In this document: piece after piece, positions 1 through 38,307 of the stretch
How the letters are laid out: every line of letters begins with the position of its first letter
Numbering within the stretch: the stretch's first letter is position 1
Source: Ignavibacteria bacterium
Lineage (GTDB): Bacteria > Bacteroidota > Ignavibacteria > Ignavibacteriales > Melioribacteraceae
Direction of reading: 5' to 3'
Length of the DNA stretch: 38,307 nt
NCBI GenBank assembly: GCA_009773205.1
Contig: WPAE01000013.1
Location: 1 to 38,307 of the forward strand
Program-made: the position numbers and the translations under genes
The notes under the pieces: model-generated
What the model was told of the DNA's origin: nothing
Databases searched by the model: none
What the model saw: only the letters and a program-made list of their open reading frames with translations

Positions 1-151
1 AATTGTTTGCTTTGTTCTTTTGCTCAAACACCGAATAACTTTCCAAACCTTCTGCCTTAACCAAGTTTTTTAGTTCGCGTACAACATCTAAATAATCTAG
101 TCTGCGTTCTGGTTGAATGCTGTATTTGATTGAAAAAACTACTCTGCTCAT
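1..151 (-). CDS. Small protein, dimeric alpha/beta-barrel-like (3' part outside window)
   Basis: The first 50 residues are visible, from an ATG at 151 running off the left edge. The protein begins MSRVVFSIKYSIQPERRLDY and continues to a VFEQKN strand. The pattern (beta strand, 'I.PE....Y' helix, then 'AEGLESYSVFE' strand) resembles the ferredoxin-like dimeric alpha/beta barrels of the antibiotic-biosynthesis-monooxygenase type, but no catalytic residue can be judged. An AGAGGAAA ribosome site lies about 6 bases before the ATG. The upstream dapF stop is 10 bases away on the same strand, so the two are probably co-transcribed. The fold is inference. Confidence 0.6.
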   Translation of the reverse strand, partial: MSRVVFSIKYSIQPERRLDYLDVVRELKNLVKAEGLESYSVFEQKNKANN

Positions 152-161
152 TTATTTCCTC

Positions 162-1016
162 TTATGTTGTTATCTCACCATTAAAAACTACTTTTGCCGG
201 ACCGGTTAGAGAGACATCTGTAAATTTTTGTCCGTCAAATATAAAATCAACAAAAAGCTGATCTCCACTTTTTGCAAGTATTTCAACAGGCTTGTTTACT
301 AATTTGTTGTATAACATTAAAACAGCAGATGCAACTGCTCCGGTTCCGCAAGAAAAAGTTTCGTCTTCTACGCCACGCTCATAAGTTCTAATTTTTATTT
401 TCCCATTCTCAACTTGAACAAAATTTACGTTTGTACCTTCAGGAGCAAAATCGGGATGATATCTGATTTCCTTGCCTATATCATAAACCGGAAACTCTTC
501 GATTTTCTTGTAAGAAGAAGAAAGATCCAACGAATTTTTAAGTACATCTTCAATTCTTATTACTATGTGCGGTGAACCTGTATTTGCATAGCATGCATTA
601 ACTAACTGACCAGCAGTTTTTATCTTGAAGTTAATCTTAATTTCCGAAGGAGGAAGTAAATCAAACTTAACATTTCCGTCAGTAAAAATTTCGCCCGTGT
701 ATGCTATGTTGTTAAATACAAATTTTGCTTTAGAAGATTTCAGCAATCCTTTTAGCTTGGCATATTGCAAAGAACATCTTGCGCCGTTAGCGCATAAAGA
801 ACCAGAAGTACCATCAGAATTAAAATATTTCATTCCAAAATCGTAACCGGCAGCATCCTCTATTAACAAAATACCATCGGCGCCAATTCCGGTTCTTCTA
901 CTGCAAAATTGAGTAATCTTCTCATTCGAAAAATTTAGTTCTGGGTTTAGTTTGGAATCGAAGAGAATAAAATCGTTTCCAGCGCCGCTCATTTTTGTAA
1001 AGAAGTATTTCTCCAT
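162..1016 (-). CDS. dapF: Diaminopimelate epimerase
   Basis: Cytoplasmic PLP-independent epimerase that converts LL- to meso-diaminopimelate, for lysine and peptidoglycan synthesis. Seen: the N-terminal KMSGAGNDF signature (residues 8-16). The two half-site catalytic cysteines sit in CANGARC (C75; usually CGNGARC) and SCGTGA (C223), on the two pseudo-symmetric halves. Length is 284 aa, normal for the family. An upstream in-frame TTG at 1055 would add 13 residues; I chose the ATG at 1016 because the family starts directly before the FTKM strand. Its presence argues that lysine here comes from the DAP route, which bears on the homoaconitase-like gene at 25989. Confidence 0.95.
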   Translation of the reverse strand: MEKYFFTKMSGAGNDFILFDSKLNPELNFSNEKITQFCSRRTGIGADGILLIEDAAGYDFGMKYFNSDGTSGSLCANGARCSLQYAKLKGLLKSSKAKFVFNNIAYTGEIFTDGNVKFDLLPPSEIKINFKIKTAGQLVNACYANTGSPHIVIRIEDVLKNSLDLSSSYKKIEEFPVYDIGKEIRYHPDFAPEGTNVNFVQVENGKIKIRTYERGVEDETFSCGTGAVASAVLMLYNKLVNKPVEILAKSGDQLFVDFIFDGQKFTDVSLTGPAKVVFNGEITT

Positions 1017-1343
1017 TTCGGTATCAAATTTAAGGGAATAAGCTCCGTTAAGCAACGAAAAAGATAATTTGGCACGGTTTTGACATTTTAACTATAAATT
1101 CATCTAAAATTTTCGATTATAAGAAAGAGAGAACAATAATTATTAAATAAGTCTCGTTACGCAGAAAGCTGTTCTAACACTGCTGTAAGAACTAAGTTCT
1201 ACTTACTATTTGCCTTGCCCGCATGATATAGGCTGGAATCAAGCATTTAATCTATCTCAGATTCCAGATAAGAGATTTGGGAATGATAAAAAACTCTCTT
1301 ACGTACTAAAGTAAAAAAGTTAATCAGTAAGTAAAAAAATATT
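1017..1343. other. Intergenic region between divergent dapF and fapA-like genes
   Basis: This stretch of about 330 bases holds no ORF I would defend. It contains a 13-base palindrome, AGAACT-A-AGTTCT (1188-1200), and an inverted repeat at 1233-1267 described separately. Both divergent genes must be transcribed from here. I found no clear TTTG-N19-TAnnTTTG promoter in either direction. Confidence 0.5.
1233..1267. repeat. Inverted repeat, REP-like
   Basis: CTGGAATC (1233-1240) and GATTCCAG (1260-1267) are perfect 8-base inverted repeats around 19 bases. The surroundings (GCCCGCATGAT before, TTGGGAATGATAA after) look like a decayed outer arm of the CATTCCCGC..GGGAATG style of dispersed intergenic repeat. 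There is no T-run after the stem, so it does not read as an intrinsic terminator. Confidence 0.45.
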
Positions 1344-2747
1344 ATGACTGAAATAAATCACAAAGGTGTTTTCAAAACCGCCAAAGTTGAAGTAGTTGAT
1401 AAGAAAATGAAGGTGTTTTTGGCTCTTAAAAGCGTTCAGGCAGAAGGAGCTGTTCCTTTGTCTCTTGAATACTTGAAGGATATTTTAAACACTTCAGGTG
1501 TAAGATATGGAATAATGTTTAATGTTTTGGAAGAAATAGTTGAAGGAAAAATCAATGATGATAGAGTTTTAGTAGCTCAAGGTGAGTACCCTCAGCCGGG
1601 CAGCGATGCCAGCATTGAATTGTATTTTTCCAATAATAAATCTCTAAAGCCGCAAGAGCATGCAGACGGACATATAGATTATAAAGAAGTAAACATGGTA
1701 GAAAGTGTGGAAAAAGATGCCCCAATTGCAAAAAAGAATATCGCTACTGTTGGTTCGCCCGGTACAGATGTTTTCGGAAACGTTTCGCCAGGTGTTTTTG
1801 GGAAAGACTTTCCATTTACGCCTGGGCAAGGAACATACCGCGACTCTAATGAAAACACTTTGATTCGAGCATCTATTGATGGAATAATTTTTTACGATGA
1901 GAAAACTCATCATCTCGAAGTACAAAAATTATTTGTTGTGCCAGAATCGGTAGATTATTCAACCGGAAATCTTCATGTAAAAAGCTCAGTAGAAATTAAG
2001 CAGAATATTAAATCCGGCTTTTCTGTAGAAACACCTTATAACATTGATGTTAAAGGCGGAATTGAACACGCCGTAGTTATCTGCGGCGGAGTACTAAAAG
2101 TTAAAGAAGGAATAAATGGAGATGGAAAAACTGTAATAACTGTTGGCAAAGAACTACACTCGGGTTACATTTCTAATCAAGTTGTTAGATGCAACGGATC
2201 GGTTTACGCTTCTTTTGAAATCCGAAATTCTATTATTGAATGCGATAATGAAGTTACTCTTGTTAGAAACAATGGTGTAATTATTGGCGGTAAAATTACT
2301 GCAACAAATAAAATAACCGCTCCTGTGGTTGGTAACGATTATAACATTACAACTGAATTAGAGGTGGGAGTAGTATTAAAACACAAAGAGAAGTATTTAA
2401 AAAAACTTGTTGAAGAAACTGAAGTACAAAGGCAGATAGAAGAACTAAAAAAACAAATATCATACATTGCTCATAAACCAGATAATAATGCAAAGAAAAT
2501 GCAGTTGATGAATTACAAAGAAATTTGGGCAAAGTGTACAGCTTCTACAATTAAAATAAAAAATGAATTGAAAGAAATTGAAGCCGCATATTATAATGTT
2601 TCGAACCCAATTGTGATTATAAGAAATAAGGTTTATCCTGGTACAGTAATTAAGATAAAGGACAAAGTATTTGAGGTAAAAGAAATTTTATCGAAAGTTA
2701 CATTCAAAATAGAGAACGAAAAAATTACTTATTCACACATCAAGTAA
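1344..2747 (+). CDS. FapA / DUF342 family protein
   Basis: 467 aa. Seen: an N-terminal alpha/beta region (about 1-180), then a glycine-, valine- and asparagine-rich repetitive segment (about 195-345) typical of the DUF342 right-handed beta-helix, e.g. 'VKGGIEHAVVICGGVLKVKE' and 'VTVGKEL' type strands. A Lys/Glu-rich coiled coil follows (about 350-425) and then a short C-terminal beta domain. DUF342 proteins (FapA, flagellar assembly protein A) are cytoplasmic polymer-forming proteins linked to cell shape, adhesion or flagellar placement. No flagellar gene is nearby, so the role here is open. A STAS-like gene follows after 23 bases and is probably co-transcribed. Confidence 0.85.
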   Translation: MTEINHKGVFKTAKVEVVDKKMKVFLALKSVQAEGAVPLSLEYLKDILNTSGVRYGIMFNVLEEIVEGKINDDRVLVAQGEYPQPGSDASIELYFSNNKSLKPQEHADGHIDYKEVNMVESVEKDAPIAKKNIATVGSPGTDVFGNVSPGVFGKDFPFTPGQGTYRDSNENTLIRASIDGIIFYDEKTHHLEVQKLFVVPESVDYSTGNLHVKSSVEIKQNIKSGFSVETPYNIDVKGGIEHAVVICGGVLKVKEGINGDGKTVITVGKELHSGYISNQVVRCNGSVYASFEIRNSIIECDNEVTLVRNNGVIIGGKITATNKITAPVVGNDYNITTELEVGVVLKHKEKYLKKLVEETEVQRQIEELKKQISYIAHKPDNNAKKMQLMNYKEIWAKCTASTIKIKNELKEIEAAYYNVSNPIVIIRNKVYPGTVIKIKDKVFEVKEILSKVTFKIENEKITYSHIK

Positions 2748-2770
2748 CTTTTAGTTTGCGGGAGAAAATT

Positions 2771-3154
2771 ATGGTAAAAGTAAAAGCACCTGTATCTAAA
2801 AACAGACTCTATATTACAATTTTGGGAACACTTACTTTGAATGATTCAATTGAAGCCAAAATGAATATCGAAAATTCTCTACATTCACTTATGCCGGGCT
2901 TCGATGTAATTAACGATCTTTCAAAGTTTATACGCGCCGATGACTCTGCCGGCACTGTGTTAAAAGAAATCATTATTCTTCTTATTCAAAATGGAGTAAA
3001 CAAAATAGTTAGAGTAGTAGGTGCATCAAAAGCCGGTTTAATACAATTTGCTAACAACACATTACGGCTTGAGCAATACCAAGTTTTCTATGTCCCAACT
3101 TTAGAAGATGCTGAAACGTATTTGAATAATAAAGAAAAAACTGGCAATAATTAA
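2771..3154 (+). CDS. STAS-like small protein
   Basis: 127 aa, cytoplasmic. The alternation of strands and helices ('RLYITILGTL', 'GFDVINDLSKF', a long helix with 'VLKEIIILLIQNGVNKIVRVV', and 'QVFYVPTLEDAETYL') fits the STAS / SpoIIAA-like fold used for protein-protein regulation. There is no obvious phospho-acceptor Ser in the usual place. I chose the ATG at 2771 because GGGAGAA (2760-2766) lies at ideal spacing; a TTG at 2756 would precede the ribosome site. It sits directly after the DUF342 gene and may be its partner. The function is inferred from fold pattern only. Confidence 0.7.
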   Translation: MVKVKAPVSKNRLYITILGTLTLNDSIEAKMNIENSLHSLMPGFDVINDLSKFIRADDSAGTVLKEIIILLIQNGVNKIVRVVGASKAGLIQFANNTLRLEQYQVFYVPTLEDAETYLNNKEKTGNN

Positions 3155-3206
3155 TTGCAGATAGTTAAATGTAATAATGTGACTTACGCAATAAATCAAT
3201 TCATTG

Positions 3207-3308
3207 ATGAGCCTACTATAAAAAGGTATTTCGGATGAAAAAATGCTTTGATTATTGCCAAATTCAAAGTGCAAAAACTCAATTTGTGGCTTTTTAGAGT
3301 AGGCTCAT
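3207..3308. repeat. Hairpin-ended element E1 (19-base inverted repeat around 64 bases)
   Basis: The left arm at 3207-3225 (ATGAGCCTACTATAAAAAG) pairs with the right arm at 3290-3308 with one mismatch out of 19, enclosing 64 bases without an ORF. It lies between the convergent ends of the STAS-like gene and the epimerase gene. The GC-rich part is at the base and the A/T tract faces the loop, opposite to an intrinsic terminator. It is one of three similar elements (see 9912 and 16849); all have CTAAAAA/TTTTTAG-like inner arms but different outer arms. Confidence 0.85.
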
Positions 3309-3313
3309 TGATT

Positions 3314-4426
3314 CTAATTAACTAAAGTTACTTTGCATAATTTTAAGAACGCCGGGTCAACATCCGCGCCGTGTCCTGGTGTATCTGTAATTGTAATCTC
3401 GCCAACATTATACTGCGCACCGCCAATTATCGGGTCTTCTTTCATAAACAGATATCCATCAAGATCTGCATATTTAATATTAGGTCTTGCAGAAATAACA
3501 TGCGAAGCAGCAGAAAGACCGAGCCGTGTTTCTGTCATACAGCCAAGCATACATTTAATACCGGCAGCTTCAGCAACGGCATTAATTTTGAGTGCGTTAT
3601 GTATTCCACCGGATTTAGCAAGTTTGATGTTGAAGTAATCACAGCATCCGCCAACAGCAAGTTTATAAGCATCGTGATGATCGAACAAAGATTCATCTGC
3701 CATAATTGCAATGGATGTGCCTTGTCTAAGATTTTTCATATTCTCATAATCCCAATGTGCAATTGGCTGTTCACAATATTCAATATTATATTTTTCTAAC
3801 GCCTTAAGAGTGTTAAGCGCAGTGTGAAAATCCCATCCTTGGTTAGCATCAATTCTAATAGGAAGAGAATCTCCAATAGCATTTCTAATTGCTTGTATTC
3901 TTTCAACATCTAACTCTTTAGTAGTGCCTAACTTAACCTTAATTGCCAGGAAACCTTGATTCTTATAATCAAGAGCCTTCTTTGCAACATACGCCGGCTC
4001 ACCAATACTTATGGTATTATCAGTCCAAAAACTTCTCTTGCCTCCGCCAAGTAAAGAATATAAAGGAAGCCCGGCGGCTTTTCCCATAATATCATAAAGA
4101 GCCATATCAAATGCGCTTCTAATTGTACTATTAAAAACCAGATACTTGTTCATTTCTCTATTGCGTTCTTCAATATTAAGAGCATCTTTGCCAAGAATAA
4201 TTTTTGCAAGATCAACTGCGGCGGCAAGATTTATTGATTGTGTTTCACCTGCAATTCCCCAATAAGGATTAGCCTCGCCCATTCCATAAATGCCTTCGTC
4301 TGTAAATATTTTTACAAATACACTTTGCGCGGCAGTAATTTCCATAATCGCAATTCTAAAAGGCTCGTGAAATGGAATGTCGGCTTTGTATATTTCTACA
4401 CAGTTAATCTTCAAGATTTTGCTCAT
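3314..4426 (-). CDS. L-Ala-D/L-Glu (dipeptide) epimerase, enolase superfamily
   Basis: 370 aa, the usual length. Catalytic residues of the muconate-lactonizing subgroup are all visible: K163-V-K165 on strand two, metal ligands D193, E219 and D244, and K268 in the 'NIKLAKSGG' strand. The KxK plus D/E/D plus K set is numbered almost exactly as in the known B. subtilis dipeptide epimerase. A 'HGADVDP' segment is near the C-terminus. It epimerises dipeptides such as L-Ala-D-Glu for murein-peptide recycling; the precise dipeptide cannot be read from sequence. It is the last gene of a minus-strand run, 3 bases after the deaminase stop. Confidence 0.88.
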   Translation of the reverse strand: MSKILKINCVEIYKADIPFHEPFRIAIMEITAAQSVFVKIFTDEGIYGMGEANPYWGIAGETQSINLAAAVDLAKIILGKDALNIEERNREMNKYLVFNSTIRSAFDMALYDIMGKAAGLPLYSLLGGGKRSFWTDNTISIGEPAYVAKKALDYKNQGFLAIKVKLGTTKELDVERIQAIRNAIGDSLPIRIDANQGWDFHTALNTLKALEKYNIEYCEQPIAHWDYENMKNLRQGTSIAIMADESLFDHHDAYKLAVGGCCDYFNIKLAKSGGIHNALKINAVAEAAGIKCMLGCMTETRLGLSAASHVISARPNIKYADLDGYLFMKEDPIIGGAQYNVGEITITDTPGHGADVDPAFLKLCKVTLVN

Positions 4427-4429
4427 AAA

Positions 4430-5458
4430 TTACTCATTAAAATTCTTGTTGTACTCTTCAACTTTATTGATATAAAATTGTTTTTCCTGTTCGGTTAGAA
4501 AAGAAGCATTAAAAGAATTTTTTGCTAAGACACAAACTTCATCATGTAATAGCCCAATAGATTCGGCAATTGATAAATAGTTTTCATTTACATAACCACC
4601 AAAATAAGCCGGGTCATCAGAATTGATTGTAACCATCAGACCTTTTTCAAGCATTGTTTTAAGCGGGTGCTTTTTAAGATCGGTTACTACTTTCAGCTTA
4701 AGGTTAGACAGCGGACAAAAAGTTAAAGGAATTTTCTGCTCACTTAAGTAATCTACAAGTTTTTCATCATCGAGAGAATTATTGCCATGATCTATGCGTG
4801 AGACTTTAAGAAGATTAATTGCTTCCCAAACATATTCTGCCGGGCCTTCTTCACCGGCGTGAGCTACAGTTAAAAACCCATTTTGACGAGCTGTATTAAA
4901 AACCTCTTTGAACTTTGATGGCGGATTTCCAACTTCGGCGGAATCAAGCCCAATTGCTGCAATCCAATTTTTGTAACTACAAACTTGATTGAGAGTTTGC
5001 ACTGCAGATTCAACATCGAGATCACGCAAGAGACACGGGATTAATTTTGCCGTCAAGCCAAATTTTGTCTTTGCATCTTCAAGTGCTTTATGAATTCCAT
5101 TAATAACTGTATCGAAAGATATTCCACGGTTTGTGTGTGTTTGAGGATCGAAAAAGATTTCTGCATGAATTACGTTTTGCAAATGAGCTTTAGCAAGATA
5201 AGCCCAAGTCATATCATAAAAATCTTGTTCTGTAATTAAAACAGTTGCGCCAGCGTAATAAATATCTAAAAATTCTTGAAGGTTCTTAAAGCTATAGGCT
5301 TTATGTAATTCATCAACAGAATCGTATTTCAATTTGACTTTGTTTCTTTTAGCAAGTTCAAGCATTAACTTTGGTTCTAAAGTGCCTTCAATATGAAGAT
5401 GAAGTTCAGCCTTAGGAATTCCTTTTATAAATTCCTCAAAAGATTTATTTATGTGCAT
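4430..5458 (-). CDS. Adenine (or adenosine) deaminase, metallo-dependent hydrolase
   Basis: 342 aa with the zinc set of the ADA family: H20 and H22 in HLHIEGT, H200 with proton-relay E203 in HAGEE, H224 in IDHG, and D281/D282 in NSDDPAYFGGY. The segments LDSAEVGNPP (171-180) and NSDDPAYFGG look like bacterial/fungal adenine deaminases (PA0148 and Aah1 type) rather than true adenosine deaminases, which usually have NTDDP followed by a different segment. I therefore favour 6-aminopurine deamination (adenine to hypoxanthine). An AGAGAAA ribosome site precedes the ATG. Spaced 17 bases after the acyl-CoA synthetase gene, same operon. Confidence 0.85.
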   Translation of the reverse strand: MHINKSFEEFIKGIPKAELHLHIEGTLEPKLMLELAKRNKVKLKYDSVDELHKAYSFKNLQEFLDIYYAGATVLITEQDFYDMTWAYLAKAHLQNVIHAEIFFDPQTHTNRGISFDTVINGIHKALEDAKTKFGLTAKLIPCLLRDLDVESAVQTLNQVCSYKNWIAAIGLDSAEVGNPPSKFKEVFNTARQNGFLTVAHAGEEGPAEYVWEAINLLKVSRIDHGNNSLDDEKLVDYLSEQKIPLTFCPLSNLKLKVVTDLKKHPLKTMLEKGLMVTINSDDPAYFGGYVNENYLSIAESIGLLHDEVCVLAKNSFNASFLTEQEKQFYINKVEEYNKNFNE

Positions 5459-5475
5459 TTTTTCTCTTTAAAAAT

Positions 5476-7188
5476 TCAATTCGGGTTATTTACAAGGTAA
5501 CGCTTAATCTTTTGAGTAGTTGTTTTTTCAAATTCATTTTCTCTTATGTAAAACTTCTTAATCTGTTTGTAGGCAGAAAGCTCTTTGTTAGTTTTATCAA
5601 TTTCTTCCGAAATCTTTTTATGAATTAACTCTTCGGTAATTTTCACTTTTTGAGTTTCGGAAAGCTCGATAAAAGCTTCGGCATCAACAACAATTTGAGC
5701 AGAAATTATTTCGCCTTGTTTTGAGTCGTCTTCACCAAAGATCAAACACTCAAGCACAAACGGGCTGCGAACAAGAATATCTTCAATCTCTTCCGGAAAA
5801 ACATTTTTGCCACTCTTGCTTATAATAACATTTTTCTTTCTTCCGTTGATATGCAAGAAACCGTCTTCATCAAAAAATCCGATATCGCCTGTCTTAAACC
5901 AGCCATCTTCAAACGTATCGTTAGTAGCTTTTTCATTTTTGTAATAGCCAAGCATAACACTTGGTCCCTTTGCCCAAATTTCACCGCTTCCAAACTCGTC
6001 TGGTTTATTAATTTTTATTTCAACACCAGGCAGAAGAAGACCAGCAGCGTTATCTTTAAACGCATCTAAACGGTTTAACGCAAGAATTGGAGAAGTTTCT
6101 GTCAATCCATAACCTTGAACAAAGTTAAAACCAAATTCTCTCAAACCTTTTGCCACCATTGGATCCGGGGCTGCACCGCCTGCAATAAATAAGCGAATAG
6201 AACCGCCAAATTTTGCATGTAGTTCGTGAAATATTTTTTTCTTTACTTCTTTAAAACCTGCGCTTGTAAATAAATTAGTAAACTTTACAAGAGGCGGCAC
6301 AATAACCGATTTTACTTTGTCTTCTTTTATTCCTTTCATAATTCGCTTAAACATTTTATCATACAACAAAGGAACAGCAAGTAAAAGTGTTGCCTGAACT
6401 TTTTGTAAGTCATCAACTACAGTTTTTAATGAGCGAGCATAATGAGCGCTTGCGCCAGAATATAAAGGGCAAAGCATTCCGCATGTGCATTCATAAGTAT
6501 GATGAATTGGAAGAACAGACAAGAAGCGGTCGGTTTCAACTATATTAATCATCTTTGTCATAGCCATAAGATTCGAAGCGATATTTCGCTGCGAAAGCAT
6601 AACACCTTTTGCCCTTCCTAACGATCCGGAAGTAAAAATTATCTCTGCCAAATCGTTTGGATTAATAATAGGCATTTTACTTGGGTCCAGAGGAGATGAT
6701 TTTCTAATCAGTTCCATCATCGAATAAAATTCCTTGTCCTCTTTGGTATCGTCCATGCAAATGAAATGCTTCAAATTCTTAAGCGAATTTTTAGCATCAG
6801 CAATCATTCCCGCGTAACTTCCGGAAAAAATTATCGCTTCAGAATCAGATTCATGAATGATGTTCATGATTTCATTGGTGTTCAGGTTTTTGTCAATAGG
6901 AACGACGACATAATTAAAGCTCATTAAAGTAAGATAAGTAAGCGACCATTGAACTCGGTTTTCGCCAATCAACGCGATGTGAGTTCGTTCTTTAATACCT
7001 AACTGCTTTAGCGCGCTCCCTAAGAGTAAAACATTGTCTAATAACTCCCTGTAAGTTAAACTTTTGAGTGGTGTTTCATTTAAATCTTCGAGGGCAATTT
7101 TTGGACCATACTTTCTTGCAGATTGAAGTACCATATCTTGCAAGGATTCAATTTTCGGAACATCATACAGATTTAGTTCTTTTTTCAT
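5476..7188 (-). CDS. Long-chain acyl-CoA synthetase (AMP-binding enzyme)
   Basis: 570 aa. Seen: a divergent phosphate-binding motif TSGSLGRAKG at 186-195 (usual TSGTTGxPKG), the adenine motif QGYGLTETSP, the TGD motif in 'FKTGDIGFFDEDGF', the hinge 'GRKKNVIISKSGKNVFPEEIE', and a C-terminal TTQKIKR lysine segment. It activates a carboxylic acid, most likely a long-chain fatty acid, through an acyl-adenylate to the CoA thioester at the inner membrane. The 'KSGKNVFPEEIE' hinge is typical of FadD/Acsl-like proteins. First gene of the synthetase-deaminase-epimerase run. No good ribosome site is visible before the ATG, which is common in this lineage. Confidence 0.85.
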   Translation of the reverse strand: MKKELNLYDVPKIESLQDMVLQSARKYGPKIALEDLNETPLKSLTYRELLDNVLLLGSALKQLGIKERTHIALIGENRVQWSLTYLTLMSFNYVVVPIDKNLNTNEIMNIIHESDSEAIIFSGSYAGMIADAKNSLKNLKHFICMDDTKEDKEFYSMMELIRKSSPLDPSKMPIINPNDLAEIIFTSGSLGRAKGVMLSQRNIASNLMAMTKMINIVETDRFLSVLPIHHTYECTCGMLCPLYSGASAHYARSLKTVVDDLQKVQATLLLAVPLLYDKMFKRIMKGIKEDKVKSVIVPPLVKFTNLFTSAGFKEVKKKIFHELHAKFGGSIRLFIAGGAAPDPMVAKGLREFGFNFVQGYGLTETSPILALNRLDAFKDNAAGLLLPGVEIKINKPDEFGSGEIWAKGPSVMLGYYKNEKATNDTFEDGWFKTGDIGFFDEDGFLHINGRKKNVIISKSGKNVFPEEIEDILVRSPFVLECLIFGEDDSKQGEIISAQIVVDAEAFIELSETQKVKITEELIHKKISEEIDKTNKELSAYKQIKKFYIRENEFEKTTTQKIKRYLVNNPN

Positions 7189-7225
7189 GGCTTTTATCTT
7201 GTTTGTGGATAATTTGTCTTAAACA

Positions 7226-7251
7226 AAAAATCCCGATTGCTCGGGATTTTT
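7226..7251 (-). terminator. Intrinsic terminator after pepD
   Basis: An 11-base perfect inverted repeat, AAAAATCCCGA (7226-7236) and TCGGGATTTTT (7241-7251), surrounds a TTGC loop. Read on the minus strand it is a GC-core stem followed by a U-run, 6 bases past the pepD stop; the A/U flanks would allow it to act in both directions. It separates pepD from the acyl-CoA synthetase gene. Confidence 0.85.
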
Positions 7252-7256
7252 AATTT

Positions 7257-8729
7257 TTACTTTTCAGCTATTTCGGTTAAGATTGCTTTAAGCAATCTGT
7301 AAAATTTATCTACATCTTGAATATTAACTCTTTCTTCAGGCGAGTGAGCCCCTTCTATAGTTGGACCGAAAGAAATCATATCGAGTCCCGGATATTTATC
7401 GCCAAGTATTCCACATTCAAGTCCGGCATGAACAGCTTTAATTTCTGGCTCTTTACCAAATAATCTATTAAAAACATTTTGAGAAAGTTTTAGGATTTTT
7501 GAATCTAAATTAGGCTGCCAGCCTGGATATCCATCGCTTTTAGAAACTTTAGCGCCAGCAAGTTGAAGTGCAGAAATTACACTTTGTGCAGTATTTCTTT
7601 TTGCACTTTCAATAGAACTGCGTTGGCTTGTTCCAATTGTTAATTCACCCGATGCTGTGTTAAGCGTTGCTAAATTTGTTGATGTTTCAACCAATCCCGT
7701 AATGTTAGGATTCATTGCAACAACTCCGTGAGGCATAGCAAGAATAGTATTTATAATTTTTTTCTTGAAATCATCTTTATAAGCATTGAGAATAGTAACC
7801 GAAGCGTGCGTTTTCTGTTCTAACTGAACGCGTATATCCGGATCGGTATATTTGTACTCGAGAGAGCATTCAATTGCAAACTCGTTTATTAACTCGCGGA
7901 ACTTTGCTTCGTTCTTTTCATCTATAAAAATAATTGCTTCTGCTTCACGCGCTATTGCGTTTCTTTTAGAGCCACCTTGCAAATAAACCAATTGATAATC
8001 CATTTTCTGCATACGTTCAAGGAGCAGGGCAAGAAGTTTAATTGCGTTAGCTCGTCCTTCGGATATATTTAAACCGCTATGCCCGCCTTTTAATCCGCTT
8101 ATAAAAAGCATATAAGGATGATGACTGGTAACAATGTCTTCGTACTCAATTCGGAAAGTTCCAGCAGTATCCATACCGCCAGAACAGCCAACATAAAACG
8201 CACCGTCTTCTTCAGTATCCAAATTCAGTAAAATTTTTCCGTTGATAAAACCTTTCTTTAACGTATTGGCGCCTGTCAATCCGGTTTCTTCATCTACTGT
8301 AAATAAAAGTTCGAGCGGACCGTGGTCAAAATCATTTTCGGTTGCAATAGCTAATGCAGCGGCGGCTCCAATTCCATTATCTGCGCCAAGAGTTGTTCCG
8401 TTTGCTTTAATCCATTCACCATCACGTACCAGCACAATTGGGTCGCTTGTAAAATCGTGCTCAGTTCCTTTGTTCTTTTCGCAAACCATATCTACATGGT
8501 TTTGAATAACAACTGTTGGTTTGTTTTCGTAGCCGGGAGTTGGCGGAACAAGAATAACGATATTTCCTGTTTCATCTTCGATAAAATCGAAATTGTTTTG
8601 TCCGGCAAAGTTGCGCAAGTAAAGTCGTATCCTTTCTTCAGATTTAGATGGACGCGGAACCTGGCTTATTTCATAAAATCTTTTCCAAACTATAGATGGA
8701 TACAAACCATCAATCGCTTTTAGAGGCAT
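7257..8729 (-). CDS. pepD: Aminoacyl-histidine dipeptidase (M20C)
   Basis: 490 aa, normal for PepD. Metal and catalytic residues are visible: H78 and D80 in NHVDMV, bridging D117 in LGADNG, general base E147 with E148 in DEETG, and a C-terminal His in the 'GAHSPEERV' segment. Cytoplasmic dipeptidase that cleaves Xaa-His and other unblocked dipeptides (carnosinase-like). The start is well supported: TAGGAGAT lies just before the ATG. It is 18 bases downstream of the YchF-like gene, so co-transcribed, and closed by the terminator at 7226. Confidence 0.95.
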   Translation of the reverse strand: MPLKAIDGLYPSIVWKRFYEISQVPRPSKSEERIRLYLRNFAGQNNFDFIEDETGNIVILVPPTPGYENKPTVVIQNHVDMVCEKNKGTEHDFTSDPIVLVRDGEWIKANGTTLGADNGIGAAAALAIATENDFDHGPLELLFTVDEETGLTGANTLKKGFINGKILLNLDTEEDGAFYVGCSGGMDTAGTFRIEYEDIVTSHHPYMLFISGLKGGHSGLNISEGRANAIKLLALLLERMQKMDYQLVYLQGGSKRNAIAREAEAIIFIDEKNEAKFRELINEFAIECSLEYKYTDPDIRVQLEQKTHASVTILNAYKDDFKKKIINTILAMPHGVVAMNPNITGLVETSTNLATLNTASGELTIGTSQRSSIESAKRNTAQSVISALQLAGAKVSKSDGYPGWQPNLDSKILKLSQNVFNRLFGKEPEIKAVHAGLECGILGDKYPGLDMISFGPTIEGAHSPEERVNIQDVDKFYRLLKAILTEIAEK

Positions 8730-8747
8730 AATATCTCCTACCTTAGT

Positions 8748-9827
8748 TTAATTATGTCGAATATTTAAAATATCACCGTCTAAAACTATGTATTCTTTTC
8801 CTTCAAGCCGCCAAGCGCCATTGTCTTTACATTTTGCAAAAGAACCATGTTTTATAAAATCTTCGTAAGAAACAACCTCGGCACGTATAAAGCGGTTAAA
8901 GAAATCTGTGTGAATTACACCAGCTGCCATTTGTGCAGTGTAATTTTTCTTTATTGTCCATGCGCGGCATTCATCCTCGCCAACTGTAAAGAAAGATTGG
9001 AGCCCGAGCATTTCATAACTTGTACGCAAAATTTTGCTGAGCGCCGATTCTTTAATTCCATAATCTTGCATAAACGAAGTTTGGTCTTCTTCACTCATTT
9101 TTGAGAGTTCAAGTTCAATTTTTGCAAAGAATGGAATAATTACAGCGCGGGCTTTTTCAATTTTAGATTTAACTGCTTCTACTTCTGCATCAACTCTAGC
9201 AATAGAGTTTTCATCATAGTTAATTGCTATTGCCAAAGGTTTTAAAGTTAATAATTGATAACCGGAAAGTAGTTTCAATTCAGTATCATAAAGTTTGAGT
9301 GAGCGAAGCGGTAATTCTTTTTCTGCGTGTGCGTAACATTTTTCAATTACCGGCAATTCCCTTTTCATTCTTTCATCTTTCGATTTAAGAATTTCCTTTT
9401 TGATTTTCTCCATACGAGTTTCAAGAAAAGCTAAATCTGCAAAAAGAAATTCTGTTTCCAAAAACTCAATATCGCGCACAACATCAATCACGTTCATCGG
9501 GTGCATTACAGATTCGTCTCGAAATCCACGAACCACATAAAAAAGCGCATCGTTATTCTTTACAGCATTTGTAAATGTAGAAGTGATTTTTACTTTATTG
9601 TCGTCAGACATTTTGAGCCCGGGAATATCGTAAACCTCAATGGTAGCATTCACATGTTTCTTCGGGTTAAAAATTGCCGAAAGTTTATCTAAACGTGTAT
9701 CTGGTACTTTTACAACTTCAATAGATGCTTCTTCTTTGCCAGCTTGCGAATGTGAACCACCGCCAGCCAATGTTTCAAATAGCGTTGTCTTTCCAGAATA
9801 TTGAAGACCAACCAAACCAATTTGCAT
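8748..9827 (-). CDS. YchF/Obg-like GTPase/ATPase with TGS domain, divergent P-loop
   Basis: 359 aa, the usual YchF length. Seen: G domain with P-loop GLQYSGKTTLF (residues 6-16), where canonical YchF has GLPNVGKSTLF; the switch-II 'YDIPGL'; a helical insertion with charged coiled-coil (about 135-200); and a C-terminal TGS/DUF933 domain ('FFTVGEDECRAWTIKKN', 'AAGVIHTDFFNRFI', ending near 'YIVLDGDILNIRH'). YchF proteins bind ribosomes and hydrolyse ATP or GTP in translation/stress control. The altered P-loop suggests a divergent member; a second, canonical ychF may exist elsewhere. First gene of the ychF-pepD pair. Confidence 0.8.
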   Translation of the reverse strand: MQIGLVGLQYSGKTTLFETLAGGGSHSQAGKEEASIEVVKVPDTRLDKLSAIFNPKKHVNATIEVYDIPGLKMSDDNKVKITSTFTNAVKNNDALFYVVRGFRDESVMHPMNVIDVVRDIEFLETEFLFADLAFLETRMEKIKKEILKSKDERMKRELPVIEKCYAHAEKELPLRSLKLYDTELKLLSGYQLLTLKPLAIAINYDENSIARVDAEVEAVKSKIEKARAVIIPFFAKIELELSKMSEEDQTSFMQDYGIKESALSKILRTSYEMLGLQSFFTVGEDECRAWTIKKNYTAQMAAGVIHTDFFNRFIRAEVVSYEDFIKHGSFAKCKDNGAWRLEGKEYIVLDGDILNIRHN

Positions 9828-9911
9828 TTGTTACTCTAATTTTATTTAAGGATTTACTAACAAAATATAAGCAAAATTTATAGTAAGATTTAGCGCAAAG
9901 GTAATTTCAGA

Positions 9912-10004
9912 GCACCTCTAAAAATTAGTATTTCAAAAAATTTAACGCGGAGTTCGCAAAGAAAAAGCAAAGTCCGCAAAGTATATTGATATTTTTAGAG
10001 GTGC
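9912..10004. repeat. Hairpin-ended element E2 (14-base inverted repeat around 65 bases)
   Basis: GCACCTCTAAAAAT (9912-9925) and ATTTTTAGAGGTGC (9991-10004) pair perfectly around 65 bases. The loop contains GCGGAG, then three GCAAAG hexamers in a run of CGCAAAG/AGCAAAG/CCGCAAAG units; a fourth CGCAAAG lies just outside at 9894-9900. It lies in the roughly 270-base gap between the maf stop and the ychF start, both minus strand; nothing else is recognisable in that gap. The inner arm and the GTATTTC that follows it resemble element E1. Confidence 0.85.
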
Positions 10005-10096
10005 CCTTCAAAAAATTGTTAGTAACCTAACTAACGTGAATTGATATTTTAGCGCGATTTGGATTCTGAAATTGGAGTTTAAATAATTTTTGTTGA

Positions 10097-10675
10097 TTAG
10101 CAGATCTTCAACAATTGGCGATATAATTTTTGAATAGGTAAGCCAACCACATTGTAATAACATCCATTTATTTTTTCAACAAACACCGCGCCAAAATCAT
10201 CTTGAATTCCATAAGCTCCGGCTTTATCCATAGGGCTTCCGGTTTTGATATATTCTAAAATTTCACTTTTAGTTAGTTTGCGGAATGTTACGAATGTTTT
10301 TTCGTAAGAAACAATTTTCTTATTTGTTTTTTGATTAAGAATTGCAAAGCCCGTGTAAACCTGATGAGTTTTACCACTAAGTTTATTCAAAATTTTCGCA
10401 GCGTCTTTCTCGTCTTTTGGTTTTCCAATTATTTCTTGGTTTAGAACAACTATTGTATCGGCAGTAATAATTATTGCATCTTTTATTTTATTTTCAGCTT
10501 CTTTCAGTTTGTGTTGAGCCAAACGCTTTACGGTTTGCACCGGATGTTCACCTTCAAGTATTTCTTCGTTAAGATTAACAGAAAATGATTTGAACTTGAG
10601 ACCAATTTGTTTCAATAATTTTCTTCTTCGCGGAGATTTTGAAGCAAGAAATATTTGTTGAGCAGCAGTAATCAT
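10097..10675 (-). CDS. maf: Maf-family nucleotide pyrophosphatase
   Basis: 192 aa, the normal length. Seen: the N-terminal ASKSPRRRKLL substrate loop (11-21), the catalytic ADTIV aspartate strand followed by GKPKDEKDA, and the C-terminal DFGAVFVEKINGCYYNVVGLP segment. Maf proteins hydrolyse non-canonical or pyrimidine NTPs (dTTP, UTP) and can arrest septation when overproduced. The pattern is the YhdE-like (dTTP/UTP) subgroup, judged by eye. Located 40 bases downstream of the small secreted gene. Confidence 0.93.
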   Translation of the reverse strand: MITAAQQIFLASKSPRRRKLLKQIGLKFKSFSVNLNEEILEGEHPVQTVKRLAQHKLKEAENKIKDAIIITADTIVVLNQEIIGKPKDEKDAAKILNKLSGKTHQVYTGFAILNQKTNKKIVSYEKTFVTFRKLTKSEILEYIKTGSPMDKAGAYGIQDDFGAVFVEKINGCYYNVVGLPIQKLYRQLLKIC

Positions 10676-10715
10676 ATAAAGGTGAAGTTAAGTTCTGAAG
10701 TGAAAAGAAAAAAAA

Positions 10716-11108
10716 TTAACGGAATAAAGCTTTTATACTTCCCCATGTTCTCTTAACACTTGAAACATTATGACGGGCTGATACTTCCCAAGAGTGGCTT
10801 AATGAACCATCAGTATCAACTATTCGCAGCCGGTAAACGTATAAAACGTCTTTGGACTTAAATGCAGATTGATCAACAAATTCATAATTTCTATCCGCCC
10901 GTGGCTCAACAGTACCAACATCGCCAAAACTACCATTAACATTTTTGCGTTCTACAACATAGTGTTTAAGATTAGTTTCGTTTGAGGCTTGCCAGAAAAC
11001 AACTACAGAACCGTTCTGACTTCTTGCAGAAAGTTTAATAATAAAAGCTCCGGCAAATGATATTACCGATGCAAAAAGTAGAAACGCTATAACAATTACA
11101 TTTTTCAT
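10716..11108 (-). CDS. Small secreted protein, single fibronectin-III-like domain
   Basis: 130 aa. A signal peptide (about residues 1-20, MKN then a hydrophobic stretch ending near FAGA) is followed by one beta-sandwich-like domain: 'SVVVFWQASNETNLKHYVVE' and 'YEFVDQSAFKSKDVLYVYRL' and 'VDTDGSLSHS' match the W..E, Y.VER and Y.YRL.I.D pattern of FnIII-like domains seen in Bacteroidota secreted proteins. No enzyme motif. A basic tail (VKRTWGSIKALFR) ends the protein. Its role is unknown; a cell-surface or periplasmic location is inferred. Confidence 0.65.
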   Translation of the reverse strand: MKNVIVIAFLLFASVISFAGAFIIKLSARSQNGSVVVFWQASNETNLKHYVVERKNVNGSFGDVGTVEPRADRNYEFVDQSAFKSKDVLYVYRLRIVDTDGSLSHSWEVSARHNVSSVKRTWGSIKALFR

Positions 11109-11161
11109 TGTTTTCTGCTCAAAATATATTTTTATAAGAATTCATTGTCAAGATAAATTTC

Positions 11162-12508
11162 TTACACTTTTTTGTATTTAGACCAATCGCCAAACCTAAA
11201 CTTAACAAAGATTACAACTGCATAAATAATTACGTAGAAAGGCAATGCAAACCATGCGCCAATAAGTCCCAGACTTAGATATACACCAAGAAAGTAAGCT
11301 ATTGGAACAAAAATAAACCAGTTAACAATTACTTCTGCCATCATAACAAAGAAAGTAGCACCGGAAGCTTGCAGCCCATTTGCCAATACAACTCCAATTC
11401 CATAAAAGATTTGCCCAAGTCCGGCAATTCTTAATGCAGGCACCGCCGTTTCAATCACATTCTGATCGTTTGTTGTAATTGCCAGAACTAATCTAGGCGC
11501 AGTTACAAAAAACAAACCAACAGCAACAGTATATATTGTAGCCAATTTGCTTGTTTCAAATCCTAAGAACTTAGCATTCCGAATTTCACCGCTCCCGATT
11601 GAGTTTCCGACTAAAGTATGAACCGCTATTCCAAAACCAAAACACGGTAGTAGAGAAATTAACAAAGAGGAAAACACGACATTGCTTGCTGCTTGCTCAA
11701 CAGTTCCGATAAGCCCGGTTATAGAAATGAAACTAAGAAACCCAATAAGAATAAAAATGTTTTGAAGTGAAACCGGCAAAGAAATTTTTATAATTGAAGC
11801 AGCAATCCCTCTAACGAATTTCAGATTTTTGAAATAGCGGAATTTTTTTCTGTAAGATGGCAGCAAAGAAACACAGAAATAAAATGCTGCGTCGCAAATT
11901 GTTGCAAGTGTTGAGCCCAAACCGGAGCCTGCAAGTCCCATACCTTTAATACCAAAAGCACCGTAAATAAAAATTATGTTGAAAATAATATTTAATAAGT
12001 TTACTAATAAACCGGAGATCATAAAAATTTTTGTTTTTCCTATGCCAAAGAAAAATCCTCTATACGAAACCGTTACGAGGAAAAAAGGAATTCCCATAAA
12101 TCTGTAATACAAAAATTCGCCAGCATAGAAACCAACTTTATCATCAGCAGCAAAAAAAGATGCGATCCAATGTGATGAAGTAACAACTAAAAGACTAACT
12201 GCCAACCCTATAAGAAATGTTAGAATAACTGAAGTGTTTAAAACCTTGCCGCATTCTTCAAAATTATTTTCTCCATATCTGCGTGCAATTAAAACATGTG
12301 TGCCGGTTGCCAAAGATGAGAATAAACTAACCACAGCCCAAGTAGCTAAAACACCTATTCCCATAGCAGCAAGTACGTACTCGGTATCTGGCAGCCTGCC
12401 AACGAGTGCCGTATCTACCAAAGAAACAACCATTTGTGTTGATAAACCGGCTATTGCAGGAAGAGCAATCTGAAGAATGTATTTGTGATCTTTTGAAATA
12501 ATACTCAT
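11162..12508 (-). CDS. MATE-family multidrug/sodium exporter
   Basis: 448 aa with about 12 hydrophobic helices in two similar halves. The N-terminal half carries 'LALPAIAGL' and 'VDTALVGRL', the hallmark first-helix region of MatE transporters; the second half starts near 'ISLPVSLQNIFILIGF'. Inner-membrane antiporter using Na+ or H+ to export organic cations or other compounds; substrate not predictable. A TATCTTTG, like the -7 element of this lineage, lies only 6 bases before the ATG, which would imply an almost leaderless mRNA; I give that little weight. Confidence 0.9.
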   Translation of the reverse strand: MSIISKDHKYILQIALPAIAGLSTQMVVSLVDTALVGRLPDTEYVLAAMGIGVLATWAVVSLFSSLATGTHVLIARRYGENNFEECGKVLNTSVILTFLIGLAVSLLVVTSSHWIASFFAADDKVGFYAGEFLYYRFMGIPFFLVTVSYRGFFFGIGKTKIFMISGLLVNLLNIIFNIIFIYGAFGIKGMGLAGSGLGSTLATICDAAFYFCVSLLPSYRKKFRYFKNLKFVRGIAASIIKISLPVSLQNIFILIGFLSFISITGLIGTVEQAASNVVFSSLLISLLPCFGFGIAVHTLVGNSIGSGEIRNAKFLGFETSKLATIYTVAVGLFFVTAPRLVLAITTNDQNVIETAVPALRIAGLGQIFYGIGVVLANGLQASGATFFVMMAEVIVNWFIFVPIAYFLGVYLSLGLIGAWFALPFYVIIYAVVIFVKFRFGDWSKYKKV

Positions 12509-12602
12509 ATAACCAAAGATATTGAATAAAAACTTGTGTAAAAAAGTTTTAGTAAAATTTACTATTTTGTAATTGTGAACTGCTACAACACAAAAGGCGC
12601 TT

Positions 12603-13148
12603 ATGACAAAGCAGGAAGAGTTAAAATATTTGATCCATACTCTCGGTATTAAGCATTCAATGATTGCAGAAAAGCTTGATATGAAAGTTCAAACTCTCAC
12701 TTATATTATAAATGAAAGCCATCAGTTTGATGATGACCTTTATAAGCAAATCAAAAAAATAATTGATGACTATCAGTTTGAACTAAATCTTTTTGAAGTT
12801 GAATCCACCGATAATTTAAACTTGTTCACAGACGACAAGCTACAAATTGGAATTGGCGAGCGAATGAGGCTTTTTGCACAAAAGAAATATGGAACATTAA
12901 AAAAACTTGCAGAGGCAATGCAGATATCTCCGCAGCAGCTTCAGCAATATATTAGTGGAAATAGAGAACCTGGCTCTAAAATACTTGCCAAACTATTAAG
13001 ACTTGGCTGCGATGTTAATTGGCTGTTAGGAGGAAAAGAATCGCTAGAGTCATACAAAATTTATAAACTGGAAAGCGAATTAAGAAAACTTCAAAACAGT
13101 TTTTCACAAATACATAATATCTTACAAAAAACAGAAACTAAACATTAA
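12603..13148 (+). CDS. Transcriptional regulator with two helix-turn-helix domains
   Basis: 181 aa. The N-terminal HTH covers residues about 3-50 (GIKHSMIAEKLDMKVQTLTY) and a second, XRE/CI-repressor-type HTH covers about 83-140 ('LKKLAEAMQISPQQLQQYI', 'SGNREPGSKILAKLLRLG', 'DVNWLLGG'). The final helix (about 148-178) looks like a coiled coil for dimerisation. DNA-binding regulator in the cytoplasm; targets unknown. Monocistronic, divergent from the MATE gene. The phage-repressor-like 'NWLLGG' is common in Bacteroidota chromosomal regulators and does not by itself imply a prophage. Confidence 0.8.
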   Translation: MTKQEELKYLIHTLGIKHSMIAEKLDMKVQTLTYIINESHQFDDDLYKQIKKIIDDYQFELNLFEVESTDNLNLFTDDKLQIGIGERMRLFAQKKYGTLKKLAEAMQISPQQLQQYISGNREPGSKILAKLLRLGCDVNWLLGGKESLESYKIYKLESELRKLQNSFSQIHNILQKTETKH

Positions 13149-13167
13149 GAAATTCATATTACTTTTG

Positions 13168-13266
13168 TGGAGCTAAGCGGGTTCTTCCGAAATCAATAAT
13201 CTGTATGTATCGGAATCCCTTTGGGAGAACCGCTGACCTTCCCGAATTTCATTCGGGACGCTCTCC
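13168..13266 (-). pseudogene. Partial tRNA-Ala copy with T-loop insertion and GAA anticodon arm
   Basis: Read on the minus strand this matches the intact tRNA-Ala (13526-13598) from the D-arm (GGAGAGCG) to the 3' end (TAGCTCCA). The 22 bases at 13163-13184, which include flanking TTTTG, are identical to 13521-13542. The 5' acceptor strand and first half of the D-arm are missing. The anticodon arm is replaced by CCCGA-ATGAAAT-TCGGG, still a perfect stem with a 7-base loop (would read GAA). The T-loop holds a 42-base insertion (13185-13226) that is itself self-complementary. It cannot be a functional tRNA as it stands. Confidence 0.8.
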
Positions 13267-13506
13267 ATTACTTATTAATCCTTCAATGTATTTTCTACTT
13301 TTCTTCTTTTTTATTTCATTCTCTCTTCGTACGGCTTCAGACCTATCCGAATATTCCTCGAAGTATTTTAGCTCCCATTGCAATCCACCTTTTGTAGATT
13401 TTGAGTAACCAGAATTGTGCTGACTTATTCTTCTTTCAATGTTATCTGTTGAACTACAGTAGTATTTATTGGTTGTCTTGCTAAATAGTATGTATGTATA
13501 AAACAT
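13249..13506 (-). CDS. GIY-YIG nuclease-domain protein, tRNA-associated
   Basis: 85 aa, normal for stand-alone small GIY-YIG proteins. Seen: FYTYILFS (GIY strand), KYYCSSTDNIERRISQHN (YIG strand, with the usual Gly replaced by Ser and the conserved Arg and HN retained), and the RRENEIKKKKSRKYIE helix carrying the candidate catalytic Glu. The gene starts 20 bases after the 3' end of tRNA-Ala on the same strand. It ends inside the tRNA-like copy: the last residues SNGERPE are encoded by the D-arm/anticodon-arm sequence and the TGA stop is in the anticodon loop. Stand-alone GIY-YIG proteins are presumed nucleases; none of this subgroup's function is certain. Confidence 0.8.
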   Translation of the reverse strand: MFYTYILFSKTTNKYYCSSTDNIERRISQHNSGYSKSTKGGLQWELKYFEEYSDRSEAVRRENEIKKKKSRKYIEGLISNGERPE

Positions 13507-13525
13507 ATTTGGGGAAAGGATTTTG

Positions 13526-13598
13526 TGGAGCTAAGCGGGTTCGAACCGCTGACCTTCTGAATGCCATTCAGACGCTCTCCCAACTGAGCTATAGCCCC
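13526..13598 (-). tRNA. tRNA-Ala(GGC)
   Basis: 73 bases folding as a complete cloverleaf: acceptor GGGGCTA/TAGCTCC (one G-U), D-arm GCTC/GAGC, anticodon stem TCTGA/TCAGA with loop ATGGCAT (anticodon GGC), T-arm AGCGG-TTCGAAC-CCGCT, discriminator A. CCA is not encoded. A TTTG-N19-TAAATTTG promoter lies 20 bases upstream. Confidence 0.97.
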
Positions 13599-13617
13599 GT
13601 ATGTTTAATAACCGTCT

Positions 13618-13648
13618 CAAATTTAACTAACAAAAGTCTTTTTTCAAA
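13618..13648 (-). promoter_or_regulatory. Promoter of tRNA-Ala / GIY-YIG gene
   Basis: On the minus strand TTTG (13645-13648), exactly 19 bases, then TAAATTTG (13618-13625). This matches the Bacteroidota housekeeping -33/-7 consensus (TTTG, 19-21 bases, TAnnTTTG) without mismatch and places the transcript start about a dozen bases before the tRNA. The same promoter would also transcribe the GIY-YIG gene. Confidence 0.65.
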
Positions 13649-13717
13649 CTATACTATAACAAACTCTGTTTTTCATTTTGCATTGCCTTGTTCAAAGCCG
13701 AAGTGAAAAAAATAGTT

Positions 13718-13749
13718 GTTGAATTCAAGATCCTTTGGGAATATCTTTG
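13718..13749 (+). promoter_or_regulatory. Probable promoter of the cytochrome-like lipoprotein gene
   Basis: GTTG (13718-13721), 20 bases, TATCTTTG (13742-13749), 16 bases before the ATG at 13766. The -7 element is perfect and the -33 element has 3 of 4 bases. Confidence 0.45.
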
Positions 13750-13765
13750 AAACAAAAAAAATGAA

Positions 13766-14167
13766 ATGAAACCAAAGCGAATATTCTTAGTTTATTTTGC
13801 AGCAGCAAGTCTTTTCTTTTGTGGGTGCGATGATACTTTAACAAACCAGGATCTTGACAGCAAAATTATCCCTACTTCTAATGTAAGCTTCGGAGAGTAC
13901 ATTCAGCCGGTTTTCCGGTTAAAATGCAACAATACAAATTGCCATAACTCTCAAGATAGAGCAGGCAGATTAAGTTTGGATACTCACGCAGATGCCACTA
14001 ACAACGTTTTGGTAGTATTCCCCGGAATGCCGGATAACAGCAAACTTGTTTGGGCAATTGAAGGAAGAACAACATCGCCAATGCCGCCTGTTGGATGGGC
14101 GCCTTTAACAAAAAACCAGATTAACGGAATTAGAACTTGGATTAATGAAGGTGCTAAAAACAACTGA
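13766..14167 (+). CDS. Cytochrome c-like lipoprotein with CX4CH motif
   Basis: 133 aa. A lipoprotein signal ends at C21 (LFFCGC), so it is anchored in a membrane facing the periplasm or outside. The mature part has the 'VFRLKCNNTNCHNS' segment with C54, C59 and H60, 'RLSLDTHAD', 'VFPGMPDNSKLVW', M106 in 'SPMPPVGW', and 'QINGIRTWINEGAK'. This is the layout of planctomycete-type cytochrome c domains, which normally have CX2CH. Here the spacing is CX4CH, a spacing known in some multihaem cytochromes. It may bind haem with M106 as distal ligand, or be a non-haem relative. Overlaps the next gene by 23 bases. Confidence 0.75.
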   Translation: MKPKRIFLVYFAAASLFFCGCDDTLTNQDLDSKIIPTSNVSFGEYIQPVFRLKCNNTNCHNSQDRAGRLSLDTHADATNNVLVVFPGMPDNSKLVWAIEGRTTSPMPPVGWAPLTKNQINGIRTWINEGAKNN

Positions 14168-14606
14168 GAAAAATTCCGGGGTTTACCTTTTAGAAATTCA
14201 AGTCAGAGAACCTATTCAAATAAAAGCGAAGAAGTTTTTGAACCATAAGTTTCCTAAAGGATTTTATTACTATTCCGGAAGTGCTCAAAAAAATTTACAA
14301 CAACGGATAGAACGCCACTTACGCAAAGAAAAAATTATTCATTGGCACGTAGATCACCTTACTGCCAACCCATCGGCAGAAATTAAAACCGTCTTTATTG
14401 CTAACGAAGCAAATAAAATTCTTGAATGCGAAATGATAAAAACTTTACAAATTAATTTTGAGATGGAAATTGCAGTAGAAGGTTTTGGAAATGGTGACTG
14501 CATTAACTGCAACAGCCACCTTTTCTATTCAAAAAAGAAGATTGATTACAACCATTTAATCTCTTTGTACCAATCAATAGTACGCTTTATTCCCTCTTCC
14601 AAATAA
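14145..14606 (+). CDS. DUF123 / GIY-YIG-like (Uri superfamily) nuclease
   Basis: 153 aa. The family layout is visible: GVYLLEIQV (residues 12-20, the GIY strand), KFPKGFYYYSGSA (35-47, the YIG strand), RIERHLRKEK, then IIHWHVDHLTA. A Cys-containing loop GNGDCINCNSHLFYS follows near residue 115-130. DUF123 proteins are stand-alone nuclease-like proteins, common in archaea and scattered in bacteria; substrate unknown. Its start lies inside the end of the lipoprotein gene, suggesting translational coupling, and its 3' end overlaps the convergent reductase gene by 61 bases. Confidence 0.8.
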   Translation: MKVLKTTEKNSGVYLLEIQVREPIQIKAKKFLNHKFPKGFYYYSGSAQKNLQQRIERHLRKEKIIHWHVDHLTANPSAEIKTVFIANEANKILECEMIKTLQINFEMEIAVEGFGNGDCINCNSHLFYSKKKIDYNHLISLYQSIVRFIPSSK

Positions 14607-15538
14607 ACTTTTTGAGAAAATCCAAAATCTTTTTTGGCTTTAGAAACATCGCAAGTCCAGCCGGGTTGAACAAAATCTCTTGCTTTTTCTAAATTAAAAG
14701 TAGCTGCTTTTGAGCTGAACATAGCAAAGAATTGTGCAATTGCAGCGACAAAATAAACTAATGAATGAGGGAGTCGGAGAGTTAAAGCTCGCTTTCCAAA
14801 TGCTTTACTAATTGCATCGCCAATTTGAGTCCAAGTATAAATTTCTTCTGATGCGATAAAATATTTTTTTCCAACTGCAATCGGAGAAATTGAAGCCTCG
14901 TATATTCCTCTAACTAAATCTTCAACATGAATTAGATTTAGCTTCTTATTATCAAAGCCGATTAAAGTCATTAAACCGGCTTTGTAAGTTTTAAATACAA
15001 GATAAATTTCTGTATCCCGCTCTCCAAAAACTGCAGGCGGTCTTACAATTGTTAAAGGAAGTTTATCAAAGAAAGTTTGTGATAACTGTTCTTGTGCAAG
15101 TTTGCTTCTTCCGTAAGCAGTAATTGGATGCTCAATAGTTTCTTCGGTGCAAGGTTTCCCATCCAAAGAAGGTCCGCAAGCAGTTTGGCTGCTTACAACA
15201 ACAAATCTTTTAAGATTTGGGTTTACTTCGGCAGCAGCTTCTAAAAGTGTTTTTGTGCTTTTCACATTTCCGGTATAGTATTCACCTTCGGTTTTTGCTT
15301 TAACAACGCCGGCTACGTGATAAATGAAATCAACGTCTTTCAAAACTGGTTTCAAAGCTTCTTTATCAAATAAGCCGCAATTAACAATTTCTACAGGTTT
15401 TCCATCTAACCACTTTCGAGAGCTTGAAGAGCGTAAAATGCACTTAACATTGTGTCCCTCGGCTAAAAGTTTATCAACAAGATGGCTGCCAACAAACCCA
15501 GATGCTCCAGTTACAACAGAAATAATTTTAGTATTCAT
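14546..15538 (-). CDS. NAD-dependent epimerase/dehydratase (extended SDR), possible ceramide-type reductase
   Basis: 330 aa. Seen: the Rossmann motif TGASGFVGS (10-18), acidic/basic cofactor loop near CILRSS, catalytic S116/S117 with Y142 and K146 (YGRSK), 'RPPAVFGERD', and a hydrophobic stretch about 260-278 that could touch the membrane. Divergent from the alpha-oxoamine synthase gene over a gap of 104 bases. In Caulobacter a reductase of this superfamily (CerR) acts with a serine palmitoyltransferase in ceramide synthesis; the neighbour set here makes the same role plausible. Alternative: a sterol/sugar-type dehydrogenase. Confidence 0.82.
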   Translation of the reverse strand: MNTKIISVVTGASGFVGSHLVDKLLAEGHNVKCILRSSSSRKWLDGKPVEIVNCGLFDKEALKPVLKDVDFIYHVAGVVKAKTEGEYYTGNVKSTKTLLEAAAEVNPNLKRFVVVSSQTACGPSLDGKPCTEETIEHPITAYGRSKLAQEQLSQTFFDKLPLTIVRPPAVFGERDTEIYLVFKTYKAGLMTLIGFDNKKLNLIHVEDLVRGIYEASISPIAVGKKYFIASEEIYTWTQIGDAISKAFGKRALTLRLPHSLVYFVAAIAQFFAMFSSKAATFNLEKARDFVQPGWTCDVSKAKKDFGFSQKVYLEEGIKRTIDWYKEIKWL

Positions 15539-15642
15539 AAGTTAATTTTCGTCCATTTTTAATTATATTCCCAACCGAAATTTCGTTAAAACGTATTAAC
15601 TCACCAAAAATATTATAGTTTTTTATAATAACCGGAGGCATT

Positions 15643-16836
15643 TTGGATTTATTTAACAAATGTTATGATTTTACCCGTGCCGATGATATTAAGGCACTTG
15701 GTTTTTATCCTTACTTTAGACCGATTGAAGAAAATGAAGGACCTGTTGTTCAGATAGAAGGTAGAAAAGTAGTTATGGCGGGCTCAAATAATTACTTGGG
15801 GTTAACGGCGCATCCAAAAGTAAAAGAAGCTGTTTTAGATGCAGTAAGAAAGTACGGATCCGGCTGCTCAGGCTCCCGTTATCTTACAGGCACTCTTGAT
15901 TTACATGTTGAGTTAGAACGCAGGTTGGCTCTTTTCTTTGGAACTGAATCTGTATTGCTTTATAGTACTGGATATCAATCCGCTCAAGGTGTAATTCCTA
16001 CTCTTGTTCAAGGAAGAAGCGAATATGTAGTATCCGACCGTGATAATCATGCGTGTATTGTTGCCGGACAAATAATGGCAAAAGGATTAACAGCTAATTT
16101 GGAAAGATATAAACATAACGATATGGATGATTTAGAAAGGGTATTGGCTAAATTACCAATAGAAGCACCAAAACTTATAATAAGCGATGGTGTCTTTAGC
16201 ACTGGCGGCGAAATTGTTGATCTTCCAAAACTTGTTGAACTTGCAAAGAAATATAATGCAAGAACTTTGATAGATGATGCTCATTCCGTTGGAGTTATTG
16301 GCAAAGGCGGAAGAGGAACAGCAAGCGAATTTAACTTAGAAAAAGATGTGGATTTGACTATGGGAACATTCAGCAAAACCTTTGCGTCTTTAGGCGGTTT
16401 TGTTGCTGGTCCAGAACGAGTAATTAATTACTTAAAGCACCACTCGCCAGCATTGATATTTAGCGCTTCTCCAACGCCGGCTTCTGTTGCAGCGGCATTA
16501 GCAGCACTTGATATTTTAGAACAAGAACCTTGGCGTGTTGAAATGCTAATTAAAAACGCTAACAAAATGAGAAAAGGCTTAACCGAAGCCGGATTTAATG
16601 TAATTGAAGGGCGTACAGCTATTGTTCCAGTTATAGTAGGAGATGATAGTTTAGCATTCCAAATGTGGCGTAAACTTTATGATTACGGCGTGTTTGTAAA
16701 CGTATTTATTTCTCCAGGCGTTCCGCAAGGAAGGCAGATGATGAGAACAAGCTATATGTCAACTCATCAAGATGAACATCTTGATTTCATAATCGAAACT
16801 TTTAAAAAAGCTGGAAAAGAAGTAGGATTAATCTAA
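15643..16836 (+). CDS. Alpha-oxoamine synthase, probable serine palmitoyltransferase
   Basis: 397 aa, fold-type I PLP enzyme. Seen: cofactor-stacking H136 (DNHAC), D211 and H214 (DDAHSVG), Schiff-base K245 ([11 protein letters not shown]), and the SPT-like C-terminal '[18 protein letters not shown]' with a carboxylate-binding Arg. Spacing H-D-H-K matches bacterial SPT. It would join serine with an acyl thioester to give 3-ketosphinganine. KBL (glycine) or BioF are alternatives, but '[10 protein letters not shown]' near the N-terminus and the gene context favour SPT. The start is TTG: GGAGG (15634-15638) is correctly placed and no ATG is in frame nearby. An AT-rich hairpin TATTATA/TATAATA (15611-15630) just precedes the ribosome site. 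Confidence 0.85.
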
Positions 16837-16848
16837 TCTTTCATGCAA

Positions 16849-16964
16849 GGTTGAGGTTGCCTAAAAAGTAATGTTTTATAATAGAATAGAACTTGGATAA
16901 CACAGATTTAACTGATTTTCGCATGTTTATAATTTGAAAAATTACTTTTTAGACAACCTCAACC
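16849..16964. repeat. Hairpin-ended element E3 (24-base inverted repeat around 68 bases)
   Basis: The left arm at 16849-16872 (GGTTGAGGTTGCCTAAAAAG then TAAT) pairs with 16941-16964, with one mismatch (a C that can be read as C/T variation) out of 24. The 68-base loop has no ORF and includes the stretch GGATAACACAGATTTAACTG. It starts 13 bases after the synthase stop and ends 9 bases before the AAGGAG ribosome site of the next gene, so any read-through mRNA carries it. Confidence 0.9.
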
Positions 16965-16985
16965 AATTCTTACCAAGGAGAAAGC

Positions 16986-18107
16986 ATGTCTCAAATAACA
17001 ATTCGTACTATTCATACAAAAAAAGAAATTAAGTCTTTCATCAAATTTGCATGGGAAATTTATAAAGGAAATCCTTATTGGGTTCCGCCTCTCATTTTTG
17101 ATAAAATGAAAATTCTTGATAGAGGAAACCACCCGTTCTATAAACATGCTTGTGCAGAGTTTTTTATTGCAGAGAGAAATGGAAAAATAATAGGTAGAAT
17201 TGCGGCAATTAAGAACGAGCTTCATAATCAAGTTCATGAGGATAAAGCTGGTTTTTGGGGCTTTTTTGAGTGCATTAACGATCAGTCCGTAGCAAATATG
17301 CTCTTTGATGCAGCAAAAGACTGGCTCAGGAAAAATGGCTGCGATCAAATGCTTGGACCCGCTAATCCTTCTTCGAACGAAGAATACGGTATGCTAATAG
17401 AAGGTTTTGATGACGAACCCCGTCTTCTAATGCCCTACAATCCAAAGTACTATTTAGAACTATGTGATAATTACGGTTTCAAAAAAGCTAAAGACTTATA
17501 CGCCTACAATCTTGAAAACAGTAAAGCAGTAAGTTCCGAAAAACTAAAACGCGTTGCAGAAATAGCTCAGAAACGCTCTGGCTTAAAAGTTTATCCGATG
17601 AATATTAAAGAATTCAAAAAAGAATTAGATAAAGTAAAATTTCTTTACAACAAAGCGTGGGAAAAGAATTGGGGCTTTATTCCAATGACAGACGCTGAAA
17701 TTGACGCAATGGCAAAAGACCTTAAACCGTTGGTAGAACCTTCTTTAGTACTTTTTGGAGAAATAGATAACAAACTGGTTGGCTTTGCATTAGTTATGCT
17801 TGATTATAATCAAATTTTTAAATCTTTTAATGGCAGGTTATTGCCGTTTAACTTCTTAAAATTATTTACTCAAAAGAAAAAAATTACATGGTCTCGAGTT
17901 TTGACACTTGGAGTAATTCCTGAGTATCAAAAGCGTGGTCTTGATGCAGTTTTTTATTGGGAAATAATAAATAGAGCCGCAAATGTTGGAATATTAAGAG
18001 GCGAAGCAAGCTGGATATTAGAAGATAACGATATGATGAACCGTGGAGCGCAAGTTATGAATGGGGAGATTTATAAAAAATATAGAATCTATCAGAGTTC
18101 GATCTGA
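16986..18107 (+). CDS. GNAT-type acyltransferase, candidate bacterial ceramide synthase
   Basis: 373 aa. The N-terminal module starts with 'WEIYKGNPYWVPPLIF' (about 23-38), a hallmark of a large GNAT-like family in Bacteroidota and Proteobacteria. The C-terminal GNAT core shows 'LGVIPEYQKRGLDAVFYWEI' (about 307-326), the pantetheine/phosphate-binding region. Cytoplasmic or membrane-associated. A large GNAT-like protein (bCerS) N-acylates 3-ketosphinganine in Caulobacter, so placement directly after an SPT-like gene suggests the same reaction here. AAGGAG lies 6 bases before the ATG. The assignment rests on context and is inference. Confidence 0.7.
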   Translation: MSQITIRTIHTKKEIKSFIKFAWEIYKGNPYWVPPLIFDKMKILDRGNHPFYKHACAEFFIAERNGKIIGRIAAIKNELHNQVHEDKAGFWGFFECINDQSVANMLFDAAKDWLRKNGCDQMLGPANPSSNEEYGMLIEGFDDEPRLLMPYNPKYYLELCDNYGFKKAKDLYAYNLENSKAVSSEKLKRVAEIAQKRSGLKVYPMNIKEFKKELDKVKFLYNKAWEKNWGFIPMTDAEIDAMAKDLKPLVEPSLVLFGEIDNKLVGFALVMLDYNQIFKSFNGRLLPFNFLKLFTQKKKITWSRVLTLGVIPEYQKRGLDAVFYWEIINRAANVGILRGEASWILEDNDMMNRGAQVMNGEIYKKYRIYQSSI

Positions 18108-18122
18108 TAGATTCAGTATAAC

Positions 18123-19022
18123 TTACCTTAATGCTTCGTCATACTTTGTTGTGTGCGAAGCATTAATTTTTTTAAGACTAACAAACAAAGATGGATCAAC
18201 TTTTCCTTTTAGCTGATCAACAATTTCGCCGGCTTTTGCATCAAAGAAAACTTTTAACAAAACACTTCTCCAATCAATTGTTCCTTTAGCTTTTTCGAGA
18301 TTTTTTACAACAGCGCTCATATTTTGCACAGCATTATTTCTTTCGTTCGGGTTTTTACTGTTAAGTAAATCCAGCCCATTGTAATGATAATTGAAATAAT
18401 CCATTCTGAATTGCTGGTATTTAGAATTAAGTAGATTATCTACTAAAGCTCTTCTGTTAAAAGCAGCAGTTTCCAAAGCCCAGCCTTTGCCAAACCTGCT
18501 TGAACTTCCTTTTACTGCAATATCTAATGCTTTCTGGAAAAAATCGGTTCCGCCTAGTTCATAGTATGAATCAGAATCGAATCCTATAATGATATAAGCA
18601 TAGTAATCGAGAAAACTTGTAAGTCCATCAAAATTACTTTGGTTAAAATACATTGCCTGCCCTTTTTCGTAACGGAAAGACCAAGCATTATCCATAATAG
18701 TAAGCATTAAAGAGTTTAAGCGGGATCCTTCAACAGGTCTTTGGCTATTTACTACTAATTGGACAGAATAAGTTACATCATCATTTGCAGTTGTAAAAAA
18801 GATGTTGAAATTACACTTAATCTTTTCACCTTCCCATGGCTTACCAGTGTACTTATTATTGTTTAGATAATCTTGAATCTGATTAGCAAAAGTGTCTAAC
18901 CTATCTCGTGAAGCATTAGGCAGCTGCTCCGTATTAACAATAACAGTTGCATCTAATTCTTGCGCATAAGCAGCTTGTGAAACTACAACTAAAACGAGAA
19001 CAAGAAATAATAACTTCTTCAT
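18123..19022 (-). CDS. DUF4835 family (PorD-like) secreted protein
   Basis: 299 aa. Signal peptide about 1-20 (AYA|Q). The mature start 'ELDATVIVNTEQLPNASRDR' and internal 'YTGKPWEGEKIKCNFNIFFT', 'DNAWSFRYEKGQ' and 'FLDYYAYIIIGFDSDSYYE' are characteristic of DUF4835, a Bacteroidota-specific periplasmic family that includes PorD, linked to type IX secretion. Ribosome site GGAG 8 bases before the ATG. Divergent from the barrel gene that follows. Function in secretion is known only from a few relatives. Confidence 0.88.
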   Translation of the reverse strand: MKKLLFLVLVLVVVSQAAYAQELDATVIVNTEQLPNASRDRLDTFANQIQDYLNNNKYTGKPWEGEKIKCNFNIFFTTANDDVTYSVQLVVNSQRPVEGSRLNSLMLTIMDNAWSFRYEKGQAMYFNQSNFDGLTSFLDYYAYIIIGFDSDSYYELGGTDFFQKALDIAVKGSSSRFGKGWALETAAFNRRALVDNLLNSKYQQFRMDYFNYHYNGLDLLNSKNPNERNNAVQNMSAVVKNLEKAKGTIDWRSVLLKVFFDAKAGEIVDQLKGKVDPSLFVSLKKINASHTTKYDEALR

Positions 19023-19098
19023 CTGTAAACTCCAGAATTTATCTTAATTTTAAGATATATATTTGAGAAAAATAATACAATCTTTTAAGTTGGTATCT

Positions 19099-19908
19099 AT
19101 GAAACTTTCTTTAATAATAATTATTCTACTTGCCATAGCAATACAAAGTTTCGGGCAGATAAATCCTGGTGCAAGACAGATTGCCTTAGCTCACTCGGAT
19201 TTTTCATATTCGAGCGATGTGTTTCAGATATTTAACAATCCGGCAGGATTAGCTTTCTCAAAATACCGCGAAGTTGGAATCTATTACTCGCCCGCACCAT
19301 TTGATACTAAGGAAATGTCTAACGCATTTGCAGCTTACTCCGAACCGACACCTTACGGAACATTCAGCGCCGGTTTTTCAATTTATGGATTTGATCTATA
19401 CAAGGAAACACAATTTGCTTTAGGCTTCGGAAAAAAAATTACAAATAATTTTTATGTTGGCGGAACAGCAATCTACAAAAATCTTGCTATAAAAAATTAC
19501 GGTACTAAAGGGACCTTGCTCCTAAATCTTGGCGGAATAGCAACTATAAGCGATCAAGTTGGTTTTGGCTTCGCTATAGAAAATATTTCACGCTCAACTT
19601 TATCCGATGACTCTGGACAAATACCAACAGTATTTTGGAGTGGAGTTCATCTAAAAGTAATTAAAGAGTTCACATTCAGCGCGGCGTTAAGTAAAGAAGT
19701 TGGTTATGATACTTCAGTAAGACTTGGCGCAGAATACTCGATGTTAGATTTTATTAGGCTAAGATTTGGCGCGCATAATGAGCCAAATGTTTTCTCCGGT
19801 GGTTTTGGAGTTATCTATCAGTTTTTACAAGTTGATTATGCAGCAGCATCTCATCCTGATTTAGGTTTAACACACCAGTTTGGGTTAATACTTCGTTTCG
19901 TAAAGTAA
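19099..19908 (+). CDS. PorV/PorQ-like outer-membrane beta-barrel protein
   Basis: 269 aa from the ATG at 19099; an upstream TTG at 19063 would add 12 residues before the signal peptide, so I prefer the ATG. Signal peptide (about 1-20, ends FGQ). 'GARQIALAHSDFSYSSDVFQ' followed by 'NNPAGLAF' is the N-terminal plug-like motif of the UPF0164/PorV-type barrels; the rest alternates strands ('FGKKITNNFYVGGTAIYKNL', 'LNLGGIATISDQVGFGFAIE'). Located in the outer membrane; substrate or partner unknown. Followed after 2 bases by the HhH outer-membrane protein, so co-transcribed. Confidence 0.75.
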   Translation: MKLSLIIIILLAIAIQSFGQINPGARQIALAHSDFSYSSDVFQIFNNPAGLAFSKYREVGIYYSPAPFDTKEMSNAFAAYSEPTPYGTFSAGFSIYGFDLYKETQFALGFGKKITNNFYVGGTAIYKNLAIKNYGTKGTLLLNLGGIATISDQVGFGFAIENISRSTLSDDSGQIPTVFWSGVHLKVIKEFTFSAALSKEVGYDTSVRLGAEYSMLDFIRLRFGAHNEPNVFSGGFGVIYQFLQVDYAAASHPDLGLTHQFGLILRFVK

Positions 19909-19910
19909 CT

Positions 19911-21890
19911 ATGAAGAAGATACTTCTTATTTCGTTATTACTTTTATCTGCTAAAATCTACTCTCAGGTAGATACAACAAACATGCAGCAAAATTTTGAA
20001 ACATTGCTTGAAGATGCCAGCGAAGGCGTTGAAGACTCTCAGTTATACGACAACATAGAATATCTTACGCAAAACCCAATACAGCTAAACACCTCTTCTA
20101 TTAATGAGCTTCTTAAAATTCCTTTTCTTGATAGAGCAAATGCTGCTGCAATAATTAAACACAGAAATATGCTCGGCGGCATTTACAATTCTGACCAACT
20201 TAGATTTATAGATGGAGTGAGTTTTGAACTGATAGAAAAAATAATTCCTTTTTTGAAGTTAGGCGATGAACAGCAAGTAACATTTAACGAAATTTTTGAC
20301 GAAAAATTTAAGCTGTTAAATCTCAATTTTAGAACTCGCGGATTGTATGATTTTCAAAAAGATAAAGGATTTGAAGATGGAACATTTTCAGACTCAAGAT
20401 GGAAATTGTACAACAGACTAATTATCAGCAGGCAAAATAAAATCCGCTTAGGAGCATTAATAGAAAAAGACCCTGGAGAAAAACAGCTAAATGATTTCTC
20501 TGCATTTCATTTCCAGATGAAAGACCTTGATATAATAAAAAATTTTGTGATTGGCGATTACGTATTTGAGTTTGGGCAAGGTTTAGCAATTTGGAGTAGT
20601 TACTCTTTTTCGAAAGGCAGTAATGCGGTAGAAGTTTTACCAAGAAATTCACGCGGGCTTGTTCCCTACTTGAGTTCTGATGAGAATCAATTTTTTAGAG
20701 GTGTTTCTGCCGAAGCCGATTATGAAAATTTTTCTTTGAGCACATTTTTTTCTTCCAGATTTTTAGATGCTTCTGTTGATACTTCAACACAGCAAATATC
20801 TACTCTTGTAATTGACGGATTGCACCGTACTAAATCCGAAATCAAAAAAAAAGATAGAGTGAACCAAAGAGCAGCAGGCATTACATTTAATTATAACTTT
20901 GGAGAAATTGGAAATATTGGATTGCTTGCTTTCAACACAAAGTACGATCATGATTTTGAAAGTAAGTATGTTCTTCAGCCTGGCGGTAATTCTTTTACTT
21001 ATTTCTCTTCAAGCTACAACTTCTTTTTCGATAAAGTAAGTCTAACAGGTGAAGCAGCTTTTAGGAAAAAATCTTATGCAACTTTAAACACGCTGGATTT
21101 TACAGTTGATAAAAATTTCTCTTTGTTGGTTTCTTACAGAAATTATTCCGAAGACTACTGGAATTTGCACTCAAACGGTTTTGGCGAGCGCGATAATACA
21201 CAAAACGAAAATGGGTTTTATATTGGTGCACGCTGGAAATCTATTTACGGTACATTTAATGTTTATTTCGACCAGTTTAAGTTTAGCTACTTAAGCGATA
21301 AATTCCGATTCCCTGCTCAAGGAAACGATTTTCTAGTTTATTACGTTTATAAACCGTTGAAAAATGCTGAACTTAGATGGCGATATAAAAACGAAGTGAA
21401 ACAGCAATTGGCAAAGGTAAATGATGTTTACGGACTTTCATCAATACGCAAGCAAAATTTTCGCGGAGAATTTGTTTATAAACTGCTAAAAAATTTGCAG
21501 TTGCGCTCCAGAATAGAATATGTAACAACTACACCAACCGCTCCTTTAACACAGGAAAACGGCTACTTAATTTTTCAAGATGTAAAATATTCGTTCAAAG
21601 AATATCTTTCACTATCAACACGTTTTGTTTTCTTTCAAACAGATTCATACAACTCGCGCATTTACGAATTTGAAAATGATTTAACAGGTGTAATGACAAA
21701 TCCCGGCTTATTTGGAGAAGGTATGAGGTGGTACATTGTTTTTAAGTACAATGCACCTTACGGTTTTACATTCTCCGCAAAATATTCTGAGCTATATAAA
21801 CCAAACGAGAAGTTTCTGGGAAGCGGCTCATCTTTTATACCCAGCAATCTCGATAATAGACTGAGTCTTCAGATGGATTATGCCCTTTAA
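19911..21890 (+). CDS. Outer-membrane barrel with N-terminal helix-hairpin-helix domain
   Basis: 659 aa. Signal peptide about 1-19 (KIYSQ). A ComEA-like helix-hairpin-helix unit lies at about 52-116: 'NPIQLNTSSINELLKIP', 'RANAAAIIKHRNMLGGIYN' and 'QLRFIDGVSFELIEKIIPFL'. From about residue 130 to the C-terminal 'RLSLQMDYAL' the sequence is a run of amphipathic strands rich in F/Y/W, ending in an aromatic-poor but barrel-like last strand. HhH units bind DNA in ComEA, so DNA uptake or binding at the surface is possible, but this Bacteroidota family has no established function. Paired with the porV-like gene. Confidence 0.75.
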   Translation: MKKILLISLLLLSAKIYSQVDTTNMQQNFETLLEDASEGVEDSQLYDNIEYLTQNPIQLNTSSINELLKIPFLDRANAAAIIKHRNMLGGIYNSDQLRFIDGVSFELIEKIIPFLKLGDEQQVTFNEIFDEKFKLLNLNFRTRGLYDFQKDKGFEDGTFSDSRWKLYNRLIISRQNKIRLGALIEKDPGEKQLNDFSAFHFQMKDLDIIKNFVIGDYVFEFGQGLAIWSSYSFSKGSNAVEVLPRNSRGLVPYLSSDENQFFRGVSAEADYENFSLSTFFSSRFLDASVDTSTQQISTLVIDGLHRTKSEIKKKDRVNQRAAGITFNYNFGEIGNIGLLAFNTKYDHDFESKYVLQPGGNSFTYFSSSYNFFFDKVSLTGEAAFRKKSYATLNTLDFTVDKNFSLLVSYRNYSEDYWNLHSNGFGERDNTQNENGFYIGARWKSIYGTFNVYFDQFKFSYLSDKFRFPAQGNDFLVYYVYKPLKNAELRWRYKNEVKQQLAKVNDVYGLSSIRKQNFRGEFVYKLLKNLQLRSRIEYVTTTPTAPLTQENGYLIFQDVKYSFKEYLSLSTRFVFFQTDSYNSRIYEFENDLTGVMTNPGLFGEGMRWYIVFKYNAPYGFTFSAKYSELYKPNEKFLGSGSSFIPSNLDNRLSLQMDYAL

Positions 21891-21949
21891 CTTTAATGTG
21901 CAAATCATAAAAACTACTCTTAATTTTCGATTAACAAAAAAGAATAAAC

Positions 21950-23074
21950 ATGACAGCAAACTATACCTTAATTGATGGCAGCAAACTAATTGTTGAGTCT
22001 TTGGTTCAATCTGGCGTTGAATCTTTTGTGAGCTATCCAATAACTCCCGCAAACTGGATAAATCAGTATGCCTCACAGAGATTTCCTACAATGGCTTTTG
22101 CCCCGGATGAAATAACAGTTGCTCAGTGGATAGCCGGGCTTTCCTCTGCCGGAAAGCTTTCTGCAACTGCTACTTCATTCCCAGGATTAGCGTTAATGGT
22201 AGAATCTCTTAATATGTCTTTTATGATGGAACTGCCGATGATAATTGTTGTTGTTCAACGGCTTGGACCAAGCACTGGCTCTGCAACTGTTGGCGCTCAA
22301 GGCGATTTACTGCTACTCAACAGTTTGATTTCGGGCGGTTACAATATTCCGGTTTTTTCAATTTCAAATATTACCGACTGCTGGAAAGTTACAGAAAAAG
22401 CCGTACACGCCGCTGTTGAACTTAGAACACCTGTGGTTCTTCTTACTTCTAAAGAAATGGTAATGACATCCAGAAGTATTGATCTCGCTTTACTGCCGGA
22501 ATTGAAAAAGGCTCAGTATGATTATTATAAAGATTCCAAGCCGTATGTGCCGTATGCCGCTAACGATAAACTTGTTCCTCCATTTTTGCCGCTAACAAGT
22601 AACGAGCATCAAGTTAGAATTAATTCTTCTACGCATGATGACTCCGGAACTATAAAGAAAGCTACCAAAGCAGCGCTCGGAAATACAATTAGGCTTCATA
22701 ATAAAATTCAGCGCCGGATGAATGAGTTTTTAATTTACGAGCATGATGAAGATAAAGACAAAAACATTTTGATTGTCAGCTACGATATAACTGGCGAATC
22801 TACAAGAGAAGCTGTAAAACAATTGAGAAACAGCGGATTAAATGTTTCAGCTCTTTATCTAAAAACTATAATTCCATTTCCAAAAGAATTAATGACAATT
22901 ATTAATGCTTATGAGAATGTAATTTATGCAGAAGAAAATTTAACAGGACTGTTAGTAAAAATGATTTACGGAAACAACCCGCCAAATAATGTTTCCAAAG
23001 TAAATAGAATTGGCGCAATGATTTCTCCTCTCGAAATAATTAAGGAAACCGAAAGATGTCTTCAAGCATGTTAA
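21950..23074 (+). CDS. 2-oxoacid:ferredoxin oxidoreductase, alpha subunit
   Basis: 374 aa. Seen: the TPP-dependent PYR domain ('SYPITPANWI' at 28-37, 'FAPDEITVAQWIAGLSSAG', 'TSFPGLALMVESLN') and a C-terminal transketolase-C-like domain starting about 270 ('NILIVSYDITGESTREAVKQL', 'VIYAEEN'). The gamma domain that often precedes alpha in KorA proteins is absent here and is instead fused to beta in the next gene. With beta-gamma it forms an oxygen-sensitive complex that interconverts a 2-oxoacid and acyl-CoA plus CO2 with ferredoxin; 2-oxoglutarate is favoured by context. Overlaps the next gene by 19 bases. Confidence 0.88.
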   Translation: MTANYTLIDGSKLIVESLVQSGVESFVSYPITPANWINQYASQRFPTMAFAPDEITVAQWIAGLSSAGKLSATATSFPGLALMVESLNMSFMMELPMIIVVVQRLGPSTGSATVGAQGDLLLLNSLISGGYNIPVFSISNITDCWKVTEKAVHAAVELRTPVVLLTSKEMVMTSRSIDLALLPELKKAQYDYYKDSKPYVPYAANDKLVPPFLPLTSNEHQVRINSSTHDDSGTIKKATKAALGNTIRLHNKIQRRMNEFLIYEHDEDKDKNILIVSYDITGESTREAVKQLRNSGLNVSALYLKTIIPFPKELMTIINAYENVIYAEENLTGLLVKMIYGNNPPNNVSKVNRIGAMISPLEIIKETERCLQAC

Positions 23075-24318
23075 TAGATAAAAATTCGCCCTACTGTCCC
23101 GGCTGCGGTCATCAATCAATAACTTTGGGATTGGCAAAAGCTCTTGAGTTATTAAATTACGATCCGCTTGATGTAATAGTTGCAAGCGATATTGGCTGCT
23201 GCGGATTGATTGATCCGATGCTTGCCTGCCATACAATTCACGGATTGCACGGAAGAGCCTGCGCGCTTGCTGCCGGAATTTCTATAGCAATTGATAACCC
23301 GAAGAAGAAAGTTATAGCAATTCAAGGCGATGGCGGCGCAACGATTGGTATTGCACACCTGTTAGAAGCTGCGCGAAGAAATTTTAATCTTACTCTGATT
23401 GTTAACAACAATCAAATTTATGGAATGACAGGGGGGCAGTTTAGCGGGCTTTCAAACGAAACATTTCAAAATGATCATGGCTTAGTTGATGCTGCGCGTC
23501 CGTTTGATATTGTGGAGATTGCACATAAAGCCGGCGCAAACTATTCCTCAAGAATAATAGCTAAGGGTGATATTGCAGAAAAATTAAAAGCAGCTTTATC
23601 CACTAAAGGTTTTTCTCTAATTGAAATTCTGGAAGTATGCCCCTCTTATGGAATACAGAAATATTCGGATATCGAACAACTTGGTTATTTAGAAAAATCT
23701 TTTGTGAATGCTTTCAATCCTTTTACGCTGCAAGCTACTTCTCAGAAACCGTTTGTTACAAGAGAACATAGTTCTGAAGCAGCTCAATTCAAACATAAAC
23801 TTGAAAAGAATATTAAAATAATTTTAGCTGGTTCTGCAGGAGAAGGGATTCAATCTGCCGCAGAATTATTTGCAAAAGCGGCAATGTACTCGGGCTTGCA
23901 TGTTACTAAGAAAGGCGATTACCCAATTACTGTTGGAACCGGTTTTTCAGTTTCAGAACTTATTTTCTCTCCAGAAGAAATTTATTACACCGGAATTAAC
24001 GAGCCAGATATTGTTCTTGTTATTTCTCAGAACGGATTTGACTATGTTAAAAACCGCATTGGAGAAAAGACTTCAATTGTTGTTGATAATGCTGTCCGCC
24101 ACGATCAAACGAATATTGCATTGAGTTATGATTTAAAAGCTATCTTCGGGAAAAAGAATGCTGCTATTTGCAGTATTGGATTATGGATTTTAATGAATGA
24201 ACCGTTTCCATTTGCTGCTTTTGAAAGGGCAGTAAAAGAAAGCAAGCATGGAGAAAAACTGAGCGTTGTTTTGGATAAAACACAAACAATTTTTGATGAA
24301 TTAAAACTCCACGCTTAG
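23056..24318 (+). CDS. 2-oxoacid:ferredoxin oxidoreductase, beta-gamma fusion
   Basis: 420 aa. The beta part (1-240) has C14 and C17 in CPGCGH and further cysteines in DIGCCG for a [4Fe-4S] cluster, and the TPP motif GDGG (91-94) with NNN at 117-119. The gamma part (about 246-420) carries 'IILAGSAGEGIQSAAELFAK' and a Gly-rich 'DYPITVGTGFSVSEL' segment. Beta alone is about 250-300 aa, so the added 170 residues make a natural fusion. Coupled to alpha by overlap (an alternative ATG at 23068 also overlaps). Substrate not fixed by sequence. Confidence 0.88.
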   Translation: MSSSMLIDKNSPYCPGCGHQSITLGLAKALELLNYDPLDVIVASDIGCCGLIDPMLACHTIHGLHGRACALAAGISIAIDNPKKKVIAIQGDGGATIGIAHLLEAARRNFNLTLIVNNNQIYGMTGGQFSGLSNETFQNDHGLVDAARPFDIVEIAHKAGANYSSRIIAKGDIAEKLKAALSTKGFSLIEILEVCPSYGIQKYSDIEQLGYLEKSFVNAFNPFTLQATSQKPFVTREHSSEAAQFKHKLEKNIKIILAGSAGEGIQSAAELFAKAAMYSGLHVTKKGDYPITVGTGFSVSELIFSPEEIYYTGINEPDIVLVISQNGFDYVKNRIGEKTSIVVDNAVRHDQTNIALSYDLKAIFGKKNAAICSIGLWILMNEPFPFAAFERAVKESKHGEKLSVVLDKTQTIFDELKLHA

Positions 24319-24364
24319 ATTTATTTTACAGCAGTTTTTGCTCACTTCCTAAACATGAGAAAAT

Positions 24365-25555
24365 ATGAGAACTATTGTAACTTTACCAGGCGATGGTATT
24401 GGCAAAATTGTATTGCCACAAGCGATTAAACTTTTAGATGCTGCCGGTTTCGAAGCTAACTATATTAATGGAGATATTGGCTGGGATTTTTGGTGTAAAG
24501 AAGGAAATGCTTTACCTCAACGTACTATAGATTTGATCGCCGAACATAAAATTGCATTGTTCGGTGCAATTACAAGCAAGCCAAATGATGAAGCAAAGAA
24601 AGAACTCAGTCCTTCTCTTCAAGACAAAGGATTTGTTTACTTCTCACCTATCGTAGGTTTGCGTCAGTTATTCAATCTCGATATTTGCATTCGTCCATGC
24701 ATTTCTTTTAAAGGCAATCCGCTAAACTTTATCCGCAAAAATTCTTCCGGAGGTTTTGAAGAACCGCTAATCAACACAATTATATTTAGACAGAATACAG
24801 AGGGACTTTACGCAGGAGTTGAGTGGACTAACCCGCCCAAGCAAGTTAGAGATGCGTTGGAGAAACATCCAAAGATGAAATTTTTTAAAGATGTTCCTTC
24901 GGATGAAATGGCTGTATCTACAAGAATAGTTACAAAGCCAGCAAGCAAACGAATAATTAAAGCTGCATTTGAGTATGCAAAGAAGTTTGGTTACAAGAAT
25001 GTTACAATTTGCGAAAAGCCAAATGTGCTTCGAGAAACTTCCGGCATGATGCTTATGATTGCAAAACAAATCTCAAATGAATACCCAGGCATCTCGCTAT
25101 GGGATACAAACATTGATGCGCAAATGATGTGGCTTACGAAAAATCCGGAAGATTATGGAGTAATTGTTGCCGAAAACATGTTTGGTGATATTATAAGCGA
25201 TGGTTTTGCCGGGTTGGTTGGCGGACTTGGTTTTGCTTGCAGTGCAAACATTGGTGAAACTATTGCAGTATTTGAACCAACACATGGCTCGGCGCCAAAG
25301 TATGAAAAGTTAAATCCATCAATTGTAAACCCAATTGCTATGTTTATGAGCGCCGTAATGATGCTTGAACACATTGGAGAAAATGAAATTGCTGTAAAAA
25401 TTAAATCTGCAATCTCAAAAGTCATTGAGGAAGGAAAAGTTCAAAGTTATGATATGATGAAAATTCGCGGAGGTGCTGATGTATTTTCAAAAGGCGCAGC
25501 AAACACTCAGCAAATAACAGATGCGGTGATTGAGAAACTTCGATGTGAAACGTGA
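24365..25555 (+). CDS. Isocitrate/isopropylmalate-type dehydrogenase
   Basis: 396 aa of the beta-decarboxylating dehydrogenase family. Seen: 'LPGDGIGKIVLPQAI', the substrate loop region 'FRQNTEGLYAGVEW', catalytic Lys/Asp segments 'CEKPNVLRETSGMM' and 'NIDAQMMWLTKNPEDYGV', 'ENMFGDIISDGFAGLVGG', and the cofactor-end 'EPTHGSAPKY'. The HGSAPKY is NAD-type. It could act on isocitrate, homoisocitrate or isopropylmalate. 46 bases after the oxidoreductase. Its last codons and stop lie in an inverted-repeat arm flanking the next small gene, so its C-terminus (RCET) may have been altered by that insertion. Confidence 0.88.
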   Translation: MRTIVTLPGDGIGKIVLPQAIKLLDAAGFEANYINGDIGWDFWCKEGNALPQRTIDLIAEHKIALFGAITSKPNDEAKKELSPSLQDKGFVYFSPIVGLRQLFNLDICIRPCISFKGNPLNFIRKNSSGGFEEPLINTIIFRQNTEGLYAGVEWTNPPKQVRDALEKHPKMKFFKDVPSDEMAVSTRIVTKPASKRIIKAAFEYAKKFGYKNVTICEKPNVLRETSGMMLMIAKQISNEYPGISLWDTNIDAQMMWLTKNPEDYGVIVAENMFGDIISDGFAGLVGGLGFACSANIGETIAVFEPTHGSAPKYEKLNPSIVNPIAMFMSAVMMLEHIGENEIAVKIKSAISKVIEEGKVQSYDMMKIRGGADVFSKGAANTQQITDAVIEKLRCET

Positions 25556-25972
25556 AAGGTCAAAGGTGAGAAAATATGTTAGTTCTTAATCACAAAAAAT
25601 TGGAAGTGTATTCTAAGATTCTTGAATTGGTTACTTTGGTATATAAAATCACAAGCTCTTTTCCGAGAAGCGAAACCTTTGGATTAACAAGTCAAATGCA
25701 GCGTGCTTCAGTTTCTGTAATGTCTAATCTAGCCGAAGGAGCTTCCAGAAAAAGTGCTGTTGAAAGAAAACGGTTCTTTGAAATATCTAGATCATCCTTG
25801 GTTGAATTAGATTCACAGTTCGAGATTTCTGAAAGATTAGGTCTATCAAAAGAAATAGATAAAGACAAACTTTCTAGTCTATTAAATTCTGTTTTCGCTC
25901 AATTGTCTAACCTAATCAAGAATACTAAATGACGATACACTTTTGTTTTTCACTTTTCACTTTTGACCTTTC
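25554..25972. repeat. Inverted-repeat-bounded unit around the four-helix-bundle gene
   Basis: GAAAGGTCAAAGGTGAGAAA (from about 25554) pairs with the reverse complement of 25953-25972, with 11 perfect bases at the outer end and 16-17 of 20 overall. The rich GTGAAA/GTCAAA wording of both arms (also TTTTCAC repeats at 25948-25960) is of the type that flanks stand-alone four-helix-bundle genes in this phylum. The arms could pair in RNA to enclose the gene. Confidence 0.7.
25576..25932 (+). CDS. Four-helix-bundle protein, 23S rRNA intervening-sequence (IVP) type
   Basis: 118 aa, all-helical. The family pattern is clear: 'HKKLEVYSKILELVTLVYK', 'FPRSETFGLTSQMQRASVSV' with SNLAEGASRKS, 'ERKRFFEISRSSLVELDSQ', 'LGLSKEI' and a last helix 'LLNSVFAQLSNLIK'. 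This is the S23/IVP family, small basic-to-neutral pentameric proteins encoded by intervening sequences in 23S rRNA and by stand-alone copies. Function unknown. Here it sits between two metabolic genes rather than in rRNA, with inverted repeats on both sides, and would be transcribed in the operon. Confidence 0.9.
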   Translation: MLVLNHKKLEVYSKILELVTLVYKITSSFPRSETFGLTSQMQRASVSVMSNLAEGASRKSAVERKRFFEISRSSLVELDSQFEISERLGLSKEIDKDKLSSLLNSVFAQLSNLIKNTK

Positions 25973-25988
25973 TATACACGGAGAATAG

Positions 25989-27926
25989 ATGCAACAAACG
26001 CTGACTGAAAAAATCACTCAAAAATATTCTCTTGGACTAAAAGAGAACCAGATTATTCAATCAGGTGATTACGTTACTATTAAACCGGCATATGTAATGA
26101 CTCATGATAATACCGGCGCTGTAATTCCAAAGTTCAAATCTATTGCCGCGTCAAAACTGGCAAGTCCAAAACAAGTTGTAATTACACTTGATCACGATAT
26201 TCAAAACAAAAGCGAAAAAAATTTAGAGAAGTACAGAAAGATTGAAGAGTTTGCAAAAACTTATGGCGCAGATTTTTATCCAGCCGGACGCGGAATTGGG
26301 CATCAAGTTATGGTTGAAGAAGGATACGCTTTCCCAGGAAAGTTTGTAGTTGCATCAGACAGCCATTCCAATATGTATGGAGGCATTGGCTGTTTAGGAA
26401 CTCCAATTGTTAGAACAGACGCCGCTTCTATTTGGGCTATTGGAACAACTTGGTGGCAAGTTCCTCCAATAGCAAGAGTGGAGTTAAAAGGCAGATTGCG
26501 AAATGGGGTTACAGGCAAAGATGTAATTATCGCTCTCTGTGGTTTGTATAACAAAGATGAAGTTCTTAATCATGCAATAGAATTTGTTGGAGAAGGAATT
26601 AAGCATTTAACAATAGATCAACGATTAACAATTGCAAATATGACCACAGAATGGGGCGCTCTTGCAGGTTTATTTCCTATTGATAAAGTTACAATTGCTT
26701 GGTATAAAAATAGAATTGTAAAGTATGGAAATAAAGAGCATAAACGAATCAACAATGTGTCTTTGAAAAAATTAGAAAATGATCTTGATTTTCTTAAAGC
26801 GGATGAAGATTCTTTCTACGCTAAGAAAATCACTTTAGATTTATCATCAATTTTACCTTTTGTTTCCGGGCCAAATTCTGTTAAGAAAATCTCTTCGGTT
26901 TCAGAGTTAGAAATCAAGAAGATAAAAATTGATAAAGCATATTTGGTTTCTTGTGTTAATTCGAGAGTTGAAGACCTTACAGAAGCAGCAGCAATTGTTA
27001 AAGGAAAAAAGTTTGCTGATCATGTAAAGTTTTACGTTGGCGCCGCATCAAGCGAAGTACAGACAGAAAGTGAAGAACTCGGAGATTGGAATATTTTATT
27101 AGAAGCAGGAGCTATTCCTCTTTCGCCGGGCTGCGGTCCTTGTATTGGATTAGGAATTGGTCTTCTTGAAGATGGCGAAGTTGGCATTTCTGCAACTAAC
27201 AGAAATTTCAAAGGAAGAATGGGCTCGCCAAACGCGCATGCGTTTCTTGCTTCTCCTGCAGTAGTAGCGGCTTCTGCAATAAATGGTTACATAAGTTATG
27301 TGTGGAATGAGCCGGCAATTGATATTGTTCATACTATACAAACAAATAATGCAAATACAACTATTAAACAATCAGCCGAAGTTATTGATGGTTTCCCTTC
27401 TGTTCTTAAAGGAGAAATAATTTTCTGCTACCAAGATAATTTGAATACCGATGGTATCTATCCCGGCAAATACACTTACAACGATGATATTTCTCCAGAA
27501 GAGCAAGCAAAAGTCGTAATGGAAAATTATGATCTTGACTTCGGCAAAATTGCAGAGGAAGGAAATATTTTAATTGGCGGCTTTAACTTTGGAACAGGAA
27601 GCTCAAGAGAGCAGGCTGCAACTGCAATTAAATATAAAGGGATACAAATTGTTATTGCCGGTTCTTTTAATGAAACATACAAACGCAATGCGTTGAATAA
27701 CGGATTGTTGGTTATTGAATGCCCAGAGCTTGTAAATGAATTGAGAAATAATTTTGGAACAAACAGATTGACTGTTAAAACTGGTTTGATTGCTCAAATT
27801 GATTTTGTTAGTTCAAGTATCAGTGTAAATGAAAAACAATTTACGTTTTCTTCTATTGGATCTGCAGCACAAGAATTAATAATTGCCGGCAATTTGGAAA
27901 GCTGGATACGAAAGAATCTTGGCTAG
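25989..27926 (+). CDS. Aconitase-family hydratase, homoaconitase-like
   Basis: 645 aa, large and swivel domains in one chain. [4Fe-4S] ligands C322 (SCVNSR), C382 and C385 (GCGPCIG). 'GISATNRNFKGRMGS' and 'FGTGSSREQAA' (534-544) read more like homoaconitase (Lys4) than like aconitase A/B or LeuC. It interconverts a hydroxy-tricarboxylate and its isomer: citrate/isocitrate or homocitrate/homoisocitrate. With the dehydrogenase and ferredoxin oxidoreductase upstream it forms a three-step tricarboxylate-to-acyl-CoA path. GGAG lies 5 bases before the ATG. The stop overlaps the convergent lipoprotein stop by 4 bases. Confidence 0.85.
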   Translation: MQQTLTEKITQKYSLGLKENQIIQSGDYVTIKPAYVMTHDNTGAVIPKFKSIAASKLASPKQVVITLDHDIQNKSEKNLEKYRKIEEFAKTYGADFYPAGRGIGHQVMVEEGYAFPGKFVVASDSHSNMYGGIGCLGTPIVRTDAASIWAIGTTWWQVPPIARVELKGRLRNGVTGKDVIIALCGLYNKDEVLNHAIEFVGEGIKHLTIDQRLTIANMTTEWGALAGLFPIDKVTIAWYKNRIVKYGNKEHKRINNVSLKKLENDLDFLKADEDSFYAKKITLDLSSILPFVSGPNSVKKISSVSELEIKKIKIDKAYLVSCVNSRVEDLTEAAAIVKGKKFADHVKFYVGAASSEVQTESEELGDWNILLEAGAIPLSPGCGPCIGLGIGLLEDGEVGISATNRNFKGRMGSPNAHAFLASPAVVAASAINGYISYVWNEPAIDIVHTIQTNNANTTIKQSAEVIDGFPSVLKGEIIFCYQDNLNTDGIYPGKYTYNDDISPEEQAKVVMENYDLDFGKIAEEGNILIGGFNFGTGSSREQAATAIKYKGIQIVIAGSFNETYKRNALNNGLLVIECPELVNELRNNFGTNRLTVKTGLIAQIDFVSSSISVNEKQFTFSSIGSAAQELIIAGNLESWIRKNLG

Positions 27927-29404
27927 AAATTCCCTCTTCTAAATTTTGATAACCCACCGCCTAGTGTTGTAATATATAAGTCGCCAGTTTTATCTAAAGC
28001 CGATGCAGTTACATAGTTTAACTGCAATTTAGCATTCACTTTAGTAAATAAAGCAGCATTGTTAGATTTATCAAATCTTCCTATTCCAAATTTTGTAGCT
28101 ATCCATTTATTATTGTTTCTATCAACATGCATAGATTGAATATACTGAGTATTTATTTGCGGGACAGAAATAACACTCCATCTAATTCCATTATATCTAG
28201 AAAGTCCGCCTTCTGCTTTAATGCCACCACCAGTTTCTTCTCTCATGTGTGCGGCCCAAACATTTCCATCATTATCGCAAATTAGTGAGTGAATAATATC
28301 TCCTAATCTTGAGCCGATACCCATATTGGTAATATCCCATTTTTTCCATGAAGCGCCATCATAAACCGCAATACCGCTTCCATTGGTTCCAACCCAAAGG
28401 TTGTTTTGTTTATCAACTGCTAAAGCGTAAATATAATCGCTGTGCAACCCGGAATTGTCTCGTGTGAAAGTTGTCCACGTTGAACCATCAAATTTTGTTA
28501 ATCCGCTAAAAGTAGCAATCCAAATATTACCTGTTTTATCGGAAACAATATTTGTAACCATATTATTCTTTACTTGTGCAGAGTAATTTGTAACAGTACT
28601 TCCGTTAAGAAGACAAAGACCATTATCAAATCCAATCCAAACACGGTTAGATTTATCAACATGAATACTCTTAATTACGTTAGATGGAAATGGAGAATTA
28701 TTTTTATTAATCGCACTCCAGTTTTTTCCATCAAACTTAATTACTCCTTCACCTTCGGTACCTACCCATTTAATGTTAGAAGAATCTACAGCAAGACAAT
28801 AGGTAAAATCTGTAGAAATTTTAGAATTGTTAGTTGAGTAATAAAGTCCTTTCGTTGTATCATCAAGAAAAATGTATGCACTTTTTAATGATCCGCCAAT
28901 TACAACTATTTCGAGACTATCTGCTCTGTGTTGTGGAAAAGTATATTTTACTTTATGTTTTCCAGGCATTAACCCACTAAATGTATATGGTGTAACTTTA
29001 CCGGTTGGGCTGCCATTAAGAAAAATCGCTGCTTTATCAGGGTTTGTTGAACAAGAAAGCTTGCCTAAGTGTCCAGGATTTTTATAATGATCTATAATCA
29101 GTTTTGCCTCTTGTCCACCATTAAGTGCAACTATTAAAGTAGTATCAATAAACAATTCATGTTTAAGAGTAATGGTATGTACGCCATCTTGCAGCCAAGC
29201 TAAACTGTTTGGAGTTCTTAATCCAGAATTTCTGTTATTTAAGTAGATTAAAGCATTAGAAGGATTGCTCTCAATTATCAAACTATTATTTGTAGTTGAT
29301 TTTTCTTCTACACCAGTAAATATGTCTTTCTCGCAAGAAGAAAAAAGAATTGGTATTAAAAAAGCAACCGCAAGTAATATTTTTTTAATGTTTAGTAAGT
29401 TCAT
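27923..29404 (-). CDS. PEGA-domain and beta-propeller lipoprotein
   Basis: 493 aa. Lipoprotein signal ending at C24 (LFSSCEKD). Two PEGA-type domains follow: about 40-105 ('LIIESNPSNALIYLNNRNSG') and about 113-180 ('LSCSTNPDKAAIFLNGSPTG'). From about 195 to the end come repeats of 'LAVDSSNIKWVGT', 'IHVDKSNRVWIGFDNGL', 'IVSDKTGNIWIATFSGL' and 'LAVDKQNNLWVGTNGSG', the two-component-regulator-propeller (Reg_prop) repeat, here about six blades. It is surface- or periplasm-exposed, probably binding. Last gene of the receptor-DUF4249 operon, 13 bases after it. Confidence 0.82.
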   Translation of the reverse strand: MNLLNIKKILLAVAFLIPILFSSCEKDIFTGVEEKSTTNNSLIIESNPSNALIYLNNRNSGLRTPNSLAWLQDGVHTITLKHELFIDTTLIVALNGGQEAKLIIDHYKNPGHLGKLSCSTNPDKAAIFLNGSPTGKVTPYTFSGLMPGKHKVKYTFPQHRADSLEIVVIGGSLKSAYIFLDDTTKGLYYSTNNSKISTDFTYCLAVDSSNIKWVGTEGEGVIKFDGKNWSAINKNNSPFPSNVIKSIHVDKSNRVWIGFDNGLCLLNGSTVTNYSAQVKNNMVTNIVSDKTGNIWIATFSGLTKFDGSTWTTFTRDNSGLHSDYIYALAVDKQNNLWVGTNGSGIAVYDGASWKKWDITNMGIGSRLGDIIHSLICDNDGNVWAAHMREETGGGIKAEGGLSRYNGIRWSVISVPQINTQYIQSMHVDRNNNKWIATKFGIGRFDKSNNAALFTKVNAKLQLNYVTASALDKTGDLYITTLGGGLSKFRRGNF

Positions 29405-29417
29405 GTAACCTTCACAA

Positions 29418-30392
29418 TCAATAAGTGCCGGATTTATAACCTAATTTGTACAGAAACAATTGGTCAAAAGTCATAACTACAGAATACTTTGCGTATGTAC
29501 CAAAAACACCAAACCCGCCGTTAATGCATGAATAATCTGTTTCATCTATCACAACAGAATATAAATCTTTACCACGAGAAGTAGCGTTATAATACAAACT
29601 AAGGTTGTTATCTAATATAGATACTTCAAAGATCATACTATAAACTAAATATTTGTCTTTAGCTGGATCGCCCTCCGAAATTGAACGCAGAGTGTAATTG
29701 ATTGCGGAAGAATCTATCTGCCAGTAATTTAAGTTCGTAGGCTGAGGATAATATTTAACTACGCTGCCATTAACTTTGTTGATGTATGCAGGAATTGAAA
29801 CACGTTGAACTTTATCTCCGTACATTCCTTGACGCGAATACAAAATAGTTGCTTTTGTAGCAAATACAGCATTTCGCTGGTCGGTAGTCCAAACTGCGCC
29901 TGCATATCCTAATCCTTCTTTAGGATAAAATCTCATCGAATCCAAAGGTTCAATATTCATAGGCTGCTTTACCATATAAGTGCTGGAAGTTAATCTCTTG
30001 CCGTTTGGCAATAAAGCTTCTAACAATATGTTTGTTGCCGTTTTTGGTTTAAAGTTTTTTGTATAATAAACACGGTGTGGTTTGTTGTAAGGATCTCCGG
30101 AGGTTCTGGTTAATGTTGTATCTCTTAGAACAACTACTTCATTATTTCCATTCCACAATCTTACAAGTGCGCCTTTCACAAAAGTATCTTCCGTTGATGA
30201 AAACGGATCAAAATTGTTTACCATGTAACTTCTGTTAAGTGTTACAATTTGGAAAGACGAATCTGGATGCAAAATACAGTTCATTACAAATTTTTCTTGA
30301 TGGGTATCATAAGGATTAAAATTTGTATCAGAACAAGATAGAGTAAATACTGCGGCAATTATAGAAAGTATTGCAAATAATTTCTTCCTCAT
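29418..30392 (-). CDS. DUF4249-family lipoprotein
   Basis: 324 aa. Lipoprotein signal with C20 (FTLSCSD). The 'VMNCILHPDSSFQIVTLNRSY' opening, 'KGALVRLWNGNNEVVVLRDT' and the later 'YSCINGGFGVFGTY' match DUF4249, a Bacteroidota lipoprotein family usually encoded beside a TonB-dependent receptor. It starts inside the receptor stop (ATGA, 4-base overlap), implying translational coupling and a partner role at the outer membrane. Transported substrate unknown. Confidence 0.85.
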   Translation of the reverse strand: MRKKLFAILSIIAAVFTLSCSDTNFNPYDTHQEKFVMNCILHPDSSFQIVTLNRSYMVNNFDPFSSTEDTFVKGALVRLWNGNNEVVVLRDTTLTRTSGDPYNKPHRVYYTKNFKPKTATNILLEALLPNGKRLTSSTYMVKQPMNIEPLDSMRFYPKEGLGYAGAVWTTDQRNAVFATKATILYSRQGMYGDKVQRVSIPAYINKVNGSVVKYYPQPTNLNYWQIDSSAINYTLRSISEGDPAKDKYLVYSMIFEVSILDNNLSLYYNATSRGKDLYSVVIDETDYSCINGGFGVFGTYAKYSVVMTFDQLFLYKLGYKSGTY

Positions 30393-32623
30393 AGCTTTAC
30401 CTTTATTGTTGCTGTTGGAAGGAAAGGAAGCATATTAACTCTCTCACCATTCTCTCGTTTAAAGTAGAAAATATTTTTACGGTTATATACATTAATTATG
30501 CTTGCATCAAGCGTTACTTTTGCAAAGCTAAGATCAAACTTCTTCGATAGTGTAATATCAAGTTTATGATATTCCGGAAGGCGATGTAAATTATCTATTC
30601 CTAAAATTGTATAAGGCTGCCGAAAATCAGCATAAGAATTTTGATAAAAGTAATCATCAATGTACATTTTATCATAGTATCCAATAATTTTAGTATAGGG
30701 CAACCCAGAGTGAAAAATCCAGCTTGCGCCAACATTCCATCCATTTCCTAAATCAAAATCTAAATTTAGATTTACCTGATGGCGAATATCGTATTTGTTG
30801 TAATATCTAAGCCCACCCAAAGTTTTGTATGTATAAGCATTTGTATAAGAAGCCATTAGTGTAATGAACTCAAGCTTACTCTTATTAAAAATTTCAACGC
30901 CGTAAGATTCTGCTTCGCCGGTTACAAAATCCGGATCCGTAACCAATATTTTCTTCTGATTAACAACTGGAAAGTTATCTATCTTCTTGTAATAACTTTC
31001 AACCGTAATAAAAAAGTCTTCCGAAGGAACAAATTCGATTCCTGTTATGTAATGTGCGGCAACTTGCGGTTTAATATACTCTGGAGAAATTACCCATGGC
31101 TCAAAAATATTTATTACTTCGTATTCATTTGTAACTGTAGAAATTTCTTGCTGATAAACACCCGCCGCACCAATCAAAGCAAAATTATCAGTCGGTCTAA
31201 TTTTAATATTTAGCCGAGGCTCCATTACAACTACGCTGGAATTTCTACTAAGATTTACCGCATTTATACGTACTCCTAAATCCATATCAACTTCATCGAA
31301 GCGAAGCATTTTATATTTAGAAAAGAAGACTACAGAAGTACCGTTAGCCTTTATTTCAACCGGAACGCCAACTGCGTTATTCATTGCCAAAGTTGTAGTT
31401 ATATCTCTTATATGAAATCCGCTGACAACCTCATCCTTGCTGTCAAACACATAATTAAAATTCATTTCCATACTAAAATCATCAACAATATTCTTTTTAG
31501 GAGTAGCGCCGCTCTGCTTGCTTATAAGCTCACCTTTAAATTGGCTTGTAGAGAACGCTAATTCAAAAAACAATGGGCTATCGGGCACTTGAAGCCAGCG
31601 GATTCCCATAATGTTGTTTGACCACTTATAATCTTCAACGCGCGGATTATCTTGCTTCAGATTGTCCCCGCTGAACATTCCGCTTACAGTAAATTTTGCG
31701 CCTGGTATAAAATCCGGACTTGTAAAATTTGTTTTCATAGAAACATCGTAGAAATCTACAGGCACATGGTTTTCATCAAAAAAATTATCTAAGATTTTGT
31801 TGGAAAAACTTTTTCTTCCGCTGATAATAAAAGATCCATTTGGTATTGGACCTTCAAGCAAAAGTTTTGCAGCCATAAAACTTGATGATGCAGTAGCGCC
31901 AAACTTATTTTTATCGCCGTCTTTAGTACTTATACTCATTACAGACGAAAGTCTGCCGCCAAACTCAGCAGCAAAACCGCCTTTGTAAAACTCCAAATTG
32001 TTCACTATATCCGGGTCAATTACACCAAACAAGCCTAACGCATGAAAAGGATTATAAACAGTAACGCCATCAACTAAAACTAAATTTTGGTTAGCAGCGC
32101 CGCCTCTAACATAATACTTAGCAGAAACATCGCCGGTTGTTTGAACGCCGGGCAGATATTGAATACTTCTAAAGACATCTGTCTCTACACCTTTAGGCAT
32201 CAGTTCAAGCTCTCGCGCCGCAATTCTTTGAACGCTTACTTTTGTATCATTTTGAAATTCATAACGATCTCCAACTTTCTCTATAGTCTGCATCTGAATC
32301 CCTTTTGCAGAAAGTGAAATGTTGTAATGAGAAAGTTTATTGTTGTCCACTTCAACCGTAATAAATTTGGTTTGATACCCAACATACGAAACTGCTACTG
32401 TGTAAGTTTTGTTGGCAGGTACAGATGGAATAATAAAATAGCCGCGAGTATCTGTATGAGCGCCTTTATTAATTTCTTTAATATAAGCGCTTGCATAAAC
32501 TAAAACTTCGCCTGAAAGCGAATCAGAAACTAAACCTCTCAAAGTTCCGGTTTCCTGAGAATAAACCGAATTTGTACTTAAAAAAATTGTGAGGAGAAGT
32601 AATAAAGAAGAAAAGTAGCGCAA
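30389..32623 (-). CDS. TonB-dependent receptor with carboxypeptidase-regulatory domain
   Basis: 744 aa. Signal peptide about 1-22 (SVYSQ). N-terminal CarboxypepD_reg-like domain at 26-105 ('GTLRGLVSDSLSGEVLVYA', 'GYQTKFITVEV'), plug domain about 130-235 ('YYVRGGAANQNLVLVDGVTVY', 'IVNNLEFYKGGFAAEFGGRL'), and a 22-strand-type barrel ending 'PTATIKVKL'. Imports a ligand over the outer membrane with TonB energy. The start codon is TTG: AGAGGG is 7 bases before it and no nearby ATG fits. A consensus promoter is at 32677-32707. The DUF4249 and propeller lipoproteins follow in the operon. Confidence 0.88.
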   Translation of the reverse strand: MRYFSSLLLLLTIFLSTNSVYSQETGTLRGLVSDSLSGEVLVYASAYIKEINKGAHTDTRGYFIIPSVPANKTYTVAVSYVGYQTKFITVEVDNNKLSHYNISLSAKGIQMQTIEKVGDRYEFQNDTKVSVQRIAARELELMPKGVETDVFRSIQYLPGVQTTGDVSAKYYVRGGAANQNLVLVDGVTVYNPFHALGLFGVIDPDIVNNLEFYKGGFAAEFGGRLSSVMSISTKDGDKNKFGATASSSFMAAKLLLEGPIPNGSFIISGRKSFSNKILDNFFDENHVPVDFYDVSMKTNFTSPDFIPGAKFTVSGMFSGDNLKQDNPRVEDYKWSNNIMGIRWLQVPDSPLFFELAFSTSQFKGELISKQSGATPKKNIVDDFSMEMNFNYVFDSKDEVVSGFHIRDITTTLAMNNAVGVPVEIKANGTSVVFFSKYKMLRFDEVDMDLGVRINAVNLSRNSSVVVMEPRLNIKIRPTDNFALIGAAGVYQQEISTVTNEYEVINIFEPWVISPEYIKPQVAAHYITGIEFVPSEDFFITVESYYKKIDNFPVVNQKKILVTDPDFVTGEAESYGVEIFNKSKLEFITLMASYTNAYTYKTLGGLRYYNKYDIRHQVNLNLDFDLGNGWNVGASWIFHSGLPYTKIIGYYDKMYIDDYFYQNSYADFRQPYTILGIDNLHRLPEYHKLDITLSKKFDLSFAKVTLDASIINVYNRKNIFYFKRENGERVNMLPFLPTATIKVKL

Positions 32624-32676
32624 AAAAAACCCTCTGTATTGATAGTTGCAAGCAAAAAAGTTAGCTTTTTCAAGTA

Positions 32677-32707
32677 CAAATTTAACTGCATTTTTTATGG
32701 CATCAAA
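32677..32707 (-). promoter_or_regulatory. Promoter of the receptor-DUF4249-propeller operon
   Basis: On the minus strand TTTG (32704-32707), 19 bases, TAAATTTG (32677-32684), a perfect Bacteroidota -33/-7 pair. The start of transcription would be about 45 bases before the TTG start codon of the receptor. Confidence 0.65.
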
Positions 32708-32711
32708 AAGT

Positions 32712-34604
32712 TTATTCTTCTAAAGTAGAAATATTGCCCGGGTCTTGCCCTAATGCCCGGGCTTTTAACACTCTGCGCATAATTTTACCGGAACGAGTCT
32801 TGGGAAGAGAATCTACAATTTCGATATGCTCTGGTTTTGCAATTGGTCCAACCTCGTGGCTAACGTGCTGGCGAAGTTCCTCAGCCAAAGTATTTGTTTT
32901 AACAGCTCCAGCTTTAAGTATTACATACGCATAAATTGCATTGCCTTTAACTTCGTGTGGAAGACCAATTGCTGCGGCTTCTGCAACTGCGCTGTGGCTT
33001 ACAAGCGCGCTTTCAATTTCTGCCGTTCCCAATCTATAACCAGAAACTTTGATAACATCATCAACTCTTCCAATAATCCAAAAGTAACCATCTTCATCTC
33101 TGCGAACACTATCGCCAGTTAAATAAACTCCAGGAAATTTAGACCAATACTGCTGAAGATAACGCTCCGGGTCTTTCCATACGGTTCTTATCATTGCCGG
33201 CCAAGGAGTTTTTATAACTAAGAATCCTTCTTCGTTTGGTTTTACAGAGTTTCCATTTTCATCAACAACATCCATAACAATACCGGGAAAAGGTTTTGTA
33301 CCGCTGCCCGGTTTTAAGAGAACGCAAGGCAGTGGAGTTATCATAAACATTCCAGTTTCTGTCTGCCACCAAGTATCCATAATTGGGCATTTCTCTTTAC
33401 CAACTACCCGGTAATACCATTTCCATGCTTCTGGGTTTATAGGCTCGCCAACAGAGCCAAGCAGCCTTAATGAAGATAGATCATGACGATTAACCCAAGA
33501 TTCACCAAAGCGCATTAAGCCGCGTATTGCAGTTGGAGCAGTGTAGAGTATGTTTATTCCAAATTTTTCAATTATAGACCACCAACGATTTGGATAAGGA
33601 AAATTTGGTGCGCCTTCGTACATAAATGAAGTTGTTCCATTTAAGAATGGACCATAAACGATGTAGCTGTGTCCTGTAATCCAGCCTGGATCTGCCGCAC
33701 ACCAGTATCTATCTTCTTCTTGAATATCGAAAACATATTTTAATGTAGTGTAAGTACCAACCATATAACCGCCATGAGTATGCAGAATTGCTTTTGGCTT
33801 GCCTGTTGTACCAGATGTATAAAGAATGAATAACGGGTCTTCGGCATCCATTTGCTCAAGCGAACATTCGCGAGAAGCTTGAGGAAGATTCATCAACTCG
33901 TGATACCACATATCGCGTCCAAATTCCATATTCACTTCAGAGCCGGTTCTTTTAACAACAACACAGTGTTCTACTGTGCCGCAGCGCTGTAGTGCCTCAT
34001 CGGCAATTTGTTTTAGAGGAACTATTTTGCCCCGCTGATATGCGCCATCGCTTACAATCAAAACTTTTGAATTGCTGTCTTCAATTCTTTCTGCCAAAGA
34101 TTCTACAGAAAAACCTCCATAAACAACAGAGTGAATTGCACCAATTCTTGCGCAGGCAAGCATGGCAATAACTATTTCCGGTACTCTTCCCATATAAATA
34201 GTAACGCGGTCTCCTTTTTTAACGCCTAAGCTTTTAAGCACATTCCCAAACTTGCAAGTCTCGCGGTGAAGAGCAAAGTAAGACATAGTTTTCCCTTCGC
34301 CATTTTCTCCTTCCCAAATAAGCGCAAGCTTGTTTCTTCTAAATGTTTTTGTATGAACGTCTAAGCAGTTGTATGTAATATTAGTTTTTCCGCCAATAAA
34401 CCATTTATAAAATGGCTTCTCCGAATCGTCTAAAACTTTATCCCATTTTTGAAACCAATGAAGTTCATTTGCTCTTTCTGCCCAGAAGGCTTCATAATTT
34501 TTTGCGGCGTAATCATTAAGTTTATCCCAATCTTTTATATGCGCTTTTTCTATAACTTCTTTAGATGGAAAGTAAACTTCTCCAACAAGTTTTGTGTTGT
34601 TCAT
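32712..34604 (-). CDS. acs: Acetyl-CoA synthetase
   Basis: 630 aa, close to the 650 aa usual for Acs. Seen: '[12 protein letters not shown]' near 71-82, the P-loop [10 protein letters not shown] (263-272), acetate-pocket Trp in DTWWQTETG, the hinge '[20 protein letters not shown]', and K607 in RSGKIMRR, the lysine whose acetylation commonly controls Acs. Converts acetate, ATP and CoA to acetyl-CoA in the cytoplasm. GGGAG is 7 bases before the ATG. Monocistronic; divergent from the metal-uptake operon. Confidence 0.95.
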
Positions 34605-34636
34605 TTGTACTCCCAGACAGATTTTTATTAGATTTG
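34604..34636 (+). promoter_or_regulatory. Promoter of the metal-uptake operon
   Basis: TTTG (34604-34607), 21 bases, TAGATTTG (34629-34636). The spacing is the long end of the 19-21 range. Transcription would start near 34643, just upstream of the palindrome at 34651. The -33 box overlaps the acs start region. Confidence 0.5.
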
Positions 34637-34650
34637 CATTTAAGATAGCT

Positions 34651-34678
34651 TAACTGATTTTCAAAATCAAATAGTTTA
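34651..34678. promoter_or_regulatory. Operator-like palindrome downstream of the promoter
   Basis: GATTTT-C-AAAATC (34656-34668) is a perfect 6-1-6 palindrome, framed by TAACT and AGTTTA to make a looser 28-base dyad. It lies about 10-35 bases after the predicted transcription start, where a metal-responsive repressor of the Fur/Zur type could block transcription. The protein that binds is not in the window, so this is inference. Confidence 0.35.
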
Positions 34679-34709
34679 AAGGAAGAGAAAGGCGTTTTAG
34701 AAAGTGAGC

Positions 34710-35042
34710 ATGCAGAGAAATCAAATAATTAGAATTGTAACTCTAGCCGCGTACTTAAATGTACTTGCGCTCACTGCATTTCATGTTCACCATCATGATT
34801 TTCAGAAACACGAAGTATTTGCAGAAAAAAGAACCGGCAAACATCACTCAGATCCTTTTAGCAACTCCGATTCAATATGCAGCGTTTTAATTTTCTCTCA
34901 AACCAGTTATACAATTAACCATTCATTTTCACCTTCCGAGCGATTAGACGATTTACAAGTACAGATCATTATCAGCAATCAAAAATTTGTATTCTCTCAT
35001 TTAATTTCAGCGTATAATTTACGCGGACCGCCTGCCGTTTAA
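34710..35042 (+). CDS. His-rich small membrane protein at a metal-uptake locus
   Basis: 110 aa. One N-terminal hydrophobic helix (about 5-22, RIVTLAAYLNVLALTA) is followed by FHVHHHDFQKHE, then KHHSDP, a polar middle, and a C-terminal 'YNLRGPPAV' of the kind that ends DUF2946-like proteins. The His clusters suggest zinc, copper or nickel binding on the periplasmic side. A GTG two codons earlier (34704) is an alternative start; ribosome-site evidence does not decide. It is 105 bases upstream of the lipoprotein gene, same strand. Confidence 0.6.
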   Translation: MQRNQIIRIVTLAAYLNVLALTAFHVHHHDFQKHEVFAEKRTGKHHSDPFSNSDSICSVLIFSQTSYTINHSFSPSERLDDLQVQIIISNQKFVFSHLISAYNLRGPPAV

Positions 35043-35147
35043 TTTTCCTAAATTTTTTACATTACATTTTACGAGTGCAATTCTCTTCAAAGAGGCAAGC
35101 GCACATTGAATGAGCATTTTAAATTTTTCTATAAACAGGAGATAACC

Positions 35148-35609
35148 ATGAAAAATATATTTGGGCTGCGTGTTTTTTTTGTTCTATTCATTTCAATATT
35201 AGTTTTTAACGGCTGTAAAGAGGACCCGCTTTCGCACAATGAAGAACATTTTAAAGCAATTGGTATGCTGGTTTACGACGCCTCCGGTAAACAGATTGCA
35301 AAAATTCTGCGTGGCGTTACCGCCGATACTCTAAAAGGAACGGCAGGTTTAACCACAGAACATCATACAGTCAAATTCTACGATGAAAGTGAAAAGATCG
35401 TAAATGCGCCAAATAATCCACTAAGTAAATTTACATTCAAGGTTGATGATGCTTCGGTCTCAACAATTTGGCAGCATCCAGGCGAGGAAGGCGGTTTTGA
35501 ATTTCATATTAAAGGGATTAAAACCGGTAAAACACATGTTGAGTTTTTTATAGAACATGAAGGTCATAATGACTTCAGAACTGGAAAATTTCCGCTTGCG
35601 ATAAAATGA
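35148..35609 (+). CDS. His-rich lipoprotein of the metal-uptake operon
   Basis: 153 aa from the ATG at 35148, preceded by AGGAG (35137-35141) at ideal spacing; a longer reading from 35106 would put 14 extra residues in front of the signal. Lipoprotein signal with C23 (VFNGCKED). The mature protein is one beta-rich domain with HNEEHF, EHH, WQHPGEEGGFEFH, KTHVEFFIEHEGHND. The many paired His and Glu suggest metal binding. Its stop overlaps the receptor start (ATGA), so it is likely a surface partner of that receptor. Family not recognised. Confidence 0.75.
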   Translation: MKNIFGLRVFFVLFISILVFNGCKEDPLSHNEEHFKAIGMLVYDASGKQIAKILRGVTADTLKGTAGLTTEHHTVKFYDESEKIVNAPNNPLSKFTFKVDDASVSTIWQHPGEEGGFEFHIKGIKTGKTHVEFFIEHEGHNDFRTGKFPLAIK

Positions 35610-37840
35610 TGACAAATAAAAGAAATTTTATAAACCACCTTGCTTTCAACACGGTGGTTCTTTTTTTTGTAATTCTATTTACAAATATATCTGCATCTGA
35701 AAAAAGAAATTTATCAGGTCTGCTAATTGATTCTGAAACAAGCAGCCCTGTTCCATTTGCTTCTGTGTTTATAATTGAATTAAATGCTGGAACTGAATCC
35801 GACCAAGAAGGAACTTTTGCGTTTTCTGGCATCGAAGAAGGGGCTTACACTTTGCGGATAACTCATATTGGCTACAAAGAAAAGTTAGTTAAAATAAAAC
35901 TCGATGATATTAGAAAATCGCAGTTCTTAATTTATTTGCTGCCTAAATCAATCGAAATTTCTTCCGTTACAATTTCAGATAAGCCATACGTATCAAAATT
36001 TGCAGACTTGAATGAACTTGCCGGCGTTCTAAAAGGAAAAGAACTGCAAAAAGAACTCGGTTTAACTTTGGCGGCTACTTTAAAAAATGAAACAGGTATT
36101 TCAATTAGAACTATGGGTCCTGCCCCAGCGAGACCGGTAATTAGAGGGCTTGGCGGTGATAGAGTTTTCATTACAGAAGACGGCATTAAGACATCAGATT
36201 TATCCGCAACTTCACCAGATCATGCAGTAACAATAGAACCTTTTTCCACTGAAAGAATTGAAGTAATTCGCGGTCCAAAAGTATTAACAAAAACTCCGGT
36301 AACTATTGGCGGCGTAGTTAATGTTGTTCGTAATGAAATTCCTTTACAAGTACACGATGAAATTTTTGGTACTGTTGGAATGTATGGAGAAAGCGCAAAC
36401 ATGGGTTATCTTACTGCTATTGCATCTGAAATTCCCTTTTCTCCTTTCAACGTTAGATTTGAAATTAGCAAAAGAAAGACTAAAGATGTTAATTCTGCAC
36501 TTGGAAAACTAAAGAATTCTAATTCCGAAAATATGAATTACAGCATTGGTCTCGGCTTCTTTCCTTCATTAGGCTCTTTTGGAGTTTCTTATAGAGATTT
36601 TGAATTGGACTATGGAGTTCCAGGAGGATTTATTGGCGCTCATCCGTTAGGAGTTAATATAAGTATGTATAGAAATCAACTTAACGGGAGAGCAGATTTA
36701 CCTATTAATTCAAAATATTTTCAGAACGTAGAAATTTTGTATGCCAATTCGATATACAGACACAAAGAATTTGAGAAGAGCGGCAAAATAGGCTCTGAAT
36801 TCAGAATTTATAATTACCAACTCTCTGCAAAACTAATTCACGCACCTTCAACATTTTTTTCGGAAGGGTTATCGGGAATTAGCACAGAATTTAGAGATTT
36901 TGATATAGGTGGATATGTTTTTACATCGCCAACAAAATCTTGGAACCTTTCTCTTTATACATTTCACTCGTTTAGAATAAACCGCATTAACATTGAAGCC
37001 GCTGCACGTTTGAACTACGATATTATTACACCCAGAAGAGAAAAATATTCTTCTATTGGCAAAGTTCAGCAAAGAAAATTTTTCACTCATTCGCTTTCCG
37101 CTTCGCTGTTGTATGAGTGGACACAAAAAGTTAATGCCGGCATAAATTTAAGTAAGTCTTCGCGCGTTCCAACAATCGAAGAATTATACTCTGAAGGTCC
37201 ACACTTAGCAGCTTATTCTTACGAAATTGGTAACCCCAATTTAAAAGCAGAGAGCGGAATTGGTGCAGAAGTCTTTGTATATCATAAATTCACTAATCTG
37301 TTTTACAATATTAATTTCTTTTGGAATCACATAAGCAATTACATAATTCCTAGAAACTCCGGCAAGATAAACTATGCTACTTTTCTTCCTATTTATCTTA
37401 CAAGCGGCGTTGCTGCTAATCTATACGGATTTGAAACACAGTTTGACTGGAAAGCATTAAATAATATTAGTCTAATTACATCAGCAAGTTACACAGTTGG
37501 CAGGTTTTCAAACGGAACATATTTGCCTCAAATTCCGCCATTGAAAGGCAATGTAGGAATCAAGTATTCAAGTGACCAAATAAATTACGGCATCTCTTGC
37601 GAGTATGCTTTGAGGCAAACTAACTTAGATATTTTTGAAGAAACCACTGCTGGTTACGCTATACTGAATGCATATTTTCAGTACGCTTTCACTAGCAGCA
37701 TTTTGCACCATACTTTATCATTGAACATTGATAACATTCTGAACAAAGAATATAGGAATCATTTATCACGTGTAAAGCAGATTATCCCTGAAGTTGGGAT
37801 CAATATTAAGCTGTTGTATAAACTTTATTTCCATTTGTAA
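35606..37840 (+). CDS. TonB-dependent receptor, ZnuD-like (probable metal)
   Basis: 744 aa. Signal region about 1-29, then a CarboxypepD_reg-like domain (32-110: 'RNLSGLLIDSETSSPVPFAS', 'ITHIGYKEKLVKI'). The plug domain (about 135-250) has 'PARPVIRGLGGDRVFITEDG', 'DHAVTIEPFSTERIEVIRGP' and 'TIGGVVNVV', the wording of ZnuD/HmuR-type receptors. The barrel ends 'PEVGINIKLLYKLYFHL', with terminal aromatic strand. The ZnuD-like plug plus two His-rich partners upstream suggest zinc or copper import; a haem or siderophore ligand cannot be excluded. Starts at either of two consecutive ATGs (35606 or 35609). Confidence 0.85.
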   Translation: MMTNKRNFINHLAFNTVVLFFVILFTNISASEKRNLSGLLIDSETSSPVPFASVFIIELNAGTESDQEGTFAFSGIEEGAYTLRITHIGYKEKLVKIKLDDIRKSQFLIYLLPKSIEISSVTISDKPYVSKFADLNELAGVLKGKELQKELGLTLAATLKNETGISIRTMGPAPARPVIRGLGGDRVFITEDGIKTSDLSATSPDHAVTIEPFSTERIEVIRGPKVLTKTPVTIGGVVNVVRNEIPLQVHDEIFGTVGMYGESANMGYLTAIASEIPFSPFNVRFEISKRKTKDVNSALGKLKNSNSENMNYSIGLGFFPSLGSFGVSYRDFELDYGVPGGFIGAHPLGVNISMYRNQLNGRADLPINSKYFQNVEILYANSIYRHKEFEKSGKIGSEFRIYNYQLSAKLIHAPSTFFSEGLSGISTEFRDFDIGGYVFTSPTKSWNLSLYTFHSFRINRINIEAAARLNYDIITPRREKYSSIGKVQQRKFFTHSLSASLLYEWTQKVNAGINLSKSSRVPTIEELYSEGPHLAAYSYEIGNPNLKAESGIGAEVFVYHKFTNLFYNINFFWNHISNYIIPRNSGKINYATFLPIYLTSGVAANLYGFETQFDWKALNNISLITSASYTVGRFSNGTYLPQIPPLKGNVGIKYSSDQINYGISCEYALRQTNLDIFEETTAGYAILNAYFQYAFTSSILHHTLSLNIDNILNKEYRNHLSRVKQIIPEVGINIKLLYKLYFHL

Positions 37841-37872
37841 CCAGATTTTTTATTTAGGTTAATTCTTTTATA

Positions 37873-37903
37873 TTTCAGCAGCAAAATTGTTCTTTTAGTA
37901 TTG
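37873..37903 (+). promoter_or_regulatory. Possible promoter of tRNA-Ser
   Basis: TTTC (37873-37876), 19 bases, TAGTATTG (37896-37903), 23 bases before the tRNA. One mismatch in each box from TTTG and TAnnTTTG. Confidence 0.4.
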
Positions 37904-37926
37904 GCGTTGTAAAAAATTTAGTACAC

Positions 37927-38016
37927 GGAGGGATGGGTGAGTGGCTGAAACCAACGGTTTGCTAAACCGTCGTACTGGGTAAACCGGTACCGAGAGTTCG
38001 AATCTCTCTCCCTCCG
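37927..38016 (+). tRNA. tRNA-Ser(GCT)
   Basis: 90 bases with a long class-II variable arm. Acceptor GGAGGGA/TCCCTCC, discriminator G; anticodon stem ACGGT/ACCGT with loop TTGCTAA (anticodon GCT, reads AGC/AGU); variable arm TACTGGG..CCGGTA; T-arm GAGAG-TTCGAAT-CTCTC. CCA is not encoded. Confidence 0.97.
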
Positions 38017-38018
38017 CG

Positions 38019-38045
38019 AAGAATTTCTTCGGAAATTCTTTTTAT
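38019..38045 (+). terminator. Intrinsic terminator with cUUCGg tetraloop after tRNA-Ser
   Basis: AAGAATTTC (38019-38027), loop TTCG (38028-38031), GAAATTCTT (38032-38040), then TTTT. The C(UUCG)G loop closure is the extra-stable tetraloop. It begins 3 bases after the tRNA. Confidence 0.8.
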
Positions 38046-38149
38046 TAAGCAACAATTGACAGTTACTTGGGAAGAAAAGTTATTACTGATTTATCTACAA
38101 GCTCTGTTCAATTTGTTATTTTCAACATATTTATTAGGAGTTCTGTTTC

Positions 38150-38307
38150 ATGTCAGAGCGCGTACAAGGAACTGTTAAGTGGTTTAATAGTTCTAAAGGT
38201 TTTGGTTTCATTTCTCAACCTGGCGGCGAAGATGTATTTGTACACTTCAAAGCAATTGTTGGTGATGGATACCGTTCATTGGAAGAAGGACAAAAAGTTG
38301 AGTTCTC
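38150..38307 (+). CDS. Cold-shock protein (CspA family), 3' end outside window
   Basis: 52 residues visible, beginning [17 protein letters not shown]. The OB-fold RNA-binding motifs KGFGFI (RNP1) and VFVHF (RNP2) are intact, followed by '[12 protein letters not shown]', so it is a small cold-shock nucleic-acid chaperone of about 65-70 aa in full. TAGGAG (38135-38140) lies 9 bases before the ATG. The gap from the tRNA-Ser terminator to the ATG is about 105 bases; a long 5' leader of this sort is common for cold-shock genes. A TTGACA at about 38056 has no good partner -10 box. Confidence 0.95.

Follow-up and report, generated by a model that had tools for sequence, protein, structure and literature searches.

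Small GIY-YIG nuclease genes paired with hairpin-bearing partial copies of tRNA genes in Bacteroidota and nearby phyla

Introduction

In REP elements with their RAYT transposases, a nuclease-type gene is flanked by DNA modules that form hairpins; such modules also occur singly elsewhere in the genome, and the RAYT enzymes belong to the Y1 HUH family. In Neisseria, the Ssn proteins are reportedly small GIY-YIG single-strand nucleases linked to palindromic NTS repeats, their targets being said to be dispersed repeats. A close functional precedent for the locus studied here is SegB, a free-standing GIY-YIG homing endonuclease of T-even phages (PMC13096335, PMC2988022). In phage T6, SegB is encoded next to tRNA genes and cuts within tRNA genes, 23 of its 83 mapped sites share the motif RAWTSGAAC, and the enzyme is required for tandem amplification of tRNA-Tyr together with segB by recombination (PMC13096335). 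That paper reports no isotype preference, and it names as open the question of how a selfish nuclease beside an essential target spares its own donor (PMC13096335). Fragments of prokaryotic tRNA genes have been attributed to integration and to a CRISPR array, in passages that make no mention of GIY-YIG nucleases (PMC9897764).

Here, we analyzed a stretch of 38,307 nucleotides (hereafter the window) from an Ignavibacteria bacterium, contig WPAE01000013.1 of assembly GCA_009773205.1, together with related loci in other genomes. A preliminary description of the window, made from its letters, had proposed that a GIY-YIG gene wedged between a tRNA-Ala and a tRNA-like copy might be a tRNA-targeting mobile nuclease unit not described as such.

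Results

A GIY-YIG gene between tRNA-Ala and a remodelled copy of it

ARAGORN, Rfam, Pfam, and BLAST agree with the preliminary description on the order of the minus strand, namely tRNA-Ala, GIY-YIG gene, and partial tRNA-Ala copy. The features are as follows.

13525..13598, minus strand: intact tRNA-Ala (GGC), the host gene carrying the unit (ARAGORN; Rfam RF00005, 66.2 bits)
13507..13524, minus strand: spacer of 18 bases between the tRNA and the nuclease ATG; its opening AAAA is found again past the partial copy
13249..13506, minus strand: single-domain GIY-YIG nuclease gene, 85 aa, with its ATG at 13506 and its final residues encoded in the tRNA copy
13163..13266, minus strand: partial remodelled tRNA-Ala copy, from the D-arm to the 3' end plus CAAAA (BLAST blocks 34/40 and 22/22)
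13240..13258, minus strand: hairpin TCCCGAAT-GAA-ATTCGGGA in place of the copy's anticodon arm, holding the nuclease stop at 13249-13251
13185..13226, minus strand: 42-base insert with two hairpins, between C56 and G57 of the copy's T-loop
13163..13184, minus strand: exact 22-base repeat of 13521-13542, from T-loop residue 57 to the 3' end plus CAAAA

Within the assembly, the intact tRNA-Ala is the sole match to this sequence at E ≤ 1e-8, and the 85-aa ORF matches the Pfam GIY-YIG catalytic domain (PF01541) significantly, at 60.1 bits for a cut-off of 22.6. The gap between tRNA and gene, first given as 19 bases, measures 18 by ARAGORN's end and 19 from the discriminator base. BLAST aligns the tRNA with its copy in one block running from the D-arm to the T-arm (34/40 identical, E 2e-8) and a second block (22/22, E 6e-9), the latter being the 22-base identity reported earlier, which a comparison of the letters found to be exact. 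The proposed span of the copy, from D-arm to 3' end, thus holds, but within it the anticodon arm has been replaced by a hairpin and 42 bases have been inserted in the T-loop. Similarly, the nuclease frame does enter the copy and end at TGA, but because the anticodon arm is replaced, that stop sits in the replacement hairpin and not, as first thought, in a copied anticodon loop. In another genome (L034), a tRNA-Asp copy contains the same 19 letters as this hairpin, and the first T-loop hairpin of the window copy, TCCC-AAA-GGGA, is the mini-hairpin form seen in the family described below. Folded as single-stranded DNA, the copy reaches -20.1 kcal/mol versus a shuffle mean of -10.5 (z -3.98; 0/200 shuffles equal it). 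The window unit is single rather than tandem; it belongs to this family, having its tRNA less than 300 bp away on the same strand and a partial copy of it besides. A DUF123 gene lies near the locus (window 14145-14606), and gene order is alike in several relatives.

The preliminary description saw in the 22-base repeats the direct repeats left by integration at a tRNA. tRNA 3'-end direct repeats do flank the window gene, and tRNAs are classic attachment sites (PMC9897764), as expected if the locus were the remnant of ordinary tyrosine-recombinase integration with the att repeats of an island or prophage. However, no integrase is present in the 436-base interval 13163-13598, in which the sole gene checked with Pfam is the GIY-YIG gene; the copies contain hairpins; in 25/124 loci of the family (five places counted twice) the tRNA is downstream and the copies are of its 5' half; and some arrays repeat one gene plus one copy in tandem. 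We therefore consider this explanation very improbable, and integrase-type integration was rejected on the missing integrase and the 5'-half copies.

The window nuclease and its relatives

The window protein keeps Y5, R26, and E62, but the glycine of its YIG motif is replaced by S18, giving Y-C-S instead of Y(I/V)G at a position that is glycine in at least 90% of aligned members. A Y17A/G19A double mutant of SegB is inactive (PMC13096335), the equivalence of these residues to the family's YIG positions being read off the alignment of SegB with the domain of L061. Judged by its YCS motif, the window nuclease may therefore be losing activity or be inactive. On a tree, it stands beside five tRNA-Ala units of Cytophagales, joined by a poorly resolved fork; these neighbors are tRNA-Ala units of Belliella, Algoriphagus, Spirosoma, and another Cyclobacteriaceae record, and the best identity, 62%, is to a tRNA-Ala unit of Algoriphagus (L226). 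The solved structures nearest by sequence are 1zg2 (E 1.8e-12), 1ywl (3.9e-8), and SLX1 (1.2e-6).

Small GIY-YIG genes are frequently adjacent to tRNA genes

A comparison of one genome per species found PF01541 matches in 39/39 genomes, including the window's own. Among the best PF01541 matches listed, 125 loci were reduced to 121 by leaving out L002 (the same place as L005) and L006, L007, and L009, whose frames are long or unmatched. The 121 loci come from 32/39 genomes and have frames shorter than 260 aa; one listed row, with a 1339-aa frame, is outside the locus set. A tRNA is found within 300 bp in 59/121 loci, in all 59 on the nuclease strand, while 2/121 have tRNA fragments only and 60/121 neither tRNA nor fragment (ARAGORN plus BLAST). 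The density of same-strand tRNAs falls from 0.958/kb within 300 bp to 0.030/kb at 300-600 bp and to 0 at 600-1200 bp; no opposite-strand tRNA is found within 1200 bp of these nuclease genes. The nearest tRNA is upstream in 44 of the 59 loci, downstream in 14, and between units in one. When it is upstream, the gene-adjacent copies are mostly of the 3' part, and when it is downstream, of the 5' part.

A wider contig scan with five members as query yielded 188 relatives. Among the best 80 of these 188, a tRNA is present within 300 bp in 65 (a share biased upwards, the query members being tRNA-associated), seven have none, and eight without a tRNA are no more than 150 bp from the end of a contig; 75/76 near genes are co-oriented. 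The 59/121 and 65/80 sets are not independent, as they share six places, five of them tRNA-adjacent. By record titles, the 65 tRNA-adjacent loci belong to Bacteroidetes and many of its families, Ignavibacteria, Cloacimonadota, Balneola, Marinimicrobia, Zixiibacteriota, KSB1, and Chlorobiota, with single MAGs titled Parcubacteria and Thioalkalivibrio. Chance local duplication or an assembly artefact might be invoked for the window, whose assembly is fragmented into 476 contigs. The same architecture nevertheless occurs in several phyla and in single-contig genomes (G013, G024, G035, G037, and G038), and this family-wide recurrence led us to reject an artefact, the probability of which we regard as negligible.

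Searches of PADLOC and PHROGs gave weak matches only; plasmids gave no match at E 1e-8 and phages one distant match (E 1e-5). Five loci were found on viral contigs, none of them (0/5) with a tRNA within 300 bp and one near a contig end. The source genome itself has nine PF01541 matches. These include a partial 5' tRNA-Arg copy with a 55-base hairpin insert, followed by a GIY-YIG gene and an intact tRNA-Arg(CCT) (L001); a tRNA-Cys followed by a GIY-YIG gene, a partial 3' copy with a hairpin, and a second GIY-YIG copy with an internal stop (L005); a decayed GIY-YIG gene ahead of a tRNA-Ser (L008); and a GIY-YIG gene amid REP-like palindromes with no tRNA (L003). At the tRNA-Arg locus (L001:1501-1815), the nuclease frame enters the intact tRNA and stops in its anticodon loop, and the former upstream region is now 5' of the partial copy; this tRNA may depend on the nuclease transcript. 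In one of the 60 loci of the 121 with neither tRNA nor fragment (L058:636-1323), a GIY-YIG gene lies immediately 3' of a tmRNA, and the 3' end of this tmRNA is partially copied, the copy being interrupted by about 20 bases.

Hairpins often interrupt the tRNA copies

The preliminary description had suggested looking for a second, partial copy of the same tRNA at such loci. When each locus's own nearest tRNA was compared with its 400-bp surroundings at E ≤ 1e-3, same-strand partial copies were found in 53/59 loci of the first set and 55/65 of the wider scan. The opposite strand gave 0 and 1, and a randomly drawn tRNA of another isotype gave 0 and 3, respectively. Lenient limits gave 51/59 and 63/65, but they are uncontrolled and we prefer the stricter, controlled counts. 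Copy boundaries vary, so that they single out no one cut position. The nuclease stop lies inside or past the copy start in 13/26 loci with a 3' copy.

In all, 133 distinct sequences were gathered that break into the tRNA copies or take the place of parts of them. With mononucleotide shuffles, 110/133 fold at z < -1.5 (median -3.8), a proportion to be read in light of the fact that most of the 133 are replacements and that a merely diverged anticodon arm would fold too; break-finding yielded an insert at z < -1.5 in only 37/59 and 37/65 loci. Of the 35 pure insertions, 17 lie in the T-loop, 12 are found in the D region, and six are near the anticodon loop; 26/35 fold at z < -1.5. A separate motif search retrieved 16 distinct T-loop inserts, of which seven are made up of a pair of perfect mini-hairpins and nothing else, 9+9 or 11+11 bases long with loops of three bases (L028, L038, L061, L065, L073, L122, and L124). 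The seven sequences are all different and every stem is fully paired; the inserts conserve pairing rather than sequence. A TCCCG opening with a CGGGA closing is found in 34/133 inserts. In two seemingly intact tRNAs (L143:1501-1574 and L164:1392-1468), the anticodon stem is the copies' TCCCGA...TCGGGA-type hairpin, perhaps as a result of gene conversion from a copy. Elsewhere (L264, L173, L220, and L221), repeated tRNA copies adjoin an intact tRNA with no nuclease gene between, and they look like non-autonomous derivatives.

Intact tRNAs have a clear excess of G·U pairs on the sense strand (307/3181 sense versus 135/2924 antisense), whereas insert stems have none, either overall (36/1079 versus 50/1098) or in pure insertions (21/405 versus 32/409). 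Selection on RNA would be expected to leave a G·U excess, which the stems do not have, and the hairpins are therefore probably selected at the DNA level. This bears on an RNA toxin-antitoxin explanation, in which the nuclease would cleave one tRNA isotype and a co-transcribed, uncuttable pseudo-tRNA would be its RNA antidote. Such a system would fit with isotype tracking (see below), strict co-orientation, repeated pseudo-tRNA copies, and the ORF stops within or past copy starts. The absence of an RNA-strand bias led us to reject a purely RNA-level role as first choice, and the explanation also sits poorly with solo copies that have no nuclease and with related units, devoid of a tRNA, that lie between inverted repeats in protein genes. 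We find it quite improbable.

The units are present or absent at the same tRNA gene

Among the 30 best matches to tRNA-Ala(GGC), the window included, 13/29 other loci share at least one window neighbor (epimerase, DUF123, PSCyt1, HTH, or MATE), and a GIY-YIG gene is found in two, the window and L150. In the latter, an order-level relative with the same gene order, the unit is on the opposite, 5' side of tRNA-Ala and has a 5' copy. Empty sites, for which the preliminary description had predicted a single tRNA-Ala, do exist: L127 and L129 (same genus), L132, and L137 have window neighbors and one tRNA-Ala, with no insert and no copy. Four other loci (L140, L148, L152, and L153) have a solo tRNA-Ala copy without a nuclease, so that solo copies amount to 4/30 for Ala and 1/30 for Arg (opposite-strand controls, 1 and 0).

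For tRNA-Arg(CCT), a GIY-YIG gene is present in 4/30 loci compared. Within the genus, the site is filled in two of six genomes (G000 and G003) and empty in four (G001, G002, G004, and G005), with the same gene lying downstream; in G002 the comparison covers 300 bp on the upstream side of the tRNA, and another contig of this genome has a tRNA-Arg fragment of 41 bases. Two single-contig genomes have tandem arrays, of 5.3 units of 450 bp by a tRNA-Leu (L059) and of 5.0 units of 315 bp by a tRNA-Asp (L105). Mobility is supported by these arrays, by the empty sites within the genus, and by the unit of L150 across the same tRNA-Ala. The existence and mobility of the family are well supported, and so is the earlier suggestion of a mobile unit: empty sites were found, and so was tRNA similarity at homologous loci.

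Nuclease lineages and tRNA isotypes

A tree of 117 tRNA-associated nucleases, from which identical proteins were removed and in which L195 (next to a tRNA of unknown isotype) was labeled tRNA-Pro by hand, requires 39 isotype changes, compared with a shuffled mean of 87.0 (0/200 as low). A second tree, of 116 nucleases labeled by isotype or none (five of the 121 rows were too short and were left out), requires 20 changes, compared with a mean of 55.2 (0/200 as low). Both trees rest on 73-74 columns and have many poorly resolved forks, and the shuffles ignore near copies. As judged from these sequences, nuclease lineages appear largely faithful to one tRNA isotype, across phyla; scattered labels exist, such as Ser(TGA), with four changes for four rows. 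The altered arm is mildly tied to isotype: after removal of six loci duplicated between sets, the fraction of same-isotype locus pairs sharing an altered-arm set is 0.396, compared with 0.258 expected, and 5/5000 permutations, which ignore kinship, are as high.

In the 116-nuclease tree, 46/59 rows without a tRNA form one clade (L003, L013, L020, L063, L070, and others), many of them lying in REP-like palindrome arrays with direct repeats on both sides. These rows invite comparison with Ssn: the family might consist of site-specific single-strand DNA nucleases for which the hairpin-bearing tRNA copies are recognition repeats serving genome dynamics or DNA uptake, and not homing. Consistent with this, palindromes at 47 non-tRNA loci, including L003, occur at 3.89/kb within 400 bp and 1.85/kb beyond 800 bp, and the insert stems resemble DNA hairpins. 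On the other hand, palindromes at tRNA loci are not raised near the gene (2.47/kb near versus 3.67/kb far), and dRS3-like palindromes are found in 6/47 non-tRNA loci and 0/59 tRNA loci, which gives no support to this motif as a general target of the non-tRNA loci. Moreover, such a role would, alone, leave unexplained the isotype fidelity, the sparing of the tRNA, and the presence or absence of units at the same tRNA gene. We judge it unlikely.

Seven other loci (L022, L030, L057, L089, L095, L109, and L113) have no tRNA, and their GIY-YIG gene is enclosed by inverted repeats such as CCCGTGAGATA...TATCTCACGGG, the whole measuring about 290 bp. This lineage is nested near the tRNA-Cys units, and when the DNA was read by eye, 5/7 of its units appeared to interrupt tyrosine or integron integrase genes. 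The inverted-repeat unit is possibly among the smallest autonomous insertion elements.

Discussion

The reading that we favor, and consider somewhat probable, is that these loci are minimal mobile elements, the chromosomal counterpart of SegB, each consisting of an isotype-adapted GIY-YIG nuclease and a remodelled segment of its target tRNA. Each nuclease lineage would be adapted to one tRNA isotype and would cut DNA inside that tRNA gene, probably at a loop-encoding sequence such as that of the T-loop. Recombinational repair would then copy the element beside the tRNA, with one intact tRNA retained and tandem duplication possible. The partial copy, which keeps the tRNA stems and has hairpin-filled loops or arms, would be a version that the nuclease no longer cuts, or cuts differently. 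What the sequences show is the family itself, its tracking of isotype, the sparing of the tRNA, the empty sites, the tandem arrays, and the architecture of the hairpins; we infer that the nuclease cleaves, where it cuts, that it homes, and that the hairpins protect the copy. The reverse complement of the SegB motif, GTTCSAWTY, equals the tRNA T-loop consensus, an observation of this analysis. GTTCSAWTY is present in 63/129 distinct intact tRNAs and GTTCRANTY in 116/129, and the T-loop inserts split the GTTCRANTY stretch between C and R. Protection of the T-loop as the sole rule is ruled out by 41 partial copies that retain an uninterrupted T-loop, so if the model is right, the altered arm must differ between lineages. 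A point against the model is that the intact neighboring tRNA would remain a target. Others are the missing YIG glycine of the window nuclease, the variable copy boundaries, and the roughly one half of small GIY-YIG loci (60/121) in which neither a tRNA nor a fragment of one was found by ARAGORN and BLAST.

A broader version of this reading, which we offer tentatively and with some doubt, is that the loci form an unrecognized, large class in which a nuclease of about 80 codons is joined to a DNA mimic of the tRNA gene that it targets, the mimic being "locked", and lineages partition the tRNAs, as well as tmRNA, by isotype. The altered loops would be closed by hairpins, often paired, and since hairpin sequence is free while pairing is conserved, recognition would be of folded DNA structure. 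In related lineages, REP-type palindromes, or mini-elements with inverted repeats that lie within integrase genes, would have taken over from the tRNA association.

This is apparently a large, undescribed family of minimal selfish elements. The preliminary description's impression of novelty agrees with full-text searches of open-licence literature, where none of the top-ranked papers listed describes bacterial GIY-YIG units that are paired with tRNAs. If our reading is true, a widespread and very small mobile element would be added to the known set. In Bacteroidota and nearby phyla, it would account for many "tRNA fragments" and for GIY-YIG genes whose tails are encoded by a tRNA. It would also provide nucleases that form a natural series and appear to distinguish tRNA genes by isotype. 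With the hairpin-locked copies, one could test directly by what means a selfish nuclease might spare its own donor while residing next to an essential target.

Comparison with known systems highlights similarities and differences. The REP-array clade resembles Ssn in combining a small GIY-YIG protein with palindromic repeats, but the tRNA units differ in that Ssn reportedly targets dispersed repeats and not tRNA genes. UPF0213 proteins and the SLX1 nuclease domain, the latter titled a structure-specific endonuclease, are nearest among solved structures by sequence; they are not known to be mobile or tied to tRNA genes. REP elements and RAYT enzymes differ from GIY-YIG units in that the enzyme family (Y1 HUH) and the target are unrelated. 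SegB is phage-borne and much longer, 221 aa versus 85 aa for the window protein, and it aligns weakly with the 74-aa domain of L061, over 25 columns of the catalytic domain only (E 0.015), with no homology along the protein; at the T4 segB locus there are no convincing tRNA copies, the four matches having E values of 0.13-0.46. SegB nevertheless shares with the family a GIY-YIG catalytic domain, a gene that in T4 adjoins tRNAs in the same orientation, the association with tRNA genes, and the tandem amplification of a tRNA with its nuclease gene.
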